The notes beneath the pieces were generated by a model. The model was not told where the DNA came from and searched no databases. It saw nothing but the letters and a program-made list of their open reading frames with translations. Positions 1-46,048 of a stretch of DNA of 46,048 nucleotides are shown here, in pieces. Position numbers and translations under genes: made by a program. The number at the start of each line of letters is the position of its first letter. The first letter of the stretch is position 1. The stretch comes from a virus. The DNA is taken from IMG/VR virus record IMGVR_UViG_3300025154_000159, positions 1 to 46,048 of that record. One strand, given 5' to 3'.

Positions 1-2045
1 TCGGCCCCGGCGACAACAACGTACGGGTGTGGGCGATCTCGCACTCGGGGCAGTGGAGCGCTACCGCGGCGACCGACACGGTGACGTGCGGCCCGGGAGT
101 CGGGGCGTACCCGGCGCCAGTGCGGGGCGATAAGCTGCACAAGGTCAAGTTCGGCGCGTTCGCTTCCGCACCCGAAATCTATCCGGGCGGCGGCGACCCA
201 GACCCGATCGGTGTCGGTGACTTCTTTCTCTACACGTGGGCTCTCTCCGACCCTTCCGGCCTGATCTCTCATATCGAAGTCGAAACGTTGAATCGCAAGC
301 TGACGTTCGTGCTCGACAAGTCGAACACTCAAGTGTGGATCGGCGCCGGCGCTACCGGCGAGGTTGGCGTACCCGAGATCATCAGCCCTGACGAAATCTC
401 CGAGGTCTACTCGCTCGCGCACGACGGGACAAAGACGCCTTCGACCGGCACGTGGAACGTGCTCACGACGCAGTACGAAGGCACGCTTCCGGATGGCGTT
501 TTCGCCGACTCATCGGCACCCGCGAACGGTGGGCTACTCCTCGAGGCGCAGTACGACAGCGGAAAGGGGAACTGGTTCATCCGGCCGGTCTCGATCTACC
601 CACCGAATGATGGAGATTCGCCGGTCTTCGACGGCCCGACCTCGAGATGGCAACTGAAGAAAGTGGGTGGAAACGTGCGCATCCCGCTTTACGACTCGAC
701 CACCTGGGTCTTCGACCGGATCGACAGCTACATCCTCGAGAACAAATTCGAGGAGTTCATGGGCTCGCAGCTCATGCGGCTGGGGATCGACCTCACGGAG
801 TACTCGCAGATCCGCGTCGGGGTGCGGTGGGAGTACCTGCCGCGAGGCAAGTACGACATCGCATGGAGCTCCGGTTCCACGAAGACGCGACACGCCATTT
901 GCTACCCCTACCTGCTCAAGCACACCGGAACGACCACGCTCACGCGTGGCAACCTCGACGGCTCGAGCACGACGACCTATACGCACGGGGCGAACATCAC
1001 GGCGATCTACGGAGCCGGACCGTACTGCTTGCTCTTCGATGCCTCGGGCAACTGGTACGTGATCGACCCGGCGACGATGACGAGCCTCGGGCAGCTCACC
1101 GGGATCCCGACGAGCACCAACGCGACAGCGTGTGCCGTCAACTACCCCTATGCCGTGATCGGCATCGTAATCGCCGACGGCACGAACCCCAACAAGGCGT
1201 ACCTCGTCGACGTGCCGGCGGTCAGCGCGAGCAGCATCGGGACGCTGAGCACCACCGGCCTCGACAGCTTCCAAGCGGTTTCACGAGACGGCCAATGGAT
1301 CGCGTCGTACCGCAACTCGGCCAACTACCTGCACCGCGTCGCGGGCTTCTCGGCGGCCGTCTACTCGACGCTCACGGTCCCGACCGGTATCTCGCTCTCG
1401 CAACGCTCCGCGAACAACGTCGGGTGGCTCGACGGGTCGTCGCTCATGCTTCCGGGTTACGTGACCGCGAGTCCGTACGGTGCCCGCGTGGTCAAGGGAC
1501 CGTACGCAACGCACGCCGTGAGTCTGGGATACCTGGAAGCCCTCGTTGAGCTCTTCCCGTTTGGGCCGCGGGCGTTGGGGCTCTTCGCGCTGCAGGCCGA
1601 CATCGTGTCGGCCGCTGCACGCGGGCAATACGCGCTGATTCACGCGCGTGGGGGGGATGCCGACATTCAGCACGTCGGGATGGTTGTCCCGTCGACCACG
1701 GAGCGCACGCTCGGCCTGACCGTCTGGGATACGCGCGGGCTCGGCATCATGGTCGACCAGGCGAGCGGCAACGAGCTCGTGATCTTGTGCGAGGGGGCGA
1801 GCGGGCAGAAGGTCGGGCTCCAGTATAAGACGGCTGCGGGCGCCTGGTCGAATTTCGACGGGAGCGGCGCCGGCGCGGTCGGTGCACCGTCGATCACCGA
1901 CTACCAATCCGGAGTTGCGCTGTCGGCCTGGCAGGCGGTCCCGGCCGGCGCGCAGGCGGCCGTGACGGTGCGCCCGGTCTTTGAGGGCGGCGACAAGGCG
2001 ACGAATGTGCACCTGCGCGAGCTGTGGATCGAGCTGAAAGAGTGA
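1..2045 (+). CDS. Tail protein, 5'-truncated (tail tip/fibre region)
   Basis: The frame is open back to base 3, so the 5' end lies outside the window; the GTG at 27 is internal. About 680 residues are visible. They are rich in beta-strand, Gly, Ser and Thr, with short repeated strand patterns such as FDASGNWYVID and VSRDGQWIASY that suggest a beta-propeller-like middle part. There is no signal peptide or membrane segment in what is seen. It sits just before the lysis genes, where long-tailed temperate phages place the last tail-tip or fibre genes, and the tape measure runs off the far end of the window. I infer a tail-tip or receptor-binding protein from position and composition only; no diagnostic motif was recognised. 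Confidence 0.6.
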   Translation, partial: GPGDNNVRVWAISHSGQWSATAATDTVTCGPGVGAYPAPVRGDKLHKVKFGAFASAPEIYPGGGDPDPIGVGDFFLYTWALSDPSGLISHIEVETLNRKLTFVLDKSNTQVWIGAGATGEVGVPEIISPDEISEVYSLAHDGTKTPSTGTWNVLTTQYEGTLPDGVFADSSAPANGGLLLEAQYDSGKGNWFIRPVSIYPPNDGDSPVFDGPTSRWQLKKVGGNVRIPLYDSTTWVFDRIDSYILENKFEEFMGSQLMRLGIDLTEYSQIRVGVRWEYLPRGKYDIAWSSGSTKTRHAICYPYLLKHTGTTTLTRGNLDGSSTTTYTHGANITAIYGAGPYCLLFDASGNWYVIDPATMTSLGQLTGIPTSTNATACAVNYPYAVIGIVIADGTNPNKAYLVDVPAVSASSIGTLSTTGLDSFQAVSRDGQWIASYRNSANYLHRVAGFSAAVYSTLTVPTGISLSQRSANNVGWLDGSSLMLPGYVTASPYGARVVKGPYATHAVSLGYLEALVELFPFGPRALGLFALQADIVSAAARGQYALIHARGGDADIQHVGMVVPSTTERTLGLTVWDTRGLGIMVDQASGNELVILCEGASGQKVGLQYKTAAGAWSNFDGSGAGAVGAPSITDYQSGVALSAWQAVPAGAQAAVTVRPVFEGGDKATNVHLRELWIELKE

Positions 2046-2056
2046 GAGGGGGCGGG

Positions 2057-2419
2057 ATGGGTGAGGAGAGCGGGGCGGTGGGGAACCAGGGACGACGGCA
2101 TGAGGATCCGCGACTCGAGAGGATGGAGCGCAAGCTCGACGAGCTCGACGCCAAGTTGGATTCGCTCTGGCAGAACGGCCTCGTAAGATTGAGCGCAGCG
2201 CTCGCGGCGGTTTCGGAGCGCGTGGGCAAGCTAGAAACTCGGTGCGACGCCTTCCACCCGCCCGGCTCGATGGCGCGCAGCAGCAAGGCGCCGACCGCGA
2301 AGGAGCGGCGCGAACTCCCGCGCTGGGCGTATCTCGTCATCGGCGGTGCTCTGATGGCCGGGGGCGATGGTCTCAAGTGGCTCTTCGCAGCGGTCGCGAA
2401 AGCGCTGGGGGCGGGATGA
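2057..2419 (+). CDS. Small coiled-coil membrane protein, possible holin accessory
   Basis: 120 residues from the ATG at 2057, which follows a GAGAGGGGGCGG ribosome site; an upstream in-frame GTG at 2024 would overlap the tail gene. A charged N-terminal half has a heptad pattern (ERMERKLDELDAKLDSL), then a linker, then a C-terminal hydrophobic segment from WAYLVIGGALMAGG to the end. The layout resembles the XhlA group of lysis-associated membrane proteins, but no sequence match can be claimed. The stop overlaps the endolysin ATG by four bases, so the two are probably co-translated. A role helping the endolysin or holin is inferred from this coupling. Confidence 0.6.
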   Translation: MGEESGAVGNQGRRHEDPRLERMERKLDELDAKLDSLWQNGLVRLSAALAAVSERVGKLETRCDAFHPPGSMARSSKAPTAKERRELPRWAYLVIGGALMAGGDGLKWLFAAVAKALGAG

Positions 2420-2877
2420 GCTTCACCGAGCATTTCACCGAGCGTGACTTCGCGTGCAAGGACGGCTGCGGCTACGGCACGCATCCCGACGACGTCGTGA
2501 CGGAGCTGCCGCAGCTCCTCGAGGCGGCGCGGCTCACGCTCGGGCGGCCGATCTACGTCACCTCCGGGTGCCGGTGTGCGAAGCACAACGAGGCCGAGGG
2601 TGGCAAGCCGACATCGGCGCACACGCGCGGCGCTGCCGCCGACCTCCGGATCTCCGGCGGCCTCCAGCGGTGGGAAACGCTCGTCGCGCTGATCGTCGGC
2701 GCGCTGTGGATGATGGGGATGCTGCGCTCGCAGCCGTGGCTCGCGCTCGCGCGGCTGCGAACCGTGGTGCGCGGCCTGGGGGTGGGCCCGACGTTCGTAC
2801 ACGTCGACGTCGACGAGCAGCTCGCTGACGATGGCAAACGGCCGGCGGCGTGGGGGTACGGCGCCGAGCAGCCGTAA
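2416..2877 (+). CDS. Endolysin, M15-type zinc peptidase
   Basis: 153 residues. It should cut peptide cross-links in peptidoglycan at the end of infection. The M15 zinc site is clear: the SAHTRGAAADL stretch gives His69 and Asp76, and FVHVDVD gives His129 with Asp131 as the expected catalytic acid. The conserved SGCRC.KHN run at residues 50-58 is also typical of the M15A group (D-Ala-D-Ala carboxypeptidase-like). There is no signal peptide, so a holin is needed for release. ATG overlaps the previous stop. The protein is a single domain with no cell-wall-binding part, as is usual for endolysins of Gram-negative hosts. Confidence 0.9.
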   Translation: MSFTEHFTERDFACKDGCGYGTHPDDVVTELPQLLEAARLTLGRPIYVTSGCRCAKHNEAEGGKPTSAHTRGAAADLRISGGLQRWETLVALIVGALWMMGMLRSQPWLALARLRTVVRGLGVGPTFVHVDVDEQLADDGKRPAAWGYGAEQP

Positions 2878-2920
2878 CGCGGATCCCGGTCAACAGTTGA
2901 CCGGGCGGGAGGGCGTGGGG

Positions 2921-3163
2921 ATGGGCGGGCGTGGTGGGGCGAGGGCGAGGCGGAGGCGGGCGCGGGAAGCCGAGCGGCCGGCGCACCTGGGGATCCCCGT
3001 GCGTTGCCCGGTCTGCTGCGCGATAGGCGATCTGTGCGGCCGGGAGCGGACTGGCAGGTGCGATCCGCGGGACGCAGGCCGGATCGCGGTCGAGCTGATC
3101 GGGCCGGCGGCGCTCCGCGGTGGCGCCGAGCGCGAGCGCCGGCGCGCGAGGAGGGCGGCATGA
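2921..3163 (+). CDS. Cys-rich basic mini-protein
   Basis: 80 residues if started at the ATG at 2921 behind GGGAGGGCG; the frame is open further upstream to 2831. It is very Arg-rich, with one cluster PVRCPVCCAIGDLCGRE holding four cysteines, suggesting a small zinc ribbon. The stop overlaps the ATG of the next gene (ATGA). No function is recognised; Arg-rich zinc-ribbon mini-proteins recur through this genome. Confidence 0.5.
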   Translation: MGGRGGARARRRRAREAERPAHLGIPVRCPVCCAIGDLCGRERTGRCDPRDAGRIAVELIGPAALRGGAERERRRARRAA

Positions 3164-4167
3164 GGCACGGTGAAATCCTCGCCATGCCGGACGCGCAACT
3201 CCGCGATCCAGCGCTACCCCAGCGCATCGAGGGCGGCAACATGGGCCGGCGGGTCTGGACCTATTGGCAGGGGGTCTCTGGCCTTGTCACGCCGCGCGAG
3301 CCCGGCATGCTCGTGTACGGGGACGGTGGGGCGCTCGATCACGGCCCCGAGGAAATGTGGGCCATCCGGTACACGCCGAGCGGGGCCTACTGGGAGCGGT
3401 GGTGGGGCTGCGAGGGCGATGAGGGCGAGACCTACGCGCCGTCCCTCGTGCGCACTCCTGATTCCTGGCCGGAGGACAGGCGCTGGCTCATGGGCTATTC
3501 CGGCACTATGCGCTCCACCTCGGGGCAGCGGCGCCGGGTGTGGCTGGGCCTGGCGTGGATCGCCGATCTGGCGTACGAGCAGTGGGACCGACGACTCGTC
3601 ATCCCGTGGGGCGGGACTGGGCCGTCAGGAGGCGTGTGGTGCGTGGCGCTGGTCGTGCGCGACGGCGAGGTGATCGCGATCGGCCGCGACTCGACGTACC
3701 CCGTCGGCCAGATGCACCGCCGCTACCGGGTGCAGCCGGACCTCAGCTACGAGGATCTCGGGCCGATCGTCCTGGAGGGTGCAGCGCCGGCCGCCTGGTG
3801 CAACGATGGGATGGTGCTCGGAGATGGCCGGCTCGTCATGGTCGAGGGCGGCAACCCCGGCACGCACGCCACACAGCCGAGGCTCGTCGAGTACATCTCG
3901 GAGGGCGCCGACTGGTCGCTGGTCAAGCCGAGCGGGCGAACGTGGGCTCACCCGGACAGCACACTCCGCACGTTCGATGGGGGCTACCTCCGCGACGAGC
4001 TGGGGCATATATCACTCGAGGACGTGGTGTTTGCCAACTGGTCAGACGGACGGGGGCCGGGTAAGCGCGGGTCGTGGGGTGTGCAGTGGTGGGCCGGGGA
4101 CGGGACGACGACGCAGGCCACGATCAGCCAACTGCGCACGCCGCCGCTGGCGGTGGAGGTAAGATGA
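3160..4167 (+). CDS. Hypothetical protein, W-rich, possible beta-propeller
   Basis: 335 residues, ATG chosen because it overlaps the previous stop. It is rich in Trp, Gly and Tyr and made of short strand-like repeats such as WAIRYTPSG, WCVALVVRDGEVIAIGRDS and VLGDGRLVMVEGG, the look of a beta-propeller or carbohydrate-active fold. I see no confident catalytic motif. It lies between endolysin and holin candidates, an unusual place; it could be a late virion or glycan-binding protein. The hydrophilic N-terminus argues against secretion by a signal peptide. Fold and role are inference. Confidence 0.6.
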   Translation: MRHGEILAMPDAQLRDPALPQRIEGGNMGRRVWTYWQGVSGLVTPREPGMLVYGDGGALDHGPEEMWAIRYTPSGAYWERWWGCEGDEGETYAPSLVRTPDSWPEDRRWLMGYSGTMRSTSGQRRRVWLGLAWIADLAYEQWDRRLVIPWGGTGPSGGVWCVALVVRDGEVIAIGRDSTYPVGQMHRRYRVQPDLSYEDLGPIVLEGAAPAAWCNDGMVLGDGRLVMVEGGNPGTHATQPRLVEYISEGADWSLVKPSGRTWAHPDSTLRTFDGGYLRDELGHISLEDVVFANWSDGRGPGKRGSWGVQWWAGDGTTTQATISQLRTPPLAVEVR

Positions 4168-4394
4168 GAGAGCTACTCGGACAGCTATTTTCGTCGCGGT
4201 GGGGTTCGACGAAGTTCTGGCTGATCGTCGGCACGTATGCCACCTTCACCGTGCTCCTGTGGCACGGAAAGCTCGGCGGTGACAACTACATGCTGCTCGT
4301 CGGCGGCGAGATCGGCGCCTACCTGGGCGTCAACTTGCTCCAACACCGCACCTATGCCGCTGGCGCCGGCGCCGGCGAGGAGCCGAAAGCGTGA
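4164..4394 (+). CDS. Putative holin (two membrane segments)
   Basis: 76 residues; ATG at 4164 overlaps the upstream stop. Two hydrophobic segments, around WLIVGTYATFTVLLW and YMLLVGGEIGAYLGVNLL, are joined by a short polar turn, with a charged tail (GEEPKA). Size, topology and location between endolysin and spanin genes fit a class II holin, which makes inner-membrane lesions that release or activate the endolysin. No family-specific motif is visible, so the call rests on topology and context. Confidence 0.65.
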   Translation: MRELLGQLFSSRWGSTKFWLIVGTYATFTVLLWHGKLGGDNYMLLVGGEIGAYLGVNLLQHRTYAAGAGAGEEPKA

Positions 4395-4402
4395 GGTGAA
4401 AC

Positions 4403-4888
4403 GTGGGAATCTTGAGCAATGTCAAAGCAATCGTCGTCGCGCTCGTCGTGGCCGGGCTCGTCGCCGGCGGCCTGGGGCTCGGCTGGCGACTCGACCACAT
4501 GACGCAGGTCGCACGCCGCGAGGCCGCGGAGGCCCGACTCGAGGCGTGCATCACCGCGCGCGACCAATGCGCAGCGATGGTGCCGAGCTACCAGCGGACG
4601 ATCGATGAGGTACGCACAGAGATCGAGGCGCGCAACATCGAGCTCGAGGCGGAACACGGGCGCCGCATAGCGCTCGATGCAGCGATCGCCGCATCCCGAG
4701 CGGCTGTCGCCCGCGCGCAGGGCGAGCGGGACGTCGCCCGGAGAGAGACGGCCGGACGCCCATACCCGACCGATCCGCTACAGGCGGCCGACGAGCTGCT
4801 GATGCGGGCGCTGGAGATCGTGGGCGCACCGCCCGAGGTGATCGAGCGGATGAAGACCCTTGTGGAGGCGCGCTATGCCGGAAGGTGA
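4403..4888 (+). CDS. Rz-like inner-membrane spanin
   Basis: 161 residues from GTG at 4403 (GAGGTGAAAC upstream). One N-terminal membrane anchor (about residues 8-28, AIVVALVVAGLVAGGLGLGW) is followed by a long alpha-helical, heptad-rich periplasmic part full of Ala, Glu and Arg. This is the i-spanin architecture: an inner-membrane protein that spans the periplasm and, with an outer-membrane partner, fuses the membranes in the last lysis step. The next gene overlaps its 3' end and encodes a proline-rich putative lipoprotein, as expected for an Rz/Rz1 pair. The family is very divergent in sequence, so the call rests on architecture. Confidence 0.7.
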   Translation: MGILSNVKAIVVALVVAGLVAGGLGLGWRLDHMTQVARREAAEARLEACITARDQCAAMVPSYQRTIDEVRTEIEARNIELEAEHGRRIALDAAIAASRAAVARAQGERDVARRETAGRPYPTDPLQAADELLMRALEIVGAPPEVIERMKTLVEARYAGR

Positions 4889-5264
4889 CTACGAAGCCAT
4901 CGAGAATTCGGGCTGTCTGCGCGCGGCCGGCGGCCGACTCGCGCTCTACCTCGCCGGCGCCGCCATCTTCGCGGCGCTCGTCTGGTGTGTAAGCTGCTCG
5001 CATGCGCGCCCGGCGCCCACGCCGACCCCAGTGCCGCCGGCTCCCGAGGTCATCAGGGTGCGAGTGCCGATCTACGACTCGTGTCCGCCGCCGGCGGATC
5101 TGCCGCGGCCCGACTACTGGCCGCTGGTCGTGGATGCGCTCTCGCAACCGACGCTCGAACTCAAACTGCAGGTGCTCGAATACCTGATCCGGAGCGCAGT
5201 CGGCTACGGCGACGACCAGGCGCTTATCCTCGAGCCGTATCGGCGACCGCCGCCGGCGCCATGA
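4875..5264 (+). CDS. Rz1-like outer-membrane spanin (lipoprotein)
   Basis: 129 residues from ATG at 4875, overlapping the Rz-like gene by 14 bases in another frame. A hydrophobic segment (LALYLAGAAIFAALVW) ends in CVSCSH, with Cys as candidate lipidation sites, followed at once by a proline-rich stretch (PAPTPTPVPPAP). Proline-rich mature chains are the hallmark of Rz1 o-spanins. The lipobox is imperfect: the -3 position would be Cys or Leu depending on the Cys used, and the N-terminus before the hydrophobic part is long. The overlap with the coiled-coil protein supports the pairing. Confidence 0.6.
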   Translation: MPEGDYEAIENSGCLRAAGGRLALYLAGAAIFAALVWCVSCSHARPAPTPTPVPPAPEVIRVRVPIYDSCPPPADLPRPDYWPLVVDALSQPTLELKLQVLEYLIRSAVGYGDDQALILEPYRRPPPAP

Positions 5265-5270
5265 GTCGGA

Positions 5271-5289
5271 TTTGCCCCGGCGTTTGCCC
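5271..5289. promoter_or_regulatory. Candidate integrase arm sites, left arm (two direct repeats)
   Basis: Two direct copies of TTTGCCC, at 5271-5277 and 5283-5289, sit 12 bp apart in the short gap between the spanin gene and the attachment core. Each is followed by a GG a few bases on. Two more copies lie on the other side of the core, near the end of the integrase gene. Arm-type sites flanking a core are known for lambda-type integrases; the assignment here is inference from placement and repetition. Confidence 0.6.
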
Positions 5290-5336
5290 ACGGCGAGATC
5301 GCGTCTCGGCGGTGTGGCGTAAGTGCGTGAGGGGGT

Positions 5337-5385
5337 TGGCGGCCCGTAGGGGAATCGAACCCCTGCTTCCGGCGTGAGAGGCCAG
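5337..5385 (-). other. attP core: 3' piece of a tRNA-Glu(CUC) gene
   Basis: Read on the minus strand, this 49-nt stretch is the 3' half of a tRNA: anticodon stem CUGGC/GCCGG enclosing loop CUCUCAC (anticodon CUC, Glu), a 4-nt variable region, T arm AGGGG-UUCGAUU-CCCCU, the 3' acceptor strand ACGGGCC, discriminator G and encoded CCA. No D arm or 5' acceptor strand lies upstream, so it is not a functional tRNA. Such fragments beside an integrase gene are typical attP cores that restore the host tRNA gene on integration. The integrase ends 29 bp away. The predicted attB is the 3' end of a host tRNA-Glu(CUC) gene. Confidence 0.88.
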
Positions 5386-5413
5386 CCGCGGGCGCTGTGC
5401 AAGTTTCGGCTGA

Positions 5414-6712
5414 TCAGCTAACTAGCTTGAGGCTCCGGCGCTTGCGCTGTGCGCCGTCCCGCGACGGTCTCAACTGATGTGCCGATTTGTGCACCGCGTT
5501 TTGCCCCTGGGCAAACGCTTCGATCGCCGCCAGCGCCGGGTGCTGCCGGGCACGCTCGAGCTCGCGCTCGAGGCTCCCGACGACGGCGTGCGCGTAGTGG
5601 CGCTGGAGCATCGTCAGGCTCGTGCCCGTGACCTGCGCGACGACCTGAGCGGACACGCCGGCGACGAGCAGATGGGTGATGCGAGAGTGGCGGAGGGCGT
5701 GGAGCGGCGTGTCCCCGGCGAGCCGCTCCCCCGCCTCAAGGCGGTGGTTGGCGACGCGCAACAACCGGCGCCACACGTAGCGCCAGTTGTCGGCGCGCGT
5801 CCCGGTGCGCGGCGCGACCAGCACCGGGGAGTCCGGCTTCGGCCGCCGGGCGGCGTACGCCTCGCGCAGGTGCGCGGCGAGGACCGGGTCGAGCGGACAC
5901 ACGACGTTCCTGTGCCCCTTCGTCTCCGGGAAGACGATCAGCCCGCGCGCCAGCTCGACGTTGCGCCAGAGCAGCGCGTCAATCGCCTCGGGGCGGCCGC
6001 CCGTGTAGTAGCCGAGCATCACCCGCGTAACGATCGGGAGGTACTGCCGCCGGCGATCCTCGCGCGGCAGCCGCTCCCAACGCTGCCAGACATGGCAGGC
6101 GGCGAGCACCGCGCCGACCTGGCGCTCGGACAGCGCCGGGGGCTGGCGGAGCGGCTCCGGGAGGTTCCTCAGTCGGCGCATGGGGTTCTCGCCGAGCAGC
6201 TCGCGCTCGACGGCGAGGTTCAGCGCAGCGCGGATGATGTTGACGTGGGCGTTGCAGCTCCGCGGCCCGAGCTGGCGCTGCTCGCGCAGCTCCGTCCGCC
6301 AGGCGGCGACACGGCCGGCGGTGAGCTCGACCGCCGGCGTCTCCGCGCCGAGCGTGTCACGGATGGTCCTCGCCCGGTACGCCTCGTTCCCTTCCCACCG
6401 TGTCCCGCGTTCGCGGCAGTCCGCCGCGTAGGCGTCGAGGACCTGGGCGAGCGTCACGGGCGCGGCGTGGGCCTCCTCAACGCGCAGGATCTCCGCCTCG
6501 ATCTCCCGGATGATCTCCGCCCGGCGCCAGGCCGCCCACTGCCGCGACCGCGCGAGATCCGCGGGGTACGGCGAGCGCTCGCGGGGCCAGTGCACACGGC
6601 CGATGCTGTCCGCGTACCGGAAGCGGAGGTCCCAGACGCCGCGGGCCTCGTCGCGGGTGAGGTAGGAAGGCGCGGTGCGAGGACGGCGCGGCATGACCAC
6701 TATGGTGGGCAC
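5414..6712 (-). CDS. int: Tyrosine integrase
   Basis: 432 residues from GTG at 6712, or 426 from ATG at 6694; no clear ribosome site decides. It should catalyse site-specific recombination between phage attP and host attB. Catalytic residues are in place: Arg240 (GGRPEAI), Lys265 (ETKGHRN), His338 and Arg341 (LHALRHSR), Tyr373 (RHYAH). A core-binding SAM-like domain lies around residues 85-185, and an N-terminal part of about 80 residues with Arg/Trp-rich strands fits an arm-binding domain. The 3' end of the gene lies 29 bp from the tRNA-derived core and contains two of the four TTTGCCC repeats (5500-5515). Confidence 0.93.
   Translation of the reverse strand: MPTIVVMPRRPRTAPSYLTRDEARGVWDLRFRYADSIGRVHWPRERSPYPADLARSRQWAAWRRAEIIREIEAEILRVEEAHAAPVTLAQVLDAYAADCRERGTRWEGNEAYRARTIRDTLGAETPAVELTAGRVAAWRTELREQRQLGPRSCNAHVNIIRAALNLAVERELLGENPMRRLRNLPEPLRQPPALSERQVGAVLAACHVWQRWERLPREDRRRQYLPIVTRVMLGYYTGGRPEAIDALLWRNVELARGLIVFPETKGHRNVVCPLDPVLAAHLREAYAARRPKPDSPVLVAPRTGTRADNWRYVWRRLLRVANHRLEAGERLAGDTPLHALRHSRITHLLVAGVSAQVVAQVTGTSLTMLQRHYAHAVVGSLERELERARQHPALAAIEAFAQGQNAVHKSAHQLRPSRDGAQRKRRSLKLVS
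5500..5515. promoter_or_regulatory. Candidate integrase arm sites, right arm (inverted pair)
   Basis: TTTGCCC at 5500-5506 and its reverse complement GGGCAAA at 5509-5515 form a near-palindrome inside the 3' end of the integrase gene. The same heptamer occurs twice on the other side of the attachment core. Two flanking pairs about 50 and 115 bp from the core resemble the P and P' arms of lambda-type attP. The coding constraint on this stretch is a caveat. Confidence 0.5.
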
Positions 6713-6759
6713 AAACGGAGGCCGAGAACAAGTGCCGCGGCAGAATATCGGTCCACTTC

Positions 6760-6972
6760 TTATCGTGGAACGCGGCCCCGCAACGCTTCCGGTGCATTCC
6801 GGATCCTCGCCGCGAGGCGCTTGAGGCTGTCGCTTATGTTGCCGAGAACCTCGTAGAGCGCATCATCTTCTGGCCGAGGGCCGTGGATGAAGCGGCGCTG
6901 GTTAAGAACCGCGCCTGCGAACTCGTCGATCTCTCCTGCCACGTAGTCAAAGAGTTCACCATCGTCTGGCAT
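6760..6972 (-). CDS. Small acidic hypothetical protein
   Basis: 70 residues; ATG preceded by GGGAGC at a good distance. It is mostly helical by composition, with acidic N-terminus and basic C-terminus (RIRNAPEALRGRVPR). It lies between the integrase and the next small gene on the same strand. An excisionase or integrase-control role would fit the place, but no helix-turn-helix is apparent and no family is recognised. Confidence 0.55.
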   Translation of the reverse strand: MPDDGELFDYVAGEIDEFAGAVLNQRRFIHGPRPEDDALYEVLGNISDSLKRLAARIRNAPEALRGRVPR

Positions 6973-6984
6973 CTGCTGCTCCCT

Positions 6985-7227
6985 TCATGTCGGGCACATT
7001 CGCCCGATCCACACCCACTCGACACCGAACTCCGCGGCTGCCGCGTCCGACGCCGGCCTCCGTTCCTCAAGCCGCACCGACACGCCTTCATAGGTGACCA
7101 GCACCCCGGACTGCGGCGGCTCCTCGAGGTGCGCGAACAGCATCATCGGGACGTCGACCAAGTGCGAGCCGTCGACGAGCACGAGCGCGTCGTAGGGACC
7201 GCTGCCGCACTCGTCGGAGATGTTCAT
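6985..7227 (-). CDS. Small hypothetical protein
   Basis: 80 residues, ATG at 7227 overlapping the stop of the upstream membrane-protein gene by four bases, so probably coupled to it. Alternating hydrophobic and polar residues (DALVLVDGSHLVDVPMML) suggest a small alpha/beta or all-beta cytoplasmic protein. There are no signal or membrane segments and the family is not recognised. Confidence 0.55.
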   Translation of the reverse strand: MNISDECGSGPYDALVLVDGSHLVDVPMMLFAHLEEPPQSGVLVTYEGVSVRLEERRPASDAAAAEFGVEWVWIGRMCPT

Positions 7228-8030
7228 GGCGATGGCGCCGGGCTAGGTTCTGGTCCCTTGACCACACGCCCCACTTGGAAGACAAACGTGTACTCGACCT
7301 TCCGATCGCCAGCGACGATCGGAAGGAGCACCCGCATGGTCCCATCTGGGGCCAGCGCGGCGGCGACCTCGGCCTCGGTCTTTCCCTCCAGAATAAAGAG
7401 AGCAAGAAGCGGTCGGATCGTCCACTGGCCTGGGACGAAGCGCGAACCCTCGCTCCAGTGGATGTTGCTGGCGGGAATGACTGCGTCGCTGTGCTTCGTC
7501 CCCCGAGGCACGATCGTCGGGGGCAGCGATTTCCCGGTGTCCATGTACTTGACGCCGGTGTGTATCACGCGGTCGGCTGTACCTTCCAGACCCACGAAAG
7601 CCGCCTCATCCCACTGCAGCGCGAGCGTGGACTCGGCCAGATTCTCAACGATGAAGTGGAGCATCTTGGAGTCCGGCTTCCATGCGATGGCAATCAGCTC
7701 ATCACCATAGTTGTCCGAGCCGGCGGCAACCCGTTGAAGGTCTCCCCCCACTGGCTGCTTTTCGACTGCAGCCAGGGAGAGCGTGTTCCACCCCTGCCAG
7801 TGTGGCTCCGGCGGCTTCTTGGGCTTCTTGGCTTCCGCGACCGAGACGAGAGCTGCAAGCCCCGCCGCCGCGATGATCATCCCGCAGCCCATCGCGCGGC
7901 CAGCCTTCCGCTGCCGACCGGATTTTGTCAGGGGAATCCCGATCTGTCGTGAGAGCTTCCCCTTCGCGGCCGAGAGGCCGATCGCACGCTTCCATGAAAA
8001 CGAGAACCCGTAGGACCGCCCGCGACTCAT
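7224..8030 (-). CDS. Membrane-anchored conserved-looking protein, lysogenic-conversion candidate
   Basis: 268 residues. The N-terminal 45 residues are basic and carry a distinctive pattern (YGFSFSWKRAIG, then IGIPLTKSGRQRK) that I have an impression of meeting in other phage hypotheticals, unnamed. A hydrophobic segment, CGMIIAAAGLAALVSVAEA (about 49-67), looks like an anchor or an internal signal sequence. The remaining roughly 200 residues would be outside the cytoplasm. They include a block around VGLEGTADRVIHTGVKYMD and PPTIVPRG that reminds me of small bacterial envelope/lipoprotein domains. Its ATG overlaps the stop of the lamin-tail gene. Location next to the repressor, on the lysogenic strand, suggests expression in the prophage. 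Function unknown. Confidence 0.65.
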   Translation of the reverse strand: MSRGRSYGFSFSWKRAIGLSAAKGKLSRQIGIPLTKSGRQRKAGRAMGCGMIIAAAGLAALVSVAEAKKPKKPPEPHWQGWNTLSLAAVEKQPVGGDLQRVAAGSDNYGDELIAIAWKPDSKMLHFIVENLAESTLALQWDEAAFVGLEGTADRVIHTGVKYMDTGKSLPPTIVPRGTKHSDAVIPASNIHWSEGSRFVPGQWTIRPLLALFILEGKTEAEVAAALAPDGTMRVLLPIVAGDRKVEYTFVFQVGRVVKGPEPSPAPSP

Positions 8031-8677
8031 GGCGCCTCCTGATCTGCTTGCGGGAGTCTACGCCGCAAGTGGCCGGTCGCGACCCCGTGGCGCCTGTTGC
8101 GCGGCACCGGCGGGCCGGCGGTGAAGTCGGCCGCGTTGTCTCCGGTGTCGGTGGCCCCGGCGCCGAGACGCAGCGCCGCCGCTGTGTTGTTGAGTGTCGG
8201 TGCTGCGTGTCCACCTTCTGCGCACGACGCCGCGCCGTACCCGACGAGGTCGGCGATCCCGCCGCCTGCCGGGCACGAACCGACGAGCTGCACGGCCGAC
8301 GCCGCGAGCGCCACCCTGCCGGAGATCGCGTTGATAGGGATGTTGCCCTCGGCATCGGGCACCGGGAGCGCTGGGCCACCCGCGTCGCCGGCATGTTCCG
8401 CGATGAGGTAGTACGTCCCCGGGTGCATCGTGCCCGTGAGCGACGTCGACGCCCAGTCGCCGCTGGTGGGCGGCGCGTACTGCACGGTCCAGCCGTCGAG
8501 GTCCACAAGCTCGGGGCCGCGGTTGTAGAGCTCAATGAAGTCGCGGTCGAAGAGACCGCCGAGGTTGCCGCCGCCGCCGTAGACCTGCGAGATCACGACT
8601 TGAGCCTCACCAGTGGTTGCAAGGACGCCGGCGAGAGCAACCCACGCGGCGCAGCTTATGATGCACCGTTCGCCCAC
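8027..8677 (-). CDS. Secreted lamin-tail-domain (LTD) protein
   Basis: 216 residues. A signal peptide (about residues 1-25, core CAAWVALAGVLATTG, likely cleaved after GEA) is followed by a bacterial lamin-tail domain: VVISQVYGGGG, then DFIELYNRG..VDLDGWTVQY, then GTYYLIAE and DLVGYGA. LTDs are immunoglobulin-like beta domains found in secreted bacterial nucleases and adhesins; alone they are thought to bind. No nuclease or protease domain is attached. The gene overlaps the next one by ATGA and lies between repressor and integrase, so it is probably a lysogenic-conversion gene whose product leaves the cytoplasm. I know of no such protein as a standard phage component. Confidence 0.8.
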   Translation of the reverse strand: MGERCIISCAAWVALAGVLATTGEAQVVISQVYGGGGNLGGLFDRDFIELYNRGPELVDLDGWTVQYAPPTSGDWASTSLTGTMHPGTYYLIAEHAGDAGGPALPVPDAEGNIPINAISGRVALAASAVQLVGSCPAGGGIADLVGYGAASCAEGGHAAPTLNNTAAALRLGAGATDTGDNAADFTAGPPVPRNRRHGVATGHLRRRLPQADQEAP

Positions 8678-9372
8678 CAGACCACCCGTCCGACGAGGAT
8701 CTCCTGCAACGGCCGCCCCTTAAGGTCGATCGCGAAGGGAAGGTGATGCGACTCCGGGTTGTCTGGCGTGCAGACGAGCTGATCTCCGCGCAGAGAAACG
8801 CGCTTCACGGTTACGCCCTCGGCGCCCGGGTCGCGCACCACGAAGATGCGCTTGTTCATGGCCGCAGCCCACTTGTTGATCGGCCTCGTGTCGATCGCGA
8901 TCAGTGCGCCCGGCTGGATCGTGTCGAGCATTGACTCCCCGAAGTGGCCGCCGGCGAGGTGAGCGAGGTAGAGCTTGTTGTGTGGCACCCCGATGCGATC
9001 GAACCATCCGGCGCGGAAGGCGTACCGCTCGCTCGAGAAGCGGTCGAAGGTGAGGAGCGGGACACCGGCCGCGAGCTTGTCGGCGAGACACGGCAGAGCG
9101 ACGAAGTCGCTGCCTGCGACCGCCACGTCCTCAGGCTGAGGCGCCTCCGTCAGAGCGAGAAGGTAATCCGCTGGTAGCTTCAGCTCGCGGCAGATTCGCG
9201 CCAGCGTCCACCAATCGGGCTCGGTCTTGTCGCTCATCCACTGGGAGACTGCTGCTTCGGTGATCCCAAGCTTCTCCGCGAGCTTCCGCTGCGTCATACC
9301 CTCGCGACGAACCCACCTCGACAGCCTGTCCAGCACAACTTCTTTCCACGCTTCACGTTCCGGTGCTGTCAT
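8656..9372 (-). CDS. CI/LexA-type phage repressor (XRE HTH + S24)
   Basis: 238 residues from ATG at 9372; the frame is open further upstream but that would run through the operators. Residues about 14-70 are an XRE helix-turn-helix (MTQRKLAEKLGITEAAVSQW). The C-terminal part is an S24 peptidase-like domain with Ser147 (GESMLDTI) and Lys190 (TVKRV), and a candidate self-cleavage Ala102-Gly103. It should therefore hold lysogeny and be inactivated by RecA-dependent cleavage. It faces the cro-like gene across a three-operator control region, and AAGG in operator O1 may serve as its ribosome site. Its 3' end overlaps the lamin-tail gene by 22 bases. Confidence 0.93.
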   Translation of the reverse strand: MTAPEREAWKEVVLDRLSRWVRREGMTQRKLAEKLGITEAAVSQWMSDKTEPDWWTLARICRELKLPADYLLALTEAPQPEDVAVAGSDFVALPCLADKLAAGVPLLTFDRFSSERYAFRAGWFDRIGVPHNKLYLAHLAGGHFGESMLDTIQPGALIAIDTRPINKWAAAMNKRIFVVRDPGAEGVTVKRVSLRGDQLVCTPDNPESHHLPFAIDLKGRPLQEILVGRVVWWANGAS

Positions 9373-9387
9373 TAAGCAAACCTTAAT
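9371..9387. promoter_or_regulatory. Operator O1
   Basis: Perfect 17-bp dyad ATTAAG-CAAAC-CTTAAT, centre at 9379, touching the repressor start codon. A repressor bound here would cover the repressor's own ribosome site and start, so autoregulation is likely. The two other sites have the same half-site length and 5-bp spacer. Confidence 0.75.
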
Positions 9388-9402
9388 TCCGATAAGGGGG
9401 GC

Positions 9403-9417
9403 TTGACAATCACTAAA
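9403..9417. promoter_or_regulatory. Operator O2, overlapping the -35 box
   Basis: TTGAC-AATCA-CTAAA, centre at 9410, exactly 31 bp from the centre of O1. It is the weakest match: three of five in the left half, four of five in the right. It includes the rightward TTGACA box, so occupancy would shut off the early promoter. Confidence 0.55.
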
Positions 9418-9431
9418 GCTAGCCGTACATT
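9403..9431 (+). promoter_or_regulatory. Rightward early promoter (PR-like)
   Basis: Perfect -35 TTGACA at 9403-9408, a 17-bp spacer, and -10 TACATT at 9426-9431 (four of six). It would start transcription a few bases before O3 and drive the cro-like gene and the long early operon. A TTGTCA on the opposite strand at 9409-9404 could be the -35 of a leftward repressor promoter, with a weak -10 overlapping O1. Confidence 0.75.
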
Positions 9432-9433
9432 GC

Positions 9434-9448
9434 TTAAGAGGTGCTAAA
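9434..9448. promoter_or_regulatory. Operator O3
   Basis: TTAAG-AGGTG-CTAAA, centre at 9441, 31 bp from O2, with one mismatch from a perfect dyad. It contains the AGAGG ribosome site of the cro-like gene. Three sites at 31-bp intervals put all of them on the same face of the helix, about three turns apart. Confidence 0.65.
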
Positions 9449-9452
9449 GCCG

Positions 9453-9680
9453 ATGGATGAACTCCGAAAGTTCCTAGCACGACACGGGCTCTCGCAGACG
9501 GACCTTGCCGATGCGATCGGCGTAACGAACGCCTTCGTGTCCCTTCTGCTCGCCGGTAAGAGCGGGGCCTCGCTTTCGACAGCGAAGGACATACTCGGCT
9601 TCTGCCGACAGCGCGAGCCGTGGCTCACCTTCGAGCAGCTCTTCGGCGAGTCGGCGCTCCCACACGTGGCGAACGAGTAG
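9453..9680 (+). CDS. Cro-like XRE regulator
   Basis: 75 residues from ATG at 9453, set by AGAGG about ten bases upstream; a GTG at 9441 would lie inside that ribosome site. Almost the whole protein is one helix-turn-helix (LSQTDLADAIGVTNAFVSLLL). It is divergent from the S24 repressor and the first gene after the early promoter, the classic Cro place. It should bind the same operators and repress the repressor gene when the lytic path is chosen. Confidence 0.85.
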   Translation: MDELRKFLARHGLSQTDLADAIGVTNAFVSLLLAGKSGASLSTAKDILGFCRQREPWLTFEQLFGESALPHVANE

Positions 9681-9683
9681 CCA

Positions 9684-9959
9684 ATGGCACGCACCCCCGG
9701 CCCGTGGCGTGTGGCTGTGACCCTTCCGGGCGAGTGCAACCTCGGCGACGGCCTCTACATCGTGGATGCCGCCGGCGACCCTGCGGCGTTTGCGTCGTCG
9801 GGCAATCGCGAGGATGCCCTCCTGATCGCCGCCGCCCCTGATCTCCTCGACGCCTGTCTCTCGGCGCTCGGGACGCTGCACGGTCGGAAGGAGACCATCT
9901 GTGTCGTCGTCAGCCTGGAGCTGAAAGCGGCGATCGCAAAAACCAGAGGGGAGGTGTAG
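9684..9959 (+). CDS. Small conserved phage-type protein (LIAAAPDLL motif)
   Basis: 91 residues. The stretch NREDALLIAAAPDLLDACLSAL matches a pattern that recurs in early-region hypothetical proteins of many phages (ANA.LIAAAPDLLEAL), whose function is unknown. The N-terminal half is strand-rich (GPWRVAVTL, GLYIVDAAGDP). It begins four bases after the cro-like gene. Early expression from the PR-like promoter is expected. Confidence 0.65.
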   Translation: MARTPGPWRVAVTLPGECNLGDGLYIVDAAGDPAAFASSGNREDALLIAAAPDLLDACLSALGTLHGRKETICVVVSLELKAAIAKTRGEV

Positions 9960-9962
9960 CCA

Positions 9963-10172
9963 ATGGGCCGCACCTACTCCGCCCGCCGTCAGTCCGACAT
10001 CCGCCACCGCCTGGACACCGCACTCCGCCAGATGCAGGAGCGCGCCGACGCGCCGACGCCGGCGGCGCCTGAGCCGCCGGGCGTCCGGGTCCTCGCCGGC
10101 GAGCTGGCCCCGCTCGACGGCCGCCACGCGATGGACGTGGCGGCGGCTGTGGCGGTCAGGGAGCGGCGGTGA
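9963..10172 (+). CDS. Small hypothetical protein
   Basis: 69 residues, basic N-terminus with a short helical run (SDIRHRLDTALRQMQERAD), then a proline/alanine-rich linker. ATG follows the previous stop by three bases, and its end overlaps the next gene's start. Not recognised. Confidence 0.5.
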   Translation: MGRTYSARRQSDIRHRLDTALRQMQERADAPTPAAPEPPGVRVLAGELAPLDGRHAMDVAAAVAVRERR

Positions 10173-10732
10173 TGGCCGTGGCACGGATTGATTCTCGGCC
10201 CCGCTACCGCGGGGCACAAGTGCCACTGCCGCCCATGGCGGCCCTGACGCGCGACCAGATCGCACAGCGCCGCGCCGAGCTCGAGGAGCACGCTCCTGAG
10301 GCGATTGATCTCGCCGCCCGGGTGCTCGCCCGGATGCACGAGGAGCTGTCCGGGAGTCTCTCGGCGCTCTCTGGCGATCGCACCCCACGGTACCGCCGCG
10401 GCCAGCTCGGCGGTGAGCACAGCCTGCCGCTCGAGGACCTGGTGCTCCTGGCGCTGCGGGCACCGGCGGCGGTGGCCACGGGACTCGGTGTGCTCCTGCA
10501 GGCGATCGACTATCGGCTCGAGCCGCTCGCCGGCGACGTCGCCGGCGTCGGCTCCGAAGGGGCGGACGTCGCGCGCTCGGCGGGCCGGCTCACCGCGGCT
10601 GTGATCGCTGCGGTGGAAGATGGCGAGCTTTCGGTCGAGGAGGCGGAGCGGCTCGACGCCGAGCTCGTCGAGCACAAGCGCGAGCTCGCGGAGCTCGAGG
10701 CAGCCGTCGAGAAAGCGAGGAGACCGCGGTGA
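10169..10732 (+). CDS. Early hypothetical protein, possibly regulatory
   Basis: 187 residues from GTG at 10169 (186 from ATG at 10172). The N-terminal part is basic; the middle holds HSLPLEDLVLLALRAPAAVATGL, and the C-terminus is a charged helix (VEEAERLDAELVEHKRELAELEAAVEKARR). The order (cro-like, two small genes, then this) and the LPLEDLVLL...A element are loosely like the CII/CP76 regulators of Mu/P2-type phages. That is only a weak resemblance. Confidence 0.5.
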   Translation: MMAVARIDSRPRYRGAQVPLPPMAALTRDQIAQRRAELEEHAPEAIDLAARVLARMHEELSGSLSALSGDRTPRYRRGQLGGEHSLPLEDLVLLALRAPAAVATGLGVLLQAIDYRLEPLAGDVAGVGSEGADVARSAGRLTAAVIAAVEDGELSVEEAERLDAELVEHKRELAELEAAVEKARRPR

Positions 10733-11727
10733 GCGCCGAGACCGCCACCCTCGCGGCCGTGCTCCGGGTCGAGCAGCAGCTCGGGCGGCTCGAGCGCCAG
10801 CTCGACGCGGTGGTCGCCGCGCGCGACCCCTGGCCGGACAGGCTCACGACGTCGCAGGCCATGGTCTACGCGCGCTGCTCGCGGCGGACGCTGTATCGGT
10901 GGCTCGCGGAGGGCCGGTTGTCGGACCTCGGCTCACCGCGCCGGTGGCTCCGCGGGGAACTCGACAGGTGTGCCGCCGGCGATCGGCCGGCTCTGGGCGC
11001 TGCCCTGCGGCGGCATCTCTCGTCGCCCGACGAGGGGATTGAGCCGCGTCGCCAGTGCCCTCTCCTACCCCCGCCCGCGGCTCCGGGTCCGAGCCGCCTA
11101 GCGCTATCCACCCCGGGCGCCGATCCCGCCCGCAACACGGTCGCGAGGACGGAGTGCGGCGCCGGGTCGGCGGCGCCGGAAGTACCGAATGTCATTGCGG
11201 GCGCGGCACCGGCACGGCCGCCCGCGGCCCGTTCGTCCATGCGCAGGGCGGCGCTTCCGCCCAACCGCGACGAGGGAGAGGAGGGCGAGCGTGAAGCGCG
11301 CGTGACCTGTACTTCTGTCGCGAGTGACACACCGATACCGCCGGGGGTGGCCCCGGACGAAGCGGGTGCGCCCGTCCGCCCGCGGGGGAGGACCTCACTG
11401 GTAGGCGGGCACCTTGTGGGCGCTGAACACGGCGTGACCGGAGGCGCCGTGGCCTCATCCGTGCGAGCGGGACGGCGGACGCGGCATCCGCGGTGCGAGC
11501 CCGCGGCGGCGAGAGCTGTCCGTACGCCTGCCAGTGCAACTCTGGCCAGCGCCCAACCCTTAACAGGAGGCCGCTATGTGCAGGCAGCGACGGCGGAGGA
11601 CTCGCATCCCACAGTGCGACCGCTGCGACGGCCGCACACGGGAGCCGGGACGGTGTCAGGAATGCCGGAGCTGTCAACTGTGGGCGCTCGTGCTCCTCAT
11701 GGAGCGGCGCCCGGAGAGGAGAGCTAG
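10729..11727 (+). CDS. MerR/excisionase-type HTH protein (C-terminal part doubtful)
   Basis: The frame spans 332 residues, but only about the first 105 look coding. They hold a coiled start, then a MerR/Xis-type helix-turn-helix (LTTSQAMVYARCSRRTLYRWLAEGRLSDL, SPRRWLRGELDRC). After about 11040 the third codon positions lose their near-total G/C bias. In the +1 frame, TTG at 11039 to TAG at 11101 keeps that bias and would give a natural short end. Either the gene ends there after a frameshift, real or a sequencing slip, or the rest is a low-complexity tail. A DNA-binding accessory role such as excisionase is possible; the integrase lies far away. Confidence 0.5.
   Translation: MSAETATLAAVLRVEQQLGRLERQLDAVVAARDPWPDRLTTSQAMVYARCSRRTLYRWLAEGRLSDLGSPRRWLRGELDRCAAGDRPALGAALRRHLSSPDEGIEPRRQCPLLPPPAAPGPSRLALSTPGADPARNTVARTECGAGSAAPEVPNVIAGAAPARPPAARSSMRRAALPPNRDEGEEGEREARVTCTSVASDTPIPPGVAPDEAGAPVRPRGRTSLVGGHLVGAEHGVTGGAVASSVRAGRRTRHPRCEPAAARAVRTPASATLASAQPLTGGRYVQAATAEDSHPTVRPLRRPHTGAGTVSGMPELSTVGARAPHGAAPGEES
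11102..11575 (+). other. Unresolved 470-bp stretch, no confident gene
   Basis: No frame here has both a good start and a recognisable protein. Pieces look like remains of Cys-rich mini-genes: 11154-11294 (contains TECHCGRG), a read-through of about 11306 with LYFCRE, and a frame from 11493 (SCPYACQCNSG). Start/stop overlaps like those elsewhere in the operon are present. I read it as decayed or frameshifted mini-genes, but cannot exclude noncoding DNA. Confidence 0.35.
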
Positions 11728-11731
11728 GTGA
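11576..11731 (+). CDS. Zinc-ribbon mini-protein
   Basis: 51 residues, preceded by a perfect AGGAGG at the right distance. Cysteines are arranged C-x2-C...C-x2-C-x2-C (QCDRCDG, RCQECRSCQ) in a strongly basic chain, so a small zinc-binding, probably nucleic-acid-binding, protein. The stop overlaps the GTG of the homing endonuclease. It overlaps the doubtful tail of the long frame ending at 11727. Confidence 0.6.
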   Translation: MCRQRRRRTRIPQCDRCDGRTREPGRCQECRSCQLWALVLLMERRPERRAR

Positions 11732-12216
11732 AGACGATCCCCCTCACCAGGGGCCTTGTCGCGATCGTCGACGACGAGGACTTTGATCGACTGAGGGTGT
11801 ACAGGTGGCATGCCGCAGTCTCGCAGAAAAACCGAACCGCCTACGCAAGGCGCAACGAAGGGACTCGCAAGATCCATATGCATCGGGTGATTTTGCAAGC
11901 TCCCCCCTCAACCCTGGTCGATCACGTGAACAGCAACGGGCTTGACAACACCAGGGGCAATCTTCGGCTCTGTACTCGCGCAGAGAACTGTCGTCACTGC
12001 CGGAAATCGGTGCGCCCAAAGTTGAGTAGGTTCAAAGGCATCACTTGGAACAAGGCTGCAGGTAAGTTCCAAGCCACGATCCGATTGAACCGCGTATCCC
12101 ACTACCTGGGTCTCTTTACGAGCGAGTTGGCTGCAGCTCAAGCGTACGAAGCTGCCGCACGACAGCTCCACATGACGTTTGCTCTGACCAACTTCGGAGA
12201 GGGGGAAAGCAAGTGA
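11728..12216 (+). CDS. HNH homing endonuclease with AP2 domain
   Basis: 162 residues, GTG start overlapping the upstream stop. The N-terminal part holds an HNH nuclease core: MHRVIL, VDHVNSNGLDNTRGNLRLCT. From about 103 an AP2-type DNA-binding domain follows (SRFKGITWNKAAGKFQATI, YLGLFTSELAAAQAYEAAA, TNFG). This H-N-H/AP2 pairing is typical of free-standing phage homing endonucleases, selfish genes that cut genomes lacking them. Base composition is visibly less GC-rich than its neighbours, a sign of separate arrival. It is bracketed on both sides by GTGA overlaps, so it slipped in without breaking translational coupling. Confidence 0.9.
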   Translation: MKTIPLTRGLVAIVDDEDFDRLRVYRWHAAVSQKNRTAYARRNEGTRKIHMHRVILQAPPSTLVDHVNSNGLDNTRGNLRLCTRAENCRHCRKSVRPKLSRFKGITWNKAAGKFQATIRLNRVSHYLGLFTSELAAAQAYEAAARQLHMTFALTNFGEGESK

Positions 12217-12512
12217 ACAGCAAGAAAGCAATCGGCCGCGCGACGTTGGAGCGCCTCGCGGCCATCACGACAACCCTGCTGCGATACAGCATGGCGCCCT
12301 GGCAGCGCGCTGTCAAGGCGCTGCGCAGCTCGGTCGACATCGAGGCCATCAGCCGCTGCTCGCGGTGTCACCGCGATCTCGCCGGCGACTACCTGATCTG
12401 GCTCGAGCGCGTCTGGTGTATCGACTGCTTCGACCGAGCGCGCGGCGGAACGGTGGTCCGTTCGGAGCCGCTGCTCGACGTCCGGGCGAACGAGCTCGGG
12501 CTACGCAACTGA
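12213..12512 (+). CDS. Small zinc-finger protein
   Basis: 99 residues, GTG overlapping the homing-endonuclease stop. The C-terminal half carries two Cys pairs (SRCSRCHRDL and VWCIDCFDR) spaced like a LIM/zinc-ribbon finger. The N-terminal half is basic and helical. It sits directly before the recombination genes; a DNA-binding accessory role is possible but not shown. Confidence 0.6.
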   Translation: MNSKKAIGRATLERLAAITTTLLRYSMAPWQRAVKALRSSVDIEAISRCSRCHRDLAGDYLIWLERVWCIDCFDRARGGTVVRSEPLLDVRANELGLRN

Positions 12513-12521
12513 GGAGGCCAA

Positions 12522-13661
12522 ATGTCCGCACAACCGAAGTCCGCTATCACACCGGCCGCCAGCGCGATCGCTGCGCCGGTCGGTCCGATCGCAACCGCTC
12601 TGCAGAGCGCCGGCGTGCTCGACGCCGTCACCCAGGGTAAGGCGCATCTCGTCTCGCCGATCGTGGCGATCGATTCGCTCAGCGAGATGACCCGCATGTC
12701 GGTGCGCATGGTGCGCGTCGACAGGGCGCGCGAGACATACCCGATCACCGGTGGCAAACTCGGCCTCCTGAAGGTCGCTCTCGACAAGATCGCGGGCGCC
12801 GCACAGGTCGACTGGGTGTACTCCGGCCAGGTCGACGACTGGAATGACCCCCACCACGTGAAGTACCACGCGATCGGCGTCGTCACGAACCCCGACGGCA
12901 CCAAGCGCCGGTTGCCTGGGACGAAGGTGCTCGACCTGCGCAAGGTCGAGGGCCACATCGGCGAGGATGCCGCAGGGATGAGCGATCGCGAGTTGGCGAT
13001 GGCGCGCAAGCACATCCACGCGCTCGCCGAGAGCAAGGCGAAAAACCGAGCGATCCGCTCGCTCGGCATCCCCCAGGCGATGACACCGGCGGACGCTGAG
13101 CTGCCGTGGGTGGTCGTGACGTTGGTCCCAAACTCGGACCATCCGGCGATCCGCGAGGCGATGGTGGCGAGCCTCGTGCCGACGCAGGCGCTCCTCTACG
13201 GCCACCGTGTACAGCCGCCAGCGCTCCCCAACCCCTCCGAGATCGAAGCCGGCGAGGAGCGGCCTGACGCCCTCGACGTCTCGGACATGGTGGAGGCCGC
13301 GGAGCCGCCAGCGGCCATCGCCGGCACGCCGGCCGATCCCGCGATCGCCGGACAGCGCGACCTGCCGCTCGAGCCGCCGGTGGCGGCCACCGAGGCCGAT
13401 CCCTGGGACACCCCGGCGCTCTGCCCGTTGCCGGTGAGCGAAGAGTTGCTCGCCCGCGTGCCCGTGGCCGACGAGCGACGGATGAAGTACCTGTGCGCCG
13501 TGAACAGGATCTACGCCGACCTGGTGGCCCGCCGCGGCGCGCAGGAGGCGCAGGCGATCGCCGCGAAGGTGGTGGCGGGATTCGACCCGTTCGGCGCGTC
13601 ACTCGACGACGTGGCGCGCGTGGGCGCGGCGTTGCGGGCGGAGCTGGGGGGTGCCAAGTGA
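12522..13661 (+). CDS. Putative recombination/DNA-annealing-module protein
   Basis: 379 residues behind GAGGAGG. Residues about 40-220 form one conserved-looking domain: ITGGKLGLLKVALDKIAGAA, a strand-rich middle, and the helix MARKHIHALAESKAKNRAIRSLG. The A-E-(S/T)-K-A-K-N-R-A-I-R signature recalls proteins found beside phage recombination nucleases, some grouped with single-strand annealing proteins. The rest is a Pro/Ala linker and a helical tail (ADERRMKYLCAVNRIYADLVARRG). It lies just upstream of the SbcD-like nuclease. Annealing function is inferred from context; I cannot name the family. Confidence 0.55.
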   Translation: MSAQPKSAITPAASAIAAPVGPIATALQSAGVLDAVTQGKAHLVSPIVAIDSLSEMTRMSVRMVRVDRARETYPITGGKLGLLKVALDKIAGAAQVDWVYSGQVDDWNDPHHVKYHAIGVVTNPDGTKRRLPGTKVLDLRKVEGHIGEDAAGMSDRELAMARKHIHALAESKAKNRAIRSLGIPQAMTPADAELPWVVVTLVPNSDHPAIREAMVASLVPTQALLYGHRVQPPALPNPSEIEAGEERPDALDVSDMVEAAEPPAAIAGTPADPAIAGQRDLPLEPPVAATEADPWDTPALCPLPVSEELLARVPVADERRMKYLCAVNRIYADLVARRGAQEAQAIAAKVVAGFDPFGASLDDVARVGAALRAELGGAK

Positions 13662-13822
13662 GATACGTCATCTCCGGTTCCAAGACAATCAGCGCCGAGC
13701 AGGCTATCGGCGCCGAGTCGGCGGCGGCGGCTATCGCGGAATTCGAGCGAGTCAATGGCATCCCCGCGGAGGACGGCGTCGTCACGCACATTGACGAGTG
13801 CCCAGTGGGGGGTGGGCAGTGA
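13658..13822 (+). CDS. Small hypothetical protein
   Basis: 54 residues, GTG start overlapping the previous stop and its own stop overlapping the SbcD-like start. Strand-helix-strand look (RYVISGSKTISAEQAIGAESAAAAIAEFERVNG). The same kind of short alpha/beta protein, with Ala-rich helix, appears again at 20548. Not recognised. Confidence 0.5.
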   Translation: MRYVISGSKTISAEQAIGAESAAAAIAEFERVNGIPAEDGVVTHIDECPVGGGQ

Positions 13823-15000
13823 TCACCCTCCTCTGTATTGGGGATCTCCACCTGCGCTCCGGGCCGCATCTCGAGGACGTGCGCCGCTGCCTGGACTTCG
13901 CGGCTAAGCTCGCCGACGAGCGCCAGGTCCACGGCGTGCTTCTGGCCGGCGACATCTTCGAGGGGAAATCATCAGAGGAAGAGCGCGACATCTTTGGCGA
14001 CGCCCTCGCTGACCTCTCTGTTGACGGCCACGGCCAGCCGCGCCACGTGCTGGTCGTGAAGGGGAACCATGACCGCCCGCTCGACCTGGAGGTCTACGCC
14101 GGCTACCCGCACGTCACGGTCATGGAGCGGCCGGGCATCGTGGCGCTCGGCCACTCGCGCAGCACGACGACGGTGGACGTGCTCTGCTGCCCATGGCCTG
14201 AGCGCGCCTTCTTGGCGGCGAACGGCTTCGCCGGCGAGCAGGCGGACCAAGCGGGGAGTGCTGCGCTCGCCGCGATGCTCCGGGCGATGGTGGCGACGCG
14301 CGAGCACCCGGAGCGCCCGCTCGTCGTGCTCGCGCATCTTCAGGTGCTCGGCGCGATCTCGAGCTCGGCGCAGCCTTTGGTAGGTCGCTCGATCGAGATC
14401 GCGCTCGGCGAGCTGCAGGACCTTGGCGCCGCCGCGATCGTGCTCGGTCACGTCCATCGACCTCAGGAACTCGCGCCGAACATCCATTACATCGGGTCAT
14501 TCACCTGCCACGATTTCGGCGAGCAGGGCGAGCAGAAGCGCGTCGGAATCCTGACGATCGACGACGCCGGTACCGCGAGTTGGGAGTGGGTGTCGGTGCC
14601 CTGTCGGAGGTGGCTCACGGTCGAGGCTGAGATCGGCGAGGACGGGCCCCCAGTCGAGGACTGGCCGACAGTGACCACAGCAGCCGACGAGGAGGCCGTG
14701 ATTGCCGGCGGCATGGAGGCGCTCGCGGCTGGGTCGTGCGTCCGCTACGTCTACCGCTGCGACGAGACCAACGAGTCGCTCTTCGATCACGCCACCATCA
14801 CCCGCCGTTTCGCCGCCGCCCACACCCTGAAGATCGAGCCTCGCGTCGAGCGGGCCGCGCGCGTCCGCTCGGCCGAGGTGGCCGCAGCACGGACCGCGCT
14901 CCAGAAGCTCGAGGCGTGGGGTCAGGCGACCGGGACCGAGATCACGCCGGCGCTCGTCGAGAAGCTGCACGCCTTGGAAAGTGAGGTCGCAAATGTCTGA
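13819..15000 (+). CDS. SbcD/Mre11-like nuclease
   Basis: 393 residues from GTG at 13819. A calcineurin-type metallophosphoesterase with the usual metal ligands: Asp9-x-His11 (IGDLHL), Asp45 (LAGDIFEG), Asn83-His84-Asp85 (KGNHDRP), His173 (LAHLQ), His211-x-His213 (LGHVHRP). In the Mre11/SbcD/T4 gp47 family it processes double-strand ends together with a Rad50/SbcC ATPase, present here from 17010. The C-terminal roughly 150 residues would hold the capping and partner-binding parts. Three genes, one a homing endonuclease, separate the pair. Confidence 0.88.
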   Translation: MITLLCIGDLHLRSGPHLEDVRRCLDFAAKLADERQVHGVLLAGDIFEGKSSEEERDIFGDALADLSVDGHGQPRHVLVVKGNHDRPLDLEVYAGYPHVTVMERPGIVALGHSRSTTTVDVLCCPWPERAFLAANGFAGEQADQAGSAALAAMLRAMVATREHPERPLVVLAHLQVLGAISSSAQPLVGRSIEIALGELQDLGAAAIVLGHVHRPQELAPNIHYIGSFTCHDFGEQGEQKRVGILTIDDAGTASWEWVSVPCRRWLTVEAEIGEDGPPVEDWPTVTTAADEEAVIAGGMEALAAGSCVRYVYRCDETNESLFDHATITRRFAAAHTLKIEPRVERAARVRSAEVAAARTALQKLEAWGQATGTEITPALVEKLHALESEVANV

Positions 15001-15241
15001 TCCCACCACGCGCCAGGACGCCGAGCATCGTCTCGCCAACCTCGTCTCACGCTGGGTCGCCGCGCGCGACGACAAGGCCGCGGACATGAAGACTCACAAC
15101 GACGGCATCAAAGGACTGGAGGAGGCGATCGAAACACTGAGCGCACAGATCGAGGGCGGCGGGTTCCAGGACAGTTTGCCATTCGGCGGCAATGTTGAGG
15201 CCGCCGGGGTGGCTATGCGAAAGGCGGCGCAACGTGACTGA
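14993..15241 (+). CDS. Small coiled-coil hypothetical protein
   Basis: 82 residues from ATG at 14993, overlapping the nuclease stop. Mostly one charged helix (TRQDAEHRLANLVSRWVAARDD, then NDGIKGLEEAIETLSAQIEGG), then a short Gly-rich tail. It is placed within the recombination cluster. The family is not recognised. Confidence 0.55.
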   Translation: MSDPTTRQDAEHRLANLVSRWVAARDDKAADMKTHNDGIKGLEEAIETLSAQIEGGGFQDSLPFGGNVEAAGVAMRKAAQRD

Positions 15242-16169
15242 CCTCGCCTCCGCCGTCCAGATCACCACCGCGGAGACCATCCGCGATGTCGTCGAGGCCG
15301 CGGTCCGCGGCGAGCACGAACCGGCGATCCGCGAGGAGATCGAGCGCCGCGTGGCGGCCGTCACCGCCGCAATCGCCGGAGGGGTCGAGCCGCCGCCTCC
15401 GCCGAGGAAGCCACGCAGCGACAAGGGCACGCACAAGCCGCGCGCGACACTGATCCGATCGGACGATCCGCCGGGCATGCTTCGCAGTCCCGACTCCAGG
15501 CGCGCCCAGCCGGCCGACGACGAGGCCGGGGAGTGGCCCGCGGAAGGTGGTGCCAGGGCGCCAACTCCGGCGGCTCCTGGGGCGGAATCGACGCCGGAGA
15601 CGCCCGCCGGCGAGGCGGCCTCCCGCGCGAGCGAGATCTACCGCGACCTCGTCGACCTCGACCTAGCGCATCCCACCCCAGCTTCGCTGGCGGCGTTATC
15701 GGCCGCGGAACTCGAGGCCGCCGCGAGGGTGCTCGGCGCCTACCCAAAGACCGACGACCGGGCCTACATGCGCTACGGGATGATCGCGCGCGAGTTGGAC
15801 CGGCGGGCGGCGATGGCCGCGCCCGCCCCCGCAGAGCCCGCGCCGTCCTACACGCCTCACAAGCGCCGCGGTCGGAAAGCGGCGCCGGCGGCGCACGCCC
15901 CCGACGCCCGCGAGCCTGGCTACACGGCGTCAGAGCCGGACACCTCGTGCTCGATCGCCCGGTGTCTCTGCCAGCGGTACGTGAGCACGGCGAAGGGCAT
16001 CTGCGGGCGGACCGGCTGCGGGCACGAGCAGGGATACCACAGCGGGCGACCGGCCGCGGCGACGCCGCTGCTGGCCGATCGCATCCCCGGCGAGGCCGGC
16101 GACACGAACCTCGCCGAGCAGGTCAACGTCGCCGAGGCCGACGTCGCCGACCCCGAGCTGGGGTTCTGA
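15234..16169 (+). CDS. Hypothetical protein with C-terminal Cys cluster
   Basis: 311 residues from GTG at 15234, which overlaps the end of the previous gene. Short helical N-terminus, long Pro/Ala-rich low-complexity linkers, a helical middle (SLAALSAAELEAAARVLGAYPKT), and a C-terminal Cys/His cluster: SCSIARCLCQRYV...ICGRTGCGHEQGYH. The cluster looks like a treble-clef or zinc-binding module. No known domain is recognised, and it is likely multi-part with flexible linkers. It lies between the SbcD-like nuclease and the GIY-YIG gene. Confidence 0.55.
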   Translation: MTDLASAVQITTAETIRDVVEAAVRGEHEPAIREEIERRVAAVTAAIAGGVEPPPPPRKPRSDKGTHKPRATLIRSDDPPGMLRSPDSRRAQPADDEAGEWPAEGGARAPTPAAPGAESTPETPAGEAASRASEIYRDLVDLDLAHPTPASLAALSAAELEAAARVLGAYPKTDDRAYMRYGMIARELDRRAAMAAPAPAEPAPSYTPHKRRGRKAAPAAHAPDAREPGYTASEPDTSCSIARCLCQRYVSTAKGICGRTGCGHEQGYHSGRPAAATPLLADRIPGEAGDTNLAEQVNVAEADVADPELGF

Positions 16170-16179
16170 GGAGGCGAGC

Positions 16180-17013
16180 ATGCAACTGCGGCTTGCTGCG
16201 TGCCTTTATGTCCTCAGTGATCCGTGTACGAACGAAATCCGGTATGTGGGCTGGACTTCAAAAAGACCCACGGACCGCCTAGCTGGTCACCTCGCTCAAG
16301 CGCGCTCCGGGAATCAGGACAACCACCGCTGCAAGTGGCTCCGATCGCTTCTCTCTAATGGGCAGCACCCAGTAATGCGGGTAGCCGCCTGGATGGAGAT
16401 TGCGGACGCTCCAATTGCGGAGATTCGATACATCGCCATCCTTCGCGCCGCCGGCACTCGCCTCGTCAACAGCACTGATGGCGGAGAGGGGACACTGGGG
16501 CGTTTCCATGGGGCAGAAACGCGCTCCAGGATCTCAGCAGCCCTCATTGGCAGGCGACTGTCACCGGAACACCGCGCGACAATTTCGCGCATCCAGGCCG
16601 GGAGAAAGAAACCACCAAGAACCGTAGAGTGGCGCAGGAAACAGTCCGTTGCCCAGAGCGGAAAACACCCTGCAGAGAAAACTCGGCTGAAGTTGTCGTT
16701 AGCAAGCAAGGGTAAGAAGCGGCGACCATTCACGGCTGAACATCGTCAGGCGATTTCTCGCGCCAGGAGAGGGAAGCCCCTGAGCGCTGCTGTTCATGAT
16801 GCGGCGCGCCGAGTAAACCTCGGGAGCCATCAGACGCCGGAGCACCGCGCGAGGATTTCGGCAGCTACCAAGGGGCTGCCCAAAACCCCAGAACACCGGG
16901 CGAAGCTCGCGGTTGCCAATCGCGGAAAGAAGCTCACCCCTGAGCATCGCCAGAGAATCTCCGACGGACTTCGCGCCCACCGCGATCGTCGACAGGTGAA
17001 GGGGGTCGTATGA
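16180..17013 (+). CDS. GIY-YIG homing endonuclease with NUMOD3 repeats
   Basis: 277 residues after GAGGAGG. The N-terminal about 95 residues are a GIY-YIG nuclease in variant form (CLYVLSDP...IRYVGWTSK...RLAGHL, with Asn/Glu later). The rest is a row of about six NUMOD3-type DNA-binding repeats of the form (S/T)PEHRA.IS.A..G, which is characteristic of phage and intron homing endonucleases. Base composition is less GC-rich than the surroundings. The stop overlaps the ATG of the SbcC-like gene, so it has been inserted between recombination genes without disturbing them. It is expected to cut homologous loci that lack it. Confidence 0.9.
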   Translation: MQLRLAACLYVLSDPCTNEIRYVGWTSKRPTDRLAGHLAQARSGNQDNHRCKWLRSLLSNGQHPVMRVAAWMEIADAPIAEIRYIAILRAAGTRLVNSTDGGEGTLGRFHGAETRSRISAALIGRRLSPEHRATISRIQAGRKKPPRTVEWRRKQSVAQSGKHPAEKTRLKLSLASKGKKRRPFTAEHRQAISRARRGKPLSAAVHDAARRVNLGSHQTPEHRARISAATKGLPKTPEHRAKLAVANRGKKLTPEHRQRISDGLRAHRDRRQVKGVV

Positions 17014-19751
17014 GACTGAAGAAGCTAACCATCAAGGGAATCACGAGATTCTCGGCGCCGGTAACCGTAGATTTTGAGGCCCTTGGAAGCGGTCTGGTGG
17101 CGATCGCTGGAGACAATGGGGCCGGGAAAACTACGCTGCTCGAGGCTCCGTACGCAGCGCTCTACACTGAACTGCCAACGCGTCCGGGCGGCCTCTACGG
17201 CGTCGCCCACGGTCGCGACGCCAGGATCGAGGTCGAGCTGGAATCGGGTGGCCTGCCCTACCGCGCGATGGTCGCGGTGGACGCCGTCGGGCAGCGGACC
17301 GAGGCGTATTTGCAGAACGGCGACGGCTCACCGATCACCGACGGAAAGGTCCGATCGTACCTCGCGGAGACCGAGAGGCGCTTCGGGAGTGCCCGCCTTA
17401 TGCTTGCAGCGGCGCTCTCGTCTCAGAACAAGCGCGGGTCTTTTCTCGACCTCAGTAAGGTCGATAGGAAGGCGCTGCTCGCCGATATTCTTGACACCGA
17501 GGGGCTCCAAGTCCTCTCCGAGTCCGCACGCGCGCGAGTGCGCGCCGGCGAGCTGGCGCTCGAGCGTGCCCGCGGGCAGCTCGCCGAGGCGGAGGCGGAG
17601 ATCGCCCGGCTCGAGGCGGGGACGGTCGACGTCGATTCCGCGCGCGCCACCCGCGATCGGCTGGCCGCGGAGCTGGCCGAGCAGCAGGCGACCGTCGAGG
17701 ACCTCCGCTCGCGCTACTCGACGGTGCAAGCCGCGCGCGCGGCGGCCGAGGAGGCGGTCAAGGGTCGGGCCCGGATCGCGACCGCGCTCGACGACGTGAG
17801 CGCCCGCCAGAAGACATTGCACGGGCAGCGCGAGGGGCTCGGCGCCGAGAAGGTGGCGCTCGAGGGCCGGATCGCGAAGGCGCGGGAGGCCGCGGAAGCG
17901 GACGCAGCGCGGGCGCCGGAGTACCGGGAGGCGGCCCTGGCGCTGACGGCGGCGCGATCCCGGCGCGACGATCAGCGCCAGTACCTCACCGCGGCCGATG
18001 CCGATGTATCTGCAGCGCGGCACAGCCTCACCACCCTGCGGGAGAGCCAGGCGGCCGCCGCCAGTATCCGCGCTCAACTCGACGCGGCCGTGGCGCGCCG
18101 TGAGGACGCGCAAGCTCTCGCTGGCCGCATCGGGGAGTACCGCGACGCCATTGCCGCGGTCGAGGCCCTGCGCGAGCGGCGAGCGGTGTACCAGGCGGAC
18201 CTGGAGCGCGAAGCGCCGGCGGTCACGGCGGCGCGTGAAGCGCTGACCGCGAAGCAGCGCGAGGTCGCACCGATCGGGGCGGCGCGCGCCGGACTGGAGG
18301 CGGCGAAGGCGCAGGCGGAGCTGCTGGCGGCGGTGCCATGCACCGCCCATGGGCGATGGGCGCCGCTGATCGCCGGCGACCTACAGGAACTCCCCGACCT
18401 CCGCCACGCCGGCAACCCGGTTGCGTTGGGCGCGGAGTGCCCACTACTGGCCAGCGGGCGCACGTCCCGTGACCGGGTGCCCGAGTTCCAGGCGGCGGTC
18501 TCCGCGCTCGAGCTGGCAGAGGCCGAGGTCCCCGGGCTGGAGGCCGCGGTCACCAACGCCGAGGCCCGGGTCGAGGCGACGACGCGGGAAATCGCCATGT
18601 GCGCCGATGCGCTCGACGACGCGACGGCGATCGCCGCCGCTATTGCCGGCGCGCCGGAGGCCGCGGCGCGCGTCGAGCGCGAGCAGGCGGAGATCGGCCG
18701 GCTCTCCGATGAGGTGGCAGAGGTGGCGGGCGCCGAGAGCCTGATCCCTCCGGCGCAGGCAACTCTCGCGGCGGCCGAGGAGCTGCGCGCGGCGACCGCG
18801 GCAGTGCTCTTCGACGTCGAGGCCGAGATCGCCCGCCTCGAGCCGGTCGCCGCCCAGCTCCCCGTCGCCGAGGCGGCGGCGCAGCGTCTCACCGAGCTCG
18901 CCGCCGAGCTCGCGGCCGGCCTCGAGGCGCTCGACCGCCGGCGCGCGGAGATGGCCGAGGAGTCAGAGCGCCTCGCAGCCCGGCGGACCGCGCTCGAGGG
19001 GGAGCTGGCGGATTGCCCCGAGGTCGACGTCGCCGGTCTCGATCGCCAGCTCGCCGACCTCGGCGAGCGCGGGCGACAGGCGCGAGTTACCGTCGAGCAG
19101 TTGCAGCGCCGCGCCCAGGATGCCGCGGCGGAAGTGACACGCGCCGAGGAGGCGACCAAGCGGCTGGCCGAGCAGCGAGGCCGCGCGGACGCGAGCCGGG
19201 AGGCGATCGCCGTCTCGACGCGCGACCTGGGCGACTGGACGGTACTCGAGCGGGCGTTCGGGCGCGACGGCGCACAGGCGCTGCTGATCGACGCCGCAGG
19301 TCCCGAGTTGTCGTCGCTGACCAACGAGCTGCTGACGGCGACGTTCGGCTCTCGCTTCGAGGTGAAGTTCCTGACGCAAGCCCCGAAGGCGGACGGACGG
19401 GCCATGAAAGAGGTCATGGACCTGTCGATCATCGACCACGAGCGCGGCCGTGAGGGCGCCGTCGACTCGCTCTCGGGCGGGGAGAAAGTAGTGATCTCGG
19501 AGGCCGTGTCACTCGCCCTCGCGCTGTACGTGGGGAAGCACTCCGGCCGGCGTTACGAAACGCTTTTCCGAGACGAAACGGCGTCCGCTCTCGACGAGCA
19601 GAACGCCGTGCGGTACATCACGATGTTGCGCAAGGCGAGGGATCTCGGCGGTTTTTCGCAGGTGATCTTCGTCGCCCACCAGAGCCAGACCTGGGCTATG
19701 GCTGACGCGGTGCTCTACCTCGCCGACGGGAACTGTGAGGTGCGGCAGTGA
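17010..19751 (+). CDS. SbcC/Rad50-like SMC ATPase
   Basis: 913 residues. Walker A GDNGAGKTT (34-42), ABC signature LSGGEK (821-826), Walker B acid pair Asp855-Glu856 (ETLFRDE), D-loop SALD and a His890 switch are all present. Between them lie long Ala/Glu/Arg-rich coiled coils. With the SbcD-like nuclease it should form a double-strand-end processing complex like T4 gp46/47. At the coil apex the usual CxxC zinc hook is not seen; instead Cys444 (VPCTAHG) and Cys477 (AECPLLASG) lie 33 residues apart, a variant hook. The start is set by the ATGA overlap with the homing endonuclease. Confidence 0.9.
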   Translation: MRLKKLTIKGITRFSAPVTVDFEALGSGLVAIAGDNGAGKTTLLEAPYAALYTELPTRPGGLYGVAHGRDARIEVELESGGLPYRAMVAVDAVGQRTEAYLQNGDGSPITDGKVRSYLAETERRFGSARLMLAAALSSQNKRGSFLDLSKVDRKALLADILDTEGLQVLSESARARVRAGELALERARGQLAEAEAEIARLEAGTVDVDSARATRDRLAAELAEQQATVEDLRSRYSTVQAARAAAEEAVKGRARIATALDDVSARQKTLHGQREGLGAEKVALEGRIAKAREAAEADAARAPEYREAALALTAARSRRDDQRQYLTAADADVSAARHSLTTLRESQAAAASIRAQLDAAVARREDAQALAGRIGEYRDAIAAVEALRERRAVYQADLEREAPAVTAAREALTAKQREVAPIGAARAGLEAAKAQAELLAAVPCTAHGRWAPLIAGDLQELPDLRHAGNPVALGAECPLLASGRTSRDRVPEFQAAVSALELAEAEVPGLEAAVTNAEARVEATTREIAMCADALDDATAIAAAIAGAPEAAARVEREQAEIGRLSDEVAEVAGAESLIPPAQATLAAAEELRAATAAVLFDVEAEIARLEPVAAQLPVAEAAAQRLTELAAELAAGLEALDRRRAEMAEESERLAARRTALEGELADCPEVDVAGLDRQLADLGERGRQARVTVEQLQRRAQDAAAEVTRAEEATKRLAEQRGRADASREAIAVSTRDLGDWTVLERAFGRDGAQALLIDAAGPELSSLTNELLTATFGSRFEVKFLTQAPKADGRAMKEVMDLSIIDHERGREGAVDSLSGGEKVVISEAVSLALALYVGKHSGRRYETLFRDETASALDEQNAVRYITMLRKARDLGGFSQVIFVAHQSQTWAMADAVLYLADGNCEVRQ

Positions 19752-20551
19752 CCCCCTGGAAAGACCGCCCCATCCTGATCCTCGACACGGAGACGACGGG
19801 AATCGACCCGGAGACCGCGCGCATCTGGGAGATCGCCACCCTCCAGGCCCGCCTCGGGTCCCGGCCCTCGGACGCGGGCACGATCGTCAACCCGGGTGTC
19901 GAGATCCCGGCCGAGGTCATCAAGCTCTGCGGCCTGACGCCAATGGACCTGGCTGAGGTCGTGGCCGCCCGGCCGTTCGCCGACATTGCGCCCGCTCTGC
20001 AATGTGGCTTCGAGCAGCAGGTGGTCGCCGGCTACAACCTGCTGGCCTACGACTGGCCTCTGCTCACCGCGGAGTTCGCGCGGTGTGGCCAGGTCCCGCC
20101 ACGCCCGCAAGCGTTGCTCGACGCGTTGGTGATGATCCGCCGGCTGCGGTCGCTGCGCTTCCGGGCGCTGGGCGATGCGTTCCGCGCGCTCTGCCCGGAT
20201 GCGGACATGGGGACGGCACACCGGGCGGCTGGCGACTGCCGCATGACGTGGGGGGTGCTCCAGGCACTCATGCCAGAGCTGCCTGACGACCTCGACGAGC
20301 TGGTCGAGCTGCAGGCGCAGTGGAAGGCGGAGCGCGACGCGGACTTCGCGCGCTACGGATACTGGCTGTCCACCGACCCGCAATCCGGCGAGTTGGTGCT
20401 GGCCTGTGGCAAGCACTGTGGCCAGCGGCTCGGCCAGGTGGACCCCGGATATCTCGCCTGGGCGCTCGTGAAGTCGCCCACCTGGGACGCGCCGCTGCCC
20501 GCAGCGACCGCCGAAGCCTTCCGGTCGGAGATCAGGAGGCGCTCGTCATGA
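19748..20551 (+). CDS. DnaQ-like 3'-5' exonuclease with DUF3820-like tail
   Basis: 267 residues, GTG start overlapping the ATPase stop. A DEDDh exonuclease domain fills residues 8-175: ExoI Asp13/Glu15 (LDTETTG), ExoII Asp102 (LLAYDWPLL), ExoIII His158 and Asp163 (HRAAGDC). The C-terminal part (LACGKHCGQRLGQVDPGYLAWAL) resembles the DUF3820 module found after phage exonucleases. It should remove 3'-terminal nucleotides from DNA; with the adjacent SbcCD-like pair it probably works in recombination or replication repair. All catalytic residues are kept. Confidence 0.88.
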   Translation: MTPWKDRPILILDTETTGIDPETARIWEIATLQARLGSRPSDAGTIVNPGVEIPAEVIKLCGLTPMDLAEVVAARPFADIAPALQCGFEQQVVAGYNLLAYDWPLLTAEFARCGQVPPRPQALLDALVMIRRLRSLRFRALGDAFRALCPDADMGTAHRAAGDCRMTWGVLQALMPELPDDLDELVELQAQWKAERDADFARYGYWLSTDPQSGELVLACGKHCGQRLGQVDPGYLAWALVKSPTWDAPLPAATAEAFRSEIRRRSS

Positions 20552-20739
20552 GCAAGACGTACCTGATCGCAACGGCAAAGTTCGGCGACGTTCCAATCGA
20601 CGCCGACTCGATCCGCGAGGCAAGGGCGCGAGCGAAGAAGCTCTTCCGCGCGCGACCCAGTGACGTGCGACTTGCCGTGAGTTATCGCCTCTGCGAACGC
20701 TGCGACTCGAAGCCGTGCACGTGTGAGGTCCGGCCATGA
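20548..20739 (+). CDS. Small protein with Cys-rich tail
   Basis: 63 residues from ATG at 20548, behind AGGAGG. Strand-helix start (KTYLIATAKFG, EARARAKKLFRA), then CERCDSKPCTCEV with four cysteines at the C-terminus, a likely metal site. It starts a run of seven short genes joined by ATGA/GTGA overlaps. Not recognised. Confidence 0.6.
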   Translation: MSKTYLIATAKFGDVPIDADSIREARARAKKLFRARPSDVRLAVSYRLCERCDSKPCTCEVRP

Positions 20740-21005
20740 GCCCCTGCATCCCGACCCGCAACCCGGACGGGACGGCGACGATCGCATGCACGCGCGGCGT
20801 CCCCGACGCGCAGGGCCGCGACGCTCTCGGCCACGTGTGGTGCACTCTGGCATCGGGCGACGCCTACTGCTCGCTCTGTTTCGTGCGCCGCAAGCCGGGC
20901 TGGCCGCGTCTGGGCGCCGACCCGAGCGAGCTCCGTTACTCCGGCGACTGCGGGCAGACGTGGCCGCTCACGGCGCCGCCGGCGTGCAAAGGGCAACACC
21001 CATGA
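20736..21005 (+). CDS. Small Cys-rich hypothetical protein
   Basis: 89 residues, ATG overlapping the previous stop. Scattered Cys pairs (VWCTLASGDAYCSLCFVRRK and SGDCGQTW...ACKG) suggest a zinc-bound fold. No known family. It is part of the mini-protein run after the exonuclease. Confidence 0.55.
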   Translation: MSPCIPTRNPDGTATIACTRGVPDAQGRDALGHVWCTLASGDAYCSLCFVRRKPGWPRLGADPSELRYSGDCGQTWPLTAPPACKGQHP

Positions 21006-21196
21006 GCGACGACTACACGGACGTCCTCGTCACCGTCGTGCGCCTCTCCGAGCGCGCGGCGCTCCTCGAGGTCGACGGCGAGCAGGAATGGGTGCCGTTC
21101 TCGCTTCTCGGCGGCGGGCTCGCCGAGCGCCACGTGGGCCAGACGCTGACCGTGGAGATTGCCGCGTGGAAGGCGGAAGAGATGGGGTGGGTATGA
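21002..21196 (+). CDS. Small beta-rich hypothetical protein
   Basis: 64 residues from ATG at 21002. Strand pattern (VLVTVVRLSERAALLEVDGEQEWVPFSLL...QTLTVEIAAWKAEEM) looks like a small OB- or S1-like barrel, a fold often used to bind nucleic acid; this is only a pattern impression. It is coupled by overlaps on both sides. Confidence 0.55.
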   Translation: MSDDYTDVLVTVVRLSERAALLEVDGEQEWVPFSLLGGGLAERHVGQTLTVEIAAWKAEEMGWV

Positions 21197-21441
21197 GCTG
21201 CTCGACCTGCGGCTACACCGGGACGGGCGACGAACACAACGACCCCTCCGACTGCGTGACCGTGCTCCTCGGCGCGCGCGCCTACCTCCTCAACGAGGTG
21301 AGAGCCGTACGGACACAGCGCGATCAGGCGTTCGCCGTGGTCCAGGCGATGGTCGAGGGCCTCGACGAGTTCAGCGCCATCACGAAGGCGGCGATGGCGG
21401 AGGCGCGACGCGGCGACGCACAGGAAGAGAGGACAGCATGA
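21193..21441 (+). CDS. Small hypothetical protein with N-terminal Cys pair
   Basis: 82 residues, ATG overlapping the previous stop. CSTCGY at the N-terminus with DCV further on, then a long helix (LLNEVRAVRTQRDQAFAVV). It may be a zinc knuckle followed by a helical stalk. Not recognised. Confidence 0.5.
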   Translation: MSCSTCGYTGTGDEHNDPSDCVTVLLGARAYLLNEVRAVRTQRDQAFAVVQAMVEGLDEFSAITKAAMAEARRGDAQEERTA

Positions 21442-21767
21442 AAACCGACGCCCGTCGTAAGCGCCAGCAGGGACGGCTCCGCCAGATCGCGAAGCACGTG
21501 CAGGTCGAGAAGGACCTACGCTCGGAGCTGGAGATCCTCCGCGTCCGCCGCGACGCGCAGCGCACCCAGATCACCGAGCTGTGGCGCGTGTTGGTCCACG
21601 AGTTCGGTTTGCCGCCGGGCGAGGGGCACGAGCCGGCGTGTGAGGTGGCGGCGCGGCTGCTGCGGCAGTACCGCACAGCCTCTCTTCGGCCGCCGGACTG
21701 GCCGGCGGAGCTTCGCGGCGATGAGAGCGAGATGCCGCCGGCGATGCTTGAGACGGAGGTAACGTGA
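21438..21767 (+). CDS. Basic coiled-coil hypothetical protein
   Basis: 109 residues from ATG at 21438. The N-terminal half is very basic and helical (RRKRQQGRLRQIAKHV, KDLRSELEILRVRRDAQRTQI); the C-terminal half is mixed. It is likely DNA- or RNA-contacting, on charge alone. Overlapped on both sides. Confidence 0.5.
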   Translation: MKTDARRKRQQGRLRQIAKHVQVEKDLRSELEILRVRRDAQRTQITELWRVLVHEFGLPPGEGHEPACEVAARLLRQYRTASLRPPDWPAELRGDESEMPPAMLETEVT

Positions 21768-21976
21768 GCGCCACCTGCCGCTCCTGCAACGCCGAGATTC
21801 TGTGGTGCATCACGCCCGCCGGCCGGCGAATGCCGCTGAACGCGAAGGCCGTGACGTTCTTCGTGTTCGTTGGCGCCAAGGACGCGCAGGGCAACCCGAT
21901 CGCCGAGACGCGGCAGGGCTACGTGAGCCACTTCGCCGACTGTCCGAACGCCGCGGCGCACCGGAAGGCGCCATGA
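21764..21976 (+). CDS. Small conserved phage zinc-ribbon protein
   Basis: 70 residues, GTG start. The order CRSCNAEILWCITPAGRRMPLNA...GYVSHFADCP is a pattern I recognise from early regions of many phages of GC-rich hosts: a Cys-x2-Cys, a strand with MP(L/V), then SHF..CP. The last Cys probably completes a metal site. Function is unknown. It overlaps both neighbours by four bases. Confidence 0.65.
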   Translation: MSATCRSCNAEILWCITPAGRRMPLNAKAVTFFVFVGAKDAQGNPIAETRQGYVSHFADCPNAAAHRKAP

Positions 21977-22185
21977 CGCCCGGCATCGTCGTCAACGCCA
22001 CCTGTGAGCGGTGCGGCGACTCGCTCGTCTGCTCGGGGCTCACAACAGTCAACGGCCGGCACCTGGTCGTCATCCACGGGTGCCCGACGTGCACGAAGAC
22101 GGCGAACGCGTCCGCTCACGACAGCACGCGGGGCGGTGACCTGGCCGGCGAGCGGCGGCCTGGGCAACTCCATGGAATGAGGTGA
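21973..22185 (+). CDS. Small zinc-ribbon hypothetical protein
   Basis: 70 residues. Two Cys pairs, TCERCGD and HGCPTCTK, separated by about 30 residues of strand-forming sequence make a standard zinc-ribbon layout; the C-terminal 25 residues are loose. It sits immediately before the replication initiator-like gene, overlapping its GTG. Function unknown. Confidence 0.55.
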   Translation: MTPGIVVNATCERCGDSLVCSGLTTVNGRHLVVIHGCPTCTKTANASAHDSTRGGDLAGERRPGQLHGMR

Positions 22186-23093
22186 GGATGCGCTACGGCG
22201 ATGACCACCGGCCTATTCTCTGCAGGCTCGTCGACGATCCTGATTTCCAGGCGCTGAGTCCCGAGGCGCAGCGGGTGTGGTTCTTCCTCCGGGTGAGCCC
22301 AGAGTGCGGGCCGGTCGGCCTCTTCCGGTTCTACGCCTCGCTCCATTGCGAGCGCCTGAGGATGACCGAGCGCGCGTTTACCGCCGCACTCGCCGAGCTC
22401 GAGCGCGGACGGTGGGTAATCCAGGACGGTGGGTACATCCTCATCCGCAACGCCATGAAATTCGAGCCGGGATTCTGCCCGGGGACCGACACCAAGCACC
22501 TAATTTCGCTTCACCGGGCGCTCGCGAACCTCTCCCACCTTTCGATTGCGCATCAACTTCTAGATTCGGCTGGACTTCCACATCCCAGAGAATGGCCTTC
22601 GAAGGCCCTACCAAGGCCCTCCGAAGGGCCTCAGGAGGCCCTCGGTACTCCTGCACCTGCACCTGCACCTGCACCTGCACCTGCACCTGCACCTGCACCT
22701 GCGCGCGCGACCTCTCGGAAGGGGCTCGCCTTCGCCTTCATCCCACCCGCCCCGGAGGAGGTACAGGCGTTCCTCGACTCACTCGCCGAACGGAGGTTCA
22801 CGGGGCGAGACGTGGTCGACAACTACGCCTCGCAGGGCTGGATCAAGGCGAACGGCCGCCCGGTCGTCGACTGGAAGGCCACGGTGCGCTCATCGTGGAT
22901 CGCGCCACGAGACAAACGGGGAGAGCGGCAACCTGACCCGAACCGCTCGGGTCACCAGACCACAAAGGACACCCGAAAACCCGACGGCTACCTGTACCGC
23001 CAGCAGCTCGGCGCGGGCGGTGAGGTGTTGAGCGAGCGCCGACGCGATGAGGTACCGCGACTAGAGCCGGCAGTGAGTGGGGTGGCGCCATGA
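22182..23093 (+). CDS. Replication initiator-like protein (candidate origin inside)
   Basis: 303 residues from GTG at 22182 (301 from ATG at 22188). The N-terminal about 115 residues look like a winged-helix DNA-binding domain (LSPEAQRVWFFLRVSPECG, MTERAFTAALAELERGRWV). An Ala-Pro run of nine pairs follows at about 158-176, then a C-terminal domain with DVVDNYASQGWIKANGRPV.DWKATVRSSW. That last block is typical of phage DnaD/O-type initiators that hand DNA to the helicase loader. The next gene is a DnaC-like loader. The middle of the gene carries an 11-bp-phased repeat array, as lambda O carries its origin. Confidence 0.75.
   Translation: MRMRYGDDHRPILCRLVDDPDFQALSPEAQRVWFFLRVSPECGPVGLFRFYASLHCERLRMTERAFTAALAELERGRWVIQDGGYILIRNAMKFEPGFCPGTDTKHLISLHRALANLSHLSIAHQLLDSAGLPHPREWPSKALPRPSEGPQEALGTPAPAPAPAPAPAPAPAPARATSRKGLAFAFIPPAPEEVQAFLDSLAERRFTGRDVVDNYASQGWIKANGRPVVDWKATVRSSWIAPRDKRGERQPDPNRSGHQTTKDTRKPDGYLYRQQLGAGGEVLSERRRDEVPRLEPAVSGVAP
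22594..22642. repeat. 11-bp-phased AGGCCCT array, candidate replication origin
   Basis: AGGCCCT starts at 22603, 22614 and 22636, and its reverse complement AGGGCCT starts at 22625: four sites, each exactly 11 bp from the next. The first overlaps a perfect 14-bp palindrome, GGCCTTCGAAGGCC (22594-22607). It lies between the DNA-binding and loader-binding parts of the initiator-like gene, the place of the lambda ori iterons. One-turn phasing would put all sites on one helix face. Confidence 0.5.
22651..22704 (+). repeat. Hexamer tandem repeat (CTGCAC)8 + CTGCGC
   Basis: Eight perfect CTGCAC units at 22651-22698 and a ninth changed one, encoding the Ala-Pro linker of the initiator-like protein. 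Synonymous variation is almost absent, which suggests recent slippage expansion or a DNA-level role. It directly follows the 11-bp-phased array. Confidence 0.85.
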
Positions 23094-23758
23094 GCGAGCC
23101 GGCGAGCCTCTACGTGATCGACCGAAATCCGGTCTGCCAGTGTGACGGCAGCGGTTGGTATCGGTCCGTCGATGCTATTGGTCGGGAGGTCTTTCGACCA
23201 TGTACCGCATGCTCGCTCGCCGGGTGGGAAAGTCGCGTCGGCTCTAGGCGAGCCTCGCATTCGTGGCAGACGTGGGTCGAGCGACCCGAGTTGCGTGAGG
23301 CCGCCGCCGAACTGCGCGGCTGGTGGGGTGATCCGTGGTGCATCGCGATGCACGCTGCGCCCGGCGCCGGGAACTACGGCACCGGGAAGACGCACGCGGC
23401 GATCGCCGTGGGGCGCGAGTGGGTGCTCGCCGGTCGGCTCCCCGTCGCCTACTACCACGTGCCGGCGCTCATCCAGCGGTTTCGCGACGCGATCGGCGAC
23501 GAGCACCTCGAGCCGCCACACGCCGCGGACCTTGACGGCATGGTGATCCTCGACGACCTCGGGGCGGAGGCCGCCACGCCCTACGCCGCGGAGATCGCGG
23601 ACCGGATCGTCGACCAACGCTACGGCGCCGGCCTCCCCACAGTCATCACCACGAACCTCAGCACCGAGCAGCTCGACCGCCGTTACCCGCGCGCCACCGA
23701 CCGCATGCACGAAGGTCGCCTGGTCGAGTGGTCGGCAACCAGCTATAGGCGGAGGTGA
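23090..23758 (+). CDS. DnaC-like helicase loader ATPase
   Basis: 222 residues. N-terminal zinc site Cys16, Cys18, Cys38, Cys41, then a AAA+ core: Walker A GNYGTGKTH (Lys100), Walker B MVILDDLG (Asp155-Asp156), sensor I VITTNLS, and a C-terminal arginine-bearing block (RATDRMHEGRLVEWSATSYRR) like that of DnaC/IstB loaders. It should load the host replicative helicase at the phage origin, working with the initiator-like protein encoded just upstream (ATGA overlap). No phage helicase gene is seen, consistent with use of host DnaB. Confidence 0.88.
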   Translation: MSEPASLYVIDRNPVCQCDGSGWYRSVDAIGREVFRPCTACSLAGWESRVGSRRASHSWQTWVERPELREAAAELRGWWGDPWCIAMHAAPGAGNYGTGKTHAAIAVGREWVLAGRLPVAYYHVPALIQRFRDAIGDEHLEPPHAADLDGMVILDDLGAEAATPYAAEIADRIVDQRYGAGLPTVITTNLSTEQLDRRYPRATDRMHEGRLVEWSATSYRRR

Positions 23759-23760
23759 CC

Positions 23761-24150
23761 ATGCAACCGCAATGTGATCAAGCCGGCACCGGCGCCGCAC
23801 CCGGCATCGTCGCGTGGCTCCTCCAGGAGCTACGGTTCGCTCCCGAGCCCATCACCCGCGACGTGCTGGCCGCGGCGCTCCGCGAGCATGCCGCCGGCTC
23901 GTTCGGCGTCCGGTGGTCGCCGTCGACGGCTTCCCGCCGGCTACGCGAGGCGATCAATCAGGCAATCCGCGAGGGCTGGCCGATCGTCTCGGTGGATGGC
24001 GCTTTTCAGCTCGCACAGACCACCACGCAGCGGCATGCGGCGGCCGAGCGGCTGAGGAAGATGGCGGCCGAGATCATGACGCGAGCCGACAACCTGGAGT
24101 TCGCCAAGGTGCGCGGCGAACAGGTGGAGATGTTCGGGAGGGCCGTGTGA
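23761..24150 (+). CDS. Hypothetical protein, possible winged helix
   Basis: 129 residues from ATG at 23761, with GGAGGTGACC in front; an in-frame GTG at 23755 lies in the ribosome site. The middle (RDVLAAALREHAAGSF, STASRRLREAINQAIREGWPIVS..GAFQLA) has the rhythm of a winged helix with a final beta hairpin. The C-terminus is a charged helix. It follows the helicase loader, so a replication accessory role is possible. No family recognised. Confidence 0.6.
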   Translation: MQPQCDQAGTGAAPGIVAWLLQELRFAPEPITRDVLAAALREHAAGSFGVRWSPSTASRRLREAINQAIREGWPIVSVDGAFQLAQTTTQRHAAAERLRKMAAEIMTRADNLEFAKVRGEQVEMFGRAV

Positions 24151-24341
24151 TCGACACCCTCCTCACCACTGCCGCCTTCGGCTTACTCGCCGTCTGTCTC
24201 GGCGTTGGGCTTCGCGCCGGCTGGGAGATCGGCGGGATTCTCGTGATGTGGCTGCGCTATCCCCTACGCAGGATCAAGGCGCGCCAGGATTTCGAGCGAC
24301 TCGCTGCGACCGTTCGCGAGCTCGCGGAGGGGAAATCGTGA
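24147..24341 (+). CDS. Small membrane protein
   Basis: 64 residues from GTG at 24147. N-terminal hydrophobic stretch (LLTTAAFGLLAVCLGVGLRAGW...GGILVMWL) that could cross the membrane once or twice, followed by a basic and charged tail (RYPLRRIKARQDFERL). Function unknown. It is coupled to both neighbours by GTGA overlaps. Confidence 0.5.
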   Translation: MIDTLLTTAAFGLLAVCLGVGLRAGWEIGGILVMWLRYPLRRIKARQDFERLAATVRELAEGKS

Positions 24342-24412
24342 TCGACGTCGAGCTGACGCTGCGGGGATCGAACGCGCCCGGCGTCGCGTGGCTCCGTCTG
24401 TGGCGGACCTGA
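24338..24412 (+). CDS. Very short possible gene
   Basis: 24 codons from GTG at 24338, overlapping the previous stop and preceded by GGAGGGGAAA, a good ribosome site. Nothing recognisable in the peptide. It may only serve to carry ribosomes towards the methylase start at 24421. Confidence 0.3.
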   Translation: MIDVELTLRGSNAPGVAWLRLWRT

Positions 24413-24420
24413 GGGGCGCG

Positions 24421-25293
24421 ATGAGTGGGAGCTATGAGCGACCAGCGCTGCGATACCACGGCGGAAAGTGGCGCCTGGCGCCGTGGATCATCGGCCACTT
24501 CCCGGAGCATCGGGTGTACGTGGAGCCGTTCGGCGGATCCGCCTCGGTGCTCTTCCGCAAACCTCGCAGCTACGGCGAGGTCTACAACGACCTGGACGAG
24601 GAGATCGTCAACGTCTTTCGCGTGGCGCAGGATCCCGCAGCTTGCGCCAGGCTGCAGGCGCTCCTCGAGGTGACGCCGTTTGCGAGGCTCGAGTTTGAGC
24701 TCGCTTACAAGGCGTCAACGGATCCAGTGGAGCGCGCCCGGCGCGCGATCATCAGGTCGTTTCAGGGATTCTCTTCGGCGAGCGTGTCGCGAGTACACAA
24801 AACCGAATTTCGCTCGAACGCGTCGCGTAACGGGACGTACCCGGCGATGGACTGGGCACGCTACCCCGGCGCTCTCGGGGCGTGGCTGGAGCGACTCCGC
24901 GGCGTGGTGATCGAGTGCAGGGATGGCCTCGAGGTCATCCGCCAGCACGACCGGGCTGATGCCTTGATCTACGCGGATCCACCGTACGTGCAGGCGACTC
25001 GGCGGGATCCGAGATGGAAGCGAAACTACCGGCACAACCTCGACGACGAGCAGCACGCGCAGCTCGCCGAGGTGCTGCGGGCCGCAGAGGGGTACGTGGT
25101 CCTGTCCGGCTACCGCAGCGCCCTCTACGACGATCTGTACGGGGGGTGGGTGCGAGTGGAGACCGACTCTTGCACCGATTGCCACCATCCCGGCCAGCGG
25201 AACATCCGCACAACGGAGTGCCTTTGGCTCTCGCCGCGCACAGCGGACGCAGCCGGTCGACTGTTCGGCGAGGTGATGGAGGTGGGGCGGTGA
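24421..25293 (+). CDS. Dam-type N6-adenine DNA methyltransferase
   Basis: 290 residues from ATG at 24421. D12-class adenine methylase: LRYHGGKWRLAPWI near the N-terminus, motif I EPFGGS (35-40) for S-adenosylmethionine, catalytic DPPY at 186-189. The target-recognition part lies between them. A partner restriction enzyme is not seen, so it is probably a solitary methylase that protects phage DNA from host restriction or marks it for control. The next gene, a VRR-NUC nuclease, starts inside its stop codon. Confidence 0.9.
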   Translation: MSGSYERPALRYHGGKWRLAPWIIGHFPEHRVYVEPFGGSASVLFRKPRSYGEVYNDLDEEIVNVFRVAQDPAACARLQALLEVTPFARLEFELAYKASTDPVERARRAIIRSFQGFSSASVSRVHKTEFRSNASRNGTYPAMDWARYPGALGAWLERLRGVVIECRDGLEVIRQHDRADALIYADPPYVQATRRDPRWKRNYRHNLDDEQHAQLAEVLRAAEGYVVLSGYRSALYDDLYGGWVRVETDSCTDCHHPGQRNIRTTECLWLSPRTADAAGRLFGEVMEVGR

Positions 25294-25793
25294 CCGTCCG
25301 CTGCCCATTGCCGGTCGACGGTACCCGGGACTACGCGGAGCGTGCGGCGGCGCCGAACCCGCCGCGATCCTCGGACGGGGAGGTGCGCCATGCGAGCGCC
25401 AGAAGCCGGTTGCACCCCGGAGCTGGCGCTCTACCGACCCCGCTCGAGGCCGACGAGCAGCGGACGCTCGCTCAGTGGCTTGACATGCTCGGCGTTCTCT
25501 GGTGTGCCGTGCCCAATGGCGGCGCGCGGCGCAAGGTCGAGGCGAAGATCCTCGTCGGGCTCGGCGTCAAGGTCGGTGTGCCCGACATCCTGATCTTCGA
25601 CCCGCCGCCGGCGCGGCCAGGCCGCTGTGGCGCCGCCATCGAGTTGAAGCGCATCGGCGAGGCCCGCCCCGGTCCGGGACAGCAGGAGTGGCTCGATGCG
25701 CTCGAGCGCCGCGGGTGGGCGGCCGCGCTATGCGAGGGCGCGGCGATGGCGATCCAGTGGCTCGAGGGGCTCGGCTACGGGAGGCGACGGTGA
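25290..25793 (+). CDS. VRR-NUC domain nuclease
   Basis: 167 residues from GTG at 25290. From residue about 48 the sequence fits a VRR-NUC endonuclease: E-x2-EQ..LAQWLDMLG, WCAVPNGGARR, VGVPDILIFDP, the acid-x-lysine pair AIELKRIG and GPGQQEWLDALERRGW. Family members act on branched DNA, such as Holliday-junction-like structures, or on virus-type replication intermediates. The N-terminal 45 residues are low-complexity and may not be real. It would resolve branched DNA before packaging, in line with the terminase genes that follow. Confidence 0.85.
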   Translation: MTVRCPLPVDGTRDYAERAAAPNPPRSSDGEVRHASARSRLHPGAGALPTPLEADEQRTLAQWLDMLGVLWCAVPNGGARRKVEAKILVGLGVKVGVPDILIFDPPPARPGRCGAAIELKRIGEARPGPGQQEWLDALERRGWAAALCEGAAMAIQWLEGLGYGRRR

Positions 25794-25945
25794 GCGAGTG
25801 GATGGCGGCGATCGACACCTGGCCGTGGTGGAAGGTGGTGCTGCTCGGGCTGTCGCTGTCGGTCGGCGTGGGGCTGACGATCTACACGCTCGACCGCTTG
25901 TTCGGCGGCTACGATCCTCCGCCGACGCCGAAAGGCAACAGGTGA
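25790..25945 (+). CDS. Small single-span membrane protein
   Basis: 51 residues, GTG overlapping the nuclease stop. WWKVVLLGLSLSVGVGLTIYTL is a clear membrane segment flanked by a Trp-rich N-terminus and a short Pro-rich C-terminus. Unknown function. Confidence 0.55.
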   Translation: MSEWMAAIDTWPWWKVVLLGLSLSVGVGLTIYTLDRLFGGYDPPPTPKGNR

Positions 25946-26024
25946 TCACGTCTCCCTCGACCCGAGCTGCGGCCGGCGGCCGTGGTCCGAGGGCCTGTTC
26001 TTTCTCGACGCACTGTACTTCCCA

Positions 26025-26047
26025 GCCCGCGGCCCGGCCCCGCGGGC
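26025..26047. other. GC-rich hairpin
   Basis: GCCCGCGG (26025-26032) and CCGCGGGC (26040-26047) form an 8-bp stem with a 7-base loop in the 136-bp gap before the next gene. No T-run follows, so it is not a typical terminator. A 50-codon GTG frame (25942-26094) crosses it without recognisable content. It could be an RNA structure or, being close to the terminase genes, a packaging-site element. Confidence 0.35.
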
Positions 26048-26081
26048 ACTCAATACAGCGTGCGATCTCTGGAGGTGGTGG

Positions 26082-26273
26082 GTGGCCGAGCTGAACGTCG
26101 AGTGCAAGAAGTGTCGGGCGGACCTCGAGGCGGAGTGGCGGACGTCGAAAGTCGGCGACATCTACCTCGCCGTCGAGTCGTGCGGGCGGTGTCTTGACGC
26201 ACGGGGTGGTACCGCGTACCAAACGGGCTACGACGACGGCAAAGTCGCCAGCCGCGACGAGGCGGAAGCGTGA
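26082..26273 (+). CDS. Small zinc-ribbon hypothetical protein
   Basis: 63 residues from GTG at 26082, set by GGAGG six bases upstream. ECKKCRADL and SCGRCLD are two Cys pairs about 25 residues apart. The frame stays open upstream with plausible sequence but no start codon, perhaps a trace of a once longer gene. It precedes the packaging genes. Not recognised. Confidence 0.55.
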   Translation: MAELNVECKKCRADLEAEWRTSKVGDIYLAVESCGRCLDARGGTAYQTGYDDGKVASRDEAEA

Positions 26274-26593
26274 GTGGGCCGACGCTGGTCACGGCCGGCA
26301 TCCTCAAGCCCGAAGTGATGCTGCGGCAGGCTCAGGCGCAGATCGACGAGCTACGGCAGTATGTGGCGATGCTTGAGGCGCAGGTGCGGCAGCTCGACGT
26401 CCAGGTAAAGGACGCAACGCGCTCGTTCGCCACCCTCGTCGTGCAGTGCGGCGGTGAGGTGCTCATCGAGCGCGCCGAGTGGTCGAAGCCCTTCACGCTT
26501 CAGCGGCGCGAGGACCCGGTCACTCACGACCGGACCTGGATGGCCACTAGGCCGCCGATTGTCGTGCAGCCGGGCCCGGCGGGGACGCAGTAG
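26270..26593 (+). CDS. Coiled-coil hypothetical protein
   Basis: 107 residues, GTG overlapping the previous stop. A heptad-rich helix (MLRQAQAQIDELRQYVAMLEAQVRQLDVQV) followed by a small strand-rich C-terminal part. Located right before the small terminase gene; it may help packaging or just be an early-operon passenger. Confidence 0.55.
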   Translation: MSGPTLVTAGILKPEVMLRQAQAQIDELRQYVAMLEAQVRQLDVQVKDATRSFATLVVQCGGEVLIERAEWSKPFTLQRREDPVTHDRTWMATRPPIVVQPGPAGTQ

Positions 26594-27111
26594 TGCCTCC
26601 AGCCTGCACCATCTGCCGCCACAAGCGCCGCGCGCAGATCGAGGCGGCGCTTGTCGCCGGGGAGTCGTTGCGCCACATCGAGAAACGGTGGGGAGTTGGG
26701 TACTCGGCAGTCGCCAGGCACAAGCACCGGTGCGTCGCGCCGGTCGTCGCCGCAGCCGCAGCGGCCGTAGAAGAGGCTTATTCTGAACGACTTATCGACC
26801 AAGTGCGCGGCCTCCAAGCCAGGACGATCGCGCTCGTCGTTGAGGTAGAGGGTGTGCTCTCCCGGGCGAGGAAGCCCGCTGCGAAGCTCGGCGCGGTGGT
26901 CGTAGCCGCTAAGGTCGTCAAGGAGATCCGCGGGAACATGGAGCTGCTCGGCCGGCTCACCGGCGAGCTGGAGACCGGCAGCAAGGTGACGGTCAACCTC
27001 ATCACGAACCCGCTCTGGCTCGAGTTGCGCAGGGCGATCTCCGACGCGCTCCGACCCTACCATGAGGCCGATGAGGCTGTGGCCGCAGCGGTCAAGAGGC
27101 TCGGCGCGTGA
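26593..27111 (+). CDS. terS: Putative small terminase subunit
   Basis: 172 residues from GTG at 26593. N-terminal Cys/His-bearing helix-turn-helix (CTICRHKRRAQIEAALVAG, LRHIEKRWGVGYSAVARHKHRC), then long helices (RLIDQVRGLQARTIALVVEVEGVL) fit for oligomer formation. Small terminases are DNA-binding ring proteins of this design and size. It is translationally coupled (GTGA) to the large terminase gene. The call rests on position, HTH and helical oligomer part; no family motif is certain. Confidence 0.75.
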   Translation: MPPACTICRHKRRAQIEAALVAGESLRHIEKRWGVGYSAVARHKHRCVAPVVAAAAAAVEEAYSERLIDQVRGLQARTIALVVEVEGVLSRARKPAAKLGAVVVAAKVVKEIRGNMELLGRLTGELETGSKVTVNLITNPLWLELRRAISDALRPYHEADEAVAAAVKRLGA

Positions 27112-28490
27112 ACGACCTCGCCCGGGACTTCACTGCCGCCCGCGAGGCGTCCCGCGAGCCGCTGCTCGACTTCATCCCGCGGCTCACACCACGCTGGCGC
27201 CGCCCCGATCACCTCGCACCGGTCGCACAGCTCTTTGAGCGTGCGGCGACCGGCGAGGAAGTGAGGGCGTGTGTATCTGTGCCGCCGCAATTTGGCAAGA
27301 CCGAGGTGGTACTCCACTCGCTCGTCTGGCTGCTGCGTCGCCAGCCCGAGTGGACCGTCTGCTACGCGAGCTACAACGCGACGCAGGCCAGGAGCAAGAG
27401 CCGAATCGCCCGCAACTACGCCCTCGCCGCCGGTCTCCACCTCGTCGAGGACGCGAACAACCTCGGCGAGTGGCGGATGCCATCGGGTGGAGGTCTCCTG
27501 GCGCGGGGCATTGGCGAGGGCCTGACCGGTCAGGGTGCCAACGTCGAGGTCGTCGACGACCCCCACAAGGACCGCGCCGAGGCCGAGAGCAGCTCCGCAC
27601 GGGGCGCCGTCTGGGATTGGCACACCTCGACGCTCATGCCGCGGCTACATCCTGGCGGCTCGGTAGTCGTGGTGCATACTCGGTGGCACCCCGACGACTA
27701 CATCGGCCGCCTCACCAGGCAACGGGATCATGGGGAGGTTCCCTGGGAGATCGTCAACCTGGCGGCGGTCCGGGAGGACGGCACATCGCTCGCCGAGTGG
27801 CTGCGGCCGCTCGCCTTCCTCAAGCGCAGACGGCTGGAGGTCGGAGAGTACGACTGGGCATCGCTCTACGAGGGCCGTCCTCGCCCGCGTGGTGGGCGGG
27901 TGTTTCAGGACGTGCACTTCTACGCGGCGCCGCCGGCCACCAGCTTTCGCCTGGCGATCGGTGTGGACCTCGCCTACAGCGCCCGGATATCGGCCAACTA
28001 CTCGGCCGCCATCCTCCTCGCGTGCATCGGCGATCCGACGACCGACGGCCTGGTGTTCGTGCTCGATGTCCGGCGGATGCAGGTGAAGGCCCCAGAGTTT
28101 GCAGTGGCGCTCGGTGGGGTGCGCACGGCCGCGCCATGGGCGCCGATGCGCTGGTACTGCTCGGGCACGGAGAAGGGCGGCGCGGACCTGGTCAACGCGC
28201 TGAACCCGCGACTCCGCCTTGAGGCCATGCCGACGACCGCCGACAAGTTCGTCCGCGCGCAGCCGGTCGCCGCAGCCTGGAACGCCGGCCGCGTGCTCGT
28301 GCCGCGGGATGCGCCGTGGCTCGACCCATTCATCGCGGAGATCGTCGCGTTCACGGGCGTCAACGATCCGCTCGACGACCAGGTGGACGCTCTGGCCGCG
28401 GCATTCGATGCCCTGGGCACCATGCCAGCACCTGTCACGCACGCCTCGAGCGGTGCCCGGACCTGGGGTAAGAGGGGGAGCGACCTATGA
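27108..28490 (+). CDS. terL: Large terminase subunit
   Basis: 460 residues. The ATPase-nuclease motor that cuts concatemers and pumps DNA into the prohead. Walker A-like VPPQFGKTE (58-66, Lys64), Walker B VEVVDDP (146-152), coupling-type motif VVVHTRWHPDD (187-197), nuclease acids Asp287 (GVDLAYS) and Asp424/Asp427 (LDDQVDALAAAFD). The pattern GVDLA and DDQVDA is that of Mu/T4-type large terminases. Length is normal. The next frame starts in its stop codon (ATGA). Confidence 0.95.
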   Translation: MNDLARDFTAAREASREPLLDFIPRLTPRWRRPDHLAPVAQLFERAATGEEVRACVSVPPQFGKTEVVLHSLVWLLRRQPEWTVCYASYNATQARSKSRIARNYALAAGLHLVEDANNLGEWRMPSGGGLLARGIGEGLTGQGANVEVVDDPHKDRAEAESSSARGAVWDWHTSTLMPRLHPGGSVVVVHTRWHPDDYIGRLTRQRDHGEVPWEIVNLAAVREDGTSLAEWLRPLAFLKRRRLEVGEYDWASLYEGRPRPRGGRVFQDVHFYAAPPATSFRLAIGVDLAYSARISANYSAAILLACIGDPTTDGLVFVLDVRRMQVKAPEFAVALGGVRTAAPWAPMRWYCSGTEKGGADLVNALNPRLRLEAMPTTADKFVRAQPVAAAWNAGRVLVPRDAPWLDPFIAEIVAFTGVNDPLDDQVDALAAAFDALGTMPAPVTHASSGARTWGKRGSDL

Positions 28491-28573
28491 TGTTCCTTGC
28501 CGACCCACGGCCCGACTACTGGGAGTACGGGCAGCTCGGTGTCGCGCTGTCCGTGGCGCCAGGGAGCGCCTGA
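28487..28573 (+). CDS. Very short possible gene after terL
   Basis: 28 codons from ATG at 28487, overlapping the terminase stop by ATGA. The peptide (PRPDYWEYGQLGVAL) has no recognised feature. The stop lies one base before the next start, so it keeps the coupling chain unbroken. Confidence 0.35.
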   Translation: MMFLADPRPDYWEYGQLGVALSVAPGSA

Positions 28574-28574
28574 C

Positions 28575-28793
28575 GTGTTCTGCCCCATCTGCCACCACCG
28601 CATGGCCTGCACCGACAGCCGGGCGTCCGGCGACTTCCGCGGCCGTGAGTACCGCTGCCCGGACCACGGCTCGTTCGTGAGCGGTGAGCGGATACTCAAC
28701 GACCAGGTGCGCGGGCATCGGTGGTTGCGAAAGATCGCGCAGGCGCGGCGGAAGAAGCGGGCGGCGAAGGGCGAGCCGGTGGGGGTTGGGTGA
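28575..28793 (+). CDS. NrdR/Ogr-like zinc-ribbon protein
   Basis: 72 residues from GTG at 28575. FCPICHHRMACTDSRASGD then REYRCPDHGSFVSGERI follows the order of NrdR-type zinc ribbons (CPxC..DSR..R.RR.C..C...F.T.ER) and, more loosely, of the P2 Ogr late activators. The C-terminus is very basic (RKIAQARRKKRAAKG). A DNA-binding role is likely. Its place just before the late structural genes makes a late-gene activator an attractive but unproven idea. Confidence 0.6.
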   Translation: MFCPICHHRMACTDSRASGDFRGREYRCPDHGSFVSGERILNDQVRGHRWLRKIAQARRKKRAAKGEPVGVG

Positions 28794-28969
28794 GGCGCGA
28801 GGTCTACGATAGCACGGGCATGCACCTACTGCGGACGGAGGATGCCGAGCCCGTCTGCGGCCAGGACTTCTGCGACACGTGCGGTGAGTGCCTCGCCTGC
28901 TACGGCGCCGATCCGTGCTACGGCTACGGAGAGCACCGCTGGGCCGTCTACGATGCTAAGCGGGCTTAG
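28790..28969 (+). CDS. Small Cys-rich hypothetical protein
   Basis: 59 residues from GTG at 28790. A dense cysteine cluster (VCGQDFCDTCGECLACYGADPCYGYG) points to metal binding, perhaps two zincs. Not recognised. Coupled to the zinc-ribbon gene before it. Confidence 0.55.
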   Translation: MRREVYDSTGMHLLRTEDAEPVCGQDFCDTCGECLACYGADPCYGYGEHRWAVYDAKRA

Positions 28970-28981
28970 AATGAGGGGGCG

Positions 28982-29149
28982 ATGAGACACCAGACGGCAT
29001 GGGGGGCGCTTTTGGAAGCGAGCGCAGCGCTACACGAGTTCGTCTCGGAGTTCGGGCACTTCGTCATCCACCTGTTCTTGGGGCCGTTAAGGCCTTCGCC
29101 GCCGCGCGGAAGGAAAACGACGAACTCGAAGCGAGCGGCACTGCGATGA
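28982..29149 (+). CDS. Small hypothetical protein
   Basis: 55 residues from ATG at 28982 with GAGGGGGCG in front. A hydrophobic-aromatic middle (ALHEFVSEFGHFVIHLFLGPL) and a basic tail (RGRKTTNSKRAALR). It could lie at a membrane. It ends in an ATGA overlap with the next gene. Confidence 0.5.
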   Translation: MRHQTAWGALLEASAALHEFVSEFGHFVIHLFLGPLRPSPPRGRKTTNSKRAALR

Positions 29150-29742
29150 GCGACGATCTCCGAGGCCGCATGGAGGCCGTCTACCGCGAGGTCTCTGCGG
29201 CCCAACTCGGGCGCACGCCCACGCCCGACGAGATCAAGGCGGCAGCCGGGCTGGCGAACCTGGCCACCGACCTCTCGGCCGCCAGCGCGATGAGTGTTGA
29301 GGCGGCTATGCACGTCGTCTGCGGGTGGGTGAAGCAGCTCGCCGACATCGACCCGATGACCTTTCGCCAACTCGTTCTCGGCCCGCCGCCGCACCGGAGC
29401 ATCGCGGAGGGCGAAGCGCTCGAGGTGACGGCGGCGCCGGCCACGCCTCATCCTGGTGACTACGTGCTCGCCACGAAGTGGGGGGATGGGGACCCCGGGG
29501 ACCCGTGGGCCGTTGGCTACTACGACCATGAGCAGGACGGGCGGCATCATGTTGTGGACGGTAGAGGTAATCAGTTCCGGGCTAACGGTTTCCGCAGTGT
29601 TCACCGCATTCGCAAGGACGTTGGTGAGTGGCTGGTGAAGTCCGCGACGGCGCTGGAGGCAGCGCCCGCCGGCACCGTCAACCTCTGGACGATGTTGACG
29701 CCTGCTGCCTTCGATGTCGACGAGCAGCGCATGGAGCCGTGA
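29146..29742 (+). CDS. Conserved phage-type hypothetical protein (GDGDPxDPW motif)
   Basis: 198 residues from ATG at 29146. An N-terminal helical half (LRGRMEAVYREVSAAQLGR, DEIKAAAGLANLATDL) and a C-terminal beta-rich half: KWGDGDPGDPWAVGYYD, HHVVDGRGNQFRANGFRSVHRI. The second half recalls a short domain seen in phage and bacterial hypothetical proteins; no function known. It lies before the late promoter-like element. The two halves look like a fusion. Confidence 0.6.
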   Translation: MSDDLRGRMEAVYREVSAAQLGRTPTPDEIKAAAGLANLATDLSAASAMSVEAAMHVVCGWVKQLADIDPMTFRQLVLGPPPHRSIAEGEALEVTAAPATPHPGDYVLATKWGDGDPGDPWAVGYYDHEQDGRHHVVDGRGNQFRANGFRSVHRIRKDVGEWLVKSATALEAAPAGTVNLWTMLTPAAFDVDEQRMEP

Positions 29743-29984
29743 CCAGTGCCGCGGATCGGGCGGGCGCGGCGGCGGAAGAGGAGGCCAGCGCCGGAAGCGG
29801 CGGGAGGGTGAGCATGGCAGACCACGAGGGTGAGACGGCGAAAGCCGCAGAGGCGCTCGCCTCGCTGGCTGCGACGGTGCGTCAGCTTGGTGGGCGGCTG
29901 CCGGAATGCGCGGACTGGGGCGACGTGGATTTCGACGATAGTTGGGTGGGCGCGATCGAACAGGCGCTCGCCGGCCGCGGCTGA
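29739..29984 (+). CDS. Small hypothetical protein
   Basis: 81 residues if GTG at 29739 is used (overlap with the previous stop), or 56 from ATG at 29815, which has GGGAGGGTGAGC in front. Ala-rich helix, then acidic CADWGDVDFDDSWVGAIEQAL. Last gene before the late structural block. Not recognised. Confidence 0.5.
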   Translation: MTSAADRAGAAAEEEASAGSGGRVSMADHEGETAKAAEALASLAATVRQLGGRLPECADWGDVDFDDSWVGAIEQALAGRG

Positions 29985-29988
29985 CTGA

Positions 29989-30053
29989 CGCCCAACATCT
30001 AGGGCGCGCCTTGACACAGCGCGCTCCCGCTCCCCATCCTGAAGACGGGAGCG
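29989..30053 (+). promoter_or_regulatory. Late promoter-like element, copy 1
   Basis: CGCCCAACATCTAGGGCGC at 29989-30007, a dyad (CGCCC...GGGCG), then three bases, then TTGACA at 30011-30016. An identical 19-mer with the same spacing to TTGACA lies at 34692. No good -10 is found at 16-18 bp. A hairpin with 8-bp arms CGCTCCCG/CGGGAGCG (30022-30029, 30046-30053) overlaps the expected start region. It lies in the 109-bp gap before the portal gene. A likely activator-dependent promoter; inference. Confidence 0.55.
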
Positions 30054-30093
30054 TGCGCGTGGTCAGTGGGGCGGCGGGTGTGAGGGTCGGCCA

Positions 30094-31638
30094 GTGAGCG
30101 CGATCGTGCCGGTCGAGAGCCGGTCGCTTATTTCCCGCGTCCAGCAGCATGACCGGCTCCGCTCCTACCTCACCGGCATCACCCCCGAGTACGCCACCAG
30201 CCTCGTGCGCGGCGCCTCCTACTCGGCCCGCGGTCAGACGAAGTTGTTCGAGACGATCCTTGCCCGTGACCCGATCGCCGGCACCGCGGCCGACAAGCGC
30301 ACCGGTAACCTGCTCTCGGCAGCGTGGACCTTTGCAGCGGTCGACGAACCGACCGAGCGCGCAGCGGCGCCGCTCCTCGCGGCCCTCCCACCGGCGGGCT
30401 TCCAGCGCGCGATCCAGTGGCTCGGCCAGGCGCCGCTCTACGGCTACGCGGTCGCCGAGATCGAGTGGGCGCCCGACAGCTCCGTCGCGCGCCTCATCCC
30501 GATCCCCTACGATGCGCTCGACACCACGATGGGGCAGCTCGTGCTCTACCTCGACGGCCACGCAACGCCGATCGTCGAGGTGCAGGGCTCCACGCAGACC
30601 GCGTTCTTCGGCCAGCCGGACCCCGAGGTCCGTCGCCGGCTCATCGTAGTGACGGCCGACGAGCACGACCCGGCCTCTGCCGCGATCCTCCGCCGCGTAG
30701 TCGGGCCCTGGCTGGTGTCGAGTTTCCTCATCCGCGACTGGGCGCGATACCTCGAGCGGTTCGGGAACCCGCTAGTCACCGGGAAGTACCCGCGCGGCGC
30801 GCCGCCCAACGACACTGGCCAGGCCGCGCAGGACTCGCTCCTCGAAGCACTGGAGGCGCTGCACGCCAACGCCCGCGCCGCATTCCCGGACGATATTGTG
30901 GTGGAGCTGCTGGCTGATGCGCGGGCCGACGCGTCGGGCGCCTTCGACAAGCTGCTCGACCGTTGCGAGCGCCGGATCGTCCGCACGATCCTCGGCCAGG
31001 ACACGACGACAATGGCCGGCGAGTACGGATCGCGGGCGTCCGACGAGGTGCGTGAGCGGGTCGAGGACTCGATCGCCGAGCGCGACGCCGGGATGGTGCA
31101 GGAGGCGCTGAACGAGCAGCTCGTCAAGCCGCTCGAGGCGGTGAAGACCAAGGGCCGACGGGCGATCAAGCTCACGTACAACTGGAAGCGCGAGCAGGAC
31201 CCGGTGAGTCGGTCGCAGGTCATCGTGAATGTGGCGGCTGCCGGCGGCATGTTCGACTGGGCGCCCGTGCTCGAGGAGTTCGGCCTCCAGCCCGCCGGGA
31301 TGCCGACTCCGGCCGCGGCCAGGGCGCTGGTCGCCGCGTTCGCCCGCCAAACCACGGGCACATCTGGTGACGCCCTCGAGTCGCTGACCGCCGGCGGCGC
31401 CGAGGAGCTGATGCGCCACCTGCGGCGCGCGCTGCCCGCCCTCATCCGGGACGCGGTACCGGAAGATGCGACGCCAGAGGAGGCACGCCGCGCCCTCGGG
31501 CGGCTGATGACCGCAGAGAACGTCGGCCCACTCGCCGAGATCCTCGAGCGCGCGATCCTCGCCGCCCGCTACAACGGCCAGAGCAACGCCCAGGCGTGGA
31601 TCGAGCGCGCGCGCAAGCGCCGCGCCGCGGGCTCCTAA
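30094..31638 (+). CDS. Portal protein, Mu gp29-like (DUF935)
   Basis: 514 residues from GTG at 30094. The dodecameric portal through which DNA enters and leaves the head. It shows the DUF935 pattern of Mu gp29-type portals: FLIRDWARYLERFGNPLVTGKYP, then VRTILGQDTTT, DSIAERDAGMVQEALNEQLVKPL, and a tail of helices ending near RARKRR. In DUF935 proteins the ERFG.P...GKY block is a hallmark. Length is normal. It follows the first late promoter-like element. Confidence 0.92.
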   Translation: MSAIVPVESRSLISRVQQHDRLRSYLTGITPEYATSLVRGASYSARGQTKLFETILARDPIAGTAADKRTGNLLSAAWTFAAVDEPTERAAAPLLAALPPAGFQRAIQWLGQAPLYGYAVAEIEWAPDSSVARLIPIPYDALDTTMGQLVLYLDGHATPIVEVQGSTQTAFFGQPDPEVRRRLIVVTADEHDPASAAILRRVVGPWLVSSFLIRDWARYLERFGNPLVTGKYPRGAPPNDTGQAAQDSLLEALEALHANARAAFPDDIVVELLADARADASGAFDKLLDRCERRIVRTILGQDTTTMAGEYGSRASDEVRERVEDSIAERDAGMVQEALNEQLVKPLEAVKTKGRRAIKLTYNWKREQDPVSRSQVIVNVAAAGGMFDWAPVLEEFGLQPAGMPTPAAARALVAAFARQTTGTSGDALESLTAGGAEELMRHLRRALPALIRDAVPEDATPEEARRALGRLMTAENVGPLAEILERAILAARYNGQSNAQAWIERARKRRAAGS

Positions 31639-31648
31639 GGGGGACAGC

Positions 31649-33445
31649 ATGAGACGGATCTGCACCGCACTGCTCGCGGCGCTGGTAGCCGCGACTGCCA
31701 GCGGCTTGACGTCCCGGACACTGAGCGGCAAGGCCGTACTTCCGGACGGCGTTACGGTGCTCGCCGCGGGCTCGCTCAAGGTCGAGCCGGCGCCGTCCGC
31801 GACGCACGTAGCGTCCACGGCCACCGGTGTGGTCGTGGGCGTGATCCGCTACACGATCACGGCCGGCAACCTCGTTTGCACGACGGGCTGCAGCATCGCG
31901 ACCCCGGCCAGCTACAAATTCAGCCTGTACGGAGTCATCGACGGGCGCTCGCAGTCGGTGCTCGAGTGGAGCTCGACGATCTCCGACACTCCGAGCACGC
32001 CACTCACCATGCAGGACCTATACACGGCGAGCACGATACCCTTAGAGGTCGCCCCGGACTTTGTGCGCGTCGGCGACCTCCTGACCGTGCTCGAGGCCCC
32101 CCCGGGCACTACCGACGGCTACGTGGCGACAGTCCAGGCCGACGGCACAACGGTCGCATTCGAGGCGGTCTCCGCCGGCGACATCGAGGGTGTCACGGCC
32201 GGCGCCGGCCTGACGGGCGGCGGCACGACGGGCACGGTCTCGCTCGCGGTGGGTGCGGGCACCGGAATTGAGGTGGCGGCGGACACGGTGTCCGTGGCTT
32301 CGACGCAGGCGACAGACGCCGAGGTGGCGACGGCCGTCTCCGATCACGCGGGCGCCGCCGATCCGCATACCGGCTACCGGCTGGAGTCGGTCGCCATCCC
32401 GGCGGCCGACCTCCCGGTGATGGTGGGTGACACGGGGGCGGGTGGCGTGCGGGGCGCGGTGGGCGCGCCGGCAGCCGGAGACGCGAGCAAGTTCTGGCGG
32501 GGCGATGCGACCTGGCAAACGGTGAGCACCGCGACGCCAACGCTCGCCGCAGTCACCGCCGCGGGCGCCTCGACCACGACCGCGATCACCCTTGGTGGAG
32601 CCTCACCGCTCGTGCTGGACGGCGCGACTGCCGGCACGAATGCGACCACCATCACGGTCACCGACCCGAGCGCGGCGAACGTCCTCACGGTGCCCGACGC
32701 GAGCGGCACGCTGGCGCTCACCTCGGACATCCCGGCGACGCCGACGCTCGCGCAGGTGACGGCGGCGGGCGCGACGACTGCGACGGGTACCACGTTCACC
32801 GGCGCTCTAACCCGCGGCACGCCGATTACTCCCGATGCTACGGCCGACACCATGCTTGCCGCGTCGAGTGCCACGCAGACGCCGCTCGTGATCCAGGGCG
32901 CTGCCGCGCAGAGCGTGCCGTTGCAGGAGTGGCAGACGAGCGCGGGGGCGGTGGTTGGCTCGATGACGGTCGGCGGAGCGCTCATCACTCGGACCTTAGA
33001 CGTCAATAGCGCTGACACGAGCTTCAGCCCGATTAGCTGGATAAAGGATGTAGCACGGGGATACCTGTACGCAGACACCTCGGGCATAGGAATCGCCGAT
33101 GGCAGCGGAGCAAGCTTCAATGATATGGTTTACCTCAACTCAGGGACTGATTCAATCACGTTCTACACCAATGGGGCCGCGAAAGCGGTAATCACGTCTA
33201 CAGGTGACGTAACGGTCGGCGGCGGCTACGCCGGTGGCAGCGGTGCAACCGTTTCGACCGCCGGTGTCATCCAGGCCAACGGCGCGATCACCAGCGACGG
33301 GGTGGTGACCGGAGCGAGCTTTTCGGCCGGGGCATCGCCGGGCATGACTACCGTGGTCACCGTCCGAGACAGCGGCGGCGCGGCGGACTGCACCATGACC
33401 TTCACCGGCGGCATTCTGACCGCCACGACGTGCAGCCACACCTAG
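31649..33445 (+). CDS. Fibre-like protein in the head operon, with signal-like N-terminus
   Basis: 598 residues from ATG at 31649. The N-terminus (RRICTALLAALVAATASGL) looks like a signal peptide, which is strange for a virion protein. The body is low-complexity Thr/Ala/Gly beta sequence with repeated elements (ATPTLAAVTAAGASTTT and ATPTLAQVTAAGATTAT; TLALTSDI), typical of trimeric phage fibres. Near the C-terminus ITFYTNGAAKAVITSTGDVTVGG matches a pattern common in tail-fibre repeats. A segment at about 32990-33220 is clearly less GC-rich, suggesting domain exchange. It sits between portal and gpF-like genes, where no fibre is normally found; a head fibre is possible. Confidence 0.7.
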   Translation: MRRICTALLAALVAATASGLTSRTLSGKAVLPDGVTVLAAGSLKVEPAPSATHVASTATGVVVGVIRYTITAGNLVCTTGCSIATPASYKFSLYGVIDGRSQSVLEWSSTISDTPSTPLTMQDLYTASTIPLEVAPDFVRVGDLLTVLEAPPGTTDGYVATVQADGTTVAFEAVSAGDIEGVTAGAGLTGGGTTGTVSLAVGAGTGIEVAADTVSVASTQATDAEVATAVSDHAGAADPHTGYRLESVAIPAADLPVMVGDTGAGGVRGAVGAPAAGDASKFWRGDATWQTVSTATPTLAAVTAAGASTTTAITLGGASPLVLDGATAGTNATTITVTDPSAANVLTVPDASGTLALTSDIPATPTLAQVTAAGATTATGTTFTGALTRGTPITPDATADTMLAASSATQTPLVIQGAAAQSVPLQEWQTSAGAVVGSMTVGGALITRTLDVNSADTSFSPISWIKDVARGYLYADTSGIGIADGSGASFNDMVYLNSGTDSITFYTNGAAKAVITSTGDVTVGGGYAGGSGATVSTAGVIQANGAITSDGVVTGASFSAGASPGMTTVVTVRDSGGAADCTMTFTGGILTATTCSHT

Positions 33446-33456
33446 AGGGAGGGATC

Positions 33457-33825
33457 ATGAGGACACGCATCGGGCTCGGCATCCTGGTAGCGGCGCTACT
33501 CGTCGCGGCACAGGCTGACGCGCAAGCCGTTACCAAGCGGCTCGATCTCCGGTTCGGCTCCGCGACCGTGGATGGTGCCGCCGTCTGGCAAGAGATCGAG
33601 GACGCCGTGTGCGCCCACTACGGCTACCAGGCGACGGTGCCTGACCCCGACTCGATCGTGGTCGGCGCGACGAAGCCCAATCCCGAGACGCGCGCGCAGT
33701 TCGTGCGGCGGCAGATCAAAACGTTCCTCCGCGATCACCGGACCGCGTACCTCGACTCGCTGGCCGCCGAAAGCGGCAAGGCGGCAGCGCGGGCGACGCG
33801 CAAGATCGAGGCGGAGGCTCCATGA
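33457..33825 (+). CDS. Putative secreted small protein
   Basis: 122 residues from ATG at 33457 (GAGGGAGGGATC before). Signal peptide-like start, RTRIGLGILVAALLVAAQADAQA, with cleavage expected after ADA. The mature part is alpha/beta with AVWQEIEDAVCAHYGYQ and a basic C-terminus. Together with the preceding gene, whose N-terminus also looks like a signal, it forms an odd pair inside the head genes. Family not recognised. Confidence 0.6.
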   Translation: MRTRIGLGILVAALLVAAQADAQAVTKRLDLRFGSATVDGAAVWQEIEDAVCAHYGYQATVPDPDSIVVGATKPNPETRAQFVRRQIKTFLRDHRTAYLDSLAAESGKAAARATRKIEAEAP

Positions 33826-33929
33826 CCACGACGACCGGAGTCGAGTGGGTGCTGGTGGGCAACAGGTGGGTGCTCGTGAGGCAGCCGCTCACCATACCGC
33901 GCGAGAGCACGACGGCGGAGGCGACGTAG
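33822..33929 (+). CDS. Very short possible gene
   Basis: 35 codons, ATG overlapping the previous stop. GVEWVLVGNRWVLVRQPL looks like a small beta hairpin of the type found in short phage linker genes. Ends six bases before the next ATG. Low certainty. Confidence 0.4.
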   Translation: MTTTTGVEWVLVGNRWVLVRQPLTIPRESTTAEAT

Positions 33930-33935
33930 CGCACC

Positions 33936-34682
33936 ATGCCCCGAGCCCCGCGCACGCCGCCCGCTGACGCCCTCTGGTCGCCGATGCCACCGGCCCGCAT
34001 CCTCGCCCTCTTCCGCGATCGGTTGCTACTGCCCGCCGACGTTGTGCGCGCCGCCGGTGAGGGCGCCTACAACCTCGCATGGGCGGTAGCCGGCGTCACG
34101 GAGCTGAGCGTCCTGGAGCGACTGCGGGACGCGCTTTTCGACATCATCGGCGAGGGCGGAACATCACGCGACTGGCTCGACTCGCTCGACGATATCCTCG
34201 ACGACACGGGATGGGGTACCACGCGCGCCCACGCCGAGATGATCTTCCGGACCACGCTCGCCAGCGTCTATGAGGCCGATCGGCACGATCGGATCATGGC
34301 GAGCCCGCACGTCCAGTACCTGGTCTTCGACGCGATCAATGACGATCGGGTCCGGCCCGAGCACCTGGCGCTCGACGGGATGGCGTGGAAGAAGGACGAG
34401 TTCCCGGCGGAATATTGGGCCCCGCTCGACTACGGCTGCAGGTGCACCGTTTTCCCAGCCGACGCCGATGAGCTGGGCGACCTCGGCGCCACCGAGCAGC
34501 CGCCTGGGCTGGCGCGCGACGAGGATGGTGAGATGGTGCATGCACAGGAGGGCTTCCGCGCCGCGCCATCGATCAGCGGGTTGACCGAGCAGCAGCGGCA
34601 GGAGCTCCTCGACCGACTCGCGCTGGGCGGGTGGGACGTTTTACCACCCCCCACGCCGCCACCGCCCGATCGGTCGCCGTAG
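33936..34682 (+). CDS. Head morphogenesis protein, Mu gpF/SPP1 gp7-like
   Basis: 248 residues. The family carries a minor head protein bound to the portal. Key signs: a helical middle with AEMIFRTTLASVYEADRHDRI, then DRVRPEHLALDGMAWKKDEF and the closing APLDYGCRCTV, the hallmark of the Phage_Mu_F domain (R..H..L.G......D.F....PP..YGCRC). A Pro-rich C-terminal tail follows. Position after the portal is standard for Mu-like heads, apart from the inserted fibre and secreted genes. Confidence 0.9.
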   Translation: MPRAPRTPPADALWSPMPPARILALFRDRLLLPADVVRAAGEGAYNLAWAVAGVTELSVLERLRDALFDIIGEGGTSRDWLDSLDDILDDTGWGTTRAHAEMIFRTTLASVYEADRHDRIMASPHVQYLVFDAINDDRVRPEHLALDGMAWKKDEFPAEYWAPLDYGCRCTVFPADADELGDLGATEQPPGLARDEDGEMVHAQEGFRAAPSISGLTEQQRQELLDRLALGGWDVLPPPTPPPPDRSP

Positions 34683-34691
34683 CGACCTCTG

Positions 34692-34742
34692 CGCCCAACA
34701 TCTAGGGCGCCACTTGACATGGGAGTGCACAGTCCCTAATCG
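34692..34742 (+). promoter_or_regulatory. Late promoter-like element, copy 2
   Basis: The same CGCCCAACATCTAGGGCGC at 34692-34710, here with 6-bp dyad arms (GCGCCC...GGGCGC), three bases, then TTGACA at 34714-34719. The best -10 at 17 bp is TAATCG (34737-34742), poor. Downstream, both copies share a GGGGCGG...GGGTGTGAG stretch before the gene. It lies in the 133-bp gap before the protease/scaffold gene, the largest gap in the structural block. Confidence 0.55.
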
Positions 34743-34815
34743 TGTACTGCGAGCAGTTGCCCATGGGGCGGTGTGGAGGGTGTGAGCATGGGGTGGCGGG
34801 CGGTGGAGCTGGGCG

Positions 34816-36309
34816 GTGGCGGGCGGCGGCCGAGTTAGCGTCGCGCAGGCGGCTATCTCGGCCTGCCGCAGTCTCATCGGCCAGGGCAAGGTCGCGACCG
34901 GCGACTGGAGCCTGTCGGCCGCCGAGGAGAACGCGCTCCTCGGCGATCCTCCCAACTGGGAGCGCTACGGCAAGTGGTTCCTCGGGCGGCGCGAAGGCGT
35001 CAACCCCGAGACCAAAGACTACTACGCCTACCCCTACGGCAAAGATGGTCAGGTCTACCGCCGCGCGCTGATCGCCGCGAAGCAACGAGCCTCCCAGCAG
35101 GGCCACGCCTCGGTGTTCAGGGCGGCGGGCATGCTGCTCGCCGAGTGCGATGGCGACGAGGCGCGGGGCGTGGTCACCCACGCGCGAGCCGTCGACCTCC
35201 AGGAGATGCGCCCCGCGGCCGGAGAGCCGTGGCCCGGGGAGCAGCGCGTCCAGGCCCTGCCCTGGGGCCTGATCACGCCGGCCGATGGCCGGGCGCCGTG
35301 GATCGTCAACGAAGCATCCGCCCAGGCGATCTCAGCGCAGTTCAACGGCCGCCAAATCGACCTGCCCATCGACTACGACCACTTCGGGCCGCCGGAGAGC
35401 CCGAACCCGTTCGTTGTGCCCGCGCCGGCCGCAGGCTGGGTCAAGGGCATCGAGATTGTGGCGCCGGCAGATGGCGCGACGCCCGACCTCGCGGTGCATG
35501 GCGTGTGGCTGGCCGTCACGTGGACGCCGCGCGCGCGTCAGGCGCTCAGCGATCGCGAGTTCCGCTACTTCTCCGCCGAGTTCTTCTTCGACCCGGAGAG
35601 CCGTGTGGTCACGGCCATCGGCGGCCCAGGGCTCGGCGCCGGGGCGCTCACCAACTACCCAGCAGTCGAGGGCATGTTGCCGGTGGCCGCCAGACACGAC
35701 GACCACGCAGATCACGGCGGCAACGCCGCCGAGGAAGACAGCGCCGCCCGTGGCGCAGAAGGAGGTCCGGAAATGGAGCGGCTCATGAAAGAGCTGGGGG
35801 TCTCCACCCCGGAAGAGGCCATGAAGGCGATCGCCGATCTCAAGGCGAAGGCCGGCATGGCCGAGAAGGCCGGGACGGAGACGGTGGCGCTCACCACGCA
35901 GCTCGAGCAGGTGACCGCCAGGGTGAAGACGCTCGAGCCGCTCACCGAGAAGGTGAAGCAGCTCGAGACGGAGAAGGCCGAGGCGCAGGTCGCGGCGTTC
36001 CTCGCGGAAGCTCGCGAGCAGCTCGGCGAGCTCGACGAGAAGACCGCGGCGTTCGCGCGGAAGACCGCCGCTCGCGACCTCACCGAGGCCCGCGAGTGGC
36101 TGGCCATCCAGCCGCGACCGGCGACGGTCGCGGCGCCCGGGACCGGCCGCCTGCCGATCTCCGCCAAGGCCGCGGCCTCGGGCGTCGTGCGTTTCACGTT
36201 CGACGCGGACCCTGACGGGGTCGCCGTCGTCGACAAGGCCGTGGTCATGGCCCGGGAGCAGCAGATCCCGCTCGCTCGCGCCATCGACCTGGTCGAGCAG
36301 GGAGGCTGA
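34816..36309 (+). CDS. Capsid maturation protease/scaffold, Mu gpI-like
   Basis: 497 residues from GTG at 34816 (GGTGGAG upstream). An N-terminal extra domain of about 130 residues (NPETKDYYAYPYGKDGQVYRRALI) precedes the Mu I-type protease part: LPIDYDH, AAGWVKG, ARQALSDREFRYFSAEF, GALTNYPAVEG. From about residue 320 it is a coiled-coil scaffold (MERLMKELG, LTTQLEQVTARVKTLEPLTEKVKQLE). A perfect ribosome site and ATG inside the frame would make the scaffold alone. The protein should cleave scaffold, and itself, during head maturation. Confidence 0.9.
   Translation: MAGGGRVSVAQAAISACRSLIGQGKVATGDWSLSAAEENALLGDPPNWERYGKWFLGRREGVNPETKDYYAYPYGKDGQVYRRALIAAKQRASQQGHASVFRAAGMLLAECDGDEARGVVTHARAVDLQEMRPAAGEPWPGEQRVQALPWGLITPADGRAPWIVNEASAQAISAQFNGRQIDLPIDYDHFGPPESPNPFVVPAPAAGWVKGIEIVAPADGATPDLAVHGVWLAVTWTPRARQALSDREFRYFSAEFFFDPESRVVTAIGGPGLGAGALTNYPAVEGMLPVAARHDDHADHGGNAAEEDSAARGAEGGPEMERLMKELGVSTPEEAMKAIADLKAKAGMAEKAGTETVALTTQLEQVTARVKTLEPLTEKVKQLETEKAEAQVAAFLAEAREQLGELDEKTAAFARKTAARDLTEAREWLAIQPRPATVAAPGTGRLPISAKAAASGVVRFTFDADPDGVAVVDKAVVMAREQQIPLARAIDLVEQGG
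35773..36309 (+). CDS. Nested scaffold protein (internal start, Mu gpZ-like)
   Basis: 178 residues from an in-frame ATG at 35773, with AAGGAGGT at 35759-35766, the strongest ribosome site in this part of the window. It gives only the helical scaffold (GVSTPEEAMKAIADLKAKAG and following coil) without the protease. Mu makes its scaffold Z from an internal start in gene I in just this way. Inference from the ribosome site and family analogy. Confidence 0.75.
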   Translation: MERLMKELGVSTPEEAMKAIADLKAKAGMAEKAGTETVALTTQLEQVTARVKTLEPLTEKVKQLETEKAEAQVAAFLAEAREQLGELDEKTAAFARKTAARDLTEAREWLAIQPRPATVAAPGTGRLPISAKAAASGVVRFTFDADPDGVAVVDKAVVMAREQQIPLARAIDLVEQGG

Positions 36310-36310
36310 C

Positions 36311-36853
36311 ATGGTCACCGCCATCAAGGCAGAGCAGCATCTGACCGACGCCCTCACTATCCAGGCGGCGGCAGCGATCACCAAGCGCCGCTTCATCGGC
36401 TACGACGGGAACCATTGCGGCGCCAACGCGCGGGCCGTGGGCGTCTCGGCGTTTGACGTGGCCGCGTCCGGCGAGCAGATCACGGTCTATGGCCGTGGGA
36501 ACCTCGTCAAGGTCACGTCGGCCGGCGCGGTCTCCGCCGGCGCCGAGGTGGCGTCCGGCGCCAACGGCAAGGCGGTCGCGGCCTCCGCGCTGGCCACGGC
36601 GGCGCCCGTCGTCGACATCAGTAAGCTGACGATCGACGACACCAAGCTGACGATCGACGCCGGCGCGACGCCGGTGACCTCAACCGCAGCGAACGGCGCG
36701 ATCATCACGGCCGCCGCCGACGCGATGCAGGTCGCGGCCGGCTTCCTCGCGGCGCCCGTGGTCTCCGGCGGTGCCACCCCCCAGAAGGTCAACGGCATGG
36801 CCATGGAAGCGGCCAGCGGGGCGGACGAGGACATCCTCGTCCTCCTGTACTGA
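36311..36853 (+). CDS. Capsid decoration protein, DUF2190-like
   Basis: 180 residues after GGAGG. N-terminal KRRFIGYDGNHCGANARAVGVSAFDVAASGEQITVYGRGN then GNLVKVTSAGAVSAGAEVASGANGKAV have the form of DUF2190 proteins, small beta-barrel cement proteins encoded just before the major capsid gene in many phages. The Ala-rich middle is longer than usual. Position supports the call. Confidence 0.7.
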   Translation: MVTAIKAEQHLTDALTIQAAAAITKRRFIGYDGNHCGANARAVGVSAFDVAASGEQITVYGRGNLVKVTSAGAVSAGAEVASGANGKAVAASALATAAPVVDISKLTIDDTKLTIDAGATPVTSTAANGAIITAAADAMQVAAGFLAAPVVSGGATPQKVNGMAMEAASGADEDILVLLY

Positions 36854-36863
36854 GGAGGTTGCG

Positions 36864-37847
36864 ATGGCCAGCAGACTCACCGAACTCAAGCTCAACATCA
36901 GCCCGACGCTCACGGCGAAGGCCCTGGGCTACGCGCCGGGCGGGCTCATCGGCAGCCGCATGCTCTCGCTCATCCCGTGCGGGGAGGAGGGGGCGCGGCT
37001 GCCCCAGTTCGACGCGAGCTTCCGGCGCGTCGTCGACACTAAGCGCGCGCTGCGCGCGCTGCCGAAGGAGATCGACTACCACATCAGCTACACGGATGTG
37101 GCGTTCGACGAGCAGTCGCTCGCGCTGAAGGTGGACGAGCGCGAAGTGGTCGCCGCCAGGCGCGTGAACGCCCCCGATCCGATGGCGCTCGCAGCCAACG
37201 GCTCGAAGGACGTCATCATGCTGGGCAGCGAGAACGACATCGCTGTCCTGCTGACGACCGCCGGGAACTACGCGGCGAACCACTCGGAGACCGTGGGCGC
37301 GGGTGCCGCGAAGTGGGACTCGGTGACCGGCGGCGTGTCGGACGTCGACATCATCGCCGTGATCCGCGCGAAGTCTGCGCTCGTCCGCTCGAAGACCGGC
37401 AAGCGCCCGAACAAGTTCGCGTGCGGGAGCGTCGTGTGGGACGCGATCCAGGAGAACACGAAGGTCAAGAGCCGGATCTCCTACGCGCCCGACAAGCCGG
37501 ATGCGGCCGTGGTCACGGAGGCGGCGTTCGCCAGGCTCATCCAGGTCGACGAGGTGGCGGTCGGGGACGCCGTGTACTCGGCAGACGGCGCCACGATCTC
37601 CGGCGACATCTGGGGCGACAGCGCGATGCTCCTCGTCCACTCCGACCTCACGGTCATCGAGCAGCCGACGTTCGGCGTGCTGGCGATGGAGGAGTTCGGG
37701 CAGATCGGGAACGTGCCGGTTTTCGGGTTCGTCAGCACATGGGACCACCCGAGCGGCATGATCCACTACGTCGCGTACACCGCCCACTACAAGCCGGCCG
37801 TGGCCATGAATACCGCTGGCTACCTCTGGCTGGACACCTTGACCTGA
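36864..37847 (+). CDS. Major capsid protein, Mu-type
   Basis: 327 residues from ATG at 36864 with GAGGAGG before it. HK97-fold-like composition with a long N-terminal strand region (LKLNISPTLTAKALGYAPGGLIGSRMLS), a Lys/Arg-rich middle (KRALRALPKEIDYHISYTD), and C-terminal WDHPSGMIHYVAYTAHYKPAV. Order (protease/scaffold, decoration, capsid) is that of Mu-like head operons. A strong hairpin follows the gene. No particular motif is decisive, but length, position and high-expression ribosome site agree. Confidence 0.85.
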   Translation: MASRLTELKLNISPTLTAKALGYAPGGLIGSRMLSLIPCGEEGARLPQFDASFRRVVDTKRALRALPKEIDYHISYTDVAFDEQSLALKVDEREVVAARRVNAPDPMALAANGSKDVIMLGSENDIAVLLTTAGNYAANHSETVGAGAAKWDSVTGGVSDVDIIAVIRAKSALVRSKTGKRPNKFACGSVVWDAIQENTKVKSRISYAPDKPDAAVVTEAAFARLIQVDEVAVGDAVYSADGATISGDIWGDSAMLLVHSDLTVIEQPTFGVLAMEEFGQIGNVPVFGFVSTWDHPSGMIHYVAYTAHYKPAVAMNTAGYLWLDTLT

Positions 37848-37866
37848 GCCGAGTGAGGACGGGGAC

Positions 37867-37888
37867 GGGGGCGGGCTCGCCCGCCCCC
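37867..37888 (+). terminator. Strong hairpin after the capsid gene
   Basis: GGGGGCGGGC and GCCCGCCCCC, 10-bp perfect arms with TC between (the real loop is larger). No T-tract follows (AAAGCCCC), so termination would be partial or Rho-linked at best. It may instead guard the 3' end of the capsid message and lower expression of the genes behind it. Confidence 0.45.
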
Positions 37889-37908
37889 AAAGCCCCAGGG
37901 AGGACGTG

Positions 37909-38319
37909 ATGCCGACAGTGATCGGACCGATCGGCTACGGGCGGGCGGACGGCAAGACGGCGCCCGCCGGCACGCCGATCGAGGTGAGCGACAAGGAGGC
38001 CGCGCGGCTGGTCGCGCAGCGCGGCTTCCAGCTCGTCGGGGCGGCCACGCCGCCGCCCGACAAGGATGGCGACGACGACGAGCCGAGTGGCGAGTCGGGC
38101 GCCGACGAAGACGCCGCGAAGACGGCCGGCGCCGGCGGCAATCAGCCGCCGGCTGGGCCGGGCCCGCTCCCCTCCCCCTCCACTCTCCAGGCGATGCGCC
38201 TGGCGGAGCTGCAGGCGCTGGCGGCCGAGCGCGGGGTCGAGGTGCCCGGGGACGCGACCAAGCGCCAGATCATCGAGGCGCTGGCCGCGGCTGCCGGCGA
38301 GGGGAACGCGGGGGAGTAG
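37909..38319 (+). CDS. Small protein with SAP/HeH-like C-terminus
   Basis: 136 residues from ATG at 37909 (GTG at 37906 also in frame). The N-terminus (VIGPIGYGRADGK, VSDKEAARLVAQRGF) resembles short phage head-tail gap proteins; an acidic Pro/Gly linker follows; the end (LAELQALAAERGVEVPGDATKRQIIEALAAA) is a helix-extended-helix of SAP type, a fold that often binds DNA. It lies between capsid and gp36-like genes. Exact role unknown. Confidence 0.6.
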   Translation: MPTVIGPIGYGRADGKTAPAGTPIEVSDKEAARLVAQRGFQLVGAATPPPDKDGDDDEPSGESGADEDAAKTAGAGGNQPPAGPGPLPSPSTLQAMRLAELQALAAERGVEVPGDATKRQIIEALAAAAGEGNAGE

Positions 38320-38754
38320 GTGGCCGCGTACTTCGACATCGACGACCTCAAGGGCGTCATCGACGCGGCCACGATCGTCAACCTCGCCGATGATGACCAG
38401 GATGGCGTCGCCGATGCAGCCGTGCTCGCCGACGTCTACGCGAAGGTCACAGCGGAGATCGACGCCGCACTGCTCGCCGGTGGCTACACGGCGCCGGTCG
38501 CGACGCCGGGCGAGTACCTGGCCGGCCTCGGGGCCCGGCTGGCGATCGGGCCACTCTACGCGCGGCGACCAGCCGTGCCGACGCCCGAGCATACGACGAA
38601 ACTCTGGGAGGCGGCGAAGGCCGACCTCAAGCAGATCGCAGCCGGCAACCTCTCGGTGCCCGAAGCCGAGTACGAGGCGTCGAGCGGCGCCGCCGGCGGC
38701 ATCGCCGTGTCGAGCGACGATGCCCGTGGCTGGGCGGACTCGGAGCTGTTCTGA
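38320..38754 (+). CDS. Head-tail connector, Mu gp36-like (DUF1320)
   Basis: 144 residues from GTG at 38320 directly after the previous stop. YFDIDDLKGVIDAATIVNLADDDQDGVADAAVLADVYAKVTAEIDAALL is the DUF1320 pattern (L...I........L.D.D.DG..D...v..a...A..EID.yL). Mu gp36 family members are thought to join the head to the tail. The stop overlaps the next ATG. Confidence 0.88.
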   Translation: MAAYFDIDDLKGVIDAATIVNLADDDQDGVADAAVLADVYAKVTAEIDAALLAGGYTAPVATPGEYLAGLGARLAIGPLYARRPAVPTPEHTTKLWEAAKADLKQIAAGNLSVPEAEYEASSGAAGGIAVSSDDARGWADSELF

Positions 38755-39218
38755 TGGCCGAGCCACGCGGCTTCCAGGTCGACTACTCACGCCTCATGGC
38801 GCGGCTCAAGCGCGGTATCACCGAACTCTCCGGTAACGCCATGCAGGATGTCGCGGACTACGCCGCCATCAAGCTCGAGAGCGACTCCGTGCAGGCGTTC
38901 ACGCGCCAGGCGGGCCCGGCGACGGGGCAGAGGTGGAAGCCATCGCTCCGAGCCAAGAGGCAGCACGGCCAGACGCTGCTCGATACCGGCCGCCTGCGGC
39001 GCGGCGTGCGCGCGGAGGGTACGGCCAAGGGCCGCAAGGCGACCGTCGTCGGCGGCACGGTGCCGATCGTCTACGCGGCGATCCACCAGTTCGGCGGACA
39101 GGCTGGCCGCAATCGCGCTGTGACGCTACCGGCGCGGCCGTACGTCGGCCTCCGCGCCCAGACCATCGAAAAGATCCGGGCCTTCATCCGCACGCGCTGC
39201 ACTGGGGCGCTCACGTGA
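38754..39218 (+). CDS. Virion morphogenesis protein, Mu gpG/P2 gpS-like
   Basis: 154 residues. QRWKPSLRAKRQHGQTLLDTGRLRR, then VYAAIHQFGG and LPARPYVGL are the signature of the Phage_tail_S family (phage virion morphogenesis), which completes tails or joins them to heads. Length matches. It is coupled to its neighbours by ATG and GTG overlaps. Confidence 0.88.
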   Translation: MAEPRGFQVDYSRLMARLKRGITELSGNAMQDVADYAAIKLESDSVQAFTRQAGPATGQRWKPSLRAKRQHGQTLLDTGRLRRGVRAEGTAKGRKATVVGGTVPIVYAAIHQFGGQAGRNRAVTLPARPYVGLRAQTIEKIRAFIRTRCTGALT

Positions 39219-39640
39219 GCGACCACGCCACGATCCTCGCCGCGGCCGTGGCCAAACTCGAGGCGGCGCAGCCCGCGGGCTGCCGCACCATCCAGGCGTC
39301 CGACCAAGAGGCGTTCGTGCAGCTCGCGCGCACGCCTCCCGCATACGGCCCGGTCTACGCCGGGCGTGAATTCGAGGAGCCGAAGGTCCGGGCCAACTCG
39401 CAGCAGAGCGCCGAGTGGGGCTGGGACCTGTTTGTGATGGGCCGGCTCCCCGCCGCCAACGTCCCAGCGGGCACCGATGTCTTCTCGCTGCTGGAGGCGA
39501 GCTACGGCGCCCTCAACGGGCTCCAGCCGGCCGGGATGAGCGGCGTCCGCCTGACGTGCGTCAACGAGCGGCTCGTCGACGTCCTGAGCGGCGCGCTGCT
39601 CTATGTGCAGTCGTGGCAACACTGGAGGGCACCGCAGTGA
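39215..39640 (+). CDS. Probable tail terminator, Mu gp37-like position
   Basis: 141 residues from GTG at 39215. Alpha/beta protein with EEPKVRANSQQSAEWGWDLFVMGRLPA, SLLEASYGALNGL and a closing LLYVQSWQHW. Tail terminators of the Mu gp37 (DUF1834) type have this order of strands and the same place between gpG-like and tube genes. Called on position and size; the motif is weak. Confidence 0.6.
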   Translation: MSDHATILAAAVAKLEAAQPAGCRTIQASDQEAFVQLARTPPAYGPVYAGREFEEPKVRANSQQSAEWGWDLFVMGRLPAANVPAGTDVFSLLEASYGALNGLQPAGMSGVRLTCVNERLVDVLSGALLYVQSWQHWRAPQ

Positions 39641-39927
39641 GGATGCGAGTGGCATTGTCCGCGGGTGACTTGCGCTCGAGCGCGACGCTGCTCGGCGTCG
39701 GCGTCGTGACGCACGAGCCCGACGAGCGCGAGCTAACGCCGGCGCAGGTTGCGTCGCTGCGCGGCAAGGGGTTCGCGGTCGCAGAAGTGTCCGACGCGGC
39801 GGCCGAGCGCCCAACGGAGCGCGTCCCGCGCGGCCGACACCGCATGGGGGGCGCGACACCAGCGGCCGCGGAGACGACGATGGAAGAGGGGCCGGCGGCG
39901 CCGGCGCCCTCAGAGGGAGAGGAGTAG
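39637..39927 (+). CDS. Small hypothetical tail-region protein
   Basis: 96 residues from GTG at 39637 (ATG at 39643 also in frame). MRVALSAGDLRSSATLLGVGVV, TPAQVASLRGKGFAVAEV, then a Pro/Ala/Glu-rich loose tail. Mu-like phages have a small protein here (gp38 position), but I see no specific match. Confidence 0.5.
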   Translation: MRMRVALSAGDLRSSATLLGVGVVTHEPDERELTPAQVASLRGKGFAVAEVSDAAAERPTERVPRGRHRMGGATPAAAETTMEEGPAAPAPSEGEE

Positions 39928-39930
39928 GCG

Positions 39931-40908
39931 ATGGCGATCCGACGGAACGATGAGGAGCGGCTGGTTATCTGGCCCGAGGCGACGCTCGGCACCCGGCCCG
40001 GCGTGCCCGATGGGAAGGTGATGCGGATCTTCGACCAGGACCTCGGGTGCACCGAGGCGATCGTCGAGAACAACGTCATCCGCTACGACATGAACACCGA
40101 CCAGCCGGGCCGCGGGCGCTGGAAGCTCGAGGGCAAGAAGGCCAACGTCCCGCTCGAGCGGTCGGAGAGTGGCATCTGGCTGAAGGCGTACTTCGGCGCG
40201 CCGACGACGACGGGTGCGGCCGATCCCTACACCCACACGTTCAAGCGCACGGTCGCCAACGGCCCGAGCTTCGGCGCCGAGGTCTGGAACGCTGCCAACT
40301 CCAAGGGCGATCAGCTCGACGGGCTCGTGGTCTACGGCCTCGAGTTCACGATCGACGCCGAGGACGGCCTGATCTCGATCGGCGTTATGATCGCGGGGAT
40401 TGGCAAGCAGACGCTCGACCAGGGGGTCGAGGTCGACGCCACTCCCACGGCCTTCACCGACGACGAGTTCCTCAAGCTCGATGCACAGATCAAGATCGAC
40501 AACACGGTCTCCGACCACGTCGTCTCCGGAACCGTGCGCCTGGAGCGCGAGATCACGATCCGCGCGATCCCCGACACCAACGACTACGCGAAGCACATCA
40601 TCCTCGGCAAGGAGAAGGCGAGCTGGAACCTCACCGGCCTATTCGACTCGACCTCCGAGGTGAGGGTGTTGGCGACGGGGCGGGCGCAGCACTCGATCGA
40701 GCTGCTGTTCGGCCACCCGAGCAGTGCGAACCACTCGCTCTCACTCAAGAGCGAGAAGGCCCTGCTCTACCTCACCAACAACCCGTCGGTGGGTCAGGGC
40801 AACGAGCGCGAGATCACGATCGAAGGCCAGGGGCACCCGAGGGGCGCGGCGAGCGCCTCGCAGATCCTCGCCGTCCTCAAGAACCCCGACGCGGCGATCA
40901 GCTTCTGA
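39931..40908 (+). CDS. Major tail tube protein
   Basis: 325 residues from ATG at 39931 behind GGAGAGGAG. Beta-rich; the start RNDEERLVIWPEATLGTRPG and the later GLEFTIDAEDGLISIGVMIAG and SGTVRLEREITIRAIPD are like siphovirus tube proteins of the long (over 300-residue) type. No sheath gene precedes it, so the tail is non-contractile. It stands before the tail chaperones and the tape measure, the canonical order. Confidence 0.82.
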   Translation: MAIRRNDEERLVIWPEATLGTRPGVPDGKVMRIFDQDLGCTEAIVENNVIRYDMNTDQPGRGRWKLEGKKANVPLERSESGIWLKAYFGAPTTTGAADPYTHTFKRTVANGPSFGAEVWNAANSKGDQLDGLVVYGLEFTIDAEDGLISIGVMIAGIGKQTLDQGVEVDATPTAFTDDEFLKLDAQIKIDNTVSDHVVSGTVRLEREITIRAIPDTNDYAKHIILGKEKASWNLTGLFDSTSEVRVLATGRAQHSIELLFGHPSSANHSLSLKSEKALLYLTNNPSVGQGNEREITIEGQGHPRGAASASQILAVLKNPDAAISF

Positions 40909-40920
40909 TTGGGAGGCTAC

Positions 40921-41448
40921 ATGGAGGGACGCCCGCTTTTCCTTCGGACCATCGCAAGCCGTTTCGACGGCGTCTACCCGGTGCCGGCGCCCGCGATCAA
41001 CGAGGGCGCCGTGCTCTACCTCCGCCCGCTCACGATGACCAAGCTGCGCGAGATCGCGCTCCAGCATAAGCTGTGTAAGCGCTGTCTGGGCTTCGGCGTC
41101 GTGAGCATCGGCGAGGGCGAGCACGCGCACGAGCAGCTCTGCCCGATATGCCGCGGCAACCACCCCAAGACGATGGGCGACTTCGGGCCGCGCCACGACA
41201 TCCTGCAGCACGCGCTCGCTCGCTGGGAGGGCGTGCTCGCCGAGGATCCGGTGACGGGCGAGATCGGGCCGCTCGAGCTGACGCCGGAGGTGCGCGATTC
41301 GATCCCGCAGACGGACGGCTACGACGAGATCGTGCGGCTCGCCCGCGGCCTCGTGCAGCACGCGGACCAGGCAGAAAAAGGGGGCTCGAAACCTTCGCTC
41401 GCCGGCGATTCCGGTACGGCGCCGAGCGCCGAAGCGCCATCGAGCTGA
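40921..41448 (+). CDS. Tail assembly chaperone (G-like), with zinc motif
   Basis: 175 residues from ATG at 40921 (GGGAGGC before). It lies between tube and tape-measure genes, the site of the G/GT chaperones. LYLRPLTMTKLREIALQHKL suits this role. Unusually it contains CKRCLGFG and CPICRG, a DnaJ-like zinc pair. Near its end a run of five A and five G (41375-41384) offers a -1 slip into the next frame, which stays open to 41678 and would add a T-like part. Confidence 0.72.
   Translation: MEGRPLFLRTIASRFDGVYPVPAPAINEGAVLYLRPLTMTKLREIALQHKLCKRCLGFGVVSIGEGEHAHEQLCPICRGNHPKTMGDFGPRHDILQHALARWEGVLAEDPVTGEIGPLELTPEVRDSIPQTDGYDEIVRLARGLVQHADQAEKGGSKPSLAGDSGTAPSAEAPSS
41376..41382 (+). promoter_or_regulatory. 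Candidate -1 frameshift site, tail chaperone
   Basis: A-AAA-GGG in phase with the G-like gene. The P-site Lys codon can re-pair in the -1 frame; the A-site Gly codon re-pairs less well. The -1 frame then reads to 41678. Equivalent slips make the G-T fusion in lambda and most long-tailed phages. Confidence 0.5.
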
Positions 41449-41678
41449 GCCAATGGCAGGCGCAGGCATGGTTCGCGTGGCATCTATGCGGCTCACAGCT
41501 CGCAGTCGCCCCCATGGGCGGCCTGCTGGGGCTGCGATATGAGGGGTGCGCCGTGATCCTCGCCGACTACGGGCTGCGCCACGAGGAGGTCTGGGAGGGG
41601 CTGCGCGTGATCGAGGCCGTGCGGGTCGAGGAAGCCGCGAAGAAGCGGGAGCACGACCATGGCCGGCGCCGTCGCTGA
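41382..41678 (+). CDS. T-like part of the tail chaperone (frameshift product)
   Basis: About 98 residues in the -1 frame after the slip; an independent start would be ATG at 41513, which loses the best part. IELSQWQAQAWFAWHLCGSQLAVAPMGGLLGLRYEGC has the pattern of DUF1799-type chaperone ends (W....CG.Q......GP.GL.Y). The tape-measure ATG at 41659 lies inside its end. Therefore the fusion G-T is the most likely product. Confidence 0.65.
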   Translation, partial: GLETFARRRFRYGAERRSAIELSQWQAQAWFAWHLCGSQLAVAPMGGLLGLRYEGCAVILADYGLRHEEVWEGLRVIEAVRVEEAAKKREHDHGRRRR

Positions 41679-44600
41679 TGTCCTGTTCAAGGCCGAGTTC
41701 GATGCTTCGGGCGCTATCATTGGCCTGAAGAAGGTTCAGTCCGAAGCCAGCGCGACGAAGCCGAAGACCGATTCCGCCGCCAGCTCGTTCAAGAATCTCG
41801 CCACGGCAGCAGCCGGCGCCGCGGTCATCGTGAAGCTCGGCGGCTTCCTCAAGGACTGCGCCAGTGCCGCCATGGAGAGCGAGCAGGCCACCGCGAAGCT
41901 GAACGCCGTGTACAAGGCGACGGGCGGCGTGGTCGGCATGAGCACGCAGCAGCTCGGTAAGCTCGCCTCTGAAATACAGGGCGCCACCGGCGTATCCGAC
42001 GAGATGGTGATGAGCGCCGAGGCGGTCCTCCTCACCTTCCGGTCGATCCAGGGCGAGGCGTTCCCGCGGACCATGAAGGCCGCAGCCGACCTCTCGGCTG
42101 TCTTCGGGCAGGACCTCAACGGGTCCGTGACGATGCTGGGCAAAGCGCTTGAGGACCCGATCAAGGGCATCACCAGCATGACGAGGGTTGGCGTCACCTT
42201 TTCAGAAGAGCAGAAGAAGGTGATCGCGAAGATGGTCGAGACGAATCACCTGGCCGACGCGCAGGCGGAGATCCTGCGCGTGGTTGAGCTCCAGGTCGGC
42301 GGCACGGCCGAGGCGATGGGCAAGACGCTCGCCGGGCAGCTCGGCATCCTGAACGAGACATGGGGCGACGCGAAGGAGGCGATCGGCGGGTTCGTCACGG
42401 GGGCCATCGCGGCGACGGGCATCGTGCCTGCGCTTACGTCGGTACTGCGCGGCATGACCGAAGGCCTCACCGAGATGGCCGGCAAGACAGAGGTCGCGAA
42501 CACCGCCCAGGAGTTGACCGCACACTCCCTCGAGTTGCTCATCCCGAAGCGGCAGGCGGAGATCGCCGCGCTCCAAGAGCAGATGCGGCACACCGATCAC
42601 TCGTCGGACGCCTACGAGGCGCAGAAGAACAAGCTGATGTCGCTGATAGAGGAGCTGCACAGCTTCGAGCAGCAGCTCCCGCAGACCACGGCGCAGGAGG
42701 ATGCTGCCGCCGATGCGGCCAAGCGGGTCGGCGACGAGTCGGAGGGATCGAAGAAGAAGGTCGCCGAGCTGGGCGATCTGCTCGATCAGTACTACGGCGA
42801 AGGCAAGACCTACTCAGCGACCGCCACGATCGCCGCGGACACAAGCGGCGCCTCGACCACGCTCATTGGCTTCCTGGAGTGGGTGAACCAGCAATTCCCG
42901 CCCGGCGTCGCGCGGGAGATCGCGCTCGAGGCAGCCACAGCGCAGGCTGAGGGCGACCTCGCCGGATTCATGGAGCGCGTCGCGGAGATCCTGCCGCCGA
43001 CGCTGCCCACGACCGTGGCTGTCGGCGCCGGCACTGCGCGCGAGGACGCGGCGGCAGTCGCCGCCGACATGAGGGCCGCGGTGCCACTGAGCGTGCCAAC
43101 GGCCGCGGACTTCGCGGCTGGGGTGGCACTCGCCGCAGCCGAGACCTACGCCGATGGCTTGACTGGCGCGGTTCCTGGCTCGGCGACTACGACAGCGCTT
43201 TTCGCGCCCGGAAGCGCGCTCGGCGATGCTGCGGCATACGGCACCGGAGTAAGAGACGCGGTGCCGGGATCAGCGAGCACCACCGCACTCTTCGCTCCCG
43301 GCAGCGCCATATCCGACGCGACACGCCTCGGTCGCGACCTCGCCGGGGCGGTCCCCGGTAGCGTCACCACCGAGGCCGCTTTTGTCCCCGGCACCACGGT
43401 TGCCGACGCGAGACGCCTCGGCAGTGACGTCCTCGGCGCTCTGCCGCCGAACGTGCCACTCAGCGCGCAGCTCATCAAGGGGAGCACGGTAGCCGACGCC
43501 GGGAAGCTCGGCCGCGACGTCGCGGGCGCCATCCCCCCGGATGCTGCCACGGTGACAGCCAAGTTCGCGGACCTCGGCGCGCGCGCTGTCATCATCAACT
43601 TCTTGGGCAAGGTCGCCAAGGACTTCCCGCCCGACAAGGCCGCCGAGATCACCGCGCACTTCCGCGACGCGCAAGCCCGCGGCGACGTGACCGGCTTCCT
43701 TGGCTACGTGAACACCGAGATCCCGGCGGAGAAGCGCCAGGAGCTGACCGCGGCGTTCGTCGACGTCCAGGCGCGACTCGATGCACAGAAGCTTAAGACG
43801 GACATGCCGAGCCTCGTCGGTAAGAGCTACACGACGATCTTGCAGGCGAACCCCGACCCGGCGAGGACAAAGGCCAATGAGCTGGCGGCCGAGCTCGCGG
43901 CCGGCGCGGTGGCGATACCGCCGTGGCAGATCAGGCTCGAGGCTACGATTGAAGCCGACGAGGCGAAGGCACAGGCTGAGGCGGAATTCAAGGCGTTCTT
44001 CGACTACAACATCGCCCCGCTGCTCGCCGACAGCATCACCCAAGGGATCGTCGACGGGCTCGCCGGCGAGGGAATCGACGAGGCCGTAAAGGCGCTCTTC
44101 GACGCACTCGGCAACCTTGGTCGCTCGATGCTGAAGACCTTCCTCGAAGGGATCATCAGCAGCAAGGACGTGCGGCAGTCGCTGATCGACGCCGGCGTCC
44201 TGACATCGAATGGCAGGTTCAACGCCGCTGGCACGCTTTCGGCCGCCGGCGGGATGGTCTACCAGGCCGGGCAGCAGCGCGGGTCGCGGGGCATGGGCGC
44301 GCTCGGCGGGGCGATGTCCGGGGCCGGAATTGGGCTGATGTTTGGTACAGTCGGCGCGATCGTAGGCGCCATCATCGGAGGCATCGCCGGATACCTCACA
44401 TCCGGTACTCGCACCGAAGGCTACAAGATCTGGATGCGCGAGCGCGAGGGGGAGACCGCCGGGATTCGCGCCGGGATGTGGTACGGCCCGACGGGCAAGC
44501 CCGAAGAGCAAGAGATGGCGCGCGAGATGCTGTCGAAGTACCACAAGGCGGCCGGCTTCTTCCGCGACGTCCTCGACATGCTCGAGGCGCCACTCGGCGA

Positions 44601-46048
44601 TCTCCCCGCCATTGAGATCTCACTCGAAGCGCAGACCAAGGACTTCTCGACCTTCTGGCGCACCTTCCTCACCGGCACTCTGCCCCGAGCCGTGTTCCAG
44701 GAGTACAAGCCGGCACTGACCAGCGCCATGGAGGCGTTCGGCATCGAGACGGGCCGCATCAACCTGGAGCTCGCGAAGTTCAACACGGCGCCCTTCGAGG
44801 AGGCAGCGCAGGCGCTCAAGGCGTGGATCGGTGCGATCGTCGCCGTGCGTGACACGATCGAGCTGACCGGGCTTTCCTTCGAGGACTTCAAGGCGCGCGC
44901 GCTTGAGGGGCCGCTCGAGGCATGGCGGCGCGACAACGCCAAGGTGCAGGCCGATCTCCTGCGCTGGTCGGGGCAGCTCTCGCAGCTCGACACCGAAGAG
45001 CAGGTCGAGCAGGCCGGGAAGATGGTGCAGGCGATCAACGCGCAGATCGACGCGAACGCCAAGCTGCTGGCGACGCTCGACGATCTCCGCCAGAAATACG
45101 TCGTGCAGCCGCGCACCTTCGACCTGGCCGTGGGCGCCGGCGGATCCGACATGCTCGAGCGCGTCGACGCCGTGCTCTCGGCCGTGGTCACGGAGCTGGC
45201 GGACGCCGCGACCATCGAGCAGCTCGTTGCGGCTGCGGAAGGGGCGGACGCCGCGCGCCAGGCGCTCAAGGACCTCGCTGACGTCTACGCCGAGGCGGTC
45301 GCCGACTTCACCACCGCCCGCGGCGAGCTTGACGCCCTGGTCGCCGCGATGACTCCAGTGCAGCCGCTCGCGCTGGAGGACGCGCTCGCTGGCGTCCAGG
45401 ACCTCATGACCGGGATCGACCAGCTCGCGCCGGCGGACGCGGCGGCGCGGGTGCGCGAGGTCACCGCCCTGCTCTCCGAGCAGTACGAAATGCAGAAGGC
45501 GAACCTCGAGCAGATCACCAACATCCAGGAATCGCTCGCCGCCTCCTGGGATAAGCTCTTCGGTAAGTGGGCAGAGGGGAAGCTGTCGCCCGAAGAGGTG
45601 ATGGCGCAGCAGCAGGCGGCCCTCTCAGGGATCGTCGATCAGCTCGCTGCTGCCGCCTCTCCTGAAGAGATCGACCGGCTGGTGCGGCAGGCACAGGAGC
45701 TAGCCGGCACGCTCTGGGATAACCTCACGAGCCAAATCGAGGCGCTGGCCGGCGAGGGCGAGGATACGTCGGCGCTCCTGGCCCAGCGGGACGCTGTAGA
45801 AGCGCTGGCGCAGGAGATCCGCACCGCGTCGGAGGCGCAGCTCGAGACGTATCGCCAGCAGGTCGAGGCGGAGATCGAGCTCATCAAGGCGGCGGCGATC
45901 GCCGCGGCCGATATCCTCGACACGCGCGCGTCCCAATACGACGAGATCCTCAGTCAGGTGCAGGCCGCGGACGCCGCGATCGCCGACGCACTCGAGGGAA
46001 TCGGCACGCGCCTCGACTCGTGGGAAGCGGAGATCGCGGCATCGAACG
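41659..46048 (+). CDS. Tape-measure protein, 3'-truncated by the window
   Basis: 1463 codons without a stop; the end is outside the window. It starts at ATG 41659. N-terminal tape-measure signs: KAEFDASGAIIGLKKVQSEAS, QATAKLNAVYKATGG, VLLTFRSIQ, then SVTMLGKALEDPIKGITSMTRVGV. Residues 444-653 are seven 30-residue tandem repeats. A Gly/Ala-rich hydrophobic segment (GIGLMFGTVGAIVGAIIGGIAGYLT, near 44330-44400) is a membrane-span candidate, and long coiled coils follow. The protein sets tail length and helps DNA cross the inner membrane. At about 0.15 nm per residue the tail would be over 200 nm. Confidence 0.9.
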   Translation, partial: MAGAVADVLFKAEFDASGAIIGLKKVQSEASATKPKTDSAASSFKNLATAAAGAAVIVKLGGFLKDCASAAMESEQATAKLNAVYKATGGVVGMSTQQLGKLASEIQGATGVSDEMVMSAEAVLLTFRSIQGEAFPRTMKAAADLSAVFGQDLNGSVTMLGKALEDPIKGITSMTRVGVTFSEEQKKVIAKMVETNHLADAQAEILRVVELQVGGTAEAMGKTLAGQLGILNETWGDAKEAIGGFVTGAIAATGIVPALTSVLRGMTEGLTEMAGKTEVANTAQELTAHSLELLIPKRQAEIAALQEQMRHTDHSSDAYEAQKNKLMSLIEELHSFEQQLPQTTAQEDAAADAAKRVGDESEGSKKKVAELGDLLDQYYGEGKTYSATATIAADTSGASTTLIGFLEWVNQQFPPGVAREIALEAATAQAEGDLAGFMERVAEILPPTLPTTVAVGAGTAREDAAAVAADMRAAVPLSVPTAADFAAGVALAAAETYADGLTGAVPGSATTTALFAPGSALGDAAAYGTGVRDAVPGSASTTALFAPGSAISDATRLGRDLAGAVPGSVTTEAAFVPGTTVADARRLGSDVLGALPPNVPLSAQLIKGSTVADAGKLGRDVAGAIPPDAATVTAKFADLGARAVIINFLGKVAKDFPPDKAAEITAHFRDAQARGDVTGFLGYVNTEIPAEKRQELTAAFVDVQARLDAQKLKTDMPSLVGKSYTTILQANPDPARTKANELAAELAAGAVAIPPWQIRLEATIEADEAKAQAEAEFKAFFDYNIAPLLADSITQGIVDGLAGEGIDEAVKALFDALGNLGRSMLKTFLEGIISSKDVRQSLIDAGVLTSNGRFNAAGTLSAAGGMVYQAGQQRGSRGMGALGGAMSGAGIGLMFGTVGAIVGAIIGGIAGYLTSGTRTEGYKIWMREREGETAGIRAGMWYGPTGKPEEQEMAREMLSKYHKAAGFFRDVLDMLEAPLGDLPAIEISLEAQTKDFSTFWRTFLTGTLPRAVFQEYKPALTSAMEAFGIETGRINLELAKFNTAPFEEAAQALKAWIGAIVAVRDTIELTGLSFEDFKARALEGPLEAWRRDNAKVQADLLRWSGQLSQLDTEEQVEQAGKMVQAINAQIDANAKLLATLDDLRQKYVVQPRTFDLAVGAGGSDMLERVDAVLSAVVTELADAATIEQLVAAAEGADAARQALKDLADVYAEAVADFTTARGELDALVAAMTPVQPLALEDALAGVQDLMTGIDQLAPADAAARVREVTALLSEQYEMQKANLEQITNIQESLAASWDKLFGKWAEGKLSPEEVMAQQQAALSGIVDQLAAAASPEEIDRLVRQAQELAGTLWDNLTSQIEALAGEGEDTSALLAQRDAVEALAQEIRTASEAQLETYRQQVEAEIELIKAAAIAAADILDTRASQYDEILSQVQAADAAIADALEGIGTRLDSWEAEIAASN
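42988..43617 (+). repeat. Seven 30-residue (90-bp) tandem repeats in the tape measure
   Basis: Seven successive units of exactly 90 bp, no gaps. Consensus A(V/I)P.SVTT.A.F.PG followed by DA..LG.D..G. Units 3-5 are closest; units 1 and 7 are degenerate. Protein is conserved much better than DNA. Each side is flanked by a related block (FLEWVNQQFPPG... and FLGKVAKDFPPD...). Tandem units of fixed length in a tape measure fit a regular stalk. Confidence 0.8.

Follow-up and report, generated by a model that had tools for sequence, protein, structure and literature searches.

A fibre-like protein and its companion, both with predicted signal peptides, are encoded between the portal and gpF-like genes of a temperate phage with a Mu-type head

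In the textbook view, tailed phages assemble wholly in the cytoplasm. The tail fibres of Caudoviricetes are receptor-binding virion proteins, and in the Mu-type head operon the genes are ordered portal, gpF, protease and capsid. Lambda Lom is an outer-membrane beta-barrel. Its gene is flanked by tail genes and encodes a signal peptide (PMC12309495), and putative superinfection-exclusion proteins with signal peptides are also described (PMC11480721). Our searches of open-licence papers turned up no description of a phage fibre that has a signal peptide.

We describe two genes, ORF598 and ORF122, that resemble each of these systems in part. The gene order on both sides of the pair is that of a Mu-type head operon, and the phage differs from that arrangement in having this additional pair at the portal-gpF joint. 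Like the tail fibres of Caudoviricetes, the ORF598 product has A/T/G/V/S-rich repeats, with fibre-repeat similarity to environmental phage fibres. It differs from them in its predicted Sec signal peptide, its C-terminal two-cysteine domain, its placement between portal and gpF and the absence of any hit in Pfam, PHROG or NCBIfam. Like Lom and similar late-operon morons, ORF598 is a signal-peptide gene within a structural operon. In contrast to the Lom barrel, its product reads from the sequence as a repetitive, fibre-like protein, and it comes with a companion whose relatives elsewhere mostly lack a signal peptide.

The window analyzed is the whole of record IMGVR_UViG_3300025154_000159 (46,048 bases). 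Its gene content is that of a temperate, long-tailed phage whose head is of the Mu type. In addition to the genes in Table 1, it contains a large terminase, a tape measure, a Mu-like protease (PF10123) and a major head protein (phrog_1005). We found that a second contig, 3300025030_000235 (L015 1-11500), overlaps both ends of the window: window position 46048 is its position 5662, and the window start is its position 9242. The two therefore imply a circular map of ~49.6 kb. The second contig supplies 3579 bases with tail-tip genes that are absent from the window. These bases complete the tape measure gene, encode a hub attachment protein (PF09931) and a 360-residue protein, and begin the tail hub gene. 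The hub has 1176 residues (PF13550), and the lysis genes come next. Near the integrase gene we also observed a gene on the minus strand (8027-8677) that encodes a signal peptide and a lamin tail domain (PF00932, E 4e-12); its product is a candidate lysogenic-conversion protein.

The portal gene, ORF598, ORF122 and the gpF-like gene follow one another on the plus strand, with intergenic gaps of 10 nt and then 11 nt. Between ORF122 and the gpF-like gene are 110 nt that include a 35-codon frame (MTTTTGVEWVLVGNRWVLVRQPLTIPRESTTAEAT, 33822-33929, plus strand), which overlaps the ORF122 stop codon as ATGA and ends just upstream of the gpF-like gene. Thus, genes of 598 and 122 codons do lie between portal and gpF-like genes, as a first-pass annotation of this DNA had proposed; the reading frames and the matches to PF06074 and PF04233 agree. 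Contig 3300025030_000714 has the same four genes in the same order, gapless, colinear and identical across them. The arrangement is therefore not a join from one assembly, and we ruled out an artefact of that type. At the end of that contig, there is a cluster (window positions 40514-40911) of 28 of its 30 differences from the window, mostly in a phrog_290 tail gene.

Table 1. Features of the window discussed in the text
Feature	Coordinates	Strand	Basis
Integrase	5414-6712		Basis for temperate lifestyle
Mu-type portal gene	30094..31638	+	PF06074 (Portal_Mu), E 1.7e-59
Ribosome-binding site of ORF598, AAGGGGGA	31637..31644	+	Sequence
ORF598, fibre-like gene	31649..33445	+	ATG open frame, 598 aa
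Signal-peptide region of ORF598, MRRICTALLAALVAATAS	31649..31702	+	Two arginines, hydrophobic stretch, small residues after
C-terminal two-cysteine domain of ORF598, residues 566-598, Cys581 and Cys595	33344..33442	+	Motif, predicted sheet
Ribosome-binding site of ORF122, GAGGGAGGG	33445..33453	+	Sequence
ORF122, companion protein with signal peptide	33457..33825	+	ATG open frame, 122 aa; family alignments A2, A3
Signal-peptide region of ORF122, first 24 residues, MRTRIGLGILVAALLVAAQADAQA	33457..33528	+	Hydrophobic stretch mean 2.95, A-x-A site
Companion-family core of ORF122 (GYQ...NPETRAQFVRR)	33529..33822	+	Family HMM E 1.2e-27, window among seed rows
gpF-like gene	33936..34682	+	PF04233 (Phage_Mu_F), E 2.9e-15

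We found that this position is unusual. A portal motif was scanned as a DNA pattern in viral contigs, a six-sequence portal alignment being too divergent for scanning, and the sample comprised the 64 Mu-like contigs with both genes among the matches listed, close relatives included. The portal-gpF gap in these listed matches was <200 nt in 47/64, 230-415 nt with no credible gene in 9/64, and at least 600 nt in 8/64. The earlier statement that the F-like gene directly follows the portal in Mu-type heads holds as a rule, since nothing gene-sized lay between them in 56 of the 64 contigs among the matches listed. A signal-peptide fibre was seen by eye at the joint in none of the eight listed contigs with gaps of at least 600 nt. 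In Mu-like isolates, the next head gene comes directly after the portal or after one very small frame. Several structural-type genes, with no obvious signal peptides, occupy the joint in L111 (3126-5509) and L160 (6069-8716); one of the L111 genes matches phrog_3758, a virion structural protein.

Start sites downstream of the hydrophobic parts would have spoken against the first-pass annotation. Instead, AAGGGGGA and GAGGGAGGG, both strong Shine-Dalgarno sequences, serve the upstream ATGs. Downstream start codons that would drop both signal peptides were ruled out, as no Shine-Dalgarno-like sequence was found at the next in-frame starts (TTG codon 20 and GTG codon 37 of ORF598; GTG codon 38 of ORF122). 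A promoter scan for sigma-70 types and a search for terminators found none in the interval, so co-expression of the pair with the head genes is likely. GC content and third-position GC of the two genes are similar to those of their neighbours, except in the 3' part of ORF598 (32849-33298), where GC is 58-61% compared to about 70% elsewhere. This dip suggests that the fibre tip was exchanged recently.

ORF598 encodes a fibre-like protein, as had been proposed: its composition is rich in A/T/G/V/S, with repeats, and its middle is similar to a fibre-like repeat in L003 (E 2.4e-9). There was no match in Pfam, PHROG, NCBIfam or PADLOC, including no barrel family (Pfam, NCBIfam) and no known decoration or head-fibre profile (Pfam, PHROG), and none that was credible among PDB sequences; a decoration or head-fibre protein could, however, lack such a match. 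With tblastn, neither ORF598 nor ORF122 had a relative in isolate phages at E 0.01 or E 1. The monomer model of ORF598 is too poor (mean pLDDT 45) for its fold, whether trimeric beta-helix or barrel, to be judged, and its predicted strands are unreliable outside the C-terminus. Reading the translations of the circular map by eye, we noticed no fibre-like gene other than ORF598 and the tail hub, and because of this ORF598 may be the general adhesion fibre of the phage. The large C-terminal part of the 1176-residue hub could also bind the receptor itself.

Both proteins begin as Sec signals do, with positive residues, a hydrophobic core and a stretch of small residues. In ORF598 the hydrophobic stretch is 12 residues long (mean Kyte-Doolittle 2.57). 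Both N-termini passed a signal-peptide rule that ~3% of their shuffled versions passed, in agreement with the first-pass description of signal-peptide-like ends; the calls come from this simple rule, not from a trained predictor. Judged from these ends, both products are probably exported through Sec.

We found that the C-terminus of ORF598 recurs in viruses on proteins with signal peptides. The last 30 residues hold C-T-x-x-F-x-x-G-I-L-T-x-x-x-C, and a small three-stranded sheet is predicted there (block pLDDT 79-94), the only reliable part of the model. The cysteine pair is placed at the ends of this predicted sheet, which fits disulphide formation outside the cytoplasm. An exact scan for CT..F..G[IL][LM]T...C over 2.9 million viral contigs gave 61 stretches. 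The motif was no more than three residues from the end in 43 ORFs of >150 residues, with 29 distinct C-termini (the window's own included); it is three residues from the stop in ORF598 and 0 to 1 in the other viral ORFs. Within this set, which was pre-selected by the motif, the C-terminal part of ORF598 matched L067 (E 5.7e-6) and L079 (E 2.4e-5). Among bacterial and archaeal genomes totalling 257 Gb, the motif plus a stop codon matched once; the protein that ends there is not comparable to ORF598, and this match looks like chance. The best match to the domain in isolate phages had an E value of only 6.

Of the distinct start-complete ORFs with the motif, 18/20 (window included) passed the signal-peptide rule. 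The remaining two have signal peptides evident by eye (MRTIIITALLPFSLLAQ and MKLAIGVILGARLLLAQ), giving 20/20, although the 20 are not all independent and one N-terminus is common to several. By comparison, 12/138 other long ORFs in the same contigs passed the rule, and several of those 12 are fibre-like. Signal peptides here had been called very unusual. That is so when compared to textbook phages, but they are recurrent in environmental contigs on fibre-like proteins with this C-terminus. In five contigs (L036, L048, L066, L073 and L074), the gene after the signal-peptide fibre encodes a different protein of ~100 residues, which also begins like a signal peptide and contains a helical stretch of the QLRLENLQL type. 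L040, which is from a different phage, has a 232-residue gene with a signal-peptide-like start (7327-8025, minus strand) near its major head protein gene.

ORF122 belongs to a previously undescribed family of phage proteins with a core of about 85 residues (GYQ...NPET[KR].QF..R), here called the companion family. Members were found with a pattern from the NPETRAQF stretch of ORF122 and by an alignment scan. Residues Y57, N75, P76, T78, Q81 and F82 are invariant in an alignment of 17 sequences (A3), which ORF122 fits. The family has no match in Pfam or PHROGs, and a scan of 398 Pseudomonadota genomes found no member, a weak negative as it was run without a positive control. The companion gene is directly 3' of a fibre-type gene in L200, L203, L205/L230, L206, L209, L210, L211, L212 and others, with gaps of -46 to +36 nt in several unrelated phages (11 nt for ORF598 and ORF122). 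In L217, L229 and L231 it has the major head protein region on one side and fibre genes on the other. A signal peptide is missing from most members. It is present in three, from unrelated phages, in which signal sequences unrelated to one another directly precede the shared core: ORF122, L227 (MKTLTVALLVLLAAPAMA) and the ctLpZ231 companion. The model of ORF122 consists of a helix, a short hairpin and a 42-residue helix, with pLDDT mostly >90 in the core. A fold search with this predicted structure found nothing at E 0.001 among viral models and a best Z of 2.7 among the PDB chains compared; these weak matches do not amount to a new fold.

Where both N-termini are visible, fibre and companion agree. 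Bacteriophage sp. ctLpZ231 (MW202444.1) encodes a fibre of 1253 residues (UOF76952.1; L235 36356-40117) and then a companion (UOF76953.1), both annotated as hypothetical and both with signal peptides. We assigned UOF76953.1 to the family from its gene order, a CDAYGYQ stretch and a hit to a consensus-like query that was weak (E 0.04). The ctLpZ231 pair is similar to that in the window in the order of fibre and companion and in the signals on both. It differs in its location after the tail hub gene, in the portal and capsid genes of the phage, and in the fibre C-terminus. The latter is a different cysteine-rich terminus, CSDCTIASPCASGGTGALAKRLNGAWVCN, and fibres that end in this way may form a second exported group. 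Signal peptides are therefore on both partners in two unrelated phages, as read from sequence. Neither partner has one in L200, L206, L209, L211, L213, L212 and L230 (about 5 independent groups), and there were 0 discordant cases in this small sample with two positive cases. The presence of a signal on the companion wherever the fibre has one argues that both act in the same compartment.

Based on these results we suggest, with a probability of roughly one half, that ORF598 and ORF122 are a fibre-companion cassette whose products are exported, used for receptor binding and joined to virions after export. The sequence shows how the genes are ordered and where they start, the signal-peptide-like N-termini, the place of ORF122 in the companion family, the tendency of that family to come after fibre genes, the signal peptides on both partners in two unrelated phages and the conserved cysteine domain. 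The cassette, usually found after tail-tip genes elsewhere, sits in the head operon in this phage. We infer that both products would indeed be exported, together via Sec and late in infection. Outside the cytoplasm, a disulphide between Cys581 and Cys595 would stabilise the fibre tip, and the long-helix companion would assist the fibre. Exported fibres would wait in the periplasm, and would meet and join virions at or after lysis. Virion assembly in tailed phages is cytoplasmic, and therefore an exported fibre needs a way to meet virions; we know of no route or precedent for this. The most likely use of an exported fibre would be receptor binding by the phage.

The main rival, which we consider unlikely but worth weighing seriously, is that the pair is a moron in the head operon. 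Both proteins would be exported late or in the lysogen and remain in the periplasm or on the surface of the host, where they would block receptors or debris and never join virions; the proposed benefit is superinfection exclusion or protection of progeny. The signal peptides on both proteins, their insertion at a normally gene-free joint and the integrase of a temperate phage are consistent with such cargo. So are the precedents of Lom, a signal-peptide gene inside a late operon (PMC12309495), and of the putative superinfection-exclusion proteins (PMC11480721). However, the scan for sigma-70 types revealed no promoter of the pair's own. We favour receptor binding over cargo for the envelope because ORF598 is the sole fibre seen besides the hub and because related fibres and companions occupy tail-fibre loci.

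It is less likely still that ORF598 is an ordinary virion fibre assembled in the cytoplasm, with its N-terminal hydrophobic helix an attachment or membrane-contact element and not an export signal. The position inside the head operon, the virion structural genes (one of them phrog_3758) at the same joint in L111 and L160, and the signal-peptide-type gene near the major head protein in L040 point in that direction. In contrast, the unrelated companion has the same kind of end, where visible only when the fibre does, and both ends have the charged start, hydrophobic core and small-residue stretch of Sec signals. The earlier proposal of a head fibre, a decoration fibre fixed to the capsid, is very improbable: it was based on gene position, a weak guide to the site in the virion, and although the companion genes of L217, L229 and L231 also lie beside a head region, most related cassettes are at tail loci, with companions directly after tail-fibre-type genes in unrelated phages and the ctLpZ231 pair after the tail hub.

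Two sequence handles for finding fibres in uncultured phages emerge from these results, the cysteine domain at the C-terminus and the companion family with its NPET.QF stretch; the libraries searched (Pfam, PHROGs, NCBIfam, PADLOC) contain neither. More broadly, and only as a tentative and rather doubtful proposal, a class of environmental tailed phages may send receptor-binding fibres and a dedicated companion through Sec and complete its virions outside the cytoplasm, a two-compartment assembly. If this is true, the recurrent fibre genes with export signals, together with a companion whose signal accompanies that of the fibre, would imply that the adhesion proteins of some phages are finished, or displayed, beyond the cytoplasm.
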